Assembly (NCBI GenBank): GCA_013426015.1
Contig: CP058998.1
Location: 62,001-126,000 of the forward strand
Direction of reading: 5' to 3'
Length of the DNA: 64,000 nucleotides
Source of the DNA: Candidatus Fermentimicrarchaeum limneticum
GTDB taxonomy: Archaea > Micrarchaeota > Micrarchaeia > Burarchaeales > Fermentimicrarchaeaceae
Made by a program: the position numbers and the translations under genes
Shown: positions 1-64,000 of the stretch, piece after piece
Layout: each line of letters starts with the position of its first letter
How positions within the stretch are numbered: position 1 is the stretch's first letter
The notes under the pieces: model-generated
The model's input: only the letters and a program-made list of their open reading frames with translations
What the model was told of the DNA's origin: nothing
The model's database searches: none

Positions 1-1
1 T

Positions 2-1270
2 ATCGTAAATAAAAGAAAGGAGATAAAGGACCTCTCATCCAGAATGCAGAAAATAGAGTTAAAATACGATTCGGTATCATCAATGAGCGGCAGAGACAGG
101 GAGAAATACAAGGAATTGCATGAGCTGAAGAAGGAGAAACAGATCGAGCTCAGTGACACCGTCAAGCAGTGGGGCAAGTTCAGGGACAATTACCGCTTGA
201 TCTATGAAGGTCCATACCGAAGATCCGAGAGGTGGATGGGATCTGGGAGCGAGGCGAAAATCGAAAGTCATCTTAAAGAATATGCAGAGGAGGATGTGAG
301 AAACAGGCTGGGAATCTGGAGAGCGGTGCCTGAACGCTTCGCAGAGCCAGTTTCAAAAGCAGTTGAGTCTGTCACGCAATTCAGCACGAAGCACGGGATG
401 AAAGTCCTGCTTGCAGCGACAATTGCCGCACCCTTTGCAATGCCGTTTATCGGGATTGGCGCAGCAGCCGCGATTGCAGGAGGCAGCGCACTGACGTACG
501 GAGCTAAAACAGGCACAAGGTTATGGGGAGACTGGAAGCAGTCAGGCAGGCCGTTCTCAAGCGGAGACATGGCGGTCACTCGTATGGCATCGAAAATAGC
601 TGACTGGAGCCCCCATTTCACTGGAAGAGGTTCAGGAGCACCCGCAAAGACCTATGCCGATGTATGGATGAGTACGATGATAGGTAATGAGTACATCACT
701 AAGGGAATGAGGCTTGACAGGTACGGCAGGCTGCAGTCCGCCAAATCAGTTCTTCTGGTTCCGCAGGTGGGAATACCGTGGTTCATGCATCCCGCGAAAA
801 CCCCTCTGGAGAACATCGGGACAACGGCAGCCTACTGGGCGAAGAGAATGGCTCTGGCAATGAACGTGCCAGGAGGTTACGAGTATGTCAGAAGAGCAAG
901 GGCTGACAATCCTTCATTGATACCGGAGATACAAGCAGATAAGCACTATCCCTACCAGTTCATACAAATGTACGGTTCGCTTGAGCCCGTTGCCTTCCCG
1001 AAGCAGGCTTGGGAGATGACGGAGTACAAAGCAGTTGCGTTGCAGTTCCCGTACCAGGAGTACGCAAAGCAGATTATTCCGCGCAGGAGTCTCTCCCCAA
1101 CCCCATTTACAAGGCCTGAGAGAGATAGAATGACGAATATGTCGCCAAACCTTTTCCCGAGTATAAGAGATACGGTGTATATAAACCGGATGCTGCGGGA
1201 CAGCGATAAAAGAAGGGCGGCGTATGATGCTAACAAGACATACTACAGCAACAAATACACTAAATATTGA
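2..1270 (+). CDS. Hypothetical protein with central hydrophobic segment, probably 5'-truncated by the window
   Basis: I do not recognise a family. The first ATG is at 44, but the same frame is open back to base 2 and no well-spaced ribosome binding site precedes that ATG, so the gene probably starts left of the window. The N-terminal 110 residues (from the ATG) are charged and helical, likely coiled coil. Residues about 118-155 are Ala/Gly/Ile-rich and could form one or two membrane helices. The C-terminal half is rich in Arg, Pro and Tyr, ending in a basic, tyrosine-rich tail. It heads a same-strand run with two small coiled-coil genes. Coding status is convincing; function is unknown. Confidence 0.7.
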   Translation: MVNKRKEIKDLSSRMQKIELKYDSVSSMSGRDREKYKELHELKKEKQIELSDTVKQWGKFRDNYRLIYEGPYRRSERWMGSGSEAKIESHLKEYAEEDVRNRLGIWRAVPERFAEPVSKAVESVTQFSTKHGMKVLLAATIAAPFAMPFIGIGAAAAIAGGSALTYGAKTGTRLWGDWKQSGRPFSSGDMAVTRMASKIADWSPHFTGRGSGAPAKTYADVWMSTMIGNEYITKGMRLDRYGRLQSAKSVLLVPQVGIPWFMHPAKTPLENIGTTAAYWAKRMALAMNVPGGYEYVRRARADNPSLIPEIQADKHYPYQFIQMYGSLEPVAFPKQAWEMTEYKAVALQFPYQEYAKQIIPRRSLSPTPFTRPERDRMTNMSPNLFPSIRDTVYINRMLRDSDKRRAAYDANKTYYSNKYTKY

Positions 1271-1289
1271 TGGATGAGAGGGTTAGTCC

Positions 1290-1679
1290 ATGATAAGCGA
1301 TGAAGCAATACATTCTATCCAGAAAAGAAAGTTGAGAAGGCTTATAGGAGAGGTTGACTTCCTCATCTCCATGAGGAGGCCTTCCACTCTTTCAGAAGCG
1401 CATGAGATTTCGGAGATGAGGCTTGAGAAAATCAAGTTTCAGCTTGAGCTCAACTCCCTCATGCTCCAGGATGCGGATGGCACTGATGAGAGAAAGGAGC
1501 TTGAGGAGGAGAGGAATAAGCTGCAGGAGTCATTTGCTGCGGAGCTGAGGAACGGAGTGGAGATTATCGACACGCTTGTGGACAACCTCCGCGACATCGG
1601 GATGTACGACAAGGCAGAGGAGCTTGAGATCCTAAGAGACGTCAGGGAGAGTGAGCTCGGGGAGGTCAACGCTCCCTGA
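1290..1679 (+). CDS. Small coiled-coil protein, unknown function
   Basis: A 129-residue, strongly charged protein, almost entirely predicted helix, with heptad-like Leu/Ile spacing and long Glu/Lys/Arg runs from about residue 30 to the end. It has no signal peptide, cysteines or enzyme motif. The ATG is preceded by a GAGAGGG ribosome binding site and lies 19 bases after the upstream gene, so the two are probably cotranscribed. It may be a structural or adaptor partner of its neighbours (inference only). Confidence 0.65.
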   Translation: MISDEAIHSIQKRKLRRLIGEVDFLISMRRPSTLSEAHEISEMRLEKIKFQLELNSLMLQDADGTDERKELEEERNKLQESFAAELRNGVEIIDTLVDNLRDIGMYDKAEELEILRDVRESELGEVNAP

Positions 1680-1737
1680 GCTTCAGAAAGGTATTTATTC
1701 CTCATTATCCATATTTAATCTAATTATATATACTATA

Positions 1738-1765
1738 CGGTGCTTAGAAATCGGTGCTTAGAAAT
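1738..1765 (+). repeat. 14-bp perfect tandem duplication at a gene start
   Basis: The unit CGGTGCTTAGAAAT occurs twice back to back (1738-1751 and 1752-1765). The second copy supplies the AT of the ATG of the next gene and its GGTGC purine stretch. A TATA-like tract lies at about 1721-1735. Confidence 0.9.
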
Positions 1766-2267
1766 GAGCTCGCAAACACTCGTTGAACCTCACAGGGAGA
1801 TGGACTCGCACCGCCTATTTTTGCAGTCCTATCAGTCCATAGCGGAAACCTGCAAGCAGCTTGTCCCTCTGGAGAAGAGGGTGCTTTTGTGCGAGGAGAA
1901 GCTGAAGGAGGGAAAAATCTCCCCTTTCGAGGCGCAGCTCCTCAAAAAGGACATGAATGACGTCCTTGCGATGTACGACAAGCTTGACAAGATTTCAAAT
2001 GAAATACGTGGGCTGAGGGCGCTTCCCTCCTACAGCAAAGAGGACGAGGTAAACGCGATTATTGAAACCAAGACATACCTGCTGGCAGAGTCATTCAAGG
2101 CGCACGCGCACATGATGAGCAGCAAAACTCCCCACGAGAGAGTGAGGCATGCGCATACCGCCGAAGGGCTCAGCCTGGCAGAGGAGCTGATTGCAGGGCA
2201 CATATCCGAGATGGGGGAGGAGTTTGAAAAGATAAAGAAGGAGCTTTCTGCAAGGAAGTTGGGTTGA
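1764..2267 (+). CDS. Helical coiled-coil protein, unknown function
   Basis: A 167-residue soluble helical protein with no family I recognise. I prefer ATG 1764 over the upstream in-frame GTG at 1740. The TATA-like tract at 1721-1735 would put the transcript start near 1755, and the GTG lies in the first copy of the tandem duplication. Residues 20-110 alternate charged and Leu-rich heptads. The C-terminus has a second helical stretch. It converges on the ATPase gene with only 3 bases between stops. Confidence 0.6.
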   Translation: MSSQTLVEPHREMDSHRLFLQSYQSIAETCKQLVPLEKRVLLCEEKLKEGKISPFEAQLLKKDMNDVLAMYDKLDKISNEIRGLRALPSYSKEDEVNAIIETKTYLLAESFKAHAHMMSSKTPHERVRHAHTAEGLSLAEELIAGHISEMGEEFEKIKKELSARKLG

Positions 2268-2270
2268 TTC

Positions 2271-3482
2271 TTAAGTTTCCCTCCACAGCGGCATCACCTC
2301 AACCAGCAGAGGCTCTCTTGCTACAGACGTCAAAGCGATGCATTCGAACTGCCTCAAATTTCTGATTTTGCTCCTCACAACCTCCCTCCTCTCATTGTCG
2401 GTTCCTCCTGCAATCAGGCTTGCCATATACTCGCATTCCTGAGGCTCCCTCTGGTAGAATGCGAATGTCACTGCAGAATTTGCAATGATGGCTCGGTCAA
2501 GGTTCTTGGCCATCTGGTTGCTCGTGATAATTCCCACTCCGTACTTCCTGCCTTCGGAAACCAGTCTTCCGGGAAGGGAGAGCTCCTCTCCTTCGCTTAT
2601 GCACACCCGATGCGCCTCATCTATCACGACGAACAGCCTTATTCCATCTGCAAGCTTCTGGCTCAGCATGTAGCTGTAGAGCTTCCTCAGAAATGTCTCT
2701 ATGAACAAGGCCTGCGCCTCGCTGCTTCCCAGCTCAGCCATGCTGAAGTCGTTCAACCCTTCAAGGATTCTCCTGAAAGGCAGGGTTGTTTTTGCAGAGA
2801 ACACGTTGCTCATCAGCAGGGGATACAGCCTCTTGCTCAAGCCTGCATAGCTCTGCCTGCTGCTGCCCTTGCCTCCCATGGATTCGGCTATGCAGTCGTA
2901 TACATCCCGCATCGCCGGAGGTTCTTCCGCCCAGCTGTCCTTTTCATTCTGCCTTATCCCTCTTTTCTCATACGCTCTTTCCGCGCATGTCATCAGGCTG
3001 TATGCCTGTATGTCGCCCAGCTTCAGTATTCTCTTCAGCATTGCCGCATTCTCAGAAATCCTCTCAGCTGGGCTGACGCCGTCAAGCTCCCACATGTTTA
3101 TGCTTGACTCCTTTGGGGAGTGCACCTCCCCTCCGAACTGCCTTGTAAAATCAACGTATTCAGAATGCACGTCGAATATGCTGACAGGCAGATGCAAACT
3201 CTCCCTTATCTCCTTTATCAGCCTCTTGCAAAGAGTGGACTTGCCGAACCCGCTCATGCCTGATATGTTGACGTGCGGGTTTGCCTCGGAGCTGAAGTCA
3301 ACAGCAAATTCTCCCTTGCTCCTCCTCCACTCCCACCTAGCAACAGGCTTCACTCTTACACACGGATGGTATTCCGTGACATAGGATTTGTTTGAAAGGG
3401 CCAGCTCCCTTCTCCTTTCGCCAACATACACTCCATCGGAATCAGATACTCTATTCAGGAAATTCCAGAACGCTTCAAACAT
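2271..3482 (-). CDS. HerA/VirB4-type P-loop ATPase
   Basis: A 403-residue ATPase of the FtsK/HerA superfamily (DUF87/TraG/VirB4 group), which move DNA or protein using ATP. Walker A is GMSGFGKS at residues 75-82. Walker B is LFVVIDEAH at 283-291. A following stretch, IITSNQ, fits the sensor region. There is no membrane helix and no large N-terminal domain, so this is close to a bare motor. Start: ATG with a strong AGGAGGTG 6-7 bases upstream. The neighbouring small acidic and zinc proteins on the same strand may be partners. A conjugation-like, secretion or DNA-pumping role are all possible. Confidence 0.8.
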   Translation of the reverse strand: MFEAFWNFLNRVSDSDGVYVGERRRELALSNKSYVTEYHPCVRVKPVARWEWRRSKGEFAVDFSSEANPHVNISGMSGFGKSTLCKRLIKEIRESLHLPVSIFDVHSEYVDFTRQFGGEVHSPKESSINMWELDGVSPAERISENAAMLKRILKLGDIQAYSLMTCAERAYEKRGIRQNEKDSWAEEPPAMRDVYDCIAESMGGKGSSRQSYAGLSKRLYPLLMSNVFSAKTTLPFRRILEGLNDFSMAELGSSEAQALFIETFLRKLYSYMLSQKLADGIRLFVVIDEAHRVCISEGEELSLPGRLVSEGRKYGVGIITSNQMAKNLDRAIIANSAVTFAFYQREPQECEYMASLIAGGTDNERREVVRSKIRNLRQFECIALTSVAREPLLVEVMPLWRET

Positions 3483-3585
3483 TTACACACCTCCTCCAGC
3501 CTTGCTGGATAAAGCTTAAAAACAGGGAAAAACAAAGAGAGACGGGCGGAGTTCAAGGCCTAAGAAATCTTCTGGATTTCAGAAA

Positions 3586-3840
3586 ACCTTGTGTTCCCTC
3601 CGCCCACCCTGCTCACTCCTTCTTCGGCCTTTTCTTCTCAATCTCCTCCTCTTCAATCCACAGCTCGGTTTCCTCCTCCCACAGCTCGTCGTCCCAGTCT
3701 TCGCCGTATTCGTCATCGGCTGCGTTATACTCCAGTTCCTCCTCCTCGAGCTGTGCGTCCTTCATGTGCTCCCAGTGCCTCCTCAGCAGCTCCTCTTCCT
3801 CTTCAAAACTTCTCATGCTCTCACCTTGTGTTCCCCCCGC
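3586..3840. repeat. Pair of 18-bp direct repeats flanking the acidic gene
   Basis: ACCTTGTGTTCCCTCCGC at 3586-3603 recurs at 3823-3840 with one mismatch. On the minus strand the second copy contains the AAGGTGA ribosome binding site of the 67-residue acidic gene, while the first lies just beyond its stop codon, so the two copies bracket the gene. This could reflect duplication or insertion of the small gene. Confidence 0.7.
3613..3816 (-). CDS. Very acidic 67-residue protein
   Basis: About 45% of residues are Asp or Glu, in runs separated by Trp, Tyr and Leu, with a short basic tail (KKRPKKE). No fold or family is recognisable. The ATG has an AAGGTGA ribosome binding site with 5-base spacing, supporting real translation. 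Proteins of this composition can act as nucleic-acid mimics, chaperones or polycation binders, but nothing here shows which. It sits between the zinc protein and the HerA-like ATPase on the same strand. Confidence 0.6.
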   Translation of the reverse strand: MRSFEEEEELLRRHWEHMKDAQLEEEELEYNAADDEYGEDWDDELWEEETELWIEEEEIEKKRPKKE

Positions 3841-3896
3841 TATTCGCGGAATAAGGGGCGCGTCATCGCAACTGCTCTGCGCCTCCTCTGGCAGGG

Positions 3897-3924
3897 CTCG
3901 CGCTAGGGGAATTTAGCCCGCGAG
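3897..3924 (-). terminator. Imperfect inverted repeat after the zinc-protein gene
   Basis: CTCGCGCTA pairs with TAG plus CGCGAG across an 8-base loop, with a 2-base CC bulge. It starts 8 bases beyond the stop of the minus-strand zinc-protein gene. No clear T-run follows, so it could be a termination/processing hairpin or part of an untranslated RNA. Confidence 0.4.
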
Positions 3925-3931
3925 AATTAGT

Positions 3932-4237
3932 TCAACTAAGTGCGAATTGCTCTCCCCAGGCGCTCCTGCCCCTATTTGCGGAGCGCTCGCTCAGAATCAG
4001 GAAGCAGACCTCGCAGTACTCGCATCCGTCAGAGAAAACCCTTGTCTGCCAGCTCTCCAGCCTCCTGAAGCATCTGGCGCATCTCCTCCCGTCCTTCCTG
4101 TGGTAGCACTCACTGCATATCTTTCTGCCGCTGAACCATGCTCCCTCGTATTCTTCTACGTGCCTTCCGCATTCCAGACAGTGAAAGTCCAGAGATGCAC
4201 TAAGCTTGGCTCCGCATTCCGGTGGCTCGGCTCCCAT
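3932..4237 (-). CDS. Four-CxxC zinc-finger (LIM/treble-clef-like) small protein
   Basis: About 100 residues. Four CxxC pairs (CLEC, CSEC, CARC, CEVC) are spaced like two tandem zinc knuckles of a LIM-like domain, with a fifth isolated Cys near the N-terminus. Such domains mediate protein or nucleic-acid contacts rather than catalysis. I choose ATG 4237, which has GGAGGTG six bases upstream, over the in-frame GTG at 4246 that lies inside that site. It is followed by the acidic gene and the ATPase on the same strand. Confidence 0.65.
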   Translation of the reverse strand: MGAEPPECGAKLSASLDFHCLECGRHVEEYEGAWFSGRKICSECYHRKDGRRCARCFRRLESWQTRVFSDGCEYCEVCFLILSERSANRGRSAWGEQFALS

Positions 4238-4325
4238 GCAAGACACCTCCGGTTGCGGAAAAATCCGTTAGAAAAAAATCAATCTGGAGGCAAAATCCTT
4301 CAAAAATAAGAAGCAAAAGCTGACG

Positions 4326-4427
4326 CTAACACAAATAGCTTCTCCTCACCCACTCTGCGCTGCATTCATCCCAAGATATGACGTCGAGAGATAAGCCCAG
4401 CGCGGGCTTGCACTTGCCTTGCAGCAA
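4326..4427 (-). CDS. Possible 33-residue microprotein
   Basis: An open frame with codon choice like its neighbours (AGG/AGA, GAG, AAG). It encodes a Cys/Trp-containing peptide with the string DVISWDECSAEW. It would start at TTG 4427. A TATA-like CTTATATAG at about 4472-4480 (minus strand) would give a leader of roughly 17 bases. There is no ribosome binding site and the in-frame stop upstream is close, so this is tentative. The same stretch also contains GC-rich hairpins (around 4394-4428), so a structured RNA is an alternative. Confidence 0.3.
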   Translation of the reverse strand: MLQGKCKPALGLSLDVISWDECSAEWVRRSYLC

Positions 4428-4521
4428 GTACTGATTATTTTTTCAGTGAAGTAGAATTAGGTTAGGAACTATATAAGCTTTTCTCAGAAATAGGAAAAAA
4501 TAGAACAGGGATTCACGGGGG

Positions 4522-4605
4522 CTATTCCTCCTCCTCATCCTCCTCTTCCTCAATGTCCTCCTCATCCCACTCTTCCTCCTCATCCTCCTCCTCTTCCTCA
4601 TCCAA
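4522..4605 (-). CDS. Ultra-acidic 27-residue microprotein
   Basis: From TTG 4605 this encodes 27 residues, of which 24 are Asp or Glu, broken only by one Trp and one Ile. A GGGGTGAT ribosome binding site lies 5 bases before the TTG. A TATA-like tract lies at about 4650-4660 (minus strand). An in-frame GTG at 4614 is an alternative start. Low complexity alone could mislead, but promoter, binding site and stop fit a real gene. It resembles the larger acidic protein at 3613-3816 in composition. Confidence 0.45.
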   Translation of the reverse strand: MDEEEEEDEEEEWDEEDIEEEEDEEEE

Positions 4606-4693
4606 GAAAATCACCCCGTGATGCTTGGTTGTTGATTTTTTAATTAAAGCTTATATACCTTTCGTTGCTTTCTTGAGTAATTTTTAGACGTTC

Positions 4694-5512
4694 TCATCCG
4701 AGGTGTTGCACCCTCTGGAACGCCTTGTCTTCAAGCAGATGCGCAATTTCCGCATTCTTGCTTACCTCATCCATCTTCCTGAGCAGCTCCTTAACTCCCT
4801 CAACTTGGGTGGGTATATTCCCGTATGCCAGTCCAATCACAACTCCTGGCTCGGTGTTACTAAGCTTTCCAAGGTTCTCAGGCTTTATCAAAATAGCAGG
4901 ATGCTCCCATCCGCCGTCCCTTGACTTAACAAATGAGAATCCTTTCCCAACAACTTCCACCTCAGCCATCTTCCCTTCCTTATCCGCCTTCGCCAGAATC
5001 CTCGGCTCCTTCCCCTCCCCAAAGCCGCCTCTCTTCAGGGTTTCCTCCCTCTCCTCTCCCGGCTTCATCTTACTGCCTGTCTTGTCTGCAGCAATGAGGT
5101 CATTCAGATACGCCCCTCTCTCCTTGAACGTGCTCTTTATCGCACCGCCAAGCTCTCCGTGAAGTTTTCCTAGCAGCGTTGGGCTCATCACAATATCCGG
5201 TTTGTCAAGCCTGTCTTCAGTTGTTTTGAAGGAGAATTGCACGTGCTGCATTGACCCGAAATTCACCGTGCCGCCGACTCTCTCAGCGAACAGGTTTCCC
5301 TGCTCGATTCGCCTCATCCCATCATTCCCGAATATTGCCTTGAATTCCTTCCCTTGTATTCTCTCAACACTTTCCGAGCCGTTCTGCACCTTTATTTTTG
5401 CATCAGAGCCTTTAACTACAACCATATCCGAAAGTCTGTTAGGCGGATCTAAACTTATACCTAACCTCTCCTTAACTTCCCCCTGGGTTTCAGCACTTTT
5501 TGTGACGGCCAT
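4694..5512 (-). CDS. Unknown protein with internal duplication
   Basis: About 272 residues from ATG 5512, chosen because GGTGGTGA lies just upstream; the in-frame GTG at 5524 is part of that site. No signal peptide or membrane helix. Two similar segments occur: one around residues 105-140 and one around 195-230. Each has FSF-K, then P-x-I, then P-x-x-LGKL and a Gly/Ile-rich strand, suggesting two copies of a small beta-rich domain. Function unknown. It lies downstream of the AK6-like gene on the same strand, with its own TATA-like tract near 5590. Confidence 0.65.
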   Translation of the reverse strand: MAVTKSAETQGEVKERLGISLDPPNRLSDMVVVKGSDAKIKVQNGSESVERIQGKEFKAIFGNDGMRRIEQGNLFAERVGGTVNFGSMQHVQFSFKTTEDRLDKPDIVMSPTLLGKLHGELGGAIKSTFKERGAYLNDLIAADKTGSKMKPGEEREETLKRGGFGEGKEPRILAKADKEGKMAEVEVVGKGFSFVKSRDGGWEHPAILIKPENLGKLSNTEPGVVIGLAYGNIPTQVEGVKELLRKMDEVSKNAEIAHLLEDKAFQRVQHLG

Positions 5513-5653
5513 AAGTCTCACCACCCTAAATTATTTCAACTCCTCGTTCTCAGTTCCTTTTTTGAGTGTCATGCCTATCTTTCCTCAATTAATATTTAAA
5601 AACACGTAAGTAATAAATAAAATGCATAATATCTAAAAATCAGATTCGCCAGC

Positions 5654-6196
5654 TTATCCTCCTTCCAGAACTGTCTTCCTTAGCTCCTTGCCCCATCGCA
5701 CCCAGCCGGCCTTGAACTTCTCCCCTTTGCCCTTGACTATCCTCATTATCTCCTCGATGTTTTTCTTCACGTTCTTGCTTGTCTCAACCTCATAAACCTT
5801 CCTGTAGTTGCCCAAACTCTTTATCGTGCAGTAGTCAAGCAGCTCGCACATCAGGTTCTCATTAAGCTTCTTCTCGGGATAACCTCTCTTCCTAAGCCTG
5901 CTCTCAAGGACATGCGGCTTCGTCCTGCACACTATAACCAAATCGCATTTCAGCTTCATCTCGCATGCCAGGTGCCCCTCAACAACGCAGTTCCTCTTCT
6001 TGCTGAGCAGTTTGTTCGTCTCATGCTCCAGCTTCCTGAGGTTGACTATCCTGCTCCCGAACCCATCCTTTCCGGACCAGAGCTTCTTCTTATCAACAAT
6101 TTCATTGAGGCAAATTACCTCAAAACCCTTAGCTGCAAGAGCATCTGCAATGGCCGTCTTGCCTGTGCCCGGGACTCCGGTAAGAGCTATGCGCAT
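5654..6196 (-). CDS. Adenylate kinase AK6/Fap7-like
   Basis: A 180-residue P-loop kinase. The Walker A GVPGTGKT is at the extreme N-terminus. The IALTGVPGTGKTAIADALA context and small size fit the archaeal/eukaryotic AK6 (Fap7/hCINAP) group, which has adenylate kinase/ATPase activity and assists small-subunit ribosome maturation. ATG 6196 removes two extra residues of the longer frame. The CRTKPHVLESRLRKRGY segment fits the LID/NMP-kinase helices of this family. It is divergent from the phosphatase gene. Confidence 0.8.
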   Translation of the reverse strand: MRIALTGVPGTGKTAIADALAAKGFEVICLNEIVDKKKLWSGKDGFGSRIVNLRKLEHETNKLLSKKRNCVVEGHLACEMKLKCDLVIVCRTKPHVLESRLRKRGYPEKKLNENLMCELLDYCTIKSLGNYRKVYEVETSKNVKKNIEEIMRIVKGKGEKFKAGWVRWGKELRKTVLEGG

Positions 6197-6287
6197 GAAC
6201 ATGATTTATACAGCAGCAAATAAATAATCCTTCTCTTGTTCCACCAAGCTTTTATACTGAAAATGCGCAATTTTAAATGGTGAAAAA

Positions 6288-7688
6288 TTGACTGGTGGAG
6301 TGGTGAAGGAAGGGCAGCCGATGAGGGAGGCTGTTGAGCACCTACGGCTAGATACCGAGCATTCCAAGGGAGAGAGAAAGGTCAACTTCTTATACAACGG
6401 TTGGAATGCCACAATCGGAACTGCTTCCCCTGCACAGCTTGGGAAGGTGGACCGAGAGCATATCCAGATACATGACAAGGATGGGCTGGTTTCAGAGGTT
6501 CACGGGAGGATATCATTTGAGAATGGAAGAATCTACTATACTCATCTCACAGACAAGCCAACTTTCATAGTTGATGCAGACGGAAAGCCGGCCCTAACCA
6601 TAACAGAAAAGAACATGAAAATCGCAATCAATCCATCCCAGACTCTCATACTTCCCGACCACAGCAAGATATCATTCATGTTCGGAGTGGACGTAAAGGT
6701 AAGCGAGCCGGAGCAGGCCAAGTCACAAAAAAAATACACCTTGGATGAGATATTCAATATGGCTGATAAAAGTGCAAGTGTCCTGAAAACATCCATCGAC
6801 CGTACTTACGATATAATCGAAAAGGAAAGGGAGGCTGGGAAGCTCGGGATGGGAATTGACAGGAATATGAACCAAGTTAAGGGAGGAATGTGGGTGGAAG
6901 GCTCGCTTGTCCACCTCCCGAAGGAGGGCAAGGCAATACTGGTTGGTGACATCCACAGCAGGCCTGATTGCTTGCGGCATATTCTTGAGGAAACGAAATT
7001 TGTTGAGAGAGTGCAGAGCGGGGAGAAACTATATCTTGTGTTTATGGGCGATTATGCCGATAGAAACCAGAATGTGGGGGATGGAATAAAGTCTGTTGGG
7101 GTGGTCAAGGCTCTGAAGGGCATGTTCACAAACAATGTAGTCATACTGCAGGGCAACCACGACAACCAGATTCTAAGCCTGACTCCGCACGAGTTCCCAT
7201 TAGAACTCGAGAGCAAATACGGAGGCGATGGAACTGAGATATACCTGAAATACAGGAAGCTTTTCGAGCAGATGCCCCTTGCTGTGAAGATGGAAAATGG
7301 GATATTTGTAAGCCATGCTGGCGCAGCCAGCACTGTCAGAAGCCTGTCCGACGTTGTGAACCCGAGCAGAGCAACCAGAATACAGATGACCTGGAACGAC
7401 CCGGACCAGTATGCTTCTGGATATGTCATAAACAGTGGAAGAGGATTCACCCAGCTGGATGAGGACAAAGCATTCGTCTTCGGCGGGGACGCCCTTGACG
7501 CATTCCTTGGGGCGGTTGGCTCAAGGGTGCTTGTGAGAGCCCACGAGCAGAGGGTCAGCCAGGAGTTTAACGGCAAATGCTTGACTCTCAATTCAACAGA
7601 CTATAAGAACGCGCAGAAAGCATATGCAGTTATTGACTTGTCAAAGGAAGTATACGGTGCAAACCAGATAGAGTTGCACTATTTCTAG
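6288..7688 (+). CDS. FHA-like domain fused to PPP-family Ser/Thr phosphatase
   Basis: Residues about 30-135 look like a forkhead-associated phosphopeptide-binding domain, with a conserved VSEVHGRI strand. Residues 215-466 carry the PPP metallophosphatase motifs: GDIHS (about 220), GDYADR (about 254), GNHD (about 289), HAG (about 343) and RAHE (about 417). These supply the dimetal ligands and phosphate contacts. It would dephosphorylate Ser/Thr proteins, possibly directed by the FHA domain. Start TTG 6288 has GGTGA 5 bases upstream and a TATA-like TTTTATACT near 6250. A charged linker joins the domains. Confidence 0.85.
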   Translation: MTGGVVKEGQPMREAVEHLRLDTEHSKGERKVNFLYNGWNATIGTASPAQLGKVDREHIQIHDKDGLVSEVHGRISFENGRIYYTHLTDKPTFIVDADGKPALTITEKNMKIAINPSQTLILPDHSKISFMFGVDVKVSEPEQAKSQKKYTLDEIFNMADKSASVLKTSIDRTYDIIEKEREAGKLGMGIDRNMNQVKGGMWVEGSLVHLPKEGKAILVGDIHSRPDCLRHILEETKFVERVQSGEKLYLVFMGDYADRNQNVGDGIKSVGVVKALKGMFTNNVVILQGNHDNQILSLTPHEFPLELESKYGGDGTEIYLKYRKLFEQMPLAVKMENGIFVSHAGAASTVRSLSDVVNPSRATRIQMTWNDPDQYASGYVINSGRGFTQLDEDKAFVFGGDALDAFLGAVGSRVLVRAHEQRVSQEFNGKCLTLNSTDYKNAQKAYAVIDLSKEVYGANQIELHYF

Positions 7689-7739
7689 CAACCTGCGCAA
7701 TTAATTTATAACTCCTGCCAAATTATATTAGGTGTTCTT

Positions 7740-8570
7740 ATGCGATATCCCGCTGTCGCAGGTGCATTCTACCCATCCGGAGAGGGGCAGCTTAGAAAAG
7801 ATGTTGAAAAGTCTTTTTTGAAAGGTGCAGGTCTGCCAGAGCTGGGAGACAAAAAAAATCTTCTTGCTGTTGTTTCTCCTCATGCAGGCTACATGTATTC
7901 GGGATGGGTTGCAGCGTATGCATACAAGGAGATTGCCGAGAACTTCTCTCAACCACCAACATTCGTGATACTCGGGCCAAATCACACCGGCAGAGGAAGC
8001 GGCGTAGCCCTCTCTCAGGAGGACTGGGAGACTCCGTTGGGGGTTGTGCATAATGACAAGGAGCTGGGGCAGCTTATCCAGAAGAATTCCAAGATACTGG
8101 ATTTTGACGAGGCGGCGCATGAGGGAGAGCACTCAGTAGAGGTTCAGCTTCCGTTTCTGCAATTCCTATACAAGAATGCCCGGATAGTTCCGATATGCGT
8201 AGGGCTTGGAGATTATGGGACCGCAGAAGATATTGCGCATGCAATTTTAAAGGCATCGCAGGCGGCGAAGAGAGAGATTTTTGTGATAGCCAGCTCTGAC
8301 TTCACTCATTTCGAGGATGCGCAGAGCGCCAAGCAGAAGGACGAGCTTGCTATAAAACACATCGAGAGGCTGAATGCAAAAAATTTCCTAAAGGAAGTTG
8401 AAATGAACGACATGTCCATCTGCGGCTATGCGCCGATAATGGTTGCAATGGTATACTCGCAGCTGAAAGGCGGGAAGGAGGCTAAGGTTCTGAAGTATGC
8501 CAATTCCGGGGATGTAACAAAGGATTACCACGAGGTAGTAGCATACTGCTCAATCGCATTCCCAAAGTAA
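7740..8570 (+). CDS. MEMO family protein (AmmeMemoRadiSam protein B)
   Basis: A 276-residue MEMO1-like protein: it opens with RYPAVAGAFYPSG and has SPHAGYMYSG, LGPNHTGRG, HEGEHSVEVQLPFLQ and SSDFTHFE. The His/Asp/Cys positions form the conserved pocket of this dioxygenase-like fold. In other genomes it sits beside AMMECR1 and a radical-SAM protein; neither is adjacent here, so it is a solo copy. Biochemical role in archaea is unsettled. An AGGTG lies 6 bases before the ATG, and a TATA-like TTTATA near 7705 gives a short leader. Confidence 0.9.
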   Translation: MRYPAVAGAFYPSGEGQLRKDVEKSFLKGAGLPELGDKKNLLAVVSPHAGYMYSGWVAAYAYKEIAENFSQPPTFVILGPNHTGRGSGVALSQEDWETPLGVVHNDKELGQLIQKNSKILDFDEAAHEGEHSVEVQLPFLQFLYKNARIVPICVGLGDYGTAEDIAHAILKASQAAKREIFVIASSDFTHFEDAQSAKQKDELAIKHIERLNAKNFLKEVEMNDMSICGYAPIMVAMVYSQLKGGKEAKVLKYANSGDVTKDYHEVVAYCSIAFPK

Positions 8571-8646
8571 TTGAAAATACGTATCCTAACGATGTTATAC
8601 CAATGTCGAATATACATATAAAAACCTCCTTTTTCTTAACTAGTTT

Positions 8647-9204
8647 GTGAGAATAATACTCGCCTTGACAGGAGCCTCAGGAATCCAGATAGGCATAAGG
8701 CTAGCCGAGGCTCTGAGGAAGCACGAGCTGCACATAATAGTCAGCGAGACTGCTAAGAAAGTTATGAATTATGAGGTTGAGAGTGCAGACAAGGTTCTCT
8801 CCAAAATGAAGAAGTATGGAAAAGTCTATGACGAGTCTGCAATAGACGCCGCCCCAGCTTCAGGCTCCTCTCTTTTCGATGCGATGGTGGTGTGCCCGTG
8901 CTCTATGAAAACGCTCTCTGCAATTGCAAACGGATACTGCTGCAACCTGATAACAAGAAGCGCTGACGTTATGCTGAAGGAGGGAAGGAAGCTCATCCTA
9001 GTACCAAGGGAGACACCTGTCAGCGCAATCCATCTGGAGAACATGCTGAAGCTGTCCAGGCTTGGGGTCGTGATACTGCCTGCATCTCCGGCTTTCTACC
9101 ACAAGCCTAAAGGAGTCGGAGACATGGTTGATTTCATAGTGGGCAAGATTCTGGATTCTCTGGGAATACAAAATCAATTGTACAAAAGGTGGGGCAGGAA
9201 ATGA
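8647..9204 (+). CDS. ubiX: UbiX-like flavin prenyltransferase
   Basis: A 185-residue flavoprotein that joins dimethylallyl phosphate to FMN to make prenylated FMN, the cofactor of UbiD decarboxylases. The N-terminal LTGASGIQIGIRLAEAL, the CPCSMKTLSAIANG segment and the RETPVSAIHLENML active-site region are all present. It starts at GTG 8647. A TATA-like tract at about 8609-8618 lies some 30 bases upstream and there is no ribosome binding site, so the transcript is probably leaderless. As first gene of the isoprenoid cluster it provides the cofactor for the UbiD gene two positions on. Confidence 0.93.
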   Translation: MRIILALTGASGIQIGIRLAEALRKHELHIIVSETAKKVMNYEVESADKVLSKMKKYGKVYDESAIDAAPASGSSLFDAMVVCPCSMKTLSAIANGYCCNLITRSADVMLKEGRKLILVPRETPVSAIHLENMLKLSRLGVVILPASPAFYHKPKGVGDMVDFIVGKILDSLGIQNQLYKRWGRK

Positions 9205-9569
9205 AAATCACAATCGGCCAGGTGTTCATAATAGCTGGGTCCCTCCTGGTGTCCGGAGGTTTGCTGGTGCCTTCAGAAAGTCAAAAAACCTTCGAGCTGA
9301 GCGAAATTTTTGCGTTGGTCATACTCTGGGCGTTCTCCCTCTCTGCTTTGTTATTCCATGATAAAATCTTCAAGAGGGACATTGTTCTTCTCACCGTGAT
9401 TCCAATCCTTGCGTTGGGCTTCCTGTGGCTGGTGCTCAACCTAAGCTCCTTCCTGCTTCTTGCGCCAAGACGGTTCAACACTTACGCAATCCTCTTCGGC
9501 TGGGTGATATTCAACACCGGCCTTTATCTTGATACGAAGAAAGCTTTGAAAGAATCTTCCAAGGGGTGA
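9201..9569 (+). CDS. Four-helix membrane protein in isoprenoid operon
   Basis: A 122-residue integral membrane protein with four predicted hydrophobic helices separated by short charged loops. I recognise no family. The ATG at 9201 overlaps the ubiX stop (ATGA), indicating translational coupling, and the ubiD gene follows 4 bases after its stop. Placement between the two suggests a link to isoprenoid or lipid synthesis at the membrane, but nothing in the sequence shows a catalytic role. Confidence 0.75.
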   Translation: MKITIGQVFIIAGSLLVSGGLLVPSESQKTFELSEIFALVILWAFSLSALLFHDKIFKRDIVLLTVIPILALGFLWLVLNLSSFLLLAPRRFNTYAILFGWVIFNTGLYLDTKKALKESSKG

Positions 9570-9573
9570 GAGA

Positions 9574-10866
9574 ATGCTCAGGGATTTCATAAAGCGGCTA
9601 AAGCTCTCGGATGAGCTTGTTGTCATAAAGAAGCCCGTCAGCAGGAAATTCGTTGCAGCGGGAATAATGAAGGAGCTGGACGGGAAGCCCGTCCTTTTCG
9701 AGAGTATAAAGGGAAGCAACTTTAAGGTTGTCGGAAACGTATTTTCAACAAGAGAGCTCATCGGGAAATCACTCGGAATTCCGAAGGAGAAGCTGCTCTT
9801 CAAGATTGCGCATGCAATAGACAACCCAAGCGAGCCCCAGCTTGTTGAGAAAGCACCGTGCCACGAGGTTGTCGAAGAGGAGGTAGACCTGAACAAGCTG
9901 CCCATACTGACTCACTGCAAGAAAGATGGTGGACCATATGTCACTTCTGGAGTTATTGTTGCGAAAGATCCCAAACTTGGGAGGAACTGCTCCTTCCACC
10001 GGCTGATGCAGCTGGACAAGAGAAGGTTCGTGATGAGAATTCTGCCAAGACACCTGAACGAATTCATAAAGAGGAACGGCGGCGAGCTTGATGTGGCGGT
10101 CTGCATAGGAAACTCAGTGAACTTCCTGCTGGGAGGTGCAACCTCGGTTGAGCTTGGGTTTGATGAAATGACTATTGCGAACACGCTTGAGAAGCTGCCA
10201 ATAACATACTGCAAGAGTGTTGACATTGAGGTACCGGCATACAGCGAGTTTGTGCTCGAAGGGAGAATCACAAAGGAGCTAGTCCCGGAAGGTCCGTTTG
10301 TCGATTTGACGGAAACATACGACGTCATCAGGGAGCAGAATGTGCTTGAGGTAAAGAAGATAACCCACAGGAAGGATGCTCTCTACCATGCGCTCCTGTC
10401 TGGATGCAACGAGCACAAGTTGCTGATGGGGATTCCAAGAGAGCCGACAATATTCAGAGAGGTAAACAAGGTCTGTGAATGCAGGGATGTGGGCCTCACT
10501 CTTGGAGGCTGCTCCTGGCTGCATGCAGTTGTGAAGATAAGGAAGAGGAAGGAGGATGACGGCAAGAGGGCAATAGAGGCTGCATTCAAGGGACATGCCT
10601 CGCTGAAGCACGTGGTTGTCGTTGACAATGACATAGACATCTACAACCCCCTTGATGTTGAGTGGGCAGTGGCCACCCGTTTCCAGGCAAAGGACGGGCT
10701 GGTTGTGAAACCGCACGAGAAAGGTTCCTCGCTTGACCCATCGGCAAATCCCTTCACAAGGGAAACAAGCAAAATGGGCCTTGATGCAACTGCACCATTG
10801 AAGAAGAAGCTGAAGGACTTCCGCAAGGCAGAATTCCCGAGGGTTAGACTGGGGAGGTATCTCTGA
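9574..10866 (+). CDS. UbiD-family decarboxylase, likely anhydromevalonate phosphate decarboxylase
   Basis: 430 residues, full-length UbiD fold. The prenyl-FMN/metal-binding region NCSFHRLMQLDKRRFVMRI, an E-V-P segment (VDIEVPAYSEFVLEG) and a catalytic-region Glu (EGPFVDLTETY) are visible. UbiD enzymes need the cofactor made by UbiX, encoded just upstream. Because aconitase-X subunits, IPK and IDI2 follow immediately, the likely substrate is trans-anhydromevalonate 5-phosphate, giving isopentenyl phosphate. That is inference from context plus the known Aeropyrum pathway; the sequence alone does not fix the substrate. Confidence 0.88.
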   Translation: MLRDFIKRLKLSDELVVIKKPVSRKFVAAGIMKELDGKPVLFESIKGSNFKVVGNVFSTRELIGKSLGIPKEKLLFKIAHAIDNPSEPQLVEKAPCHEVVEEEVDLNKLPILTHCKKDGGPYVTSGVIVAKDPKLGRNCSFHRLMQLDKRRFVMRILPRHLNEFIKRNGGELDVAVCIGNSVNFLLGGATSVELGFDEMTIANTLEKLPITYCKSVDIEVPAYSEFVLEGRITKELVPEGPFVDLTETYDVIREQNVLEVKKITHRKDALYHALLSGCNEHKLLMGIPREPTIFREVNKVCECRDVGLTLGGCSWLHAVVKIRKRKEDDGKRAIEAAFKGHASLKHVVVVDNDIDIYNPLDVEWAVATRFQAKDGLVVKPHEKGSSLDPSANPFTRETSKMGLDATAPLKKKLKDFRKAEFPRVRLGRYL

Positions 10867-12032
10867 TGCACCTCACGAGAGAGGAGGAGAACATACTGAA
10901 CGGGGAGCAGGGGAATGCCGCAGCCAAGGCAATGGAAATACTTGTTGCGATAGGCAAGGTATTCGGAGCCGAGAAGCTCATCCCCGTGACATCTGCCCAG
11001 ATTTCCGGCGTGAGCTACAAGACGATTGGCGATGCCGGCCTGGAGTTTCTTGAGAATTTCGCAAAGGACGGCAGAGTCAGAATACCAAGCTACCTGAATC
11101 CTGCTGGGATGGATTTGGAGGAGTGGAGCAGGCTCGGCTTTTCCAAGGAGTTTGCAAGGAAGCAGATGAGGATAATCAAGGCATACCAGAAGATGGGCGT
11201 TGAAGCCACATGCACCTGCACCCCGTACCTGATAGGAATCCTGCCCAAGAAAGGGGAGCATGTAGCGTGGAGCGAGAGCTCTGCGGTCATCTTCGCAAAC
11301 TCAGCGCTTGGTGCCAGGACGAACAGGGAGAGCGGCATGAGCGCTCTTGCATCCGCAATTGTCGGAAAAACCCCATATTTCGGCTATCATCTTGACGAGA
11401 ACAGGGTTGCCAGCTTGGTTGTCAACGTGAAAGCGAAGCTTGAGGACATATCCGACTTCGGTGCATTGGGGATCTACACGGGCGCAATAGCCAAGCAGAG
11501 GGTTGTCGCGTTTGACGGAATAGAAACAGTCACGGTTGACGAGGTAAAAACACTGGGGGCTGCCCTTGCTGCGTCAGGTGCTGTTGCGCTCTTCTTCATA
11601 AAGGGGATTACCGACGAGTGGAGGGTTGCCGACAAGCCCGAGAGGATTGAGTTCGGCAGCAGGGAGCTTAGGGAGACGAAAGAGAACTTGAATTCCTCAA
11701 GGGATGCAGAGCTCGTCGCGGTGGGATGTCCCCACTGTTCCCTTGAGGAGATAAGGGAGATAGCGGAGAGGGTGAGAGGAAAGAAGCTGAAAAGAAAGCT
11801 ATGGGTCTGCACAGCCAGGAAGATAAAGAGAAAGGCTGACAAGCTTGGTCTTACAAAAGTAATCGAGGAGGCAGGAGGAAGAGTTGTAAGCGACACCTGC
11901 ATGGTGGTATGCCCTCTAGAGGAGCTTGGTTTTGAAAGAACAGCGGTAAACTCCGGCAAGGCTGCGCATTACCTGCCGAGCTTCTGCGGGCAGAAGGTGC
12001 TTTTCGGCTCGCTTAAAGAGATATTACGGTGA
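10866..12032 (+). CDS. Aconitase X catalytic subunit, likely phosphomevalonate dehydratase large subunit
   Basis: A 388-residue aconitase-X (DUF521) large subunit. Cys positions that can hold an iron-sulfur cluster are in ATCTCTPYL, GCPHCSLEE and DTCMVVCPLEELGF. The conserved YLNPAGMDLEEW and ANSALGARTNRE stretches are present. In archaea this protein with its small partner dehydrates mevalonate 5-phosphate to trans-anhydromevalonate 5-phosphate. Its start overlaps the UbiD stop by one base, and the small subunit follows 4 bases after its stop, so the subunits should be made together. Confidence 0.92.
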   Translation: MHLTREEENILNGEQGNAAAKAMEILVAIGKVFGAEKLIPVTSAQISGVSYKTIGDAGLEFLENFAKDGRVRIPSYLNPAGMDLEEWSRLGFSKEFARKQMRIIKAYQKMGVEATCTCTPYLIGILPKKGEHVAWSESSAVIFANSALGARTNRESGMSALASAIVGKTPYFGYHLDENRVASLVVNVKAKLEDISDFGALGIYTGAIAKQRVVAFDGIETVTVDEVKTLGAALAASGAVALFFIKGITDEWRVADKPERIEFGSRELRETKENLNSSRDAELVAVGCPHCSLEEIREIAERVRGKKLKRKLWVCTARKIKRKADKLGLTKVIEEAGGRVVSDTCMVVCPLEELGFERTAVNSGKAAHYLPSFCGQKVLFGSLKEILR

Positions 12033-12036
12033 AAAA

Positions 12037-12435
12037 ATGGTGATAAGAGGTAGAGTGATCTCAAAGGGAAAGGCGGAGGGAGAGGCACTTGTCAGCAGAG
12101 AAGAGATAAGCTTCCTGGGGGAGGTTGACACGAAAACAGGCGTTGTCACCAACCCGAAGCATCAGCTTTTCAACAAATCCATTGCAGGCAGAATCCTTGT
12201 CTTCCCGCGAGGCAGGGGCTCAACTGTAGGCTCATATGCTTTATACCAGCTGAAGAAGAACGGGAAGGCGCCGAAGGCGATTATCAACGAGGAGGCTGAG
12301 GTGATTGTTGCTGTTGGTGCTATAATCTCTGAGATTCCAATGGTGGACAAGCTGGAGAAGAATGCATTCAGGCTTATAAAGGATGGAAGCAAACTTGTTG
12401 TGGATGGAAACAAAGGAGTTGTGGTGATTAAATGA
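12037..12435 (+). CDS. Aconitase X swivel subunit, likely phosphomevalonate dehydratase small subunit
   Basis: A 132-residue DUF126 swivel domain. It contains GRVISKGKAEGEALVS at the start, the FPRGRGSTVGSY substrate-binding loop and a C-terminal DGNKGVVVIK strand. It pairs with the upstream large subunit; in many bacteria the two are fused. GGTGA lies directly before the ATG. The following kinase gene overlaps its stop by four bases (ATGA). Confidence 0.92.
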   Translation: MVIRGRVISKGKAEGEALVSREEISFLGEVDTKTGVVTNPKHQLFNKSIAGRILVFPRGRGSTVGSYALYQLKKNGKAPKAIINEEAEVIVAVGAIISEIPMVDKLEKNAFRLIKDGSKLVVDGNKGVVVIK

Positions 12436-13229
12436 ACGAGCTTGTTTTTGTCAAACTTGGCGGAAGCCTCATAACCGACAAGACAAAGCCATTCACTGCG
12501 AGGATGGATGTCATAAAGAGGCTTGCCAGGGAGATTCACGCGGCGAAGAAGGAAAGAAAGCTGAAGGTGGTGGTGGGGCATGGAGGAGGGTCATTCCCTC
12601 ATGTCCCTGCAAAGAAATACGAAGTTCACAAGGGAGTGGTAAGCCCAGAAACCTACAGGGGCATTGCAGAGGTGCAGGATGCGGCTTCAAGGCTGAACAG
12701 GATGGTTGTCGAGAGCCTGATGGAGGCAGGTGAAAACGCGGTGTCGGTGCAACCGTCTGCATGTGCGGTGGCAAAGGGCGGCAGGATAGTCCATTTTGAC
12801 GTTAAGCCGATGAGGAGGATGCTTGTGGAAAACCTGCTTCCCGTTCCATATGGTGATGTGGTTGTTGATCTGGAGAAAGGGTGCGCCATACTCTCGACAG
12901 AGATGATTTTTGACTATCTTGCAAGAAAGCTCAAGCCGAGCAGGATTATTCTTGCCGGCATTACAGACGGCGTTTTCACGTCCGATCCTCAGCTCGATCG
13001 GAAGGCAGAGAGGATAGAGGAGATAACGCCCGCGAACTTCGAGAAAATAAAATCTGCTTTAAAGGGGTCAGCAGGAATAGACGTCACCGGCGGGATGCTG
13101 CACAAGGTTGAAATATTGCTCGGGCTTGCAGAACTGGGAATACCGAGCATCATAATAAACGGTTTGGGAGAGGGGAACCTGAAGAATGCTCTCCTAGGCA
13201 GGAAGGAAGGAACCGCCATCCACAGGTAG
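12432..13229 (+). CDS. Isopentenyl phosphate kinase
   Basis: A 265-residue amino-acid-kinase-fold enzyme that phosphorylates isopentenyl phosphate to IPP with ATP. Motifs: KLGGSLITDK (nucleotide binding), GHGGGSFPH (contains the catalytic-site His), GITDGVFTSDP and DVTGGMLHKVE. It is the marker enzyme of the archaeal mevalonate routes. It is coupled to the dehydratase small subunit by ATGA overlap. A TATA-like element for the next gene lies just past its stop. Confidence 0.95.
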   Translation: MNELVFVKLGGSLITDKTKPFTARMDVIKRLAREIHAAKKERKLKVVVGHGGGSFPHVPAKKYEVHKGVVSPETYRGIAEVQDAASRLNRMVVESLMEAGENAVSVQPSACAVAKGGRIVHFDVKPMRRMLVENLLPVPYGDVVVDLEKGCAILSTEMIFDYLARKLKPSRIILAGITDGVFTSDPQLDRKAERIEEITPANFEKIKSALKGSAGIDVTGGMLHKVEILLGLAELGIPSIIINGLGEGNLKNALLGRKEGTAIHR

Positions 13230-13257
13230 AAATTTATATACCCCTCCAAAATATAAC

Positions 13258-14349
13258 ATGGCAAAATCTACAACCGAGAGGAGGAAATCCTCGCATCTTA
13301 GGATATGTTCCACAAAGAATGTCGAATTCGCACATAAGACTACCGGATTTGAGGATGTAGACTTCATCCACAGGGCGCTTCCTGAGCTTGGCGTGGATAA
13401 AATTGACATAACATGCAGCGCATTTGGCAAGAGGCTTTCTGCGCCCTTCTTCATAGAGTCAATAACCGGAGGTTCAGCGGAAGCAAAGAGAATAAACAAG
13501 TCACTGGCAGCAGCTGCGGAGAAAGCCGGAGTTGCAATGGGACTGGGCTCCCAGCGTGCAATGATTGAGAATCCATCACTTTCCGATACGTACTGTGTGA
13601 GGGATGTCGCCCCGGATATACTCCTGATTGGCAACATAGGCATCGCGCAGTTGATGGAGTACGATGTCAGGAGAATAACGGATGCTGTCGATTGCGTAGG
13701 TGCTGATGCCATTTTTGTTCATCTGAACGCCCTGCAGGAGGCAATACAGCCCGAGGGCAACAGGAACTTTGAGAAGTGCCTCTCCTACCTGGAAAAGTTC
13801 ACCTCCCAGCTCAGCATACCCGTGATAGCAAAGGAGACCGGAGCGGGAATTTCGAGAGATGTTGCAGCTGCGCTGTCAAAGGCAGGAGTAAAGGGAATAG
13901 ATGTTGCGGGGGCAGGGGGAACCTCCTGGGGCGCGGTAGAACTCCACAGGAATTCCCAAGGGCATGAATCATTCTGGGAGTGGGGCATCCCCACCGCCCT
14001 TTCAGTTGTTGAGGTTGCAGGTACGTGCAAGCTTCCTATCATCGCAAGCGGAGGGATTCGCTCTGGATGTGATGCCGCAAAGGCAATAGCCCTTGGAGCT
14101 GATTACGCGGGGGCTGCACTGCCTTTCCTGAAAGCGGCAGAGAAGGGGGAGAAGGCTGTTTTTGATGAATTGGAAAGATGGAAGGAGCAGCTAAAAATCT
14201 GCATGTTCCTGACGGGTTGCGAGAATCTTAAATCACTGGCAAACAGTCCGCTCATAATAACCGGCAGAACAGCGGAGCTTTTCAGGCTTAGAGGGATAAG
14301 CCCTGAGGGCTTTGCTAATAGAAGGGAGCATTCCAAGATGATACTGTAG
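13258..14349 (+). CDS. fni: Type 2 isopentenyl-diphosphate isomerase
   Basis: A 363-residue FMN- and NADPH-dependent isomerase that interconverts IPP and DMAPP. TIM-barrel motifs visible: THKTTGFEDVDF-like N-terminus, ESITGGSAEA, GLGSQRAM, HLNALQEAIQPEG (HxNxxQE site), KETGAGIS, GTSWGAVE and SGGIRSG. Although cotranscription from upstream is possible, a TATA tract at about 13231-13240 sits some 25 bases before the ATG, so it probably also has its own leaderless transcript. It completes the isoprenoid cluster. Confidence 0.95.
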   Translation: MAKSTTERRKSSHLRICSTKNVEFAHKTTGFEDVDFIHRALPELGVDKIDITCSAFGKRLSAPFFIESITGGSAEAKRINKSLAAAAEKAGVAMGLGSQRAMIENPSLSDTYCVRDVAPDILLIGNIGIAQLMEYDVRRITDAVDCVGADAIFVHLNALQEAIQPEGNRNFEKCLSYLEKFTSQLSIPVIAKETGAGISRDVAAALSKAGVKGIDVAGAGGTSWGAVELHRNSQGHESFWEWGIPTALSVVEVAGTCKLPIIASGGIRSGCDAAKAIALGADYAGAALPFLKAAEKGEKAVFDELERWKEQLKICMFLTGCENLKSLANSPLIITGRTAELFRLRGISPEGFANRREHSKMIL

Positions 14350-14395
14350 GAACCTTTTATCTATTCAATGCCGCCACCAGAAAGACAAAGAGTCA

Positions 14396-14914
14396 TTACC
14401 TCAAAGAAACATCCAGCTCAAGCTTCGGGTTTGTCACTATCCATTTACGGATGAGCGGACTCACAAAGTACGCCAGAGTGAGATTTCCCAGAAGATGGTA
14501 AAGCGTGAAAGGGATCTGCCCTATCAAAGTAACTTGCAGACTCTGCCCGAACTGCATGCCGAATGCAGCAGCAGTCACAGCATCGTAGAATATGGTTGCA
14601 AAGAATGCAAATTTTGCATAATCCATCCCCTTCGCTTCCTTTTTCCTTGAAAGCCATGCCCCAGCCATATAGCCAACTACCCCGTAAGCAAGGGCGGTGT
14701 AAATCGTCCAGTATCCAACCCTTCCGCTGACAAAATCCAGAGTTATCATTGAGAAAGCTGCGAACGCAAAGCCGGCATAGCCGCCGAATTCCTTTGCGAA
14801 CGGCATGGAAGCGCTCATCACCGGCTCAATATTCGGAGGTCTGGGCAGAATCCTGAAAAAAACGCAGAAAAGCAATGCCAGAATGTATTTCACGGAATTT
14901 TTGAATCCACTCAT
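14396..14914 (-). CDS. ECF-type transporter substrate-specific-like membrane protein
   Basis: A 172-residue protein with about five or six hydrophobic helices and an Ala/Phe/Gly-rich core, resembling S components of energy-coupling-factor transporters. The ATG overlaps the stop of the DUF4430 gene (ATGA), so the two are coupled. No ECF ATPases or T component are nearby; S components often share those encoded elsewhere. The neighbour suggests a vitamin-like ligand, perhaps cobalamin, but this is inference. Confidence 0.6.
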   Translation of the reverse strand: MSGFKNSVKYILALLFCVFFRILPRPPNIEPVMSASMPFAKEFGGYAGFAFAAFSMITLDFVSGRVGYWTIYTALAYGVVGYMAGAWLSRKKEAKGMDYAKFAFFATIFYDAVTAAAFGMQFGQSLQVTLIGQIPFTLYHLLGNLTLAYFVSPLIRKWIVTNPKLELDVSLR

Positions 14915-16176
14915 TTTCTCACCTCTTTAAGTAAATACAACAAGGCTAAAATAATAACCGCACCTACCCCAATGATCGTAGGTGAAAGATTCGCAACCGC
15001 CATCGCAGCAGAAGGCGCGGCTCCAGCTTCCTGATGCTCCGGAACCTCCGCGGTCTCCAATGAAACCGTTGTTGCTTTTATTATATTCGTCACTACGAAC
15101 GAGTTCAATAAATGGTCTGGTGAGCTGTAGCTGTATACCCCTTCGTCTGCGGCAGTGAATGTCGCCTCGCCGCTCTCATTCGTTATCAGCTGCTTCTCCC
15201 CTCCCGCGGATTTCACAACTATGCTTTCATAAGCAAGAGGCTTTCCTTCTTCTGACATCATCTTAACAACAACCGTGCTGTTCACCAACGAAGTTGGGGG
15301 GGCAAGGATCTCTACTCTCGTGATGTTCGGTCCGGTCTCTCTCATGCCCGGTCCAGCCACTTCCACAGGTCTGCTGCTTTCCGTAACCGCCTTTTCGCAT
15401 TCTGCCACCTCAACCTCCCTTTCCTCGCCGAGGAAGCCATACTTATCAAACTCCAATCGATATACGCCGGATTTTTTCGGTATGAAGCTGGCTTTGCCCT
15501 CCTCATCGGTAAAGGGCAGTGCAGCTTTCTCAAAACCCGCGTCCCTTCCAAGATAGAATTGGTGGAGAAGGACATTCACTCTCACCCCATACTCAAGAGA
15601 GATGTTCAACCCGCTGTGCGTGGATACGAAATTGGTCATTTCCCATATTGCGCCGCCTCCCCTTTCCTTCACTTCAATGAGGACCGGCTCGCCGCTGCAG
15701 TTCGCCCGCGTTTCTATTTCGAAGTATCTCAAAGCAGGCAACTCCATGCTGTTCTGGGAAGCTGAAGAGGGGCATAAGTCGTTGAACGTGTGAATCTCCG
15801 GGGTGCTGCCGTAATTCCCCCATCTGAAACCAAGAACGTCGCCATCATCTACATCATAGTCTCCTATCCCGACAGGGGAGTACTCCCACTTCCCTCCTAC
15901 CATGTAGTAAAAGCCCCAATATTCGGGTTTGCAGAAGCAGTTATCCGGCTCGCATCCAACGGAACCTATCCTGCATAGCCCAACCCCCCACAGGGGATGC
16001 TGATACGTGGCAATGCCCAAGCCAGAGCTTTTGAGGATATCGAATGCTGTAGCGCGGTTCTGGAATTCAACGCATTCCTTCGTGACACTTGAGCCGTCGA
16101 ACTGAACGACCAAACCTACTCTCCCGGCAAAAACCATGCCTGAAAGTACTAGCAGCATAAGAAGTAACTTCTTCAA
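14911..16176 (-). CDS. Secreted, membrane-anchored DUF4430 protein
   Basis: About 421 residues from TTG 16176 (GGAAGGTGA lies just upstream; the longer frame from 16209 would begin before the likely transcript start). A signal peptide (KKLLLMLLVLSGMVFA) is followed by a DUF4430 transcobalamin-C-like domain to about residue 120 with several Cys, including two CxC-like pairs around the WGFYYMVGG strand. Two Ig/carboxypeptidase-regulatory-like beta domains follow, then a C-terminal membrane helix and short basic tail. It likely captures a ligand outside the cell for the coupled ECF-like protein. Confidence 0.75.
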   Translation of the reverse strand: MKKLLLMLLVLSGMVFAGRVGLVVQFDGSSVTKECVEFQNRATAFDILKSSGLGIATYQHPLWGVGLCRIGSVGCEPDNCFCKPEYWGFYYMVGGKWEYSPVGIGDYDVDDGDVLGFRWGNYGSTPEIHTFNDLCPSSASQNSMELPALRYFEIETRANCSGEPVLIEVKERGGGAIWEMTNFVSTHSGLNISLEYGVRVNVLLHQFYLGRDAGFEKAALPFTDEEGKASFIPKKSGVYRLEFDKYGFLGEEREVEVAECEKAVTESSRPVEVAGPGMRETGPNITRVEILAPPTSLVNSTVVVKMMSEEGKPLAYESIVVKSAGGEKQLITNESGEATFTAADEGVYSYSSPDHLLNSFVVTNIIKATTVSLETAEVPEHQEAGAAPSAAMAVANLSPTIIGVGAVIILALLYLLKEVRK

Positions 16177-16214
16177 AGCATCACCTTCCAAGCAAAGCTT
16201 ATAATTCATCCACC

Positions 16215-16222
16215 TATATATA
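16215..16222. promoter_or_regulatory. Shared palindromic TATA box of a divergent pair
   Basis: TATATATA is its own complement and lies about 40 bases from the chosen start on each side (TTG 16176 minus, ATG 16267 plus). A start about 25 bases away leaves short leaders that just contain the ribosome binding site on both strands. Confidence 0.5.
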
Positions 16223-16266
16223 AGTTGGCGAATCCATCCAACCTTTTAAATGGTGCGAGGGTAAGA

Positions 16267-16878
16267 ATGAGAGCTCTAAAACTGATTGAAGGAGTGAAAA
16301 AGAAGAGGTTTGGCCCATACCCCTCATTCCTGCCGATCGATGTTCTCAGGGCGATGTGGAAGCTCGAGCAAAGGAAGGGCAGGGAGAAGCTCAGCAATGA
16401 GCTTGGGATAGGTGAGTGGAGCACTAGAAGCATACTGAAATTCCTGAAGGGGGAGGGCATCGTCAACGTAACCCCCATGGGATACAAGCTAACCGAGAAA
16501 GGCTTTGGGTTTCTCAGAGAGCTTAAGAAATACGCGGTTGATACCGGCACCTTCCCTCCCACGCCACTCACCCTGGATAAGAGGAGTGTTGGTTTTTTAA
16601 TGAGAGGCAAAAAGCCCTGTCGCGTTCTTGACATCAGGGATGAGGCGGTGAGGATGGGAGCAAGCGGCATAACATTATTATCCTCCAAAAATGGCAGATT
16701 CCGTTTTGTTGACTCTGGTGACGAGGTGCAGAGCGATTACTATCCCGCCCTCTCCAAGATATACTCAAAGTTCAGGTTTCGCGATGGTGACATGCTGCTG
16801 CTCTGCTTCGGGGATGAAAAGGATAAGCTGGATAGGGCTGCCTGGATGTCATTCATAAAAATATACGGGAGCAGCTAG
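16267..16878 (+). CDS. Winged-helix DUF4443-like regulator
   Basis: About 203 residues from ATG 16267 (GCGAGGG upstream; the longer frame from 16225 would start before the likely transcript start). Residues 10-80 form a winged helix: FGPYPSFLPIDVLRAM, an ELGIGEWSTRSILKFL recognition helix and a wing ending YKLTEKG. The C-terminal 120 residues look like a DUF4443 ligand domain. It probably regulates transcription. It is divergent from the DUF4430/ECF operon with which it shares a TATA box, so that operon is a natural target (inference). Confidence 0.7.
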   Translation: MRALKLIEGVKKKRFGPYPSFLPIDVLRAMWKLEQRKGREKLSNELGIGEWSTRSILKFLKGEGIVNVTPMGYKLTEKGFGFLRELKKYAVDTGTFPPTPLTLDKRSVGFLMRGKKPCRVLDIRDEAVRMGASGITLLSSKNGRFRFVDSGDEVQSDYYPALSKIYSKFRFRDGDMLLLCFGDEKDKLDRAAWMSFIKIYGSS

Positions 16879-17357
16879 ACAAGTTCCGATAGTCTGATGC
16901 AGACATTGCTGCATACCTCAGAAATATGCAGCTTCCTGCCGTTTCTGACAACAGTGTGCCTTGAACTCTTAGGCATCATCAGATTTCCTCTCAAACCCGC
17001 TTCTACAACCTCGCTCTTCGTGACCTTCCCGCCATCCCATCCTTCCACCCTTATCACACCCGATGAATAGTCCACAAATCTGACCGCAACTTTGGAGCAC
17101 CCCAATCTCCTCAGAGCACCGCACCTGCAGTGACCATCCAGTATTACCTTACTTTCCCTGTCAGCAACTATCGGCTTGAGCAGCTTCCCCCTCCTTCTCA
17201 TATCCTCCTCAAGCTCGCCAACCCTTCCCTCATCTGGCATTTCATGTCCTTTCAACTGTGCAAGGGGCACGATCCTTATCCTATCATTCCCTCCGCCAAA
17301 GAAACTGCTCGTAACCGCCCAGGTCCAAAAGTCCATGTCCAGAGAAGTTGAAGGCAA
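16875..17357 (-). CDS. ParB-fold protein, candidate ADP-dependent serine kinase (SerK-like)
   Basis: A 160-residue ParB/sulfiredoxin-fold protein. The order [13 protein letters not shown], then [20 protein letters not shown], then [13 protein letters not shown] matches the SerK/SbnI group more than DNA-binding ParB. The Glu of the GHE motif corresponds to the catalytic Glu of Thermococcus SerK. SerK makes O-phosphoserine from serine. It follows trpB2 directly. Start is uncertain: ATG 17357 or 17336 overlap trpB2, while GTG 17270 follows the trpB2 stop but cuts into the first strand. Confidence 0.65.
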
Positions 17358-18579
17358 TTATCCTCTCCTCCCTGCATTTCCTTGCCTCATCAATGACTGC
17401 CTTTATCGCATGTGCTGTCTCAGGAGCCGGAACTATACCCTCGGTTCTAACAAACATCTTAGCAGCCTCGAAAACTTCATCCTGCCCGTATGCAACAGAG
17501 CTTACCACTCCTTCGTGTATGAGCAGACTGAGGGAGGGGGCTTTTCCGTGGTAACGCAAGCCCGCTGCGTGTATTGGTGGCGGTATAAACTTATGCCCAA
17601 GGGTGTACATCTCTATAAGCGGAGTGAGCTCTGCTGTGTCGCCATAGTCATACCTGTACTCACCTCTTGTTGTGGATGGAACGGCAGTGGGCTCAACAGC
17701 CAAGAAATCCACTTCGTTTTTTCCCTGCAACCTATCCCTCACAAACGGGTAGCAGAACCCTGCGAAGTTGCTCCCTCCCCCTATGCAGCCAATCATCAAA
17801 TCAGGAGTTGCGTCAATCTGCCTGAACTGAAGCATAGTCTCTTCCCCAATCACTGTCTGGTGGAGTAGCACGTGGTTCAGCACGCTTCCTAGGGAATATC
17901 TAGTTTTTTCTGACCTCAGAGTCACCTCAATTGCCTCGCTTATTGCAACCCCCAGGCTTCCAGGGTGATCTGGCATCTCCTTTAGAGCAGCTCTCCCGCT
18001 TTCAGTAAGCTTGCTGGGCGAGGGATGCACCTTACCCCCAAAAAGCTCCATCATTGTCCTTCTGTATGGTTTGCTGTCGTAGCTGCCTCTTGTCATGAAG
18101 ACTTCGCATTCCAAACCAAACAGCATGCAGGCATAGCTGAGCGCAGTGCCCCACTGTCCTGCACCCGTCTCTGTGGCAAGCTTCTCAACCCCTTCCTTGG
18201 ATGCGTAATACGCCTGTGCAACTGCTGTATTGGGCTTGTGGGAGCCGCAGGGGTTCACATCCTCCCTTTTGTAATATATTTTTGCCTTTGTTTTCAGGTA
18301 TCTCTCCAGCCTCCTAGCCCTGTAAAGCGGGGTTGGTCTGCCCAGCCTCAGATACGCCTCCCTCACCTCATCTGGGATGGCAACCTTCTCATCAAGACAC
18401 ATCTCCTGTCTCACTCCCTCCCTTGTGAAGATTCTCATCAGATCCTCTGGAGCTACAGGTTTCATAGTTGCAGGATTAAGAGGCGGATTCAAAGGCCTTG
18501 GCAAAAAAGGCAGTATGTTGCAGTAGTAGCGCGGCAGCTCCTCCTGCTCAAGAACAAGCTTTATCTCCCCAAAGACAAT
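17284..18579 (-). CDS. trpB2: Tryptophan synthase beta chain, TrpB2 type
   Basis: PLP enzyme joining indole with serine, or in characterised TrpB2a enzymes O-phosphoserine, to give tryptophan. TrpB2 hallmarks: [18 protein letters not shown] (PLP lysine), [47 protein letters not shown] and SGHGLLDL. No trpA is adjacent. The first conventional start in frame is TTG 18504, but family-like sequence ([14 protein letters not shown]) continues upstream to about 18579, where the first plausible codon is ATT. An ATG with GAGGTG at 18596 lies in another frame. A frameshift or non-standard start is therefore possible. Confidence 0.9.
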
Positions 18580-18662
18580 CCCTTCTCATTTTTCATCACC
18601 TCGCAAGTGGGAGAATTGGAACAATACGCTATTTTAAACCTTTCTGTATAAAAATATACATT

Positions 18663-19163
18663 ATGTACAAAGTGCTTGAGAAGGCGTTCGAGAACTCGCC
18701 TGGGAAGAGAAAGGTTGCAGAAGCGATGCTCAGGTATGGACTGAGGGTGGATGAAAAGGGGAGGTTATTCTGCGCAGAGATAGAGCTTTCACCTGCAAAG
18801 ATGGCGCGCGCTCTCGGGGTTGACAGGCGTGTCGTTATAGAAACTGGCAGGTCAATTGCGAATGACGACAAGCTCTACGGAATCTTCTCGCAGCTGCTTC
18901 CTACTGCGTTCCTAGGAAAGGTTGCGGACAAGCTTGGTTTTGAGAGCATAGAGATAAGGGCAGAGCCGCACCAGAAGGGGATAGTCGCAAAGGTCTCGGC
19001 GCTGGTGGCGGATAGCGGCATAGGAATAAGGCAGATAGTCGCGGATGACCCCGACATCTACCCAGAGCCGAAACTCACTCTGATTCTTGAAAAAAAGCTT
19101 GATGGCGCGACGATAAATAGATTGAGGAAGATTGATGCAATCCAGGAGATAGTCATACGATAG
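18663..19163 (+). CDS. ACT-domain amino-acid metabolism regulator (COG2150-like)
   Basis: About 166 residues. The N-terminal half has a small helix-turn-helix (AEMLRYGLRV-like helix, then SPAKMARALGVDRRVV). Residues about 95-166 form an ACT ligand-binding domain (GIVAKVSALVADSGIGIRQI, then PEPKLTLILE). ACT domains typically sense amino acids. ATG 18663 is preceded by a TTTAAA tract about 27 bases upstream and no ribosome binding site, so it is probably leaderless. It is divergent from trpB2-serK, which fits regulation of tryptophan or serine metabolism (inference). Confidence 0.85.
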   Translation: MYKVLEKAFENSPGKRKVAEAMLRYGLRVDEKGRLFCAEIELSPAKMARALGVDRRVVIETGRSIANDDKLYGIFSQLLPTAFLGKVADKLGFESIEIRAEPHQKGIVAKVSALVADSGIGIRQIVADDPDIYPEPKLTLILEKKLDGATINRLRKIDAIQEIVIR

Positions 19164-19220
19164 AACTGGATTTATCCGACTAGATATGCTTTTTATATTC
19201 TCGTTGAGCAAATTTATCAT

Positions 19221-21329
19221 ATGATTGTCAAGCGCGCTGGTAAGGAGCGGGAAACAGAGCTTGTCGATAGAAAGCAAGAGATCAAAGAGGAGTTTGACAG
19301 GCTGGACCAGTTCAAGATAAACATAACAATCGCACGAATGACGTTGAATCTAAATCAGATGAGGACGAATGTTGACACCTTTGAACATATCCGAACGAGT
19401 TCTGCACAGACGGCTATCTACACTTTCGGCAAGGACCAAGTTGGCGGCATAACCTCTGACAAAGTCTGTGTTCAGGTAGATGGCGATAAGGCAAATGTTT
19501 GGATTTATAAAGACCTGTACGCCCTTCTGCCAAGCAAGGACGATCTGCGCAACCCAGATGAACTCATGAAAATCCCGAGATTCAAGATTTACGTGCCGAT
19601 CTTCAAAGCAATAGAGAACTGCGATATCCTAATAACAGGTGTCACCGCAACCGCCAGCATCCAGGAAATTGAAGAGAGACTGAAACTTGAACACAAGATA
19701 ATCTCCGAATTATCCGAGTCTGTCAAGGTGCATGGGTTGAAGACGGTCACAGACGTTCTGGCGAGATACACAAACAACAGAGTAGAACCCAAAACCGAGC
19801 TAGCAGACCTAATCCGCGTTAGATTTGAGATTTTGCTATTCGAAAGCTCGCTTAACAGCGAGTTGCACGACCTTCAGACAGTAGGAGCGACGCGAGTTCT
19901 CGACTTTCCTGGCGGTAAGAAAGTCAGGCTGAACGGATTGGAAGGGATTGGCGTTCTGGACACAGACGGCCTTGTAGTGCAGGTTGACAAGAAGCAAGCA
20001 AAGGTTTTCGTGGACGACTCTGCCTATTTCGTGATTGGGAGAAACGTATTAAAAGATACAGGGTTGCCCCCCCAGGAGGCATGCAACAGAATAATAAAAA
20101 ATTCCGAATCGCTCCCAGATGAAATCCGCCACTTCCCATCAATCCTGAAAGTACTTTCAGATTCTGGCGTGCGCGTTTCCAAACTCATCCCAACGAGCCC
20201 CGAGGAGCTTCAGAAAACCGCCGAGGTGCTCGTTGAACAGACCTGGATAGTATCACGGCACAGGCTCCATAACAAGCCGGCGGAGGAGGTTCTTCAGGAG
20301 ATTGTCAGCGCCGTTGGGGACCCCCAGAGGATCAATGATGCTTTCGCAAGGTACGGCATAACGGACCGGGTGTCCGGAATACCGGTGGAAACTAAGGAGG
20401 AGATTTCAGAGCCGCATGCTGCCCCAACGGTTATGCCAGCAGATCGTCTCGCAGAAGCGATGTTAGGAAGTTTCAAGGCCATGAAGTCAAAGATGGTTGA
20501 CGAGAAATTTGGCGGCATTGAGATTGTTGGATTAGGAGACGTTAAAGCCGTAAACCTGCACGAGGATGTTATCATAAGCTGCAGCGGAAAAAGCGCTCTG
20601 GTCATTATTGATGAGGACCTTCTCTCATCTGCCATGAAGCATGCGAAGTTGGAAGATGACGAGGAGCTATTGAATAAACTGGAGCTTCTCGAGGGGAACA
20701 AGGAATTCAGGGAGTTTGTAGCAACAATAAAAGCCTTGAAGGAGACAGGAACCGAGAAATTCAAAATAATAACCTATGGTCATGATTCAGAGTACTATCT
20801 AAATCAGGCTAGGGAAACCTGCGCCCCCGCGGCCACCTTCATGAAGAACCGAGCGGGCGGAAAAAACGTTGAGGAAATATTAAAGATTTTCATGAGACCC
20901 GTCACCACGGGCACCCTGTTCGAATCGCTTAATAAAACCGGCTTCTCCGAGGAAGCTGGCGAGGTATCAGCTTACCTGAAACAAGCCAAAATCGCCAGAG
21001 ATAAGTTCAACAGCATGGTCAGCGAGTGGGTTAAAAATAAAGTAGTACCAAGCAAGGAGGGGCTGCTTAAATGCGCGGAGTCCCCCAAGATGACCCAGAA
21101 AGAATTTGAAACGACCCTCGAATCAGCATTAAGCGAGATGAGGGAGTCAAATATTAGCAGTGAAAAGAATGTAGTCTACTACCAGAATAGGCTGCGGGAA
21201 CCCACCCTCGTGGAGGGCTTTCAAAGAGAGTTTGAGCGTTTCATTGATGAGCGAAGCAAGAGCATAAAAGAGAACAATGCGCGAATTGAGAAGGTTGAAG
21301 AGGCGCTGCGAATCCTCAGGGGTGCTTGA
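19221..21329 (+). CDS. Unknown 702-residue protein made of three divergent repeats
   Basis: No known family seen. Three units of about 190-200 residues can be aligned by eye, beginning near residues 75, 235 and 430. Each begins with a beta-rich element (GI/VKA, V-x-V/I, then A-x-V-x-I/V-x-x-D), followed by a helical stretch with F-x-x-x-I/L-K-A/V and a helix ending V/A-EEVL-like. The N- and C-termini are coiled coil. No signal peptide or membrane helix. The M20 hydrolase gene starts within its stop (TGATG), so the two are coupled and probably act together. Confidence 0.7.
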   Translation: MIVKRAGKERETELVDRKQEIKEEFDRLDQFKINITIARMTLNLNQMRTNVDTFEHIRTSSAQTAIYTFGKDQVGGITSDKVCVQVDGDKANVWIYKDLYALLPSKDDLRNPDELMKIPRFKIYVPIFKAIENCDILITGVTATASIQEIEERLKLEHKIISELSESVKVHGLKTVTDVLARYTNNRVEPKTELADLIRVRFEILLFESSLNSELHDLQTVGATRVLDFPGGKKVRLNGLEGIGVLDTDGLVVQVDKKQAKVFVDDSAYFVIGRNVLKDTGLPPQEACNRIIKNSESLPDEIRHFPSILKVLSDSGVRVSKLIPTSPEELQKTAEVLVEQTWIVSRHRLHNKPAEEVLQEIVSAVGDPQRINDAFARYGITDRVSGIPVETKEEISEPHAAPTVMPADRLAEAMLGSFKAMKSKMVDEKFGGIEIVGLGDVKAVNLHEDVIISCSGKSALVIIDEDLLSSAMKHAKLEDDEELLNKLELLEGNKEFREFVATIKALKETGTEKFKIITYGHDSEYYLNQARETCAPAATFMKNRAGGKNVEEILKIFMRPVTTGTLFESLNKTGFSEEAGEVSAYLKQAKIARDKFNSMVSEWVKNKVVPSKEGLLKCAESPKMTQKEFETTLESALSEMRESNISSEKNVVYYQNRLREPTLVEGFQREFERFIDERSKSIKENNARIEKVEEALRILRGA

Positions 21330-22636
21330 TGGACATCGATTTCCTCGCGAGATTAGTGGAGCTCGATACGAATTCGGACAGCAAGAGCAACTACTCAGAA
21401 TGTGCTAGTCTCATAGGGAGAAAAGCACGAAATCTCGGGTTCCATGTCGAAGTCCATAACGCCGAAGCCGAAGACAGAAAACCACGACCTAATGCAGTAA
21501 TAGAACTCGATGCCGACGCCAAGCAAACGCTGCTTCTGGCAACTCATTACGATGTAGTAGGGGCAGGAGATGGCTGGAAGCATCAACCATTCAAGCTCAC
21601 GATTGAAAGAGGGAGAGCGTACGGGAGAGGAGCTGCCGACGACAAGGGAGGCGTAGTATCCGCTCTTTCGGCAATTGAAACTCTTAAGAGTAAAGACTCA
21701 TCAAAAGTGAATGTGAAATTGCTCATTACCTGCGATGAAGAAATTGGTGGTGAGCGTGGTTTGGGGTATCTAATGGGTATGAAACGGGATGGGCGTTCTC
21801 TTATCGATGGAGACGCGGCCATACTCATCGACGCAGGTCCTAGAGTTTACATCGGTTCTAGCGGCAGAGCCGCTGGGAGAATACGGGTGGATGACCCTCT
21901 CCCAGAACTTGTTTCGCTTCTCTCAAAGGTTGTTGACTACTCGGAAGAGAGGGAGAAAGTTCTCTCAAGATTGATAAGCGCATCCACGAAGAAGAGAATC
22001 CAGGGCAGAATTTCCGTGACAATGCTAGACCTGAGTGCAGGCGCTGTTGAATATGCGAAAGCAGGCGTGAAGTCAAACATAATACCGGGCGAGTGCCGTT
22101 TAAAATTGAAGGGTGAGAAAGAGAAGCTGGTTATTGGGAAGCAGGCCCATGCTGGCTATCCTCATCTGGCGAAGAATGCAATAGAGCAGTCATTGCCTCT
22201 CCTTAAGAAGGTAGCGGATTTGTCTGATGGCAAGGGCAGGTGCGAGTTCGTTTTTGACCTCCGAACAACCCCTGAAGAAAATCTGGATTCTGCTATTTTG
22301 GATTTTGAGAAATATGTCAGAACAATAAACCCGCAGCTCGAGTTTAGAATAGAAGAAAGGACTGAAGGGTATGTCATTCCTGAAACCCATCCATTCGCTG
22401 AAATGATGAAGAGGGCAACTGGAGAGAAAAATGTTTATGGGGAGCTGGGAGGCACGGACGCGCAGTTCTTCTGCAGGAGGGGAATCCCATCAGTCTGCTT
22501 CGGTCCAGTCTCTGATGAAAGCAGCATACACGGCAAGGACGAGTTCGTGAAAATAAAGGATTTGGAGTTTGTTTCAAGCTCAATTGTTAGGCTGTGCGAG
22601 GATTGGAGAAACTTCAAAATCTCTCGTTATGGATGA
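21329..22636 (+). CDS. M20-family zinc peptidase/deacylase
   Basis: A 435-residue M20 metallohydrolase (ArgE/DapE/carboxypeptidase group). Metal and catalytic motifs: ATHYDVV (His-x-Asp), GRGAADDKGG (bridging Asp), CDEEIGGERG (catalytic Glu pair), ILIDAGP and GGTDAQFF, with a late His in SIHGKDEF. A lid/dimerisation domain lies in the middle. Substrate cannot be told from sequence: an amino-acid amide, peptide or acetylated amine is possible. The ATG at 21329 overlaps the stop of the repeat protein, with GGGGTG 5-8 bases upstream. Confidence 0.88.
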   Translation: MDIDFLARLVELDTNSDSKSNYSECASLIGRKARNLGFHVEVHNAEAEDRKPRPNAVIELDADAKQTLLLATHYDVVGAGDGWKHQPFKLTIERGRAYGRGAADDKGGVVSALSAIETLKSKDSSKVNVKLLITCDEEIGGERGLGYLMGMKRDGRSLIDGDAAILIDAGPRVYIGSSGRAAGRIRVDDPLPELVSLLSKVVDYSEEREKVLSRLISASTKKRIQGRISVTMLDLSAGAVEYAKAGVKSNIIPGECRLKLKGEKEKLVIGKQAHAGYPHLAKNAIEQSLPLLKKVADLSDGKGRCEFVFDLRTTPEENLDSAILDFEKYVRTINPQLEFRIEERTEGYVIPETHPFAEMMKRATGEKNVYGELGGTDAQFFCRRGIPSVCFGPVSDESSIHGKDEFVKIKDLEFVSSSIVRLCEDWRNFKISRYG

Positions 22637-23135
22637 GCTCCTCAAGCTTTCTTCTTGGGGTGAGTTGGGGTTGCTCATCCGCATATCCTACAAGCAGCAT
22701 TGAAACAGGCTTCGTATTCTGCCTTGCATTTATTATCTGTGCAACTTCCTTCTCGTCAAAAGCCCCGACCCACACAGATGCCAAGCCGAGTGCAGTGGCA
22801 GCGAGCTGCGCGTAGGCGGTTGCTATCGTTGCGTCCTGGATGCAGTACAGCTCGGCGCCTCTCTTTCCGTATCTCTTAGAAGATCTATCAGCATTTGTCA
22901 GAAAAATGAGCACAACAGGTGCTTTTGCTATGAACTCCTGCTCGAAGGCTGCGCTTACCAGCTTCTTCTTCCTCTCGGCATCTTTCACAACAACTATCTC
23001 GTAAGCCTGCAAGTCACCCGCAGAGGGGGCCGAGTTCGCCGCTTCCAGAATCTTAAGGAGCTTCTCGTCCTCAACCTCCTTATTCCCGAATTTCCTTGCA
23101 GAGTGTCTGCTCCTCAGCACTTCAAAGAATTCCAT
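22614..23135 (-). CDS. Nitroreductase-family flavoprotein
   Basis: A 173-residue FMN-binding oxidoreductase. The SRHSARKF start, NSAPSAGDLQAYEIVVV, DATIATAYAQLAATALGLASVWVG and a late helix fit the nitroreductase superfamily. Substrate unknown; members reduce nitro or quinone compounds or act in cofactor metabolism. The 3' end overlaps the convergent M20 gene by 23 bases. AGGTG lies 4 bases before the ATG. Confidence 0.88.
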   Translation of the reverse strand: MEFFEVLRSRHSARKFGNKEVEDEKLLKILEAANSAPSAGDLQAYEIVVVKDAERKKKLVSAAFEQEFIAKAPVVLIFLTNADRSSKRYGKRGAELYCIQDATIATAYAQLAATALGLASVWVGAFDEKEVAQIINARQNTKPVSMLLVGYADEQPQLTPRRKLEELIHNERF

Positions 23136-23153
23136 AAAACACCTTTTTGATTT

Positions 23154-23537
23154 CTACAGAATTCTTGTCTTACCAAAATCGCCATATACTGAAGGCAGCT
23201 GCGTGGGCAGTCTTCCTCCTTCTATCTCTCTTATATGTATCACTGCGGAGTTGAAGTTTGTCATTTCCTTTTTGCAATCGCATTCATTAATATTCGCAGA
23301 TATTATGCGGTCATTAACCTCCTCAATGCCACGGGTGTGGAAGTTTATGCTACTTTTTATTTTTTTATCAGCTTCTACAACTTTAGAAAAAGCCTCCTCT
23401 GTCCTAGTAACGGCTACTCTCACACTAGTTTTCTCTCCAGCCTCCTCCAACGTCCCCTCCCACAACCCTCTTTCAACTCTCTTCAGCGGAACCTTTCCAA
23501 AATATACTTCTTGTTTTTGAGCTTCAACTCCTCCCAT
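23154..23537 (-). CDS. Hypothetical small protein
   Basis: 127 residues from ATG 23537, chosen because GGTGA lies 4 bases upstream and a TATA-like TTTTTAAAT at about 23567 would put the transcript start after the longer alternative start. It looks like a mixed alpha/beta soluble protein with one CDC pair. No recognisable family. It lies 18 bases upstream of the nitroreductase on the same strand, so cotranscription is likely. Confidence 0.6.
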   Translation of the reverse strand: MGGVEAQKQEVYFGKVPLKRVERGLWEGTLEEAGEKTSVRVAVTRTEEAFSKVVEADKKIKSSINFHTRGIEEVNDRIISANINECDCKKEMTNFNSAVIHIREIEGGRLPTQLPSVYGDFGKTRIL

Positions 23538-23606
23538 GATATCACCATACAAATTATGCACTTTTTCATTTAAAAACCCCAGCTTTACAAAATAAATTAA
23601 ATTAAT

Positions 23607-24617
23607 ATGGGTTGTGTAATGTATCCTATGGCATCTGCGCCAGGCAGCCTCAAGCTATTCGGCGAGCACGCCGTGGTATACAACAGGCTAGCCCTTTCAG
23701 CAGCTTTCAACCGCAGGGCATTCTGTGAGGTTAGTCCCGTGCAGAGAGGGATAACCGTCAATCTTAAGGATTTGGGTAAGAGGCGAAAGTTCAATTTCAA
23801 CGAAGTGCTCAGGAGCTACACCGAACTGAAGGGTATGGTAGAAAGAGGGGACATGCATGGACTTGCCAAGGCCAGGAAGGACGTATTCTCGCCGTACAAG
23901 ATGATACTGGGGGACTTCTTCCGCGAGTTTGGCTTCACTGCAATAGACGTATCAATCAATTCCGATGTTCCGCGCAACTCAGGCCTTGGCTCAAGTGCTG
24001 CCGTATTCTGCTCGCTTGCCGCAGCGCTGAACAGTTTTGTTCACGGCGGATTGGGCAGGGAGCAGCTCGCCGAGCTTGCAAACTTAGGAGATAAGGTGGT
24101 GCACGGCAACCCCAGCGGACTTGATGCCAGCACATGCACCTTCGGCGGCTACATATCATTCAGGAGAGGAGAGGGGATAAACCCCTTGAAAATAAAGACC
24201 GAAGTGCCGATGCTTGTTGTCAACACCGGCTCGCAGAAGGACACAGGCGAGATGATAGGCAGGGTTGCCGAGAGATACAAGACGGATAAGAGGGGGGTCG
24301 GCAGAATATTCGACAGGATGGAGGACACTGCTCTGAGCGGCATAAGGGCGCTGAAGTCCTCCAACCTGAAAAAGCTGGGAGGGAATATGAACACTGCCCA
24401 GGAGTGCTTCCGGGAGCTTGGACTCTCGACTCCGGGGATAGAGAAGATAATAGAAACTGCAATGAACAACGGAGCTCTTGGGGCGAAGATAACTGGTGCT
24501 GGCGGAGGGGGGTGCGTCATAATTCTTACGAAGGAACCAGGCGAGTTAACCTCAATCTACAAAAGGATGGGTTGCGAGTCCTTCCAGACCCTCCTTGGCG
24601 TTGAAGGAGTGAAATAA
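23607..24617 (+). CDS. mvk: Mevalonate kinase
   Basis: A 336-residue GHMP kinase that makes mevalonate 5-phosphate, the substrate of the aconitase-X dehydratase at 10.9-12.4 kb. Motifs: SAPGSLKLFGEHAVVY, PRNSGLGSSAAV (phosphate loop), GNPSGLDAST and GAKITGAGGGGCV. An A/T-rich TATA-like tract lies about 20-25 bases before ATG 23607, so leaderless translation is likely; in-frame ATGs at 23619 and 23628 are alternatives. It is separated from the other isoprenoid genes by 9 kb. Confidence 0.94.
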   Translation: MGCVMYPMASAPGSLKLFGEHAVVYNRLALSAAFNRRAFCEVSPVQRGITVNLKDLGKRRKFNFNEVLRSYTELKGMVERGDMHGLAKARKDVFSPYKMILGDFFREFGFTAIDVSINSDVPRNSGLGSSAAVFCSLAAALNSFVHGGLGREQLAELANLGDKVVHGNPSGLDASTCTFGGYISFRRGEGINPLKIKTEVPMLVVNTGSQKDTGEMIGRVAERYKTDKRGVGRIFDRMEDTALSGIRALKSSNLKKLGGNMNTAQECFRELGLSTPGIEKIIETAMNNGALGAKITGAGGGGCVIILTKEPGELTSIYKRMGCESFQTLLGVEGVK

Positions 24618-24644
24618 CTTAAATACCCAGAATGAAATCCAATA

Positions 24645-26342
24645 GTGGGTGGAAAATTGAAAATTGAGGAGATAGCATACAAGCATGCACTGAGGAATGC
24701 GAGCGAGTATGGGAAGGCGCAGGCAGGCGCCGTTGTCGGCAAGGTTATAGCCGAGATGCCCGAAGCTAAGTCTGACATGAAGAACACGATGAAGGTAATC
24801 TCTGAGGTCATTGCAAAAGTCAACAAGATGAGTAAGGAGAAGATTGGGAAGGAACTTTCAAAATTCACGTTTGAGGAGAAAAAGGAGGAAGTGAGGAGAA
24901 TCATGCTTGAAGACGGGGAGAGAGGCAAGGTAGTAACGAGATTCCTCCCGGAGCCGAATGGATTCATGCATCTAGGGCACGCAAAAGCTGCTTTTCTCTC
25001 GTATGAAGCCGCAAAGGAATACGTGGGGAAGTGCATCCTCCGTTTTGATGACACCAATCCTAAGAAGGAGAGCCAGCAGTTTGTTGATGCGATAAAGCAG
25101 GATTTGGAATGGCTCGGGATGAAGTTCGAGAGGGAGGTATACTCCTCTGACAAGATGCCTGACTTCTACAAGCTCGCAACGCAGCTGGTTAAGCAGGGCG
25201 ACGCCTATGTGTGCAGCTGCGAGAAGGAGAAGGTGAACGAGCTCAGGGGGCTTGGAAAGTCCTGCGGTTGCAGGTCCGCAAGCATTGAAGACAATCTGGA
25301 CGCATGGGAGGAAATGTTGGCAGGAAAATACAAGAAGGGAGACGCCATACTGCGGTTGAAGGCGGAGCCTGATGCCGCTAATACAGTCATGCGCGACCCC
25401 ACGCTGTTCAGGATATGTAATGCAGAGCATTACAGGCAGGGCAAGAAGTATTCAGTGTGGCCGACATATGATTTTGAGGTCAGCATTGCCGATTCGCTTG
25501 ACGGAGTGACACATGCCCTCAGGAGCAAGGAGTACGAACTGAGGGATGAGCTGTATTACAGGATAATAGAGAAGCTTGGGATGAGGAAGCCGATTGTTTA
25601 CGATTTCTCGAGACTTACTCTGAAGGGATTCCCCCTCAGCAAGAGATTACTGAAGCCTCTTGTTGAGGAAAAGAAGGTTTCCGGATGGGACGACCCTAGA
25701 ATGCCCACCATCAAGGCGTTGAGAAGGAGAGGAATCCTGTCTGAGGCGATAAAGAACTTTGTTCTCAGTTTTGGTCTGAGCAAGGTTGAGAGCGAGCCAT
25801 CAGTAGATGCACTTCTCACTGAGAACAGGAAGCTGCTGGACCCCAAAGCGCCCCGCTATTTCTTTGTAAAAGACCCTATAGAGCTTATTGTTGATGGAAT
25901 GGAAAAGGGAGAAGTGAAGGTGAGAAAGCATCCAACGGAGAACCTGGGTGAGAGGGTTATGGAGATAACCGGCAAGTTCTTCATAAGCAAGTCGGATGCT
26001 GAGAAGCTGAAGAAAGGAGACCGATTCAGGTTACTTGATTTGTGCAATGTGAAACTTGTTGAGAAAGGCAAGATTCTAAAGGCTGAATTCACAGGGAACG
26101 AGGGGATGGAGGAGAGGAAGCTGCAGTGGGTTCCCGAGAAGCACCTCAAAGCAGAAGTGCTTGTTCCGTCCGAGTTATTCATAGGCGACAAATTCAACAA
26201 GAGCAGCCTGAAAGTTGATGAGGGCTACTGCGAGCCGGAATGCGGGAATCTCAAGAAAGGGGACGTTGTCCAGTTTGTCCGCTACGGCTTCTGCGTGCTG
26301 GATGACGAGAAAAAGATGAGGTTCATCCTAACAAATCCGTAG
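24645..26342 (+). CDS. gltX: Glutamyl-tRNA synthetase, archaeal type
   Basis: A 565-residue class I synthetase. The HIGH motif reads HLGH within EPNGFMHLGHAKA, and the KMSKS-type loop reads PLSKRLL. A Cys-rich insertion (CSCEKEK, then SCGCR) may bind zinc. The C-terminal beta-barrels are of the GlnRS-like type typical of archaeal GluRS, which usually also charges tRNA-Gln. GTG 24645 is about 25 bases after a TTAAATA tract (leaderless); TTG 24657 with GGGTGG upstream is an alternative. Confidence 0.93.
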   Translation: MGGKLKIEEIAYKHALRNASEYGKAQAGAVVGKVIAEMPEAKSDMKNTMKVISEVIAKVNKMSKEKIGKELSKFTFEEKKEEVRRIMLEDGERGKVVTRFLPEPNGFMHLGHAKAAFLSYEAAKEYVGKCILRFDDTNPKKESQQFVDAIKQDLEWLGMKFEREVYSSDKMPDFYKLATQLVKQGDAYVCSCEKEKVNELRGLGKSCGCRSASIEDNLDAWEEMLAGKYKKGDAILRLKAEPDAANTVMRDPTLFRICNAEHYRQGKKYSVWPTYDFEVSIADSLDGVTHALRSKEYELRDELYYRIIEKLGMRKPIVYDFSRLTLKGFPLSKRLLKPLVEEKKVSGWDDPRMPTIKALRRRGILSEAIKNFVLSFGLSKVESEPSVDALLTENRKLLDPKAPRYFFVKDPIELIVDGMEKGEVKVRKHPTENLGERVMEITGKFFISKSDAEKLKKGDRFRLLDLCNVKLVEKGKILKAEFTGNEGMEERKLQWVPEKHLKAEVLVPSELFIGDKFNKSSLKVDEGYCEPECGNLKKGDVVQFVRYGFCVLDDEKKMRFILTNP

Positions 26343-26349
26343 AATGCAT

Positions 26350-26673
26350 TCATCCTTCATCATGTAAGCTTGCGCCGCCTCTAACTTTCTCTATATCCTC
26401 TTTCATAGAAGGTTCAACCGCTCTGAGAACTTTCTCACTGCTGAATCTACCAGTCTTTTTTTTCTCGTCTGTCTCGACGATTTTACCCTCTTTCACTAGC
26501 TCGCTAAATGCTCTCTCCCATCTTCCATCATGGTCTATGTACGTGCAGTCGTTCCTCAAGTCCTTCCTTGAATACTTCTGACCCTCATTCTGAGCCTTCT
26601 TCAACACATTCCAAATCACTGCCTTGTCAAACTCTATGCCCTCTTCCTTCTTCTGCACTACCGGTGCTGACAT
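26350..26673 (-). CDS. Small winged-helix-like protein
   Basis: 107 residues. The central part (FDKAVIWNVLKKAQ, RKDLRNDC, RWERAFSELVKEGKIVE) has helix-helix-helix-strand spacing like a winged helix, flanked by charged tails. No exact family recognised; DNA binding is a guess. AGAGGTGA lies 4 bases before the ATG. It follows the 811-residue ATPase start region on the opposite side and converges on gltX. Confidence 0.6.
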   Translation of the reverse strand: MSAPVVQKKEEGIEFDKAVIWNVLKKAQNEGQKYSRKDLRNDCTYIDHDGRWERAFSELVKEGKIVETDEKKKTGRFSSEKVLRAVEPSMKEDIEKVRGGASLHDEG

Positions 26674-26726
26674 GATTTCACCTCTTTGTAATTATGGCCT
26701 TCTTAATATTTAAAAGTGTGGGATAA

Positions 26727-29162
26727 TCAGAACTTATCCCTGCTAGCCTTTCCCGAAAGCTCAAGCCCAATTTGGATTGACTCATCCTTTCCTGCAACAA
26801 CTTTCCTGCACTCGCTCCTGAACCCTTTCTTTGAAACTTTCAGTTCGTACTCCTCACCTTCAACAGCATCAAGATAGGTGCTGCCGGCAATATCCAGATC
26901 AACTCTTTTTGTGACGTAATCCACTCCGTCCTGTGTCTCGCTGAAGCTTACAGGAGCGCCGCACATCAGCAGCTCTACATTCACATCTCCGATACCGCTT
27001 CCATCTTCCTTCGAAACTACCCTCACTTTCAGCTTCACCTTCTCCGGCATTCTTATCTGTTTTTCGCTCATATACCTCTCAATTCTACCGGCAATCTCTC
27101 TCTCACCCAAACTCTCCTCTTCGTCATGAATCGTCTTGATGAAGAATGGGCCAACTTCAATCCTGCTGCCTTTGTCAATATGCACCACCCTGCAGGCGGC
27201 AACACCCGTGGGCAGGGAGAGCAGCTTCGCCGAGGCGCTTCTCCACAGCTTCTCATCGCTCGGGTTGAACTTCAAATCCTTCAATGCGCTGTCCAGCGAT
27301 TCCACGTCCTGCTTGAAGTAGAAGTGCGTCTGCGCGTGTCTCCTCACAACATCGCTGAGCTGGTCCGCGAAATGCGTTATGAGCATCATTCCCACTCCCC
27401 TCTTGCCGAACATCCCCAGCTTCCTCTCCAGATCAGCCGTTGCTGTCGCCTCCACGCTCACTCCCTCCCGCCCCTGCTTCCTGAATACCATGTGTGCCTC
27501 CTCCAGCACGATGAGCAGCCTGAGCTCCCTGTCGCCTTTCTCGTCGAAGTTGCTCATTATATAACTGTAAACCTGCGCGAGTGTGAATGCATACAACAGC
27601 GCCCTCTCCAGCTCGCTGCATTCACTCAGATCAAACACGGCTCCGTTCTTTATGCAGTCCTCAATTCTTACTCCGTCCTTTACACGGAACTGCTCCTTCA
27701 GCATGAGCTGCCTCAAATTTTCAAGCGAAGCTCTTATGTTCTGCCCGAACTTGCCGAAGCTTTTCCCGCCCTCCTGCGAGTAGAATTCAACAACCGAAGA
27801 GTGAATCCCGTTGTAAACATCCGCAATTCCTGGCTCGTTGTTTCTGGAGTAAAGAGAAGTGAAGGAGTTCAGCATGACGTTTCTTATCGGGTTGGTATAC
27901 GGCCCTGCGCCCATCGCATTCGCAAGCAGCAGCGCCAGATTCTGGTAGAACTGCTCCTTCCTTACCCCTGGGGGGCATCTGACAAGATTGAACGGCACCC
28001 TTTCAGCAAGCTTTATCACCAGCATCCCCTTTCTCGCCTTTGCCAGGGAGGACCATTCCGAGCTTGGGGAGAATACTATCACCCCTGCGCCTTCAACTGC
28101 AGCATGTTTTGCAATCCTCTTGGCAAGCATTGTCTTCCCCATTCTCTGCTGACCCACAATCAGTATGTTGGTGTTATAGCTCATTTTGTCGAGGTAAACT
28201 CCCCTATGCTTCCTAACGCCCTTCATCAGTTCGTTTCCAATCTCTACGCCACCACCCTCTTTGGAAAGAACACCTTTTGGTATCTCACCGATATCAACGG
28301 TCGTCTCCTCCCTTGCAAACTCCGGAGCAAAATGCAGGAACAGGGTGGCGTATTCCCCGCTCAGCACCTCTCCTCCGCCCACAGGCATGCAGCTCCTCAG
28401 CTCCTCGCTTATCCTGATCTTTTCGTAAACCCCCCAGTACTTACCTTTCAGGTGCTGTTTCAGCAGCTCCGCCCTGTCACCCCAGCCAACAACGCTCACC
28501 CGGTAAACCGCATCGCTGTGCAGCAGGGCGTTGTTGCACATTGCCAGAAGTTCAGCAGCGACCATCGCAACATCGCTGTCGTAGTAGTTTGTACTCTCCG
28601 TGAATTGGCTTCTCTGCTGCCCTGCCTCGCTCTGGATGGATAATCCCTCCCTTCTCACAGGAGATAGCTTGCTGAGTTCCTCCTCCCACTGCCTCTTAAC
28701 CTCATTCAAGGTATCCCTGCCCTCTGGCACGAATGAAATGAGCAGGTAGCAGTCGCTATCCCTGAAAGAAAGCGGCAGATCGGCAAGAAGGCTCTTTACT
28801 GCTCTCCTCATCTCATCCCTATGCAGCGCAAACGGCTCTTGGATTGTCGCGGTTTGTTTGAATGGGACACCATCATACCTGAAGGAATTCCTAAGCTCTC
28901 CAAATGTGATCCTATCATCAAGCTTCACAAATTCAAGTCCTGGAATGCTGGCAGCTATCGACTCAACGAGTCCCTGAGGAAAATCAACTGTAATGAGAAG
29001 CAGCCTCATCTTCTTGAAATCATACAAGACCGAGAAAGCAAGCCCCTTAAGCTTCCTGACAAACAGGGAATGGACGTCGAAATCCTCGGTGGGTATGCTT
29101 CTCAGTTCCCATACGTCGCATTCGCCCCATCCTCTGAATAGAGAGCCCACTCTGCCGAGCAA
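26727..29162 (-). CDS. Large HerA/VirB4-like ATPase with C-terminal beta domain
   Basis: 811 residues. Residues 1-300 are an alpha/beta region without clear family. The motor has Walker A GQQRMGKT at about 336-343, Walker B LLIVLEEAHMVF at about 547-556 and a following MMLITHF sensor segment, as in DUF87/VirB4 ATPases. The last 100 residues (KLKVRVVSKEDGSGI onward) look like a carboxypeptidase-regulatory-like beta sandwich, unusual for this family. Start TTG has GGAGGTG 5 bases upstream. The coiled-coil gene upstream is on the same strand. It may drive secretion, pilus or DNA transfer machinery. Confidence 0.8.
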   Translation of the reverse strand: MLGRVGSLFRGWGECDVWELRSIPTEDFDVHSLFVRKLKGLAFSVLYDFKKMRLLLITVDFPQGLVESIAASIPGLEFVKLDDRITFGELRNSFRYDGVPFKQTATIQEPFALHRDEMRRAVKSLLADLPLSFRDSDCYLLISFVPEGRDTLNEVKRQWEEELSKLSPVRREGLSIQSEAGQQRSQFTESTNYYDSDVAMVAAELLAMCNNALLHSDAVYRVSVVGWGDRAELLKQHLKGKYWGVYEKIRISEELRSCMPVGGGEVLSGEYATLFLHFAPEFAREETTVDIGEIPKGVLSKEGGGVEIGNELMKGVRKHRGVYLDKMSYNTNILIVGQQRMGKTMLAKRIAKHAAVEGAGVIVFSPSSEWSSLAKARKGMLVIKLAERVPFNLVRCPPGVRKEQFYQNLALLLANAMGAGPYTNPIRNVMLNSFTSLYSRNNEPGIADVYNGIHSSVVEFYSQEGGKSFGKFGQNIRASLENLRQLMLKEQFRVKDGVRIEDCIKNGAVFDLSECSELERALLYAFTLAQVYSYIMSNFDEKGDRELRLLIVLEEAHMVFRKQGREGVSVEATATADLERKLGMFGKRGVGMMLITHFADQLSDVVRRHAQTHFYFKQDVESLDSALKDLKFNPSDEKLWRSASAKLLSLPTGVAACRVVHIDKGSRIEVGPFFIKTIHDEEESLGEREIAGRIERYMSEKQIRMPEKVKLKVRVVSKEDGSGIGDVNVELLMCGAPVSFSETQDGVDYVTKRVDLDIAGSTYLDAVEGEEYELKVSKKGFRSECRKVVAGKDESIQIGLELSGKASRDKF

Positions 29163-29218
29163 AGCTACACCTCCAATAGAACTAGGTAGAAATCAGTATA
29201 TTAATGTTCTTGCAGTTC

Positions 29219-29800
29219 CTACTTCTTTGCTTTTCTCTTCCTTGCGACTCCTCTCTTCACTTTCTCTCTTTTCGCAATTTTCTTGACCTTCTTCTTCGCA
29301 ACTTTCACAACCTTCTTCGCTTTCTTCATCTCAGCAATCTTCTTGTTTAACTTCTCGATTACCTTCAGCGCCTTGTCCTTTTCCTTTAAAATCAACTTAG
29401 CCTCCTTCTTTGCAGATTTCAGAGATTCCCTGCCTGCCTGCTTGACTTCCTTTATTCTCGCAGTCATCTCCTCAACTTTCTTCCCAAGCCTTCTTATGTC
29501 TCCCTCCAGCTTGTTCTGCATCCTGACTGCCCTGCGCTTGCTATCCTTAAGCATCTCGTACGCTTTCACCTTCTCGTCATTTATCTTCGACAGCTCGCCG
29601 GAAAGGTTGCTCACCTCGTTCTCCAGCTTCCTCCTCTCCCTGCTCAGGTCGGCAACCTGGTCTTCCAGCTCCTTTATCATGGCGTTCTTCTCAGCCTCAA
29701 CTCGTGCGGCATTTGCCATCTCGTCCTTTAGGACCCTCTGGAGCTTGTCAAAATCCCTCCGAGTAACGTAACCCACGCCTTTCATAATTCCCTCAAACAT
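29219..29800 (-). CDS. Coiled-coil protein with lysine-rich tail
   Basis: 193 residues. Residues about 20-150 are continuous coiled coil with Leu/Val/Ile heptads. The last 45 residues are Lys/Arg/Ala-rich, resembling histone-H1-like tails that bind DNA or RNA. GGGGTG lies 6 bases before the ATG. It precedes the large VirB4-like ATPase on the same strand and could bridge it to nucleic acid (inference). Confidence 0.65.
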   Translation of the reverse strand: MFEGIMKGVGYVTRRDFDKLQRVLKDEMANAARVEAEKNAMIKELEDQVADLSRERRKLENEVSNLSGELSKINDEKVKAYEMLKDSKRRAVRMQNKLEGDIRRLGKKVEEMTARIKEVKQAGRESLKSAKKEAKLILKEKDKALKVIEKLNKKIAEMKKAKKVVKVAKKKVKKIAKREKVKRGVARKRKAKK

Positions 29801-29846
29801 GTTGAAACACCCCGTTAGCTCTATCGCTTTCTCCTCTTATAAATTT

Positions 29847-29860
29847 ATCTTTTAAAAGAT
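29847..29860. promoter_or_regulatory. 14-bp perfect palindrome between divergent genes
   Basis: ATCTTTTAAAAGAT lies between the starts of the coiled-coil gene and the membrane-protein gene, next to a TATA-like ATATTTATAA (about 29863-29872). It could be an operator or simply a two-way AT-rich promoter element. Confidence 0.35.
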
Positions 29861-29907
29861 GATATATTTATAAACTCTGAAATGCCAACCGATTCAGAGG
29901 TGGTTCA

Positions 29908-30351
29908 ATGGATTTTAAGAAGATAATTAATGTCGCTTTGATCCCCACACTGGTTTTGGTTGTTTTGGGAGTGATAAACGCCGTATTGAACCTTGTGCTT
30001 AGCGAAGGCGTGCTTGGTATAATAGGTATTGTGATCACTCTAGGCATATTCGCTGTAAGTTGCTTGGTCCTAGCGTATGCAGGTTACTCAGCAACCAAGA
30101 AAAACAAGCTCGGCCTTTTTAGTGCGGCGCTTGTAGGTGCTGTTGCTGGCTTCGTATCGAGCATAATAAATGGAATTATAAATCTGGTCCTGATGTTCGT
30201 CAACCCGGCTACAAGCTCAATCACAGCCGAAGGCGGTTCCTTATACATGGTCGCTGGCGGCCTCATAGCAGTGGTGATAGGAGTAATTTTCTGGTTTGTA
30301 GCCGCAGCAGTGCTAGGGGTAATAGGTGGATTTATAGGCCAGAAGATGTAA
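29908..30351 (+). CDS. Four-helix membrane protein, unknown
   Basis: 147 residues, four hydrophobic helices rich in Val, Ile, Leu and Gly, with a short KKNKLG loop between the second and third. No family recognised. GAGGTGG precedes the ATG, and a TATA-like tract near 29865 gives a short leader. Its stop directly abuts that of a possible 32-residue ORF on the other strand. Confidence 0.65.
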   Translation: MDFKKIINVALIPTLVLVVLGVINAVLNLVLSEGVLGIIGIVITLGIFAVSCLVLAYAGYSATKKNKLGLFSAALVGAVAGFVSSIINGIINLVLMFVNPATSSITAEGGSLYMVAGGLIAVVIGVIFWFVAAAVLGVIGGFIGQKM

Positions 30352-30450
30352 TCAGCTGACTTCTTTTTTACATTCTTTTTTTCTTGCCACCCTGGTCTCC
30401 GCTACTGCATACTGATAGTTATAGATAGCCATTATTCTCTCATCACTCAT
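30352..30450 (-). CDS. Possible 32-residue basic microprotein
   Basis: Starts at ATG 30450, with GAGGCG about 7 bases upstream and a TATA-like TTTAAATATAAC at about 30491-30502 on the minus strand, a normal archaeal gene start arrangement. It encodes a helical peptide (ERIMAIYNYQYAVAETR) with a Lys/Glu tail. Too short to assign, and it may be chance. Confidence 0.35.
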   Translation of the reverse strand: MSDERIMAIYNYQYAVAETRVARKKECKKEVS

Positions 30451-30558
30451 ACTGGTCGCCTCTTCAGAAGGACTGTAGAACTTGAAAGAAGTTATATTTA
30501 AACATTGCGGTTGCCAACCTGACCAAGTCTTAAATACCATTTCTTCCCAATTCGTAAC

Positions 30559-30768
30559 ATGCCAAAATTTGACAAAAAGAAAAAGTTGTACCGCTCTGGA
30601 AAGAATAAAATCCTTGGCGGAGTCTGCGGCGGCATGGCAGAATATTTCGACGTAGACCCCACTCTCGTCAGGTTAATCTGGATCCTCCTTGCATTGAACG
30701 GAACCGGCGTGCTGGCGTATATCCTAGCCTGGTTGGTAATGCCCCCAAACCCGAAACACAAATGGTGA
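30559..30768 (+). CDS. PspC-domain membrane protein
   Basis: 69 residues, typical single PspC domain: [31 protein letters not shown] and one long hydrophobic helix ending LAWLVMPP. PspC proteins sense or respond to membrane stress in bacteria; stand-alone archaeal copies are of unknown role. A TTAAATACC tract lies about 28 bases before the ATG, so it is probably leaderless. Confidence 0.88.
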
Positions 30769-30771
30769 GTG

Positions 30772-31224
30772 TCACTTACCGAGTTTCACGACTCTCTCGA
30801 CATACTTTTCATAGGAGCTTACAACGAGTTTCCTATCATCCTCATTAAGCTCCCTGGCGACCTTTGCAGGCACGCCAAGGACTAAGCTGTTTGGTTTTAT
30901 TCTCATCTTCGGAGGAACAACCGCTCCGGCACCGATTATTACCCATCCGCCGACTTCAACCTGGTCAAGTATTATCGCGCCAATCCCTATCAGAACATTA
31001 CTCCCAATCTTAGCACCGTGAACCACGGCGGAATGCCCTACGGTGACATTGTCTCCTATTTCGGTATCCTCGCCATGGATGATGCAGTGCTCCTGGATGC
31101 TTGTGTTCTTCCCAATCTTTATTCCGCCCTCATCGCCCCGTATGACTGCGAAAGCCCAGACTGACGAGCCTTCCCCGATGGACACGTCACCAACAATCTC
31201 TGCTTTTGGGTGGATGTATTTCAT
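30772..31224 (-). CDS. Gamma-class carbonic anhydrase-like hexapeptide protein
   Basis: 150 residues forming a left-handed beta helix of hexapeptide repeats. The three zinc-binding His are conserved: one in CIIHGE and two in VGHSAVVHG. The RGDEG and IQE segments match active-site Arg and Gln. The acidic proton-shuttle loop of Cam is missing, as in CamH-like proteins, so activity could be low or the substrate different. It lies 4 bases after the PAP2 gene stop on the same strand. Confidence 0.88.
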   Translation of the reverse strand: MKYIHPKAEIVGDVSIGEGSSVWAFAVIRGDEGGIKIGKNTSIQEHCIIHGEDTEIGDNVTVGHSAVVHGAKIGSNVLIGIGAIILDQVEVGGWVIIGAGAVVPPKMRIKPNSLVLGVPAKVARELNEDDRKLVVSSYEKYVERVVKLGK

Positions 31225-31228
31225 GCAA

Positions 31229-32509
31229 TCAACTCCTCTTTCTCTTAACCTTAAGTTTTGGTTTCTCCTTCCCCCTCTCCCACCTGAAAATCAGGTCAAC
31301 AAAAATCATGGCTGCGAATACGTAGAGGAAACCAAGCAACGCATCAACAGCGTAATGCTCTCCCAGATAAACCAGAGAGAATGCAGTTGCCAGCGGATAC
31401 AGGAAAACCAGCCATCCCCTTCTTCCCCAGAGCTTGACTGAGTAGATCGAGATGAGCAGCGGGAATGCTGCATGCAGGGACGGGACCGCAGCAACCTCGT
31501 TCGCATTTATCCAGTAGTATAGTGTCGGGAGAATTATGAGATTCATAGTCTGGGAGACCTCGTGATATACCTTCTTAACTCCCTGAAGATAGCCCGCAAG
31601 CCCTGAAAGCCAGGGTGGTGAGGCAGGGTAGAGCAGGAAGGTTATGAGTCCCGCATATGCAAGCACAAGGAACGTTGCAGAGTATTTTTTGTACAGCTCC
31701 CTATCCCTAAACCAGATATAGGATGCAAATAAAAACGGCATTGGGAGGTGAATGCAGTAGGTTACGATTGCAATCCAGTCAATTGCTGAAACCTGCCCTT
31801 CCCCGTAGAATCTTTCCTGCAGGTATGCGGAAGGGATCATTCCGAATATGCTCCGTTCCCACTGAATTGGCTCCACGTAATGGACATTTTTTGTTACTCC
31901 CAAGGCAGAGCTTCCGTTTATTTCACTGTAACCTCTGGCTGATGCGGTTATGTTGTAAACTCCGGGTGCGTAGAATATTCTTGCAGAATCTGCTCCGCTG
32001 ACTGCATGGCTAGCCTTCCCACCTGAAAGCTTAAGCTCAAATGCCGTTTGTATGTCACTGTTATTCCTTCTCACAACGACGTCTGCGTACTTGATTCCCT
32101 CATCATAAGCTGTTATGTTAATGGTCAACGGATCACCGACATTAACAAGTTTCGGGTTCACGTTCACCTCCAATCCATTTGCACTCTGGCTCGTGGACCA
32201 GTAGTCCGTTATAACCCTCTGATCGCTCGCAACGACAACCCCCCTCATTGCTTCGTATGCGAAGAATAATATCACCAAAGGAGCCAGGTCCCTTAGGAAT
32301 CCAACGCCCTTTCCTACGAAGACTGCGTAGGTGAGGATGAGAAAGATAACCTGTTCTGGGGTGGGGATAGGTATCCGCCCCATGGTGAGTGGAACGCTGA
32401 ACAGCAGAATGGTATAGAGCAGAAGAGAGCCCTTCACGACGTAATCCATTATGCCAGTGCTCCTGCTCTGCTTCAAAAAATTCGAGATGAGTTTCTTATA
32501 GTCACTCAT
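31229..32509 (-). CDS. PAP2-superfamily membrane phosphatase/phosphotransferase with extracytoplasmic domain
   Basis: 426 residues. Three or so N-terminal helices are followed by an insertion of about 110 residues (residues 105-215) that looks like an Ig-type beta domain (NPKLVNVGDPLTINITAYD and similar). The C-terminal helices carry LYPASPPWL, AAVPSLHAAFP and LGEHYAVDALLG, the catalytic motifs of AUR1-like PAP2_3 enzymes. It likely transfers or removes a phosphate headgroup from lipids at the outer membrane face. Basic C-terminal tail. Confidence 0.85.
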   Translation of the reverse strand: MSDYKKLISNFLKQSRSTGIMDYVVKGSLLLYTILLFSVPLTMGRIPIPTPEQVIFLILTYAVFVGKGVGFLRDLAPLVILFFAYEAMRGVVVASDQRVITDYWSTSQSANGLEVNVNPKLVNVGDPLTINITAYDEGIKYADVVVRRNNSDIQTAFELKLSGGKASHAVSGADSARIFYAPGVYNITASARGYSEINGSSALGVTKNVHYVEPIQWERSIFGMIPSAYLQERFYGEGQVSAIDWIAIVTYCIHLPMPFLFASYIWFRDRELYKKYSATFLVLAYAGLITFLLYPASPPWLSGLAGYLQGVKKVYHEVSQTMNLIILPTLYYWINANEVAAVPSLHAAFPLLISIYSVKLWGRRGWLVFLYPLATAFSLVYLGEHYAVDALLGFLYVFAAMIFVDLIFRWERGKEKPKLKVKRKRS

Positions 32510-32599
32510 GTATGGCTTTTATCCAATATATTTTAAAATATCAACTGACTCAGCTGACCTTCAGCAAGAATTATATGCCGCCCCACCGATAATGAAAAC

Positions 32600-32792
32600 A
32601 TGAGAAAGGCTGTTTTTATACTAACATTCCTATTGCTACTGACCACCGTACACGCAGACATAGGTCCCAAACCAAGCGTAGCATTTCATGTCAAGCTTGA
32701 TGGGGCCGATGTGCCGGATGAGTACTTACAACCTAGCAACGTTCCTGATATGGGTGCTGCTTCTCTTCGTATCCATACTTGCTCCTCTTTAA
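32600..32792 (+). pseudogene. Remnant of a secreted membrane-anchored protein
   Basis: Starts with a signal peptide (RKAVFILTFLLLLTTVHA) and DIGPKPSVAFHVKLDG. Further on, the same frame becomes unremarkable and runs to 32836. In a different frame a hydrophobic helix (ATFLIWVLLLFVSILAPL) ends at a stop at 32790-32792. This pattern fits a signal peptide-domain-anchor protein that lost its middle and shifted frame. Confidence 0.5.
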
Positions 32793-32863
32793 TTCCGTCT
32801 TGTCCTCTGGCTTACACAACGGTTCTGCTTCATTGAAATTTTGCATGCAAATAGAACAAGAAC

Positions 32864-32935
32864 GCCCTGGCCGGGATTTGAACCCGGGTCACAGACTCGA
32901 CAGGCCTGGATGCTAGACCACTACACTACCAGGGC
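32864..32935 (-). tRNA. tRNA-Asp (GTC)
   Basis: 72 bases. The seven-base acceptor stem (GCCCTGG with CCAGGGC), the D-arm, the anticodon stem CAGGC/GTCTG with loop CTGTCGA (anticodon GTC) and the T-arm with TTCAAAT are all visible. CCA is not encoded. A TATA-like TTTAAATAT lies upstream at about 32960. Confidence 0.93.
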
Positions 32936-33008
32936 ATGCAAATATCTTTTTGAAAAACAAAATATTTAAACTGTTGTTGAATACGGCACTCCGATAGGTA
33001 CAACCAAT

Positions 33009-33110
33009 CCCGCCTGGGTGATTTGAACACCCAACCATCCGGTTTCTGCTGGAAAAAACCAGCAAAGCAAGACTACAGCCGGATGCTCTACCAAATTGAG
33101 CTAAGGCGGG
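33009..33110 (-). tRNA. tRNA-Tyr (GTA) with 29-base intron
   Basis: 102 bases. The acceptor stem CCCGCCT/AGGCGGG has the C1-G72 pair typical of archaeal tRNA-Tyr. Anticodon stem TCCGG/CCGGA, anticodon GTA. After position 37 a 29-base intron interrupts the loop; it carries its own GCTGG/CCAGC hairpin, consistent with a bulge-helix-bulge splice substrate. T-arm GGGTG/CACCC. The mature tRNA would be 73 bases without CCA. A TTTAAAT tract lies near 33143. Confidence 0.92.
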
Positions 33111-33170
33111 AGCGCATATCTTTTTTTCACATCCATGAATTTAAACATATGGGGTTTATCATGATGTGAA

Positions 33171-33432
33171 TCAACTCCCTAAAACCCCGGAACCATAACA
33201 AACTATTTTCGAATTTTGGGATGAAAGCGGAACAATGAATTGATGCATCAAAACATCGGGGAATTTCTTATCACTCCCAAGAACTAATGGCTCATGAAGT
33301 CCACCAGGACCATCAATTATCGAAATACAAGTATTCAATCAAAACTTCCCATAATTCTCGTCTGAATTCGAACAAATCTGCCTCGTTTATCCTAGTATAG
33401 GCTGGGTTCGCATCTATAAATTCAATTAACAC
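33171..33432 (-). pseudogene. AT-rich gene debris beside the tRNAs
   Basis: The 500-base gap 33111-33609 looks AT-richer than its surroundings and contains no intact gene. On the minus strand, 33313-33432 reads as 39 residues with protein-like composition (NPAYTRINEADLFEFRREL). The overlapping frame 33171-33338 reads as 55 residues (IIDGPGGLHEPLVLGSDKKF). Two adjacent frames suggest one decayed, frameshifted gene; I cannot name it. Confidence 0.35.
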
Positions 33433-33630
33433 AACTAACTTTCCAAATCAATATTTTGTCGATTTTTTTGAAAAAAATATAATTGTTTTAAAAATGACCC
33501 AATTTTCAGAAGTGAAAGTCTCTAAAACTTCCCATTACCCATTTTCAAACAGTTTGTTTTATAAACCTTTGTCCCCTAACCTTATTCAACGCTAGCGTGT
33601 AGGCTAGGGGTGGATGTAAGAGGTGAACTT

Positions 33631-34767
33631 GTGCGAATTGCAATGCTAGGGTGGGAATTCCCGCCCTTCAAAAGCGGAGGATTGGGAGTCCACTGCTATG
33701 AATTGACACGTGCATTCGCAAGTAAAGGTGTTGAAGTAGACTTCTACATGCCCAGAACCGAATTCGAGATGAAAGGAACCACTCCTAAGCTGATCCAGGT
33801 TATGCCTGTTTATTTTGGTCCTTATACGGCAAGGGAAGCCTACGGCGTTGACTTCATGGGAAGGGTGATGCAGTACAACATGCACTGCGCCGAGCAGGTT
33901 GCGAAGAACCACAGGGAAAAGCATTATGACTTAATCCACAACCACGACTGGCTTACTGCCAAGGCAGGCATTCTAGCAAAGCAGAAAATCCATAGGCCGC
34001 ATGTTATGACTGTCCACTCCACAGAATACGACCGCTCCTCTCTCGGGCCGAACCAGCAGATTCTTGCAATAGAGAGTGAAGGCGTGCATGCTGCAGACAG
34101 AGTTATAACAGTCAGCCACATGATGAAGAGACAGCTTACTGACAAGTTCGGCGCGGATTGCAGCAGGATAAGGGTGGTTTACAATGGAGTCGACCCGGAC
34201 AAGTTCAAGAAGAAGTGGGATGTGAAGAAATACTCCAAAGAGAAAGTTGTGCTTTTCCTCGGCAGGATGGCGGAGCAGAAGGGGCCCGTGCAATTCCTGC
34301 AGGCAGCCAGGAAGGTCCTGTCAGTCATGAAGAACGTCAGGTTTGTCATGGCAGGCGGAGGGGACATGCTTCCCTACCTGATAAACTACTCGATAGAATT
34401 GGGAATAAGCGACAGGGTCACATTCCTAGGTTACATTCCCGAGAGCCAGCTGCAGGATGCATATGCGAAGAGTGACGTGTATGTCCTTCCAAGCGTTTCA
34501 GAGCCGTTTGGAATAACCGCCCTTGAGGCAATGTCAAGCGGCACCCCGATAATCCTTTCAAAAACCTCAGGTGTAAGCGAGATAACCACCCACTGCCTGA
34601 AGGTCGACTTCTGGGATGTGGACAAGATGGCGGAGTACATCATCGCACTGCTCAGATACAGAGTCCTCAACCACACCATGGGCAAATACGAGGTGGAGGA
34701 TGCAAGGAGATTCAGCTGGGGCAAGGCAGCTGATGAGACGCTGAAGGTGTACGAGGAGCTGGTCTGA
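33631..34767 (+). CDS. GT4-family glycosyltransferase (glycogen-synthase-like)
   Basis: 378 residues from GTG 33631 (AGAGGTGA 4 bases upstream; the longer frame begins at GTG 33610). Motifs: LGWEFPPFKSGGLGVH at the acceptor end, HNHDWLTA, FLGRMAEQKGP, and the donor-site PSVSEPFGITALEAMSSGTP with the E-x7-E pair. It transfers a nucleotide-sugar glucose or similar. The GH57 gene follows directly, so the pair probably builds and trims an alpha-glucan. A TTTTATAAA box lies at about 33555, leaving a leader of some 50 bases. Confidence 0.9.
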   Translation: MRIAMLGWEFPPFKSGGLGVHCYELTRAFASKGVEVDFYMPRTEFEMKGTTPKLIQVMPVYFGPYTAREAYGVDFMGRVMQYNMHCAEQVAKNHREKHYDLIHNHDWLTAKAGILAKQKIHRPHVMTVHSTEYDRSSLGPNQQILAIESEGVHAADRVITVSHMMKRQLTDKFGADCSRIRVVYNGVDPDKFKKKWDVKKYSKEKVVLFLGRMAEQKGPVQFLQAARKVLSVMKNVRFVMAGGGDMLPYLINYSIELGISDRVTFLGYIPESQLQDAYAKSDVYVLPSVSEPFGITALEAMSSGTPIILSKTSGVSEITTHCLKVDFWDVDKMAEYIIALLRYRVLNHTMGKYEVEDARRFSWGKAADETLKVYEELV

Positions 34768-35979
34768 ATGCCGTCCGTATGTTTTTACTTCCAGGTTCAT
34801 CAGCCCATCAGAATGCGGCGCTTCTCTATCTTCGAGGATAACCGTGGAGACCCTTACAAGCTTTACTTCAATGAGAAGCTGAACAGGGAGGTTTTTGAGA
34901 AGGTTGCGAGGAAATGCTACCTGCCTACGAACTCAATCATGCTTGATCTGATACACAAATTCGACGGCAGGTTCAGGATATCTTACAGCATCACAGGAGT
35001 CTTTTTGGACCAGTGCCAGGAGTTCAACCCTAAGGTGCTGGATTCATTCGAGGACCTCGCCAAGACTGGTTGCGTGGATTTCCTGGATGAGACGTACTAT
35101 CACTCACTCTGCAGCATGTTTGCTGACAAGACTGAATTCAAGGAACAGGTTGCGCTGCACACGAAAGCTCTCAGATCATTCTTCAAGTGTAAACCAGTTG
35201 TTTTCAGAAATACCGAAGCGTTATTCACAAATGAGATAGCAAAGCTTGTCGAGGATATGGGTTACAAGGGCATGGTCATGGAGGGATTTGAGAGAATTCT
35301 CGGATGGAGAAGCTCCAACTACCTATACAGCGTTAAGGGTTGCAGTTCAATCAAGACATTCCTTAGAAACTATCGACTGAGCGATGATGTTGCGTACAGA
35401 TTCTCCGCGCGCTGGTGGAGCGAATACCCCCTGACTTCAGAAAAATACGCTGCATGGCTCAGCAGGTGTGAAGGACCTCTCGTCAACATATTCATGGATT
35501 ACGAAACGTTCGGGGAGCACCAGTGGGAGGACACCGGAATATTTGAATTTCTCAAGAAGATGCCTGAAGAGATACTGAAGTATGAAAACCTGGATTTCAA
35601 AACGCCGAGCGAGCTTGTAGCGCTTGACCCGGTTGGGGAGATAGACGTGCCGACCCCTCTTTCATGGGCGGACATAGAGAGAGACGCGTCTGCATGGCTC
35701 GGCAATGAGATGCAGAGGACCTGCTTCCGCATGCTGGAGGGATTGGAACCGATGGTCCGCGATGCAAAAGATGACAAGCTGATTAGGATATGGAGGTTGC
35801 TGCAGAACAGCGACCAGCTATACTATCTGTGCACAAAATCATGGGCGGACGGCGATGTGCACAAATACTTCTCGCCGTTTGACACTCCGTACGACGGTTT
35901 CATAAATTTCATGAATATACTTCAGGATCTAAAGAACATGCTCAAGAATAAGGTTAAGCTTCAGGAGGGTAAGAGGTGA
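34768..35979 (+). CDS. GH57 family glycoside hydrolase (alpha-amylase-like)
   Basis: 403 residues. GH57 signatures: FYFQVHQPIR near the start, DETYYHSL, FRNTEALFTNE (nucleophile Glu) and FMDYETFGEHQ (acid/base Asp). It cleaves or transfers alpha-glucan chains in the cytoplasm; no signal peptide. It begins directly after the GT4 stop, so the two are cotranscribed. Alpha-amylase versus 4-alpha-glucanotransferase or branching activity cannot be decided from sequence. Confidence 0.9.
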   Translation: MPSVCFYFQVHQPIRMRRFSIFEDNRGDPYKLYFNEKLNREVFEKVARKCYLPTNSIMLDLIHKFDGRFRISYSITGVFLDQCQEFNPKVLDSFEDLAKTGCVDFLDETYYHSLCSMFADKTEFKEQVALHTKALRSFFKCKPVVFRNTEALFTNEIAKLVEDMGYKGMVMEGFERILGWRSSNYLYSVKGCSSIKTFLRNYRLSDDVAYRFSARWWSEYPLTSEKYAAWLSRCEGPLVNIFMDYETFGEHQWEDTGIFEFLKKMPEEILKYENLDFKTPSELVALDPVGEIDVPTPLSWADIERDASAWLGNEMQRTCFRMLEGLEPMVRDAKDDKLIRIWRLLQNSDQLYYLCTKSWADGDVHKYFSPFDTPYDGFINFMNILQDLKNMLKNKVKLQEGKR

Positions 35980-35984
35980 GGTGA

Positions 35985-36269
35985 ATGGCTAGGTATAAAA
36001 CAAAACCGTACTCCAACAAACCCTGTCTGCCCGGGCAGGAATTCGTCTTCACCATGCCGGACGGGAGAGAGGTTGGAAAGGCGAGGAGCGTGGCTGATCT
36101 TGTAAGAATGCTGAAGATCGCTCCGTTGTCCTCTGTGCTGCACCATGCGAATGGTGGGCACTTCGCTCCATGGCTGGAGATGATTGGTGAGAAGGAGACG
36201 GCAGGCAAAATCCGAGATATAAAAGGGTCTGACGAAACAGTCAGAAAGAAGCTCGTGCAGGCATTCTAG
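35985..36269 (+). CDS. Small DUF5752-like protein
   Basis: 94 residues. The region FVFTMPDGREVGKARSVADL, then LHHANGGHFAPWLEMIG, resembles DUF5752, small proteins often encoded beside glycosyltransferases. GAGGTGA directly precedes the ATG, 5 bases after the GH57 stop, so it belongs to the glucan operon. A role in glucan metabolism is inferred from context. Confidence 0.6.
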   Translation: MARYKTKPYSNKPCLPGQEFVFTMPDGREVGKARSVADLVRMLKIAPLSSVLHHANGGHFAPWLEMIGEKETAGKIRDIKGSDETVRKKLVQAF

Positions 36270-36806
36270 TCATACCAGAGCATAACCGAGGTATGCCAAT
36301 GCGACGCACTTCAATATCTTGCCTGCAGAGCATGCAAGAAGGAACTCCCAGATGGGGTAATCAAGCGCACCTGCAGCAAGGCCCGCAACATCGAAGAAAG
36401 GGTTCGGGAGTGCAGCTGCTATAAAAATCGTAATAAAGCCATTCCTCTTCATCCATTTTTTTGTTGTTTTATACATCCTAATTTTCTTCTTCTCTATCAC
36501 AACCTTCCCCCCGCATCCCGCAATATAGCCGCTTAACTCACCCAATGCACTTCCAACCCCGCCTACGATGCCCACAAGCAGCGGGTTGAGGGACGCTCCT
36601 GCAACAATAACGCCTGCAAGCCCAGGCAGGGGAATTACTATCGTCGCACTTGAAAGGAACATTATGAAAAACACGCCAATGTAACCCAGCGTGTCCATCC
36701 TCTCCCTTATGAACTCGATAGGCTTTGTTATATGTATTAATGCGAGGATGATTATCAGCCCAAGAAGTGCGAGCAGCTCCAGTCTGATAATATTTTTCTT
36801 TTCCAC
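36270..36806 (-). CDS. VTT/DedA-type membrane protein
   Basis: 178 residues with about five hydrophobic segments. The re-entrant pattern (FLSSATIVIPLPGL, GGVGSALGELSGYIAG and FIAAALPNPFFDVAGLAAG) is the VTT (SNARE-associated/DedA) domain. Members move or scramble lipids, including polyprenyl phosphate carriers in bacteria. It converges with the DUF5752-like gene without a gap. Confidence 0.85.
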   Translation of the reverse strand: MEKKNIIRLELLALLGLIIILALIHITKPIEFIRERMDTLGYIGVFFIMFLSSATIVIPLPGLAGVIVAGASLNPLLVGIVGGVGSALGELSGYIAGCGGKVVIEKKKIRMYKTTKKWMKRNGFITIFIAAALPNPFFDVAGLAAGALDYPIWEFLLACSAGKILKCVALAYLGYALV

Positions 36807-36860
36807 CTAATCACTGACAGCTATTTATATACGCTAAATTAAATTATATCTATTGGTTTC

Positions 36861-39674
36861 ATGCCCCTCAAAATGCTCGAGAAGGAAACTCCTAGAGAAA
36901 TAACAACCGGAGAGCTTGAGCCAGTCCTGAGCAAGCTTGTTGAGAAGAGAAAAAAAGAACAAAAGTTTCGCTCGCTGAAGGATTTGAGATTAAAGGCAGT
37001 GCTAAAAGAGGTTGAGGAGGATACTGCATTCGCGAATGCATTGCTTGTAATGACAGGTTGCTTCTTCCTCCTGATAACCTTCCCGCTTTATCCGCTGTGG
37101 CTGATACCCTTCATCCTCCTGCTTGTCGGGTTCGTCGCCTATTACCACGCACCCCTCGGGACAATAATCGGCACCTTTGTTGCGTTTCCTGCGGTTGCGT
37201 ACCAATCCCCGCTCTTCGCATGGTTCTTCACGCTGGTAATCTCAGTCACGCTGATAACGTCATTCACATACTGGCATGTGATCTCCCTGTTGTTCATAAC
37301 CGTATTCGCCCCATTCAACTCTCTTATGGGCTTTTTCGTACCGCCTCTGATTGCGTTCTCAAGCTTATACCTGGGTTCAAAGAGAGGTGCAATAGTCACC
37401 CTGATAACCGTGCTCATGATACTCATCCTATCCGTTTCGTGGGGGCTAAGCAGCGGTTCAATGGCCAACAGCGCCTTCGTTGTGTACAGTCCTGGCAAGC
37501 TCAGCGATTTGTATGAGCAGAGAGTGCAGGAATTCAACGCTCTGAGCAAACGCACCACCATGCCGAACATTACTCAACTGGGGATTGAGATTGTGTCTGC
37601 CTTCGAAAATCTGTACAAATGGGACAGCATCCAGTATGTAGGAACCTCAATAAACACCATACTAGCGGTGCTGATCGTTCTGAGCCTAGGCGACTCCGCG
37701 CTTGTGCAGATATCCTTCTGGATGGCAGCAGCTTTCCTGACAGGCTCATTATCCGGGCTTCTGGACAGCAGGCACAAGGGTTCCATAGCCGCAGCCTCCT
37801 CCCTGCTCATTCCCATAGGGTATTGGCTCTCCTGCGCAATATCCGAGCAGCCGTTCAACCCCTTTGTGTTCCCAAGCGTGCTGCTGGGAATAGCCGTCAT
37901 CTTCTTCCTTGAATATAACGGGATAGACATCTCAAGAGAGGTTGCAGTTACGAAAATGGATAAGATGGGCAAATTCAGGAAGTTCGGGCTGCAGGACCTC
38001 AGCCTTGCTCCTGGCGTTGAGTCGCTTGACGACATAGGCGACTATGAAGAGACAAAGAAGGAGCTTGTGGAGGCCGTGATGTGGCCGCTTACCAAGAAGG
38101 AATTGTCAACTGCCTATGGCTTGAAGCCACCAAAGGGTATACTGCTCTTCGGCCCTCCAGGTACCGGTAAGACAATGATGATGAGGGCCCTGTCAAGGCA
38201 GATGAAGATAGGCTTCTACTATGTGAAATGCAGCGACCTGCTTTCAGAATGGTATGGCGAGAGCGAGAGGAACGTGAGCGAGCTGTTCAGGATAGCCAGG
38301 ACGAGCGCCCCATGCGTGCTGTTCTTTGATGAGATCGACTCCATAGGCAGGAGTAGGGAGAAATACTCGTCAGATGACGTTGCCCCGAGGCTGCTTGCGC
38401 TATTCCTTTCTGAAATGGACGGGTTCAAGTCCACAAAGAACGTCATAATCGTGGGGGCTACAAACATCCCGCAGGAGCTTGACCGGGCTTTGCTGAGGCC
38501 GGGGAGATTTGACAAGATAATATATATGCCGCTTCCTGACAAGGAAGGCAGAGAAGGGATATTCAGGATACATACAAGGAACTTCCCCCTCTCTGATGAC
38601 GTTGACTTCAGCAAGCTGGCCGAGAAGACCGAGAGGTACTCAGGAGCTGACATACAGAACATCTGCATGGAGGCTGCAAGGAAGGTTGCCAAGATAGCAA
38701 GCGAGAGGAACGAGGTAATACCCGTCTCAATGGAGCACTTCAAATCAGTGCTTGAGACCGTGAAGCCAAGCGTCTCAATAGCCGCATTAGAGGATTTCGA
38801 GAAATTCAAGCTGGACTTTGAGAGGCGTTCCTCTCCAGTGAAGGGGAAGGAGAGGGTTAAGCGGACAAAGTGGGAGGATGTCGTAGGGCTTGACGACGTC
38901 AGGCAGCTGCTCATAGAGGCAATAGAACTGCCGTTGCTGCACGAGGACTTGCTGAGCGAGTACAAGGTAACGCCAATAAAGGGAATCCTGCTGTTCGGCC
39001 CTCCAGGATGCGGGAAGACAATGATAGTGAAGGCAGCTTCAAACGAATTGAACGTTGCGTTCATACACATAAGCGGTGCCGACCTGATGAAGACAGGCTA
39101 CAGCGGTGCCGTAAATGTGATAAAGGAGAGCTTCAACAGGGCTAGAGAGAGGGCACCCGCAATCATATTTATAGACGAGATAGACGCGCTCGCCCCGAGC
39201 AGGGATTATTACTCTTCGCCAGATAACGAAAGGATTGTGGCGCAGCTGCTCGATGAGATGGACGGGGTGAGCGAGCTGAAGCAGGTCATGCTGGTGACGG
39301 CAACCAACAAGCCTGACCATATAGATCCTGCACTGCTGAGGCCGGGAAGGTTCGACAAGATACTGCTCGTCCCGCCTCCGCTTTTCGAGAGCAGGAAAGC
39401 ACTGTTCCACCTAAACCTTGAAGGAATCCCGCTTGACAAGGATTTAAACTTCGATTTCCTTGCCGCAAAGACAGAGGGCTTCACCGGTGCGGATATAGCC
39501 TCAATATGCCAAGAGTCAAAGATGGAGCTTGTGAGAAGCAATCTCAAGGGAAAGAAGGCAACGCTTTCGATGGATATCATGGAAAAGATACTGTCAAAGA
39601 GGAGGCCTTCGGTCACGGTTCAGCATCTCCAGACATACATAAAGTTCATGGAAGAGTATGGTGAAAGAAAATAG
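36861..39674 (+). CDS. Membrane-anchored tandem AAA+ ATPase, Cdc48-like
   Basis: 937 residues. Residues 1-55 are cytoplasmic and charged. About residues 55-355 contain several blocks of hydrophobic helices. Two AAA domains follow: the first has GPPGTGKT at about 430, FFDEIDS and an arginine-finger region (RALLRPGRFD); the second has GPPGCGKT at about 713, FIDEIDA and PALLRPGRFD. The D1-D2 layout is Cdc48/p97-like, but the usual Cdc48 N domain is replaced by a membrane region. It may extract or unfold membrane proteins. It starts at ATG 36861 after an AT-rich promoter. Confidence 0.88.
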   Translation: MPLKMLEKETPREITTGELEPVLSKLVEKRKKEQKFRSLKDLRLKAVLKEVEEDTAFANALLVMTGCFFLLITFPLYPLWLIPFILLLVGFVAYYHAPLGTIIGTFVAFPAVAYQSPLFAWFFTLVISVTLITSFTYWHVISLLFITVFAPFNSLMGFFVPPLIAFSSLYLGSKRGAIVTLITVLMILILSVSWGLSSGSMANSAFVVYSPGKLSDLYEQRVQEFNALSKRTTMPNITQLGIEIVSAFENLYKWDSIQYVGTSINTILAVLIVLSLGDSALVQISFWMAAAFLTGSLSGLLDSRHKGSIAAASSLLIPIGYWLSCAISEQPFNPFVFPSVLLGIAVIFFLEYNGIDISREVAVTKMDKMGKFRKFGLQDLSLAPGVESLDDIGDYEETKKELVEAVMWPLTKKELSTAYGLKPPKGILLFGPPGTGKTMMMRALSRQMKIGFYYVKCSDLLSEWYGESERNVSELFRIARTSAPCVLFFDEIDSIGRSREKYSSDDVAPRLLALFLSEMDGFKSTKNVIIVGATNIPQELDRALLRPGRFDKIIYMPLPDKEGREGIFRIHTRNFPLSDDVDFSKLAEKTERYSGADIQNICMEAARKVAKIASERNEVIPVSMEHFKSVLETVKPSVSIAALEDFEKFKLDFERRSSPVKGKERVKRTKWEDVVGLDDVRQLLIEAIELPLLHEDLLSEYKVTPIKGILLFGPPGCGKTMIVKAASNELNVAFIHISGADLMKTGYSGAVNVIKESFNRARERAPAIIFIDEIDALAPSRDYYSSPDNERIVAQLLDEMDGVSELKQVMLVTATNKPDHIDPALLRPGRFDKILLVPPPLFESRKALFHLNLEGIPLDKDLNFDFLAAKTEGFTGADIASICQESKMELVRSNLKGKKATLSMDIMEKILSKRRPSVTVQHLQTYIKFMEEYGERK

Positions 39675-39866
39675 AATCACCGTCGTTAAAACGAATGCCA
39701 TGTTCGACAACTGACGTAACTTAATCTCAAATTTATAAATTGTAGTTTATATATGTCCGAAACCTTTAAATAGGCTATAAAGTCAATCAACTACGATCAC
39801 CGTTATCGATGCCTGCTGAGTAGTTTTTGGCAGCATATGAGATGCGGCGGTGTATTGGGAAAAATT

Positions 39867-39914
39867 GTCGCCGGTAATTCTTGTAAAGTAAAGGCCCAAA
39901 AAAAAGTTGGCGAC
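39867..39914 (+). promoter_or_regulatory. Structured leader of the S-layer gene
   Basis: TATA-like CTTTAAATAGG at about 39763-39773 would start transcription near 39797, leaving a leader of about 135 bases, long for this genome. GTCGCC (39867-39872) pairs with GGCGAC (39909-39914) just before the GAGGTGA ribosome binding site, suggesting an RNA control or stabilising element. Confidence 0.4.
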
Positions 39915-39933
39915 ATAAAAAAGAGGTGAGAAA

Positions 39934-42564
39934 TTGAAAGGATTGAATGTAAAGAGGATTGCGGCCTTAGCTGCGGGCGCAGCTATACTGGGAGCAACTC
40001 TTGCAGCCGCAGGAGCTGTGACGTATAGCAACACCCCGATTATAAGTGCAGAGGGTGTGCCCCAGGTTAAGATCGTAGTCGGAGCAAAGGCAGCAGCATC
40101 TGACGGTGTTGCCGCAGCCAACATAGCCGCGCTGATTGGGAACTTGGCGTTCAAGTCCCAGGAGGTAACGGCAACTGTTAGTGGAGCTGCAAACCTAGGA
40201 TGCACAGTGAGTGGCGGCGCAGGCGGTGCTGGAACCTGTGCTGTTAGCAACGAGAAAGTCACACTTGAGGTGACTGTCCCAGGCACAGTTGGCGGAGTGT
40301 ATCCGTTCAACACCTACATAAATGACTGGGTAGACAAGAAGTTGGAGAACAGGTTGAAGAGCACAGCGGATGACTATTACAACACATCCCTCGACCTTTC
40401 GCCGTTTGCAAGCAACGTGGGTCCGACGGGTGATACCTACGCTGTGAGGAAGATAACTGCAACAGACTTCCCGGCACTTCAGTCTCCAACAGTGACAGAC
40501 CCCAACGCAAACAAGCAGTACAAAGAAGATCAGAGTCTGTGGTTCCAGGCGCATGCTGAGTACTCGACCACGATAAACAAGAGGTTGCAAGCAACAAACC
40601 CGAAGGGTGCGTACCAGATTGAGTTCACGCATGACCAGGCCGGAATTCCGGTAGGAACATGCGATGCAGCTGTTCTGTCAAACTTGGACACTGCATATCA
40701 GAGCAACGACTCCTACAAAGGAGACTACACACTATGCCCTGACCAGGACTTGACTGACAGGCACAGGGTGCACATAGGGTTCCTTGGCGACTCGTACATC
40801 ATAAGCCAAATGACTCCAGCAACAGGATGCCCAGACCTGAATTCATCCACCTCTGAGTGTGAGGGCGGCTCAGTAAACCTTGCAAAGGAGAGCGCATACA
40901 ACACCGTGCACGTAGGTGAAAACCTCACTGCAGGCGCATATGTGCTGAAACTGGAGGATATTGAGGCTCCACTCGGAAACGGAGCACAGGCAGCAGCTAC
41001 AATTGCAATATACGACTCAACAGGTGCTCTGCTGAAGGAGGACAAGTTCTACCCATCCACGAGCTCATACAGCTGGACAGCTCCAGACGGCTCCAAGGTG
41101 AGGATAAGGGTATACAAGACCAACCCAGGTTACTATGCATACGCAAAGTGGGCTGAGATCGCTGTGTACTCACAGGAGTTCACCCTGACCAGCGGAGACG
41201 AGCTCAACAGCGACAACACGGCGTGGACCGTGAAGCTCATTTGGAGAAACAAGGACCCGACCTACGACAGCAAGGACCCAGATTCGCTGAGGAAGATAGT
41301 ACTATACAACAGCCAGACATCTTCCGATTACGATATGGGCACTGGTGACACCTACGACTTTGTGACATCGCCAGTTGCATACCAAGTCGAGTTTGGCGGC
41401 ATAACGCTAGGAAGCGCGGACTACGACACCCTGTCACTAAGCTTGGTCTACTACAGCACCGCATCACTCGGTTTGCAGACCAACTTCTCTGCAGGCTGCA
41501 GTGCAACAACAACAATCAACAACACCAACGGTAACCTGTTGGAAGTGCGATCACTGGTTAAGGACGCATTCCAGCTGAGCGGTACTGGAACGTTCCAAGC
41601 GCAGAGGTACTACTACTTCCTTGGAAACCAGACCTACGACTCACCAGTAACCGACATCTCTGAGGGAGACGTCATCTTCCAAAAGCCAGGCGGAACCTGC
41701 TGGTACTACATGACACCAACTGCAGTCGTGTACCTTGCAGGGGATGCAACAAGTGACGACGGACCAATAACCTACCACGCACACACCGCCCTTCTTGCAA
41801 ACCTGACAATGCAGGAGTCAGCGTCAACAAGTTCAGGTATAACCAACCTATGGACAGTTCCAATACACAGGGACAGCGACAACAAGGACAAGTTCCTTCT
41901 GACAACCACGGCAACAAAGCAGATCTACTACACCGGTGTCGCTACAGACATCGACTCAGACCTGCAGATAACCTTTGGCTCAGTCGAACCCGGCTACACC
42001 TCCGAGAGGGGTACTCAGTTTACTGATGTATCCACATACGGAGCATCCTTCAAGAGGGCAAGGAGGCTGGGCGAGCTGAAATTCTTCGCCAAGACCAAGG
42101 GCACAGAGGCATCAACTGGAACGACAGTCGGCCCACTTGCAGAAGGCGAGACAGCCAACGTCGGCGGTGGAGTGACCATAAAGGTCAAGGAAATCACCGA
42201 GACAGTTGGAACCTGCACAGTAGGTACAAATGCAGCGTGCACCGTGACCGGCAAGGAGGGTCTATCAGCAACTGCGTCCGTGACAAGCGCGAACGTGAGG
42301 ACACCGCTGAACCCATCCACCAACAAGCTAGTCGTACTGGACAAGGATGCTGACAAGTCCGCTACTTTGATAGTAGTTGGAGGAAACCTTGTCAACACCG
42401 TGGCTGCAGAAGTAATGCAGACCACCACAATCGACCTTTCAAAGACAACGGTCGTTGCGCAGCCAGTCGGCAATTCAAGGATTTTGGTGGCAGGTTACAC
42501 GGCAGCAGACACAGTGGCGGCAGCCGACAAGTTCATCCAGGACTTGATTGCGGCAGCACAATAG
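39934..42564 (+). CDS. S-layer protein
   Basis: 876 residues, starting at TTG with GAGGTGA upstream. The N-terminal stretch (KRIAALAAGAAILGATLAA) and the following GVPQVKIVVGAKAAASDGVAAANIAA are the S_layer_N pattern of methanococcal-type S-layer proteins. The C-terminal stretch (LVNTVAAEVMQ, then GNSRILVAGYTAADTVAAADK) is the S_layer_C pattern. The long middle is rich in Thr, Ser, Tyr and Asp, with N-x-S/T sites. It assembles the outer protein lattice. A strong hairpin terminator follows, and surface-type genes follow downstream. Confidence 0.92.
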   Translation: MKGLNVKRIAALAAGAAILGATLAAAGAVTYSNTPIISAEGVPQVKIVVGAKAAASDGVAAANIAALIGNLAFKSQEVTATVSGAANLGCTVSGGAGGAGTCAVSNEKVTLEVTVPGTVGGVYPFNTYINDWVDKKLENRLKSTADDYYNTSLDLSPFASNVGPTGDTYAVRKITATDFPALQSPTVTDPNANKQYKEDQSLWFQAHAEYSTTINKRLQATNPKGAYQIEFTHDQAGIPVGTCDAAVLSNLDTAYQSNDSYKGDYTLCPDQDLTDRHRVHIGFLGDSYIISQMTPATGCPDLNSSTSECEGGSVNLAKESAYNTVHVGENLTAGAYVLKLEDIEAPLGNGAQAAATIAIYDSTGALLKEDKFYPSTSSYSWTAPDGSKVRIRVYKTNPGYYAYAKWAEIAVYSQEFTLTSGDELNSDNTAWTVKLIWRNKDPTYDSKDPDSLRKIVLYNSQTSSDYDMGTGDTYDFVTSPVAYQVEFGGITLGSADYDTLSLSLVYYSTASLGLQTNFSAGCSATTTINNTNGNLLEVRSLVKDAFQLSGTGTFQAQRYYYFLGNQTYDSPVTDISEGDVIFQKPGGTCWYYMTPTAVVYLAGDATSDDGPITYHAHTALLANLTMQESASTSSGITNLWTVPIHRDSDNKDKFLLTTTATKQIYYTGVATDIDSDLQITFGSVEPGYTSERGTQFTDVSTYGASFKRARRLGELKFFAKTKGTEASTGTTVGPLAEGETANVGGGVTIKVKEITETVGTCTVGTNAACTVTGKEGLSATASVTSANVRTPLNPSTNKLVVLDKDADKSATLIVVGGNLVNTVAAEVMQTTTIDLSKTTVVAQPVGNSRILVAGYTAADTVAAADKFIQDLIAAAQ

Positions 42565-42571
42565 AGTCTCT

Positions 42572-42591
42572 GAAAGGGCGCAAGCCCTTTC
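42572..42591 (+). terminator. Hairpin terminator after the S-layer gene
   Basis: A perfect 8-base stem, GAAAGGGC/GCCCTTTC, with a GCAA tetraloop begins 7 bases past the stop and is followed by a pyrimidine tract containing TTTTT. Suited to stopping or stabilising an abundant transcript. Confidence 0.65.
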
Positions 42592-42687
42592 CTTTCTTCT
42601 TTTTATTTTCACTGACTTCAGCTTAAGCCATGCCCAAAGGAGGAAATCACGTTTTACAATTAAGCTTATATATAAGTCTCTCCATTT

Positions 42688-42745
42688 CTTTTAACCGAGG
42701 CGATCGGATGAGAAAACTTTTAACCGAGGCGATCGGATGAGAAAA
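42688..42745 (+). repeat. 29-bp perfect tandem duplication of a translation start
   Basis: Two exact 29-base copies (42688-42716 and 42717-42745) each contain a GAGGCGATCGG binding-site region and an ATGAGAAAA start. The first ATG (42708) opens a 10-codon frame whose TGA (42738-42740) overlaps the ATG (42737) of the 699-residue gene. A TATATATAAG box at about 42667-42676 precedes both. Confidence 0.92.
42708..42740 (+). CDS. 10-codon upstream ORF created by duplication
   Basis: It reads MRKLLTEAIG and stops in ATGA overlap with the main gene. Its first codons copy those of the main gene. If translated it would couple or dampen translation of the surface protein; it may equally be a neutral by-product. 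Confidence 0.4.
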   Translation: MRKLLTEAIG

Positions 42746-44836
42746 GGAATCTTGCTTCTGTCACTACTATTGCTGGCTTACATTTCGCAGGCGCAGCTTA
42801 ATGTAACCGAATTCGTCACACCATACCTATACGATTGGGAGAACTATCCGAAAGACGTCAGGGTTGTTAATGCCGCTCTAGCCTCTGGAAATTATTCAAT
42901 TGTCGTAATAAACGGCACATACACCTTCATGTTGAACCTGAGCGACAACATATACTTTGTCGAGAATCAGGGACAGATAGACTCGCTTCTGAGGGAATAC
43001 TACTCAAAAACAACCTATCCGACAGCAGCCGAACTGTATGCACTGAACTCCTCATTCCAGTCCTTCCTTGGAAGCAGAGGCCTTGAGCTTGAATGCAAGG
43101 TCGTCACTGGCCTGGCCAGTCCCGATGGCTCCGAGCGCTTCTCATGCAACCCGGAGAACAGATGCGAATCATGCCAGTCTGTTCCCGTCTGCAGGGACGT
43201 GATGAAAGGGACGCAGCAGACCTCAGACCAGATGTCCAGCGTTCTTGTCCAATCCATCATGAGGATGGAGTATGACTTCCATATACTAAATACAAATGTT
43301 ACTGTATTCCTCGACAACTTTGCGAACATCAGCTCAGCCACTTCCCAGTCCCTGGTCGCAATGAAGCAGAGCATTAGTGGGATAAAGACCGCCGTGGATG
43401 ACCTTGGCAAGCCTCCAGTGCGCACCATATACGAGACATACCAAGACTTCAAGAATCCAAAGGCATTGGGGTACTGCAGGAACTTCTATACGGCGTATAA
43501 CCTAACTGCACTCAACTCCGCCATGAACAAAGTGACGGATATCAGCTCCCGGGTTCCGACGGAAGAGATGCTTGCAACCCAGATTTCATCAGTATACAAC
43601 TACACCCCTGCGAGGAAGGCCAACAAGACAATAAACGATGAGAGAAAGGCATTCCTCGCTTTCTACTCCACTCGGGTTGCCAGAAAAGATAACATCACCA
43701 ACAGGGCAAACGTAGTTCTGTCGTTCATAACAGACAACACAACGAGAGACCAGCTGGATCAGCTTGGCAGCATGCTCTCCGACATACGCGAGCTCGGGGA
43801 CAATAGGGATTACGCTGGAGTGGACCTCCTTTCAGAAAACTTCTCGCAGACGGCAGATAGGCTGGAATCCCACGTTTCTGGACTTGCGACAACCTACAAT
43901 GAGCTGCTGCTCGAAAACCAATCCACCTCCGACGCGCTTTTTGAAGCCTGGTTGAGAGTCAGGCCCGAGGATCTTGTCACGAAGAACAGGCTTGACGACC
44001 TTTACACCCAGAAAGAATCTATCGAGTTCACAATCTACAACAGCTCACCGCTTTCGCTTGGAGAAGCGGGCAACCTTACTACAGAGCTTATGAGCATACG
44101 GTTCAACGCCAATGACATAAGGGATGCAAAGAAAAGTGCTAGCATGCAGCAGATGAACAATCTTGTTGAAACGCTTGCAAAACCAGTGGTGTCCCTCTCC
44201 TTCAGCCTGCTTGACCCATTCATGCCGCTTTCCTACTCCGAAAAGGAGAAGAACGCCCCAACAATAATAGGAGTAACGCTCGTCATATTCGATATCTTGT
44301 TCTTCCTAGTCTGTGTTGGTACTTTCCTGTATTTCGTGCGTTCCAGAAGGATAGAGCTGCACAAGGTAGCAAGGATACTGTGGGCGTTCATATTTGCTTT
44401 TATCGCGCTGATCCTCGCGCTTGGTTCGCTTGCATTATACAACGTTGCAGACATGCAGTCCAACCCCACAACCTACGATGTATTTTTGAATGAACTGAAG
44501 GGTTCCACGAAGGTGGGGGTGGTTGCAGATCTAACCGGACTGAACGGGACGATCAGGGAGAGTTTGGTAAACTGCTCCGAGAGAGTCGCCCTGAAGCTCG
44601 GGTCGTTGCAGAAGGATGTGATGCACTACGGTTTTGACGGCGAGAACTGCATAGTATTCAATGAAACCCAGAGCAGGACGTCTTGCGAGAACAACCTTGA
44701 CGCCCACCCGGTGATAATACTCAGCAGCGGCGAAGAGGACAAGGCGACTTTCCGCGTGCTTTACACAAAGGAGGCCACGCTTGAAGGGGATGAGAATTTC
44801 TTCGATGAATGCGCAATTTCGAGGGTAGTGGGCTGA
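42737..44836 (+). CDS. Secreted coiled-coil membrane protein with C-terminal cysteine domain
   Basis: 699 residues. Signal peptide (GILLLSLLLLAYISQA). A Cys-rich patch around residue 140 (CNPENRCESCQSVPVC) precedes a long helical region with N-glycosylation-type sites. Two membrane helices lie at about 510-575. The last ~110 residues, with four Cys, resemble the next gene product. No family recognised. It follows the S-layer gene, so a cell-envelope role is likely. Confidence 0.75.
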   Translation: MRKGILLLSLLLLAYISQAQLNVTEFVTPYLYDWENYPKDVRVVNAALASGNYSIVVINGTYTFMLNLSDNIYFVENQGQIDSLLREYYSKTTYPTAAELYALNSSFQSFLGSRGLELECKVVTGLASPDGSERFSCNPENRCESCQSVPVCRDVMKGTQQTSDQMSSVLVQSIMRMEYDFHILNTNVTVFLDNFANISSATSQSLVAMKQSISGIKTAVDDLGKPPVRTIYETYQDFKNPKALGYCRNFYTAYNLTALNSAMNKVTDISSRVPTEEMLATQISSVYNYTPARKANKTINDERKAFLAFYSTRVARKDNITNRANVVLSFITDNTTRDQLDQLGSMLSDIRELGDNRDYAGVDLLSENFSQTADRLESHVSGLATTYNELLLENQSTSDALFEAWLRVRPEDLVTKNRLDDLYTQKESIEFTIYNSSPLSLGEAGNLTTELMSIRFNANDIRDAKKSASMQQMNNLVETLAKPVVSLSFSLLDPFMPLSYSEKEKNAPTIIGVTLVIFDILFFLVCVGTFLYFVRSRRIELHKVARILWAFIFAFIALILALGSLALYNVADMQSNPTTYDVFLNELKGSTKVGVVADLTGLNGTIRESLVNCSERVALKLGSLQKDVMHYGFDGENCIVFNETQSRTSCENNLDAHPVIILSSGEEDKATFRVLYTKEATLEGDENFFDECAISRVVG

Positions 44837-44840
44837 TAGA

Positions 44841-45302
44841 ATGAACAGGTATCTGATTGTCGCCCTCCTAGTCATTGTTGCCGCCGTAGCACTTTATGCA
44901 TTGTACGGCACGGAGCAGACGGCCAGCCTCAGCGATTTCAAAAAAGAGCTCAGCAATACAGAAAAAGTCTCAATCGTTATGGACACACGCTATTCTGAGC
45001 TCACTGGACCGGTCATGCAGTGCGGCATATCCCTGGCGCGCACTATTGGAGAGCTGGGCAAGCTCCCGGACAACTTCGCCTACGAAGGAGACAACTGCTT
45101 CTATTCAAAGGTTGGCAGCATGAACGCCACGCAGAACTCCTCAATAAAGGAATGCGAATCAATGCTCACCGGGTCGGTGGTATTCTATATAAAATACAAC
45201 TCAGCAAGGAATGCGACCTCCTTCTACAAATCGAAAGCTGTTATAGAAGGAGACGGCGATTTCCTGAACAACTGCCAGCTAGCCAGCATGATAGGAGGCT
45301 AG
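44841..45302 (+). CDS. Membrane-anchored cysteine-domain protein, paralogue of the upstream C-terminus
   Basis: 153 residues. One N-terminal hydrophobic helix (LIVALLVIVAAVALYALYG) is followed by an external domain. It aligns with the end of the 699-residue protein: F-x-x-EL, then V-x-IV-x-D, four Cys, GDNC versus GENC, and an ending EGDGDFLNNC versus EGDENFFDEC. The gene lies 4 bases after the previous stop, so the two are made together and may form a pair. Confidence 0.7.
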   Translation: MNRYLIVALLVIVAAVALYALYGTEQTASLSDFKKELSNTEKVSIVMDTRYSELTGPVMQCGISLARTIGELGKLPDNFAYEGDNCFYSKVGSMNATQNSSIKECESMLTGSVVFYIKYNSARNATSFYKSKAVIEGDGDFLNNCQLASMIGG

Positions 45303-47104
45303 CACCTCACCCGGTATAACGAAAAAGTGCTGTTCTCGTACATCCTCTCCATCCTTCCGATAAAAGAACTCCTAGGCGTGAAGTCTCCATTTCTGCTGTC
45401 TATCAATATGTAACCAACACCGTTCTTCCTGATCAGCTCGCAGTCCCCCCAAAGCATCCTCCTCATGTCCTCCTCCATGCTAGCGGTGTTCAGCCCGTGT
45501 CCCTTGTACCACGTTTCTGATTCGTAATCCACCCTGAGAAAAGTCCTCCTTCCCCCCCAGTTATTCACGCAGTCCCTGTGCATGTTTGAAATTATGACCG
45601 CGTCTGGTTCAGTGTTGTCCCTTATAAACTCGCATACGTGGAGCTCATCATTGTAGAACATGACCTGGTTATAGTTCTCGGCCCATTCAACTACTGTCTG
45701 AATCCCCCCCAGCGTGAGAATAAGCACCAGCAAAGTTGCAACCACCCAGCCCGCCTTCCTGAATCTCCTTGCAACCCATGCTATGAATACTGCAGAGGAG
45801 GCTGAAAACAGGATGAGGACGAATAAAAGCCATTTTCTGTTGTCCTGCATAAGCGGCTGCGTGACAAAAAGGTTTACGAGGATGAACATGATGAAAGCAA
45901 ATGCTGTCATGAGCTGCAACGGCATGCCCGCAAACAACATTCCCAGGGCGGCAAGCACTATATACGGCGAGAAGTTCTTGAGCCACACTCCGAATACGTC
46001 CTGCTTCTCGCTGAACCAGTTGCTCTGCGGCTCCCCGACCCAACCGGGTCTGAACTGAATGTACCCCTCTGTGCGGGGCTCCCCCATCTGCATAATCTGC
46101 GGCACTGCAAGCAAAACAACAATAAGGAAAAAGAACAGGAACTCCTTCTTCCTGTTCAGGAGTGCAAGAGGCAGCGAGAAGAACATGATGGCTGCGAATG
46201 AATAGATGTGAAACAGCGGGCTCAGTCCTGCGACGAGTGCTGCGAATGTATAATTCTTCTCAATCGAATCCAGAAGGAGAATTACAACGATGGCAAAGAC
46301 GGCTATCCCCATCATGAACATCCGCTGGTTCAGGGTGAATTCAGTTATCGTATTCGCCATGATGTAGCCTCTCTCCGGCATCCAGACCGAGGCGACACCC
46401 ATTTTTAGAAGCGATGGAACCAGCTCCCCCTGCGGAATGCTGCTTAAATCCTTGAAGAACTCTATAAACCCGAAGCTGCCGTTGAAGAGGATGAGGAATA
46501 CCGCCAGCATCGCAGTTTTTCTGCCCAGATTAAGTTTCCTAAGCATTACGTAAAGCAGTGTTACAAATGATGCGCCAACAATGGCATTCGGAACCTGCAT
46601 CGCCATCGGAAGGCCGGAACCAAGCTTCAGCAGAATAGCGGAAAAGAAGTCAAACAGGAAATGATAGGTCAGCTTGCTGTCTGGGAGGTATGGATACAGC
46701 GGCGGGAAGTTGTCCCCCCACCCCATGGGAGAGATTATGGCAGAATGGTAGTTGACATCCACAACGACTGCGCTGAGCGCATTGCCTCTGCTGTCAAAAT
46801 TCCACACCATAAGGTGGTTCAAAAATGCGAAGAAAGCAAGCGAGATTATGAAAACAATGAGCTGATGTTTATCAAACTGAACCTGCTTGATTCCAAGCAG
46901 TAATGTGCATGCAAGCAGCAGAATGGATGAAACTGCTATGCTTGTTATGTTGAATCCGAATATAAAAGAGAGCAGGAATACTGCCCATGTTGTGAACATG
47001 ACTCCAACCGGAAAGGCTGCGAAAACAGACTCCTTCCTGAAGAACCTCTGCGAAACTGACAGCCCGAATGCGAAGACAAGAGCAAGAAACACTATCCACA
47101 ACAT
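45299..47104 (-). CDS. Polytopic GT-C-like membrane protein
   Basis: About 601 residues from ATG 47104 (GTGATGAG just upstream; the longer frame from 47137 overlaps the aRF1 end). Around twelve hydrophobic helices are followed by a C-terminal soluble domain (CEFIRDNTEPDAVIISN onward). The first outside loop is long and carries Asp/Glu and Asp-x-Asn motifs (VVVDVNYHSAII, GWGDNFPPLYPYLPD), the usual catalytic place in GT-C lipid-sugar transferases. It is a plausible S-layer or lipid glycosylation enzyme. Neighbourhood supports this; exact family uncertain. Confidence 0.6.
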   Translation of the reverse strand: MLWIVFLALVFAFGLSVSQRFFRKESVFAAFPVGVMFTTWAVFLLSFIFGFNITSIAVSSILLLACTLLLGIKQVQFDKHQLIVFIISLAFFAFLNHLMVWNFDSRGNALSAVVVDVNYHSAIISPMGWGDNFPPLYPYLPDSKLTYHFLFDFFSAILLKLGSGLPMAMQVPNAIVGASFVTLLYVMLRKLNLGRKTAMLAVFLILFNGSFGFIEFFKDLSSIPQGELVPSLLKMGVASVWMPERGYIMANTITEFTLNQRMFMMGIAVFAIVVILLLDSIEKNYTFAALVAGLSPLFHIYSFAAIMFFSLPLALLNRKKEFLFFFLIVVLLAVPQIMQMGEPRTEGYIQFRPGWVGEPQSNWFSEKQDVFGVWLKNFSPYIVLAALGMLFAGMPLQLMTAFAFIMFILVNLFVTQPLMQDNRKWLLFVLILFSASSAVFIAWVARRFRKAGWVVATLLVLILTLGGIQTVVEWAENYNQVMFYNDELHVCEFIRDNTEPDAVIISNMHRDCVNNWGGRRTFLRVDYESETWYKGHGLNTASMEEDMRRMLWGDCELIRKNGVGYILIDSRNGDFTPRSSFIGRMERMYENSTFSLYRVRC

Positions 47105-47108
47105 CTCA

Positions 47109-50033
47109 TCACTTGTACCTAAGAAGAGCACCGACACCCCTGAATCCGTTGAGGAACTCGCTTCCCTCTGCCGTATCAGTGGATATCATTTCTACTTTAA
47201 CTCCTTTTGCCTCGGCAAGCTCCGCAAGCTCCTCAGACAGCTCCTTCTCCTCAACAACTTTCATCTTACCGCCGCATTTGCACATCCCCGGTTCTGCTAC
47301 TCCCTGCTCCCTTTTCCTGCAGCTCGAGCATTCGGTTGCAAACCTCTTTATGTCAAGCCCCTCTGAAAGGAGTAAAGTGTCCACCTTGTTGCTCTCAAGC
47401 GCTTCCCTCACCTCTTTTTCACCATATGTTGCGAGCCCGTCTTTCACAACCTCCTTCATGAACTTGTCAACAAGCAACTTCTCCTTTACTGCCTCCTGCT
47501 CTGCAATGAGCGGCTCGGCTTTCCCAGTAAGTTCCTTGATCCCATACTCCTCGGTGTAGCCTGTGTCAACAACCCCCAGGATGTTGAGCTGGTAGTTGAA
47601 TGGCTTCAGCTTCATGAAGTCCTCCTTTGCAGGACCCGGCCCGCCGACTATGATTCCTTTCAGACCCTTTATATTGACGAATATCTCATCCATTGCTTCT
47701 CCAATCCTCTTGTAGTATTTCTCTATGCTCTCCTCGATGAGTCGCTCATATCTCCTCGCGCTGTTGTGCACTATCAGGCAATTGGCAATGAAGCTCTCAT
47801 TTTTTGGCATTGTCAAATCGTAGAATGAGCCTCCCTGCTGAACTGACTTGCTGTCAACCTTAGTGAGAATCATCTCAGAGTTGTACATCTTATTCAAGAT
47901 ATCCAGTATCCTCTCCCCTTTCTCAAGCATTCTCTCTTTTTCATCATTCAGGAAATCCAGAATCCTTTCTCTGACATACCTCTTTCCATTACCTCGTTGT
48001 GCCTCATAAACTGGAAAAACGCTTTTTCCAATGGCATTTGCTACCTCACTTACTTCAATGCGGAGGTTCCTTCTGTACGTTCTAATGTTGCTTGAATGTG
48101 TTTCTCTTATTGACTTAATCCTCCTTCTAAACGCGGGTATTATCCTTTTTCTGAATACCTTGTAACTCATGTTTCTCTCGTCGTGGAAGAAATTTGAGGT
48201 TGTTGGAAAATCCTTCCTCAGCATCCTTAACTCGTCGCCCAGTTTTCTTATCCAGCTGCCTCTCAGAGGAATCTGATTGAGATATGTATGTGTCTTTTCC
48301 CTTGCGGCTGTTCTCTCCAACTTTTCATTCTTTCTGGAAGAGGAGAAGCCTATGTGCTTTCTAAAATTCCTCAGTGATTTCGAGTCGTATACCGTCAGTG
48401 CGTACTGAGCTTTGACACCGTAAGTTTTTTTCAGGTTGCATGACGAAATTATCCCAAAGCGGAGGAGAAGAAGCTGCGCAGCCCTTATCACATCCTCAGC
48501 GGTCATCGTTATCTCAATCTTCCCCTCCCGAACATACCCTTCTGCGTCATACAACCCTCTCAAGAATGCAGCAATTTCATTCTTTTTCAGAGTCATAATC
48601 ACTTCAGGAATTCCCCTCTTTTCTGCCGGGGCAAGCAACGAGCCGAAATGCCTCTGCAGGATGTCTGACAGCCATTTGTTGTAGACTCTGAGTTCAAAAT
48701 ATGGCTTTTTTGCCCAGCTGTGCCTCCTTCTCCCAGGTCTTACCACCCTTATTGTTGATTCCAAGCCAAATGTCCTGTCGACAAGAGTTTTGTATTTTCT
48801 TATCAGCTGTTCATCACCCTCATATAATATCACCCTGTTCCCGTCAAGGCTTCCATCACCCAGCATATAACCGAAAACTTGGCAGATGTTGCGATTGAAA
48901 TATTCGGGTAGTTCCACAACCGGGATTTTATTGATGAACTTTCTGGAGAATTCCTCCCAATCTACTTCATAAGCTTCTGCAATCCTTCTAATCTTTGTAG
49001 GATTCAGTAATACGCTGCCGTTCTCAATGCGCAAAGCAGTAGTATCTGATGCACCAATTATCCTCCCCAAATCCTTTAGGCTTAGCCCTACTTCTCCTCT
49101 CTTCCTCCTAAGGTAGACCGAACCAGCGGGGCTGAGCTCTAGGAGAGATGGCACTTCCACACCAAGTTTTCTATTTTTCCCTTCTACGTTGAGGTATTTG
49201 ACAGCCAGCAGACAATCCCCCTTCTTAATATCCTCTGCGTATTCCTCTTCAATTCCATTCTCGGTAACCACGAAGAACTTATGCTCTGGTGTCGCTTTAA
49301 TCTCAAATATCGGATTCCTCGTCTTGATGAGATAGGACTTCTCTGCCCTTCTCTCAAAAACCCCTGCGCATTCCTCATGCATCGGTTTATGATCATTAAA
49401 GTTGTAACCAAAAATTTCCCTCTCATCTTTAAGCTCACCAATCTTAACAACCCTCCCATCTGCAAGTTGAATCAGCGTACTTTCATCAACGCACTGTCCC
49501 CCCTTTCCATGCAGCTTGGAATGTGCTGTTGAATTCAGCTTCCTGACTATCTTGGTCTGCTTGCCCTTAAGAACAGCAAGTGTCGCCTCCCTTCCGTCCA
49601 TAACAACAAGCCCGTATACGTCCTTCGCCTCGAGCATGTCCTGCAGTGGCTCAAGGGAGAAGCTGGAGTCGCATCTGTAAAACTGCACGTGAATCGGCTC
49701 AGGAGGCGAAATTGAGAAAAGCTGTATGTCCGGCTTTCCCCGCTCCTTTGAAATGTTGCCGCCGAATATCGCAATCCCGTTCTCAGGAGGTTCCCTGAAC
49801 ATCTTCAGATAGTTTATTATCTTCTCAAGCGCATCAAGCACATTCTTCCTAGTGCTCTTGGACTTTATGTTGCTCGCCTGCCCATACTCTGCTTTGAGCT
49901 TGTTGCTCACCTCTGCTATGGGATACCTAGGAGGGATGTAAACAGAAATGAGCTCGGTTCCACTACCTGGAATGTTGCTCAGTTCCTTGAGCTTCTTCTT
50001 CATTTCATATCTGGCTTTGCTTTTCTCACTCAT
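47109..50033 (-). CDS. prf1: Peptide chain release factor aRF1, interrupted by an intein
   Basis: 974 residues as encoded. Exteins are residues 1-180 and 758-974, together 397 residues, normal for aRF1. The stop-codon-reading NIKS motif is at about 55-58. The catalytic GGQ that triggers peptide release ends at residue 180, with the intein inserted immediately after the Gln; splicing gives GGQSARR. A C-terminal CSSC/CKCGG zinc-type segment is present. Without splicing the factor could not enter the ribosomal centre properly, so function depends on the intein. Confidence 0.95.
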   Translation of the reverse strand: MSEKSKARYEMKKKLKELSNIPGSGTELISVYIPPRYPIAEVSNKLKAEYGQASNIKSKSTRKNVLDALEKIINYLKMFREPPENGIAIFGGNISKERGKPDIQLFSISPPEPIHVQFYRCDSSFSLEPLQDMLEAKDVYGLVVMDGREATLAVLKGKQTKIVRKLNSTAHSKLHGKGGQCVDESTLIQLADGRVVKIGELKDEREIFGYNFNDHKPMHEECAGVFERRAEKSYLIKTRNPIFEIKATPEHKFFVVTENGIEEEYAEDIKKGDCLLAVKYLNVEGKNRKLGVEVPSLLELSPAGSVYLRRKRGEVGLSLKDLGRIIGASDTTALRIENGSVLLNPTKIRRIAEAYEVDWEEFSRKFINKIPVVELPEYFNRNICQVFGYMLGDGSLDGNRVILYEGDEQLIRKYKTLVDRTFGLESTIRVVRPGRRRHSWAKKPYFELRVYNKWLSDILQRHFGSLLAPAEKRGIPEVIMTLKKNEIAAFLRGLYDAEGYVREGKIEITMTAEDVIRAAQLLLLRFGIISSCNLKKTYGVKAQYALTVYDSKSLRNFRKHIGFSSSRKNEKLERTAAREKTHTYLNQIPLRGSWIRKLGDELRMLRKDFPTTSNFFHDERNMSYKVFRKRIIPAFRRRIKSIRETHSSNIRTYRRNLRIEVSEVANAIGKSVFPVYEAQRGNGKRYVRERILDFLNDEKERMLEKGERILDILNKMYNSEMILTKVDSKSVQQGGSFYDLTMPKNESFIANCLIVHNSARRYERLIEESIEKYYKRIGEAMDEIFVNIKGLKGIIVGGPGPAKEDFMKLKPFNYQLNILGVVDTGYTEEYGIKELTGKAEPLIAEQEAVKEKLLVDKFMKEVVKDGLATYGEKEVREALESNKVDTLLLSEGLDIKRFATECSSCRKREQGVAEPGMCKCGGKMKVVEEKELSEELAELAEAKGVKVEMISTDTAEGSEFLNGFRGVGALLRYK
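47763..49493 (-). mobile_element. Intein with LAGLIDADG endonuclease and HTH domain, inside aRF1 GGQ motif
   Basis: 577 residues (181-757 of the encoded protein). It begins with Cys in CVDESTLIQLADG, has a TPEHKFFV block B, and ends in CLIVHN followed by Ser, all as required for splicing. Two LAGLIDADG helices are FGYMLGDGSL (about 387-396) and FLRGLYDAEGY (about 490-500). Residues about 305-362 look like an XRE-type helix-turn-helix (KDLGRIIGASDTTALRIENG), not present in minimal inteins. The endonuclease would cut intein-less prf1 alleles. Confidence 0.93.
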
Positions 50034-50078
50034 ACAATTACCCCAAAAATAACATCAAGAAGGCAGACGCCGTTGCTT

Positions 50079-51605
50079 CTATGCGAACTTCACTTCCTCT
50101 CCCAGCTTCACCCTCTTCCTCATCTCCTCAGGCCAGTTCTTCTTGTCAAATCCCTTCTGCGCAAGGAAGGCGCATATCCACCTCTCAAAGCTGCCTCCTG
50201 CGCAACCGCTCCACAGCTCCCCCCTGCTCGCCTTCACGCTGAAAGCCTTCGGGTATTTGTCACCGATGATGCTTATGTTCTGTATCTCCAGCCATTCGCC
50301 CTTCTCCCTCTCCCCTCTGTAAGGGAGATAAGCCTCAAAGTCAACGGTCCCTACTCCCTCAAGCGCCTTGTCTGACAGCTTCTTCTCCCCTTCCTGGGCC
50401 ATCCACCACGGGACTACCGTGTATTTCTTGACCTCAAGGTCAAGCACCTTGTCAAGTACGTAGGTGAGCTTCTCCTCGACCAGTTTTGCCGTTTCCTTGA
50501 CCTGCTCGGGCAGACCAATAAAGAGCGTTTCAGCCCTGTGGAACTCCTCCACCCTGGCTATGCCCTGCGTTCCGCCTGCCTCGTTCCTGTAGGTGGGTCC
50601 GCTCCAGTCATAAACCCTCAGGGGAAGCGATTCCTCCTTGACAACCTTGCCCTCCAGGAACTGCCAGAAGGGAGGGCACTGTGCGTATGACAGGATTCCG
50701 ACGGAATCCACCTTCTTCATTATGCTCTCCTTGTGGATCTCACCGGTTATCCTGAAGTAATCCATTGTTTCCTCCCACTCCTTCGGGCTGCTTACCTTGG
50801 GAACCATAACGTAGTACGCATCAGGGTATATGCTTTTTGCATGTCCTGACTTCTTGGGCACGTCCCATGGTTCAAACTTTGGGAATATCATCTCCATGAA
50901 GCCAAGAGGCTTGTAGATGTGCTCGATCATAATCTCCTTCATCGCATTTGCAATCGAAGTGAAGTTCCTGCCGTAAACGAACTGCCCCTTTGCATGGGTC
51001 CTCCTTATCCAGCTGATCTTCTCCAGCTCAGCGCTGGGATCCTTGTCAAAGAACGTCTTCTTCCTGCTGCTCTCCCACAGCAACTTCTTTATCTCGCCTT
51101 TACCTTCGTATTCCTGCCTCTCTGCCTTCTCCTTCACAAGCTCGATTATTTTGTCAACTCCCCCGCCCTCTATGACGTCAATCGGCATGCTGGGACTGAA
51201 TTTTATGTCTGCCTTGTCTCCCTTCACTTCTATCCTGTCCACATAGAAGGCAATCTTCACAGGCTCTTTCGGCTCTCTGCCGAGCTCTACTCCCTTCACT
51301 TCCAGCCTCTTTATCTCAATTTTCCTCACTCCTGCCTTTATCTTTGTGCCAAGGAGGTTGAGCTGACTCCTTAATCTCAGAAGAGCATCAGGCGCCCTCA
51401 CATACCTGCCGCTGACTATCTTCACTCTAAGTTTGTCGCCTTCAATCTTCCATTCCTTGATATGCGAGGCCTCCTCCTCCTTCCCTTTCGGAGCGCCTCT
51501 CCTGAAAAGCTCCTTGTCTGCATTGGCCATAACTCCTTCTATCTCTTTCTCCTTGCCCTCTATACTACTGCTGAATTCAAGCACGGCTTCAAGCTCGAAC
51601 AACAT
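50079..51605 (-). CDS. serS: Seryl-tRNA synthetase, type 2 (methanogen type)
   Basis: About 508 residues. The three zinc ligands of the rare SerRS are visible: Cys in YAQCPPFWQF, Glu in RVEEFHRAE and Cys in SGCAGGSFERW. The long N-terminal domain is of the methanogen type, unlike the coiled-coil arm of common SerRS. It charges tRNA-Ser. ATG 51605 has GAGGTG 5 bases upstream; ATG 51608 and the longer frame are less well spaced. Confidence 0.92.
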   Translation of the reverse strand: MLFELEAVLEFSSSIEGKEKEIEGVMANADKELFRRGAPKGKEEEASHIKEWKIEGDKLRVKIVSGRYVRAPDALLRLRSQLNLLGTKIKAGVRKIEIKRLEVKGVELGREPKEPVKIAFYVDRIEVKGDKADIKFSPSMPIDVIEGGGVDKIIELVKEKAERQEYEGKGEIKKLLWESSRKKTFFDKDPSAELEKISWIRRTHAKGQFVYGRNFTSIANAMKEIMIEHIYKPLGFMEMIFPKFEPWDVPKKSGHAKSIYPDAYYVMVPKVSSPKEWEETMDYFRITGEIHKESIMKKVDSVGILSYAQCPPFWQFLEGKVVKEESLPLRVYDWSGPTYRNEAGGTQGIARVEEFHRAETLFIGLPEQVKETAKLVEEKLTYVLDKVLDLEVKKYTVVPWWMAQEGEKKLSDKALEGVGTVDFEAYLPYRGEREKGEWLEIQNISIIGDKYPKAFSVKASRGELWSGCAGGSFERWICAFLAQKGFDKKNWPEEMRKRVKLGEEVKFA

Positions 51606-51819
51606 CATAACACCTCTATTCTCTCGCACATAAAACTTGCAACTTGCTTTTATATAATCCTTTCACCGGAAAGTTACCCCTTCAGGAGGTTTATAAGGAC
51701 GGAACTTGAGATTTTATCATACTTATTTCAAAAACTCTCAGATGCAAGGGTTTCAACCCAACCAAAAAGAAGCTTGACCTATTAAATAAAGAATATACAC
51801 ACTTCCAGATTTATGTCAG

Positions 51820-51993
51820 AAGTGGCAAAGACGTTTGTTCAAATGTCCTAACTGCAAATACCAGGCAAATGCAGACTATAACGGTGCGATGAATATCCTG
51901 AAGAGGTCTTGGAAGCATATCTTTCAAGACGGGGCTGTTGCTTTCAGCCCAGAACCGCCGATGACTGAGCAGACGAGGGCGGAAGCACGTTAA
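51820..51993 (+). pseudogene. 3' remnant of a TnpB (IS200/IS605-family) gene
   Basis: The reading frame ending at 51993 encodes RRLFKCPNCKYQANADYNG and AMNILKR, the C-terminal zinc-ribbon and RuvC III end of TnpB, followed by a 30-residue tail. The first CxxC and everything upstream are gone. No TnpA or intact terminus is seen. TnpB guide RNAs arise from this end of the gene, so the remnant may include an old guide-RNA scaffold. Confidence 0.8.
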
Positions 51994-52055
51994 TAAAGTG
52001 CAGAGCAACTGGAGTTAATAATACTATGCCGCATCTTTCCCTCTAAAATAATTCA

Positions 52056-52610
52056 TCAGCGCAACAGTTCGCTTCTTGCCTGCTCGAGCTGCATCCTCGC
52101 AACATCCTGCTTCCTCCTGAAATTTGGCAGAAGAGAGTTCGAGAACCTCAGGGGGAGTAGCGCCTCGTACAGCTCATCCATCTTCGAGAAGTAGTAGTCA
52201 GCCTTCTTCTTATCTCCTCTCTTCAGCTCCTCCAGCATCTCCCTCCTAAGCTCGCCTACGCAGTCCAGCAAACCCAGCAGGTATGCCTTGAACGGAATCT
52301 TCAGCTCTTCATACGTGGGGATGTCCTTCCTCCCTATTACCGAGAGAAGCACTCTTGCCTCGGCGTACTCCTGATATGCCTGCATGGTGATATTCTCAAA
52401 TCCGTCAGCCTTCCTCATCTTTTCAACCATCCTCTCAACAGCCTCGATCTGCTTCTCGCATTCCTTCAGCTCCTTGGAGTGGATGCACTTTATGGCAACC
52501 GAGCAGCCGCGCACAATCTCCCTTGTAAGCCGGAGGAGCTCGTCCTGCTCTTTCTCCTCACCCTCAAGAATCTTCACGATTTTCCCTATGCTGCTGTCGA
52601 GTTTGCTCAT
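52056..52610 (-). CDS. Translin-family protein
   Basis: 184 residues, all helical. The order LLRLTREIVRGCSVAIKCIH, QAYQEYAEARVLL, YLLGLLDCVGELRREMLEEL and LRFSNSLLPNFRRKQDVAR matches archaeal translin/TRAX proteins, which form octameric RNA-binding or RNase shells. I choose ATG 52610, about 27 bases from a TATTAAAAGG tract, giving a leaderless transcript; the longer 280-residue frame reads through the promoter and into the UMP kinase gene. It is divergent from pyrH. Confidence 0.88.
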   Translation of the reverse strand: MSKLDSSIGKIVKILEGEEKEQDELLRLTREIVRGCSVAIKCIHSKELKECEKQIEAVERMVEKMRKADGFENITMQAYQEYAEARVLLSVIGRKDIPTYEELKIPFKAYLLGLLDCVGELRREMLEELKRGDKKKADYYFSKMDELYEALLPLRFSNSLLPNFRRKQDVARMQLEQARSELLR

Positions 52611-52656
52611 GAGGATATTATATTTATAAAGCCTTTTAATATTACTAGGTGATCGC

Positions 52657-53337
52657 TTGAAAGTCGTCCTATCAGTTGGAGGCAGTCTCCTAAATCCGGG
52701 CCAGCCTGATTTTGCTTTCATAAGAGAGCTTGCTTCGCTTCTCCGGAAGCTTAAATCAAAATACCACCTCGCAGTAGTGTGCGGAGGGGGGATGCCCGCC
52801 AGAGAGCATGCTGCCAGCATAAGGAAGCTTGGCGGCAGCGAGTTCCTCGCAGATGAGACTGCCGTGCTATGTACTCGCTCCAATGCCATGTTTCTCATCG
52901 CTGCGCTTGGAGAGGATGCTTACCCCCTTGTAGCTAAGAACTTCAAAGAAGCTGCAGCGGCAATGGACTCCGGCAGGATAGTACTAATGGGAGGAACAAT
53001 ACCGGGAATAACGACAGATACCGATGCTGCGTTGCTTGCCGAATTAATAGGTGCTGCAAGGATAGTGAACCTGAGCAATGTTGACGGTATCTACACTGCA
53101 GACCCCAGAAAGGATAAGGGAGCCAAGAAGTTTTCGAGCATGAGCTTCAGCCAGCTCGTCCAGCTTGCTTCGCAGCATGACGAAAGGAAGGCAGGCACCA
53201 GATTCGTGTTTGACATCATAGCTTGTAAACTGATAGCACGCTCAAGAATAGAAACACATTTCGTTTACGGCAAGGAGATTCACCAAGTCCAGAATGCGAT
53301 TGAGGGAAAAAAACATGCTGGCACTATCGTGAAGTAA
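52657..53337 (+). CDS. pyrH: UMP kinase
   Basis: 226 residues of the amino-acid-kinase fold, phosphorylating UMP to UDP. Motifs: SVGGSLLNPG, VCGGGMPAREHA, GGTIPGITTDTDAALLAE and SNVDGIYTADPRKDKGAKKF, as in archaeal PyrH. TTG start with AGGTGAT about 4 bases upstream. It shares a 46-base divergent promoter region with the translin gene. Confidence 0.93.
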   Translation: MKVVLSVGGSLLNPGQPDFAFIRELASLLRKLKSKYHLAVVCGGGMPAREHAASIRKLGGSEFLADETAVLCTRSNAMFLIAALGEDAYPLVAKNFKEAAAAMDSGRIVLMGGTIPGITTDTDAALLAELIGAARIVNLSNVDGIYTADPRKDKGAKKFSSMSFSQLVQLASQHDERKAGTRFVFDIIACKLIARSRIETHFVYGKEIHQVQNAIEGKKHAGTIVK

Positions 53338-53433
53338 CCCGCACTTAGAGGTAAAAAATAGAAAGATTTAAAAAGGAGGGCATGAAAATAGATTACGTCT
53401 AACGGATATGTTAACACCAAGAGGTGATTTTGG

Positions 53434-53961
53434 ATGAAAATGAGGAAGGGTCAAACAGCTATGGAGTACCTTATGACCTACGGGTGGGCAATTTTGATCA
53501 TAATGGTGGTCCTGGCAGTGCTCTTCTACTTGGGAGTGCTGAACCCACCAATACCAGCGCAGTGCACGTTCCCAGCAGGAATCACATGCGTGACAAACAA
53601 GTTATCTGCAGGTACAGCAAAACTTACTCTAGAGATAGGTCAAGGAACAGGTAAGACGATAAGAGTTACAGGTGTTCAATGCACGCAGAACACCACACCG
53701 GAATATATAATTAGTACTTACGTAGGCTACAATCCAGCAACCAACCTTACAATCGCATCTGGAAGCAAGGCATTCATAGCAAAGGCTGATGGTACTGGTG
53801 CAATCTCAATGGTGAACTGCACTGATGCAAACGGAGGCTCTCTAGGCGACATGGGCATAGGAACCCAGTACAACGGAAGGATAATAGTAAACTACACAGA
53901 AACAGACAGTGGCATGACCAGGATTGCAGTTGGAACCTACTCGGTTAAGTTTGAGGCTTAG
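53434..53961 (+). CDS. Pilin-like protein with class III signal peptide
   Basis: 175 residues. The N-terminus KMRKGQTAMEYLMTYGWAI is a class III (EppA-cleaved) signal: charged leader, Gly-Gln cleavage region with a Glu at +5-type position, then a long hydrophobic helix. The mature protein would assemble through that helix into a pilus or filament. The rest is beta-rich, with four Cys and several N-x-S/T sites. AGAGGTGAT lies 7 bases before the ATG, and a GATTTAAAAAGG promoter element is near 53365. Confidence 0.88.
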   Translation: MKMRKGQTAMEYLMTYGWAILIIMVVLAVLFYLGVLNPPIPAQCTFPAGITCVTNKLSAGTAKLTLEIGQGTGKTIRVTGVQCTQNTTPEYIISTYVGYNPATNLTIASGSKAFIAKADGTGAISMVNCTDANGGSLGDMGIGTQYNGRIIVNYTETDSGMTRIAVGTYSVKFEA

Positions 53962-53965
53962 TCCT

Positions 53966-54871
53966 TTATTTTTTTAAATTTATTATTTTTTTAACTTCTT
54001 CTATCCCTAGGATGGGCTTTCTGACCCTATCGTAATCCTCAACTATCCTTGAGCAGGCAGTATTGACAAAACAATCAACTTCGAGAAAATTGTTCAGAGA
54101 TTCGTAGTTAATCTCATTGCAGATCAGCAAGCAAGCCTTTCTGTTATCCTCCTCGAGCAATCTCTTCAATTTCTCAGCTTCCCCGAGGTTGAACTGTCCT
54201 GGCTTTGTGCTGCATATTATACCGAATCTCTTTGCTTCAACCGCAGCAATGAGAGCACCCTTCCTCCTCCCCAGCTCCCTCTCCCTGTCCTTGTCCATCC
54301 ATCTTATACCTGATGTGAACGGGTCGGCTGCAAGGAACGGCTTCTGGGTTGCAAGCGCGCCTCCAATCGCATGAAACAACCCTCCGCCAAAGTAAAGGAA
54401 GCAGTCAACATCCTTCTCTATGCTTGTCACGCTGCCTACGTCACACCCAAGAATCTGCCCGTCATACCTTGCTCTCGCACCGTGCCTGCCGACAATAACC
54501 GTCTTGCCCTTGCTTCTAAGGAAATCTACTACCTCATCCAGCTGCCCTATGTGCTGAACTGTTGTGACCACGCCTATCCTTTGGAAATCTTTCAGCTCCT
54601 TCAGCACTTTGGAAAGCACTTTCTTAAACTTCACAGGAGTTCGATACTCGACGAACTCCACAGGAATAGAACTTCTGACGGGAAATGCGGCATGCCCATA
54701 CTGGATTACCTTATCCGCTCCGCACTTCTCTGCTTCCTCAGCAGCAATGTCGCAAGCCCCGTAGCATGGCGAGCAAGAAATAACAACCTCATTGCCTTCT
54801 CTCTCGATTTCTGCAGCTAGCTTGAATGCTTTGCTTTTCAGCCCCTCTGGAAGCTGAAGGAGGACTCTCAC
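53966..54871 (-). CDS. dph2: Diphthamide synthase Dph2 (archaeal)
   Basis: 301 residues. It transfers the aminocarboxypropyl group from SAM to a His of elongation factor 2, using an unusual radical chemistry on a 4Fe-4S cluster. The Cys ligands sit in SCSPCYGACD, near LGCDVGS and in NTACSRIVED. The QYGHAAF and TTVQHIGQL segments are typical. It starts at GTG 54871 with AAGGG upstream. T-rich sequence between it and the pilin gene could end both transcripts. Confidence 0.9.
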   Translation of the reverse strand: MRVLLQLPEGLKSKAFKLAAEIEREGNEVVISCSPCYGACDIAAEEAEKCGADKVIQYGHAAFPVRSSIPVEFVEYRTPVKFKKVLSKVLKELKDFQRIGVVTTVQHIGQLDEVVDFLRSKGKTVIVGRHGARARYDGQILGCDVGSVTSIEKDVDCFLYFGGGLFHAIGGALATQKPFLAADPFTSGIRWMDKDRERELGRRKGALIAAVEAKRFGIICSTKPGQFNLGEAEKLKRLLEEDNRKACLLICNEINYESLNNFLEVDCFVNTACSRIVEDYDRVRKPILGIEEVKKIINLKK

Positions 54872-54914
54872 AACAAACCCTTCTTAACCAATTGAAGTGT
54901 AAAAAATAAAAAAA

Positions 54915-57245
54915 TCAGAACTTGAACTCCTCGTCCTTCTCTGTGAGCGCTATCAGTTTCTTCAGCATGAGCTTCTTCTCAGCGCTTGCAACGTTCTTCC
55001 TTGTCACGTCAACCATGTCTGGGTTCACTGAAATGCTGTTTATGCCGAACTCGACCAGCTTCTCCGCATATTCCGGATAGACGCTTGGGGCCTGCCCGCA
55101 GATGGATGTCGTCACTCCGTTCTTGTTGCACACCCTTATGACATGCTTCAACGCCTTGAGAACTGCGTCGTTCCTCTCGTCAAACCTTGAGGCAAGCACC
55201 GGGTTGTCCCTGTCGCATGCAAGAATAAACTGGGTCAGATCGTTGCTGCCTATGGATATGCCGTCTATCCCTGTGTCGCAGAACTCCTGCGCCAGGAAGA
55301 TGGTGCTTGGCACCTCGACCATTATCCACAGCTTGAAGTCCATGGTCTGCTTCAGGTTGAACTGCTCGAGCAGCTTCTTTACCTCAACCAGCTCCTCCAC
55401 GGTCCTGACAACCGGTATCATGAGCCAGAGGTTCTTCATTCCGTAGACTTCCCTCACCTTCTTTATTGCGTCCACTTCCAGCTTGAATGCGTCCGGTTCC
55501 GTTGCGTACCTGGAGCAGCCCCTGTAACCCATCATGGGGTTCTCCTCCTTCGGCTCGTACTTCTCCCCTCCCTGCAGGTTCCTGTACTCGTTAGTCTTGA
55601 AGTCCGTCGCCCTGTACACAACAGGTCTTGGGTAGAAGGCTGCGCAAATCTGCCTCATTCCCTCGGCCAGCTTGTCGATGTATTCCTGCTCCCTGTGATC
55701 CTCAATCGCCTTCCTCGGGTGTACGCCTATGCCGGCAATCATGAACTCCGCCCTGAGCAAACCTACCCCGTCAACATTCAGTGCGGCCGTCTTTTCGGCA
55801 AGCTCCGGCTCACCGAGATTGACATATATCTTCGTGCCAGTGACAACAGGAGCTGAGACCGCAACCGCTCCTCCCTCCGGCTTCTTTGCAACTGCAATGT
55901 CCACCTTTCCCTTGTAAATAACACCTATCCTCGCATCAACGGTAATCAAGTCGCCCTCATGCAGAACTTCCGTAGCATTCTTAGTCCCAACTATGCACGG
56001 CACTCCCAGCTCCCTGCTGACTATCGCCGCATGGCAGGTTGCTCCTCCTGAGTTGGTAAGGATTGCCGCGGCTTTCTTCATGGCCGGCACATAATCAGGC
56101 GAAGTCATCTCAGTGACGAGTATGTCCCCTTTCTCCATTCTGCCGATGTCCTTTGCCGTTGGAATCATCTTAACCTTTCCCGTAGCAACGCCTGGGCTTG
56201 CGCCCAGACCCCTCAGAATTATCTCCGCATTGGCAACGGAAGTTGCCGCCTCACCCACAGTCTCACCCCCTTTCTTCAAAGTTGTAATTGGTCTGCTTTG
56301 AACAATGAAAATTTCACCCTTGGAAATCGCCCACTCGATATCCTGGGGCCATTCATAATGCTCCTCAATCTCCTTTCCGTACTTCGCAAGCTCGACAATC
56401 TCCTTGTCACTTATCTTCTGCTTATCCTGCATCTCATCCTTTATGCTGACGTGCTCGTTCTTCCCGTTAACCTTCGTTATCATCCACGTCTGCTTCGCAA
56501 AGTTCTTCTCAACAATCTCCATCTTGTCCTTTGTTACGACATACCAGTCCGGAGTAACAGAGCCAGAAACGACAATCTCACCCAGACCATATGCCGCCTC
56601 TATGCTTATCCTGCCCGGGTCGTTCGTTATCGGGTCGCTGGTGAACATGACGCCTGCTTTTTCGGATTGCACCATCTCCTGGACTACCGCGGACAGCCCT
56701 ACTTCGAGGTGGTCGTACCCCTTCTCCTGCCTGTAGTATATCGCCCTGCTCTCGAAGAGTGAAGCCCAGCACATCTGGACTGCTCTCACAACATTATCCG
56801 CCCCCTTGATATTAAGGAATGTTGCCTGCTGGCCTGCAAAGCTAGCCTCTGGCAGGTCCTCTGCCGTTGCAGAGCTCCTCACTGCAACATAGACCTCCTG
56901 GGATTCGCTTGGCATTACCTCAGCGCCGCACAGCTTGTTGTATGCCTTTATAATATCGGTCCTTATCGCATCAGGAACTTTTGCAGACAGAATAAGCGCC
57001 TTTATCTCATCGCTCACAGCATTGAGCTTCTGGTTGTCCTGCACATCCAAATTCTCAGTAATCTTTGCAATTGCCCTGTCAATCCCATTTGCCTTGATGA
57101 AGGCGAAGTAAGCATCGCTTGTTGTGCAGAATCCGTTCGGGACAGGAAGGCCTATTCCCGCCATCTCGCCGAGGTTGGCACCCTTCCCTCCTACCTTGCC
57201 AACATCACCCTTGCCTATCTGAGAAAACCACACTACATTCTCCAT
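54915..57245 (-). CDS. ppsA: Phosphoenolpyruvate synthase
   Basis: 776 residues, full length. N-terminal ATP-grasp domain (GGKGANLGEM, VRSSATAEDLPEASFAGQQ), central swivel with the phospho-His motif GGATCHAAIVSRELG, and C-terminal PEP/pyruvate TIM barrel (GLLRAEF, GSNDLTQF, and CGQAPS with the catalytic Cys). It makes PEP from pyruvate and ATP, the gluconeogenic direction. GGAGGTG lies just before the ATG. Confidence 0.95.
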   Translation of the reverse strand: MENVVWFSQIGKGDVGKVGGKGANLGEMAGIGLPVPNGFCTTSDAYFAFIKANGIDRAIAKITENLDVQDNQKLNAVSDEIKALILSAKVPDAIRTDIIKAYNKLCGAEVMPSESQEVYVAVRSSATAEDLPEASFAGQQATFLNIKGADNVVRAVQMCWASLFESRAIYYRQEKGYDHLEVGLSAVVQEMVQSEKAGVMFTSDPITNDPGRISIEAAYGLGEIVVSGSVTPDWYVVTKDKMEIVEKNFAKQTWMITKVNGKNEHVSIKDEMQDKQKISDKEIVELAKYGKEIEEHYEWPQDIEWAISKGEIFIVQSRPITTLKKGGETVGEAATSVANAEIILRGLGASPGVATGKVKMIPTAKDIGRMEKGDILVTEMTSPDYVPAMKKAAAILTNSGGATCHAAIVSRELGVPCIVGTKNATEVLHEGDLITVDARIGVIYKGKVDIAVAKKPEGGAVAVSAPVVTGTKIYVNLGEPELAEKTAALNVDGVGLLRAEFMIAGIGVHPRKAIEDHREQEYIDKLAEGMRQICAAFYPRPVVYRATDFKTNEYRNLQGGEKYEPKEENPMMGYRGCSRYATEPDAFKLEVDAIKKVREVYGMKNLWLMIPVVRTVEELVEVKKLLEQFNLKQTMDFKLWIMVEVPSTIFLAQEFCDTGIDGISIGSNDLTQFILACDRDNPVLASRFDERNDAVLKALKHVIRVCNKNGVTTSICGQAPSVYPEYAEKLVEFGINSISVNPDMVDVTRKNVASAEKKLMLKKLIALTEKDEEFKF

Positions 57246-57273
57246 CTATACACCTCCGAATGAAAATAATCTA

Positions 57274-57798
57274 CTAGATCAGGTCAACAACTTTCGTGTA
57301 ATAAGCCCCGGAAAGCTTCGACGTGGCCCTCCTAACGGCATCCTTCACAACTTTGAAGTCTTTTTTCATGAATCTGAATATGAATATCTTCTGGTTCGCC
57401 CCCACCCGGGCAGCCCTGTCGCTAGGCCTGCCGAATGACTGCCTCATCCCCTTCTGCAACCTGTCCGCCCCTGCCCCGACAATCATCTTGTTCTCCCTTA
57501 TGACGTTGTGCGGGAATATGATGACTTTGAAATAGTAGTTGGCCGGCAGCTGCTTCTCCAGGTACTTGTTGGCACCCTGCCTTGCAGCCTCAATGGCGTT
57601 GTCCCTAATCTGAATCGGTTTCTCAGCTATAACCTGTAGCTCCGCCTCATACTTCTTGCTGGCATCACCCATATTGAAAATCTGCACCGCATTGTGGGGA
57701 AGTGCCTTAACAAAAGACTTTCTAGGTTTCTTTTTTGAGAACCTTGTCCAACAAACTTTCCCTACGCCCCTGCAGGTATGTGCAGGTCTCAAGCCCAT
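57274..57798 (-). CDS. rpl10e: Ribosomal protein L10e (uL16)
   Basis: 174 residues. MGLRPAHTCRG, the KVIIFPHNVIRENKM loop region, GAGADRLQKGMRQSFGRP and the C-terminal KLSGAYYTKVV fit archaeal L10e, which sits near the peptidyl-transferase centre. GAGGGTG precedes the ATG. It lies upstream of ppsA on the same strand, separated by 28 bases. Confidence 0.94.
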   Translation of the reverse strand: MGLRPAHTCRGVGKVCWTRFSKKKPRKSFVKALPHNAVQIFNMGDASKKYEAELQVIAEKPIQIRDNAIEAARQGANKYLEKQLPANYYFKVIIFPHNVIRENKMIVGAGADRLQKGMRQSFGRPSDRAARVGANQKIFIFRFMKKDFKVVKDAVRRATSKLSGAYYTKVVDLI

Positions 57799-57858
57799 AT
57801 GAACACCCTCAGATTAGAGTAAAAATTTAGAAGTGATAATTTAAAAGCATTTGCCCAT

Positions 57859-58788
57859 TTACTTCTCAAATTTCAATTCCTCCAGCATCCGGCACCTCAT
57901 GCAGACTTCCTGCGAGCTCAGCTCACCGCATTGCTTGCATTTCATTGGAGTTTCATTGGTATTAAACTTCTCTCCCAAAACATCCCTCACGCTCATGAAG
58001 CTGTTGAAAACCCTGAATTTCGTCCCTGGGAACTCCTCCTCCAAATCATTAAGAAAACAACGCACCTTATTCCTAAATGCCTCGTGGGCATACGGGCATC
58101 TCCCAAACCTGATATCCATCCCTTTAATTATTGAATACACCGCGCTCTCCCTCTCAGGAATCCTCATCAGCGGCTTTATCCTGTCAACAAAAAATTCATG
58201 TTTGATTATCCCTCCGCTGGGACCGAATCTGGCAAGCCTGAACGGCTCGTTCCTGAGAAAGTTCATCAGAATTGTCTGGGCTGCATCATCCAGATTATGT
58301 CCTACCGCGAGCTTGTTCAGCCCCATCTCCCTCGCAGCCTTGTTCAGAATCCATCTCCTGAAAACACCGCAGTAGCTGCATGTCCTCATCCTCTCCTCTC
58401 TCTCTGCGATTTCATCAACAGTAATCCCAATCTCCTTTTTGAATGAAAGAATTTTATGCTCCACCCCAAGCTTCCTGCAATTCTCCTTCGCAACCTGCAG
58501 GGTCCTTGCTCTGTAACCTTCTATCCCCTCATCCACCGACAGGGCAACCAGCGGCACCCTCATACTGTCGCATATACCCCTCAGCAGATGCAGCATCGTA
58601 ACGCTGTCCTTGCCACCAGAAACCGCAGCTCCTATCCTATCGCCTTTCCTAATCATCCTGAACTCCCTAACAGTTCTCCTCACCCTCCTCTCAAAGCTAT
58701 CGACAAAGTGCTTCTTACAAAAGTTTTCATTACCGTAAGGTAGGTAGATGACTGCAGTTCCATTACATTTCGAGCATCTAACCGCCAT
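57859..58788 (-). CDS. tRNA 2-thiolation enzyme TtuA/Ncs6-like
   Basis: 309 residues from ATG 58788. N-terminal zinc finger (RCSKCNGTAV, then FCKKH), PP-loop AAVSGGKDSV that activates the tRNA base with ATP, CSYCG, GHNLDDAAQTI, and a C-terminal CKQCG/CMRCR zinc ribbon. Such enzymes add sulfur to a tRNA uridine, using sulfur carried by a ubiquitin-like partner. That partner gene overlaps its start by 11 bases. The longer frame upstream runs into the partner gene. Confidence 0.9.
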   Translation of the reverse strand: MAVRCSKCNGTAVIYLPYGNENFCKKHFVDSFERRVRRTVREFRMIRKGDRIGAAVSGGKDSVTMLHLLRGICDSMRVPLVALSVDEGIEGYRARTLQVAKENCRKLGVEHKILSFKKEIGITVDEIAEREERMRTCSYCGVFRRWILNKAAREMGLNKLAVGHNLDDAAQTILMNFLRNEPFRLARFGPSGGIIKHEFFVDRIKPLMRIPERESAVYSIIKGMDIRFGRCPYAHEAFRNKVRCFLNDLEEEFPGTKFRVFNSFMSVRDVLGEKFNTNETPMKCKQCGELSSQEVCMRCRMLEELKFEK

Positions 58789-58981
58789 ATACAACACCAA
58801 ATATCTCAATCCTGTCCTTCGCTGAGACTTCCTCCAGTTCAGAAACAAGCCTGCCGTTTTTCTTTGCCAGATGCGTCTCCCTGTTCACGCAAAGCTGATG
58901 CATAAAGTCGATTATCCTCATCCCGTTCTTCCACCTGACCTTAGCATATTTTCCGTTTAATTTCACTTTAAAGGAGCCCAT
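58778..58981 (-). CDS. Ubiquitin-like sulfur carrier (TtuB/SAMP/ThiS-like)
   Basis: 67 residues of beta-grasp type: two N-terminal strands (GSFKVKLNGKYAKVRW), a helix (IIDFMHQL) and late strands ending in the free C-terminal VVYGG. The Gly-Gly end is what is thiocarboxylated in TtuB, ThiS and SAMPs. Its last codons overlap the start of the thiolation enzyme gene, which makes TtuB the best guess. An E1-like activator is not encoded nearby. Confidence 0.82.
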   Translation of the reverse strand: MGSFKVKLNGKYAKVRWKNGMRIIDFMHQLCVNRETHLAKKNGRLVSELEEVSAKDRIEIFGVVYGG

Positions 58982-59052
58982 GCATTAGGTTAATATATAT
59001 TATTCTTTAAAAGAATACGCAGGAGGAACAATTTTTTTGAAGAGGTATAAAT

Positions 59053-59559
59053 ATGGGATTCTATAAGCTTGTGAAGCAAACCTTCGAGAGAGAAAGAAAG
59101 GAGCGCTCGCAGTTATACAAGAAACGGCTCGTGGAATGGAGGAAGACAGGGGTTGTGGAGAGAGTTGCCAAACCCACAAACGTGGCAAGGGCAAGGGAGC
59201 TCGGCTACAAGGCTAAGCAGGGATTCGCAGTTGCAAGAGTCAAGGTTAGAAGGGGAAGGAGGAAGAGGCCGAAACCGGATTTGGGAAGAAAGCCCTCAAA
59301 GTCCGGAAGGTTTTTCTCTCCTGGGAAGTCTCTCCAGAGGATTGCTGAGGAGAAGGCTGCATCCAAGTTCCCGAATCTTGAGGTTCTGAACTCCTACTGG
59401 GTTGGAGAGGACGGAACCTACAAGTATTTCGAGGTTGTGCTGGTAGACCCGAACCATCCATCGATAAAGAATGACAGATCCATCGCATGGATAGGAAAGC
59501 AGAGAGGTAGGGCGTACAGGGGCCTCACCAGCGCAGGGAAGAAAGGAAGAACTGCCTAA
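59053..59559 (+). CDS. rpl15e: Ribosomal protein L15e
   Basis: 168 residues, highly basic. [45 protein letters not shown] (split across the N-terminal third) and [27 protein letters not shown] match archaeal/eukaryotic L15e. It opens the superoperon. AGAGGTATAAAT precedes the ATG. Confidence 0.95.
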
Positions 59560-59594
59560 ACATTGTTTGCGGCAATGCTGCAGGAGGTTTTCGC

Positions 59595-60500
59595 ATGTGG
59601 GTAAGCAAGAGGAGAAGGATAATCGATCTGGCTACTAAGGAAGTCATAACCACCGCTCCGACAACTACAGTCAAGGCTCTGTGCGACCTTATGATGAGGA
59701 CAGGAAAGAGGAAGATACCCATAGCTGACGTGCTAAACCATATCAAGGGAATAGTGACCAGTACAGATCTGATAAACTACTTTGGAGGAGGAGAGAAATA
59801 CGTGATTATGGAGAGGGATTACAAGGACAACTTCCTCAGCGGAATAAACGCTCCAACTTCAAAAATTATGACGACCGAGGTCTTTTTCGTTAATGAGGAC
59901 GAGCCGGTGAGTTCTGTTGCTGACAAGATGTTATACCAGTATTTCGGAGGCTTCCCTGTTCTGGATAAGGACGTGAAGCTTGTTGGCTTCGTGACAGAGC
60001 AGGACTTCATAAGCCCTCTTGCAGGTGAAAAGCTTCACTTCCCGGCAAGAAATGCAATGACGAAGAAGGTAATCACAGTGACCCCGAATACGACAATAAA
60101 GGACGCAACGAGGATAATGTGCGCCAACCAGCTCAGGAGGCTGCCTGTTGTAAGCGAACACCGGATTACAGGCATGGTCCGCTCCTATGACGTACTCAAG
60201 TTCATAAGCGATGCCGAATTTGCAAAGTTCCACACTTCAAAAGCGGAAGTTATACTAAGTGAGGTTGCAAGCAACGTCATGAGCAAGGACATCTATACAA
60301 TTGACGAGGAGCTTGATCTGGGGGAGGTCATACGCCTCTTCAAGAAGAAGAGAGTCGGCGGATTCCCAATCGTGAAAGGCGACAGGCTGCTTGGAATAAT
60401 CACCGAGAGAGATGTCTTCAGGGCGGTGTACTCCACCCTTAAAATGCACTTCCCGAAGAAATTCAACGAGATAGTATTCACCCTATTCCATGAGAAGTGA
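59595..60500 (+). CDS. Four-CBS-domain protein
   Basis: 301 residues comprising four CBS modules, each with strands around V/I-x-x-x-T and G-I/M-V/I-T-x-x-D: boundaries near 1-70, 75-145, 150-215 and 220-295. Paired CBS domains form Bateman modules that bind AMP, ATP or similar. No catalytic domain is attached, so it is probably a stand-alone energy sensor. It lies between L15e and RNase P genes, which hints at a link to translation. Confidence 0.88.
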   Translation: MWVSKRRRIIDLATKEVITTAPTTTVKALCDLMMRTGKRKIPIADVLNHIKGIVTSTDLINYFGGGEKYVIMERDYKDNFLSGINAPTSKIMTTEVFFVNEDEPVSSVADKMLYQYFGGFPVLDKDVKLVGFVTEQDFISPLAGEKLHFPARNAMTKKVITVTPNTTIKDATRIMCANQLRRLPVVSEHRITGMVRSYDVLKFISDAEFAKFHTSKAEVILSEVASNVMSKDIYTIDEELDLGEVIRLFKKKRVGGFPIVKGDRLLGIITERDVFRAVYSTLKMHFPKKFNEIVFTLFHEK

Positions 60501-60507
60501 GTTCCAC

Positions 60508-61056
60508 ATGCCAGATTACTACGATTTGGATATAAGGTGCTGGGAAAGGGACTTGGAGAGCTATGCAGGCTCTCTCGGCTTCAGAAAGATATGCTGCTTC
60601 TCACCGGAGGGTAACGGAGTCGAGATAAAGGGGAGAGGACAGAACGATCTGAACTTTAAAAGGGAAGGGAAACTAGTCCTATTCTTATCAGAAGACATAG
60701 AGCTCCTGAAACGAGCATGCAGGAAGGATGTGGACATGCTGCTATTCCCGCGTTTCCTGCCCGACGCCGGCCTCATAAGAATCGCAGCAGAGAGCAGGAA
60801 GCCATTTGAAATTCCAATTTCAATGATATTGAACAAAAAAGCTTCTGACAGAGCATTTATGATTTCAAAAATCAGCTTCTTCCTGAAAATGTGCAACAAA
60901 TACGGTGCGGATTTCGTACTAACAAGCGGTGCTTCAAGCAAATTTCTCATGAAATCTCCTGCCGAACTCATCTCCCTGGGTCAGGCACTAGGTCTCTCGC
61001 CCGACCAGGCAGTTAAATCAGTCTCAATGATCCCGGAATACGTACTTGAGGGATGA
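60508..61056 (+). CDS. rnp3: RNase P subunit Rpp30 (Rnp3)
   Basis: 182 residues from ATG 60508. The YYDLDIRC opening, ILNKKASDRAFMISKI and GADFVLTSGASSKFLMKSPAELI fit the TIM-barrel-like p30 subunit of archaeal RNase P, which works with Pop5 to process tRNA 5' ends. An in-frame ATG at 60490 overlaps the CBS gene stop; the family usually begins close to the YYD motif, so I prefer the later start. Pop5 follows 3 bases after. Confidence 0.9.
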   Translation: MPDYYDLDIRCWERDLESYAGSLGFRKICCFSPEGNGVEIKGRGQNDLNFKREGKLVLFLSEDIELLKRACRKDVDMLLFPRFLPDAGLIRIAAESRKPFEIPISMILNKKASDRAFMISKISFFLKMCNKYGADFVLTSGASSKFLMKSPAELISLGQALGLSPDQAVKSVSMIPEYVLEG

Positions 61057-61059
61057 TGA

Positions 61060-61377
61060 ATGGTGCAACCAACAATGAGAGAGAAGAGAAGGTACATCCA
61101 TTTCAGGTTTGAATGCAGCTGCAGGCTTACCGAGAGCGAGGCCAAGGATGAGATATACCACGCAATCCTCTCATTTCTAGGTGAGCTTGGTTTTTCAAAA
61201 GCCAACCCACGGTTGGTCGAATTCAATGACAATTCAGGAGTTCTACTGTGCTCCAACCCAGAGCTCCAGAAAGTCAAGGCTGCGCTGGCTCTTGTGACCA
61301 AGATAAAAGGAGAGAACGGCTGCATACGGGTTTTGAAAGTCTCGGGGATGATCAGTAAGCTGAGAGGCAATATGTAA
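61060..61377 (+). CDS. rnp2: RNase P subunit Pop5 (Rnp2)
   Basis: 105 residues. REKRRYIHFRFECS, then AILSFLGELGFSKANPRLVEF and CIRVLKVSGMISKLR match archaeal Pop5, the RNA-contacting partner of Rpp30. A conserved adjacent gene pair. Confidence 0.9.
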   Translation: MVQPTMREKRRYIHFRFECSCRLTESEAKDEIYHAILSFLGELGFSKANPRLVEFNDNSGVLLCSNPELQKVKAALALVTKIKGENGCIRVLKVSGMISKLRGNM

Positions 61378-61439
61378 GTATTTTAAACCTTAGATGCGAA
61401 TTATATCCGTAGAGTGTAGAACGAGGAAGAGGTGAAGTT

Positions 61440-62150
61440 ATGTATCCGGTTTCTCCGCAGGCATATGACAGAGCTATAACGGTCTTCAGTCCTGACGGCA
61501 GACTTTTCCAAGTCGAGTACGCAAAGGAGGCGGTTAGGAGGGGAGCGACCGCCGTAGGAGTCATCTGCGCAGATTGTGTGGTACTTGTTGCTCACAAAAA
61601 CATTGTTTCCAACCTGCTTGTTCCCGAATCGATGAAGAAAATATTCAAGATAGATAACCATATTGCGGTGACTGCATCCGGTCTTGTTGCAGACGCGAGG
61701 AGACTCGTTGACATGGCGAGGACTGAGGCGCAGAAGCACAGGCTTCTGTATAACGAACCGATAAGCGTTGAGTCGGTTTCAAAGAGCCTCTGTGACACGA
61801 TGCAGATATTCACCCAGTACGGAGGAATAAGGCCTTTTGGAGTTTCACTTCTCATCGCAGGATTCGACAGCGAGCCACGTCTATACGAGGCCGAGCCAAG
61901 CGGTGCGCTGACTGGCTACAAGGCCGCCGCCATAGGGAGTGGCAAGAAGGAAGTTGACGAATTCTTCGAGAAGGAGTACAAGCTTGGACTCGACATAGAA
62001 GATGGGATAAGCTTGGCTGTGAGAGCTCTGAAGAAAACAACGGATTCAAAACTGAAGGCAGAGAATTTGGACATTGCTGAGGTAGTGAAAGGCAGGAAGC
62101 TCAAGCTGCTCTCCGATGAGGAAGTGAACAAGTACCTCTCCAAGGCCTAG
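61440..62150 (+). CDS. psmA: Proteasome alpha subunit
   Basis: 236 residues. YDRAITVFSPDGRLFQVEYAKEA is the signature N-terminal gate and H0 helix; RPFGVSLLIAGFD and the C-terminal helices follow. Seven copies form each outer ring of the 20S proteasome. GAGGTGA lies 5 bases before the ATG; a TATA-like TTTTAAAC element at about 61380 gives an internal promoter within the superoperon. Confidence 0.96.
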   Translation: MYPVSPQAYDRAITVFSPDGRLFQVEYAKEAVRRGATAVGVICADCVVLVAHKNIVSNLLVPESMKKIFKIDNHIAVTASGLVADARRLVDMARTEAQKHRLLYNEPISVESVSKSLCDTMQIFTQYGGIRPFGVSLLIAGFDSEPRLYEAEPSGALTGYKAAAIGSGKKEVDEFFEKEYKLGLDIEDGISLAVRALKKTTDSKLKAENLDIAEVVKGRKLKLLSDEEVNKYLSKA

Positions 62151-62162
62151 TTGTGTGTTGTT

Positions 62163-62855
62163 ATGATAAGCCTAGACAAGGCTATAATAGCCCGCTTGGA
62201 GACGCATGGAGAGAAATTCGAGATTCTGGTTGACCCGGATCTGGCTTACCTATTCAAAACTGGGAGCAAGAAGGACATAACAAACATGCTTGTTGTTGAG
62301 GAGGTATTCACTGATGCAAGAAAGGCTGAACGCCCAACTGCAGAAGCAATGAAAAAAGCGTTTGGCACTACTGACGTTATGAGGATAGTCGAGGTGATTC
62401 TGAAGAAAGGTGATGTCCAGCTCACGACAGAGCAGAGAAAGAAGATGGTGGAGGAGAAGAGGAGGAAAATTATAGCAATTCTTGCGAGAGAGTGCGTCGA
62501 CCCAAGGACTGGCGCCCCGCACCCCCCGCAGAGGATTGAGAAGGCAATTGATGAGAGCAGGGTGCACATAGACCCCTTCAAGGATGCGGAAGCGCAGCTT
62601 GACGAGGTTGTGGATGCGCTGAGACCTGTGCTGCCCATGAAGTTTGAGAAAGTGAGAATTGCAGTACGGGTTCCTGCGGAGTATGCTCCGAGAGCGTTCG
62701 GCACTCTTAAGGAGTATAGCATACAGAGAGAGGAATGGCAGGCAAACGGAAGCCTGATAGTCATTATTGAAATGCCAGCCGGCCTTCAGGGTGAATTCTA
62801 CGACAAGATAAACAAGATAACTGCTGGCGCGGTTGAGACGAAGATTGTGAAATGA
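62163..62855 (+). CDS. sdo1: Ribosome maturation protein SBDS/Sdo1
   Basis: About 230 residues from ATG 62163 (the longer frame begins at TTG 62151 next to the psmA stop). N-terminal FYSH domain (ARLETHGEKFEILVDPD, VEEVFTDARKAERPT), central helical domain (ECVDPRTGAPHPPQRIEKAI) and C-terminal ferredoxin-like domain (KVRIAVRVPAEYAPRAFG). SBDS releases aIF6 from the large subunit together with an EF2-like GTPase. Confidence 0.95.
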   Translation: MISLDKAIIARLETHGEKFEILVDPDLAYLFKTGSKKDITNMLVVEEVFTDARKAERPTAEAMKKAFGTTDVMRIVEVILKKGDVQLTTEQRKKMVEEKRRKIIAILARECVDPRTGAPHPPQRIEKAIDESRVHIDPFKDAEAQLDEVVDALRPVLPMKFEKVRIAVRVPAEYAPRAFGTLKEYSIQREEWQANGSLIVIIEMPAGLQGEFYDKINKITAGAVETKIVK

Positions 62856-62866
62856 TGGTGAGATAG

Positions 62867-63472
62867 ATGACAAAAATAGTTGTTCCAGGGGAGTTGCTTG
62901 CAAGCACTCCGCAGAGAGTGGAATTTGCATTTGTAGAGGATGGGAAAACCTATTCCTCGGTGGTTGGGCTCTTCGATGAGGCCAACCTAAGGCTGGTTCC
63001 CTTGGAGGGAACATACATGCCGACCCAGTATGACATCATAGTGGGAGTTGTGGATGAGGTGAAGTTTGCCGGCTACAATGTAGACATAAGCTCCCCATAC
63101 AAAGGGTTCATTTCGGCAAGGGACTCCCGTTTCGAGTACGAGCTTGGTGACATCCTATCAGCAAAAGTCAGGGAAGTTGACGAGGTGAAGAACGTCAACC
63201 TTGAGGGCACAAGGAAACTGGATGGGGGCGAGATTGTTGAGATAAGCCCGGCAAAGGTCCCGAGAGTCATAGGAAAAAAGAACTCAATGCTTGACATGAT
63301 AAGAGCCGCTACCAGAACCGAAATCCTTGTTGGAAAAAACGGAAGAATCTGGATAAAAGGAGGGAACACGGCTCTTGCAGCAAGGACGATACTGAAGATT
63401 GAGAAGGAGGCCCATACTACGGGCCTGACCGAGAGAATCAGCACCCTCCTCAAAGAGGAGATTAGTAAGTAG
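62867..63472 (+). CDS. rrp4: Exosome RNA-binding subunit Rrp4
   Basis: 201 residues: an N-terminal strand domain (IVVPGELLAST), an S1 domain (GTYMPTQYDIIVGVV, ISSPYKGFISARD) and a KH domain (RVIGKKNSMLDMI, then GKNGRIWIKG). It caps the archaeal exosome and feeds RNA to the Rrp41-Rrp42 ring. Confidence 0.95.
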   Translation: MTKIVVPGELLASTPQRVEFAFVEDGKTYSSVVGLFDEANLRLVPLEGTYMPTQYDIIVGVVDEVKFAGYNVDISSPYKGFISARDSRFEYELGDILSAKVREVDEVKNVNLEGTRKLDGGEIVEISPAKVPRVIGKKNSMLDMIRAATRTEILVGKNGRIWIKGGNTALAARTILKIEKEAHTTGLTERISTLLKEEISK

Positions 63473-63484
63473 TTTGGTGGTGAT

Positions 63485-64000
63485 ATGGAGAAACCAAAGT
63501 TAATTATTGATGGGAAAAGATGCGATGGCAGGGCGATGGATGAGCTCAGGCCTTTGAAAATCCAGGCTGGATTTTTGAACAAGGCGGACGGCTCTGCATA
63601 TGTAGAATGGGGAAACAACAAGATACTCGCAGCAGTCTACGGTCCAAGAGAATGCATCCCAAGGCATGACGCCAGCCCCTACAGGGCGGTTATCCACTGC
63701 AGGTACCTCATGGCTTCTTTCTCAACGCTTGACGAGCACGGGAGGAGCGGCCCTAACAGGAGGTCCATTGAGATATCCAAGGTGCTAAAGGAGATTTTCG
63801 AGAACGTAGTCATAACCGAGAAATTCCCGAAGACTGCGATTGACATCTTCATAGAGGTGTTGCAGGCAGATGGCGGGACTAGGTGTGCTGGCGTAATCGC
63901 TGCGGCTGTTGCGTTGGCTGACGCCGGAATCCCCATGAGGGATCTGCCCTGCGCGGTTGCATCCGGCAAGATAGGCAACGAGGTTGCTGTTGATTTTGGG
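63485..64000 (+). CDS. rrp41: Exosome catalytic subunit Rrp41 (3'-truncated by window)
   Basis: 172 codons are inside the window. RNase PH-type sequence: [36 protein letters not shown] and [28 protein letters not shown]. It is the phosphorolytic subunit that degrades RNA in complex with Rrp42. GGTGAT precedes the ATG, 12 bases after the rrp4 stop. The gene runs off the right edge. Confidence 0.95.

Follow-up and report, generated by a model that had tools for sequence, protein, structure and literature searches.

The gene cluster at 8647-14349 of the window, by which we mean the whole 64,000-nucleotide stretch of Candidatus Fermentimicrarchaeum limneticum DNA that was analysed, very probably encodes the lower part of the archaea-type (anhydromevalonate-phosphate) mevalonate pathway, arranged as an operon. 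The organism is a DPANN archaeon of the Burarchaeales (Micrarchaeia; phylum Microcaldota, i.e. Micrarchaeota) whose family is not that of Burarchaeum, and its genome assembly comprises 1,204,341 bases in two contigs with 96.9% completeness, so that about 3% may be missing. Since this pathway has already been described as the dominant mevalonate pathway of archaea, most DPANN included (PMC11052028), the cluster is confirmatory, and the locus is a further example of a known pathway type, ordinary for archaea, in which a membrane protein is the sole unexplained element.

Seven genes, all intact and all on the + strand, make up the cluster. The flavin prenyltransferase UbiX, which makes prenyl-FMN (8647-9204; PF02441; TIGR00421, 234 bits versus a cut-off of 109), was matched over its full length by the solved UbiX 6m8v (E 2.6e-58), and is followed by a 122-aa membrane protein with four predicted helices (9201-9569) and by a UbiD-family decarboxylase (9574-10866) matching all three Pfam domains of UbiD (PF20695, PF01977 and PF20696). 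Then come the large subunit of aconitase X (AcnX), a putative phosphomevalonate dehydratase (10866-12032; PF04412, 530 bits), the small (swivel) subunit (12037-12435; PF01989, 121 bits; NF003046, 183 bits versus 163), isopentenyl phosphate kinase (IPK, 12432-13229; NF040647, 222 bits versus 120) and type 2 isopentenyl-diphosphate isomerase (IDI2, 13258-14349; TIGR02151, 409 bits versus 281). Mevalonate kinase (MVK, 23607-24617, +; TIGR00549, 223 bits versus 163) lies ∼9 kb away from the operon, which counts against the pathway reading; a nitroreductase-family gene (22614-23135, −) lies divergently ∼470 bases upstream of it. A preliminary description of this DNA had placed the seven genes consecutively and MVK at 23.6 kb, and both the order and the coordinates were verified; its statement that the genes mostly overlap by 1-4 bases holds for three of the six junctions (UbiX/membrane protein, 4 bases; UbiD/AcnX large, 1 base; AcnX small/IPK, 4 bases), whereas two are 4-base gaps and IPK/IDI2 is a 28-base gap.

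The tight gene run from UbiX to IPK (8647-13229), i.e. UbiX, membrane protein, UbiD, AcnX large, AcnX small and IPK, is most likely one six-gene operon. A TATA-like box, tataaaaac (8617-8625, +), precedes UbiX, is conserved among the four members of the genus that were compared, and is the likely operon promoter. Another TATA-like sequence, tttatata (13233-13240, +), is located in the IPK/IDI2 gap, 18-25 bases 5′ of the IDI2 start, and two sister genomes have an AT-rich TATA-like sequence at a similar distance; this could be a separate leaderless promoter, and IDI2 is perhaps transcribed from it in addition to the operon. The gene order is repeated in sister species and, minus the membrane gene, across the phylum, and thus is not a matter of chance. 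Convergent to IDI2, an ECF-type S component of the riboflavin-transporter family (PF07155; 14396-14914, −) is encoded and retained in two sister species with 71-77% identity; that it supplies flavin for UbiX and IDI2 is speculation.

We infer the following reactions from which genes are present, the families they belong to, their conserved residues, the UbiD clade, the co-occurrence of AcnX with UbiD, and the absence of a rival kinase and decarboxylase. MVK would convert mevalonate to mevalonate 5-phosphate, which the two AcnX subunits, carrying a three-cysteine [4Fe-4S] cluster, would dehydrate to trans-anhydromevalonate 5-phosphate. UbiX is expected to prenylate FMN, and UbiD, with the prenyl-FMN, to decarboxylate trans-anhydromevalonate 5-phosphate to isopentenyl phosphate. 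IPK would then produce IPP, and IDI2 would interconvert IPP and DMAPP.

The membrane protein was assigned the ATG at 9201 as its start rather than the GTG at 9189, because this ATG is retained in the genus alignment. It matches no known family: no Pfam, NCBIfam or PDB match was obtained, its predicted structure gave no significant fold match, and a search of viral contigs yielded none. The AlphaFold model places the four helices at residues 5-22, 33-51, 60-79 and 94-121 with low confidence (pLDDT 62). The gene occurs in four of the five genus genomes, namely that of the window and, as orthologues, three of the four others; the fifth assembly also lacks AcnX and UbiD and so says nothing on this protein. 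In all four species the gene occupies the UbiX/UbiD junction, its start and stop signals overlapping or adjoining those of its neighbours, and the protein is predicted to be translationally coupled. Outside the genus none rose above noise among 301 genomes of the phylum, the weak matches there (E 0.002-0.008) being short, scattered and partly stop-broken, and in sister genera UbiX directly adjoins UbiD. Its dN/dS is 0.12-0.22, versus 0.05-0.12 for the neighbour genes measured, and its identity to two sister species is 47-50%, versus 77-87% for the neighbours. The membrane protein is thus real, conserved and under purifying selection, yet fast-evolving.

Most likely, it is a lineage-specific accessory that is co-expressed but not catalytic. 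It is quite probably a passenger, or serves an unrelated membrane function and is merely co-transcribed, as suggested by its restriction to the genus, its fast evolution and its lack of homologues, and by the many unrelated genes inserted at various junctions of archaeal operons of this type; less expected of a passenger is its retention, translationally coupled, at one and the same junction in each of the four species in which the locus was found.

A different role for the membrane protein was considered in the light of a second small protein found in such operons. Between UbiD and AcnX large, 24 of the 80 named archaeal loci, as well as two sister genera of the window (G038 and G129), encode a protein of about 103-125 residues (105 aa quoted) resembling LpdD, such as at L073:3616-3924, L095:3519-3851, L101:9693-10007, L120:9693-10007, L160:8400-8768 and L161:12313-12687(−), with ∼20 more. 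All 16 members aligned matched PF21758, their profile found the LpdD crystal structures (E 2.6e-10), and a predicted model (pLDDT 95) superposed on LpdD with TM-scores of 0.81-0.88. LpdD acts as a chaperone of reduced prenyl-FMN and contributes to the activation of UbiD (PMC10865409), and the archaeal protein may by its sequence and modelled fold be a similar prenyl-FMN chaperone. The paper on the LpdD chaperone mentions neither archaea nor mevalonate (PMC10865409), and no other paper that we found links LpdD to archaeal mevalonate operons; the presence of these genes may help in practice to obtain archaeal UbiD in active form. The window genome encodes no LpdD-like protein, so chaperone use would appear to differ between lineages of the same pathway.

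Encoded at the UbiX/UbiD junction in four species, where start and stop signals overlap, under purifying selection, and in a genome lacking the LpdD-like gene that two sister genera have, the membrane protein could work in the decarboxylation module, docking UbiX and UbiD at the membrane or helping to load or mature prenyl-FMN in replacement of the LpdD-like chaperone. However, hhalign shows no similarity to LpdD (probability 0.1%), the protein has diverged far faster than its neighbours, and most genomes of the phylum with AcnX do without either protein, which makes a replacement unnecessary. We therefore regard this role as improbable. The same low probability applies to the protein being an active UbiX/UbiD partner by which isopentenyl-phosphate synthesis, or the hand-over of prenyl-FMN, is held at the membrane in this lineage, which is devoid of the LpdD-like chaperone that many other archaea use. 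Homology to LpdD was rejected by the same hhalign comparison; the protein also has no PF21758 match, and its predicted structure is helical, with no significant fold match. Other Micrarchaeota carry unrelated-looking membrane ORFs of ∼200 aa with 5-7 hydrophobic stretches elsewhere in the operon (L058:11139-11735, L022:2639-3235 and L023:2532-3245). Among 10,415 ORFs, the window protein and this larger one found each other at E 0.01-0.09; controls with reversed sequences, however, reached E 0.045-0.06, and hhalign gave 21%, so homology was not established. The UbiD-AcnX large gap of L058 also holds a membrane ORF, of 74 aa with two hydrophobic stretches, that likewise looks unrelated.

Returning to the pathway enzymes, the best solved match of AcnX large was the Thermococcus AcnX 7cnr, over the full length (E 1.8e-107). 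Its residues C118, C288 and C345 do not vary across 12 sequences and line up with cysteines in 7cnr; by order and spacing they would be equivalent to Cys122, 297 and 356 of the Aeropyrum pernix phosphomevalonate dehydratase, which mutagenesis identified as the three [4Fe-4S] ligands (PMC10040528). The family matches assign the pair to the heterodimer-type (large plus small, type II) phosphomevalonate dehydratases and not to the hydroxyproline-dehydratase type, whose model scored AcnX large at 288 bits, far under its cut-off of 700. A similar gene group surrounds AcnX in many archaea: among 80 named AcnX loci, 17 have at least five of the seven genes (MVK counted) within 8 kb, and the full set is present in two, L082 from Aenigmatarchaeota and L116 from Diapherotrites.

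A tree of 88 UbiDs (LG+C20, IQ-TREE) grouped the window UbiD with its genus (support 100/99), and this group falls within a larger clade (100/99) of 67 archaeal UbiDs linked to AcnX. That linkage, rather than an assayed protein, defines the clade, as the 88 sequences do not include the characterised UbiDs of A. pernix and Methanosarcina mazei. E. coli UbiD, VdcC, HmfF, the indole-carboxylate decarboxylase AnInD and 11 UbiDs from AcnX-less genomes of the phylum fell outside this clade; the window protein thus did not group with the aromatic-acid decarboxylases. Its closest solved relative is 6h6v/6h6x, which we take to be HmfF. The catalytic Glu-Arg-Glu/Asp network of UbiD decarboxylases is present as R-E-D, with R143, E239 and D244 invariant in 12 relatives and aligned with HmfF and E. 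coli UbiD; an aspartate is also found at the D244 position in E. coli UbiD, and such Glu/Asp variation is documented (PMC5818171). Among 295 genomes of the phylum, 72 encode AcnX, 104 UbiD and 69 both, and the three AcnX-bearing genomes devoid of UbiD are each 55-73% complete; as the Fisher test on this co-occurrence (p 8e-37) ignores the relatedness of genomes, the tree is the better evidence. The window UbiD is therefore a probable trans-anhydromevalonate 5-phosphate decarboxylase on sequence grounds.

Within the window family, the UbiDs of genera g2-g4 (L159, L160 and L161) grouped with those of Thermoplasmatota and Methanomassiliicoccales (100/100) rather than with the window genus. The LpdD-like protein is also encoded in two of these three loci, which suggests a replacement of UbiD and chaperone by horizontal transfer; on the UbiD tree, three changes of the LpdD label suffice among the AcnX-linked rows. 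The AcnX-less Micrarchaeota of families f7 and f8 (L144-L151 and L153-L155) have a different UbiD, 24-29% identical to that of the window, which adjoins a UbiX in three loci; for the one locus of the main group that was scanned, the best model was menaquinone decarboxylase, below cut-off.

Such UbiX-linked UbiDs in AcnX-less families of the phylum, and the aromatic, quinone and hydroxyproline enzymes known in the UbiD and AcnX families, could mean that the window UbiD and UbiX use an aromatic or quinone precursor and AcnX hydroxyproline, with the adjacency of IPK and IDI2 incidental. This is very improbable: most UbiDs of the AcnX-less families share just 24-29% identity with the window UbiD, which belongs to a separate, fully supported clade; the hydroxyproline-dehydratase model falls far short on AcnX large; AcnX is split into two subunits like the archaeal type; and AcnX, UbiD and IPK remain grouped across archaea.

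Genome-wide, the window MVK is the only GHMP kinase (a single PF00288 match), and there is one UbiD. No GHMP-type decarboxylase was found above cut-off, the mevalonate-decarboxylase domain matching MVK alone and below cut-off; phosphomevalonate kinase and mevalonate-type decarboxylases are therefore absent from the assembly. Namely, neither a GHMP-type phosphomevalonate kinase, nor a diphosphomevalonate or phosphomevalonate decarboxylase, nor a Thermoplasma-type decarboxylase-like enzyme, was detected in the assembled genome (97% complete), which thus holds no complete classical mevalonate pathway. The alternative, that the cell relies on a classical, haloarchaeal or Thermoplasma-type pathway and that the cluster is a relic, has a precedent in the Thermoplasma-type mevalonate genes of other Micrarchaeota (PMC8975820), but is hardly credible with one GHMP kinase and no such decarboxylase in the genome, with cluster genes all intact and with dN/dS of 0.05-0.12 for UbiX, UbiD, AcnX large and IPK. 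The earlier proposal of a nearly complete anhydromevalonate-phosphate route in one cluster, which would give a function to otherwise ambiguous UbiD, UbiX and AcnX homologues, is supported by the UbiD clade, the missing rival enzymes and the joint occurrence of UbiD in 69 of 72 AcnX-bearing genomes.

Upstream of the archaea-type route, an acetyl-CoA thiolase (NF053570, 618 versus 600 bits), a small partner protein and HMGS share one operon, and HMGR is present; downstream, one prenyl diphosphate synthase and GGGP synthase were found. Combining the window genes with the rest of the genome, the gene set is gap-free from acetyl-CoA to the first ether-lipid step (checked up to GGGP), suggesting that the cell is probably able to build isoprenoid chains by itself. 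In this 1.2-Mb DPANN genome of the Burarchaeales, the archaeal route is thus encoded in full, acetyl-CoA through IPP/DMAPP, and this lineage may not need a host for isoprenoid precursors.

Compared with known systems, the LpdD-containing operons of Thermoplasmata, Methanomassiliicoccales and the sister genera G038 and G129 share the order of UbiD and the AcnX large and small subunits with the window but have the PF21758 gene between UbiD and AcnX large, where the window genome has none. The L116 and L082 clusters likewise bring together, over a few kb, UbiX, UbiD, both AcnX subunits, IPK and IDI2, but differ in having MVK within 8 kb of AcnX, no membrane protein, and other genes inserted. By reading of the sequence, ORFs like HD-domain, HAD-type and NUDIX-type hydrolases occur inside the DPANN mevalonate clusters of L114, L124, L125, L116 and L082, and one like a nitroreductase between AcnX large and small in L011. 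With the archaea-type pathway of A. pernix and M. mazei, the system predicted from the window genes has in common MVK, a heterodimeric AcnX with three conserved cysteines, UbiD, UbiX and IPK, as well as the absence of phosphomevalonate kinase and GHMP decarboxylase; it differs in gathering more genes into one operon than many archaea do, and in the extra membrane-protein gene between UbiX and UbiD.
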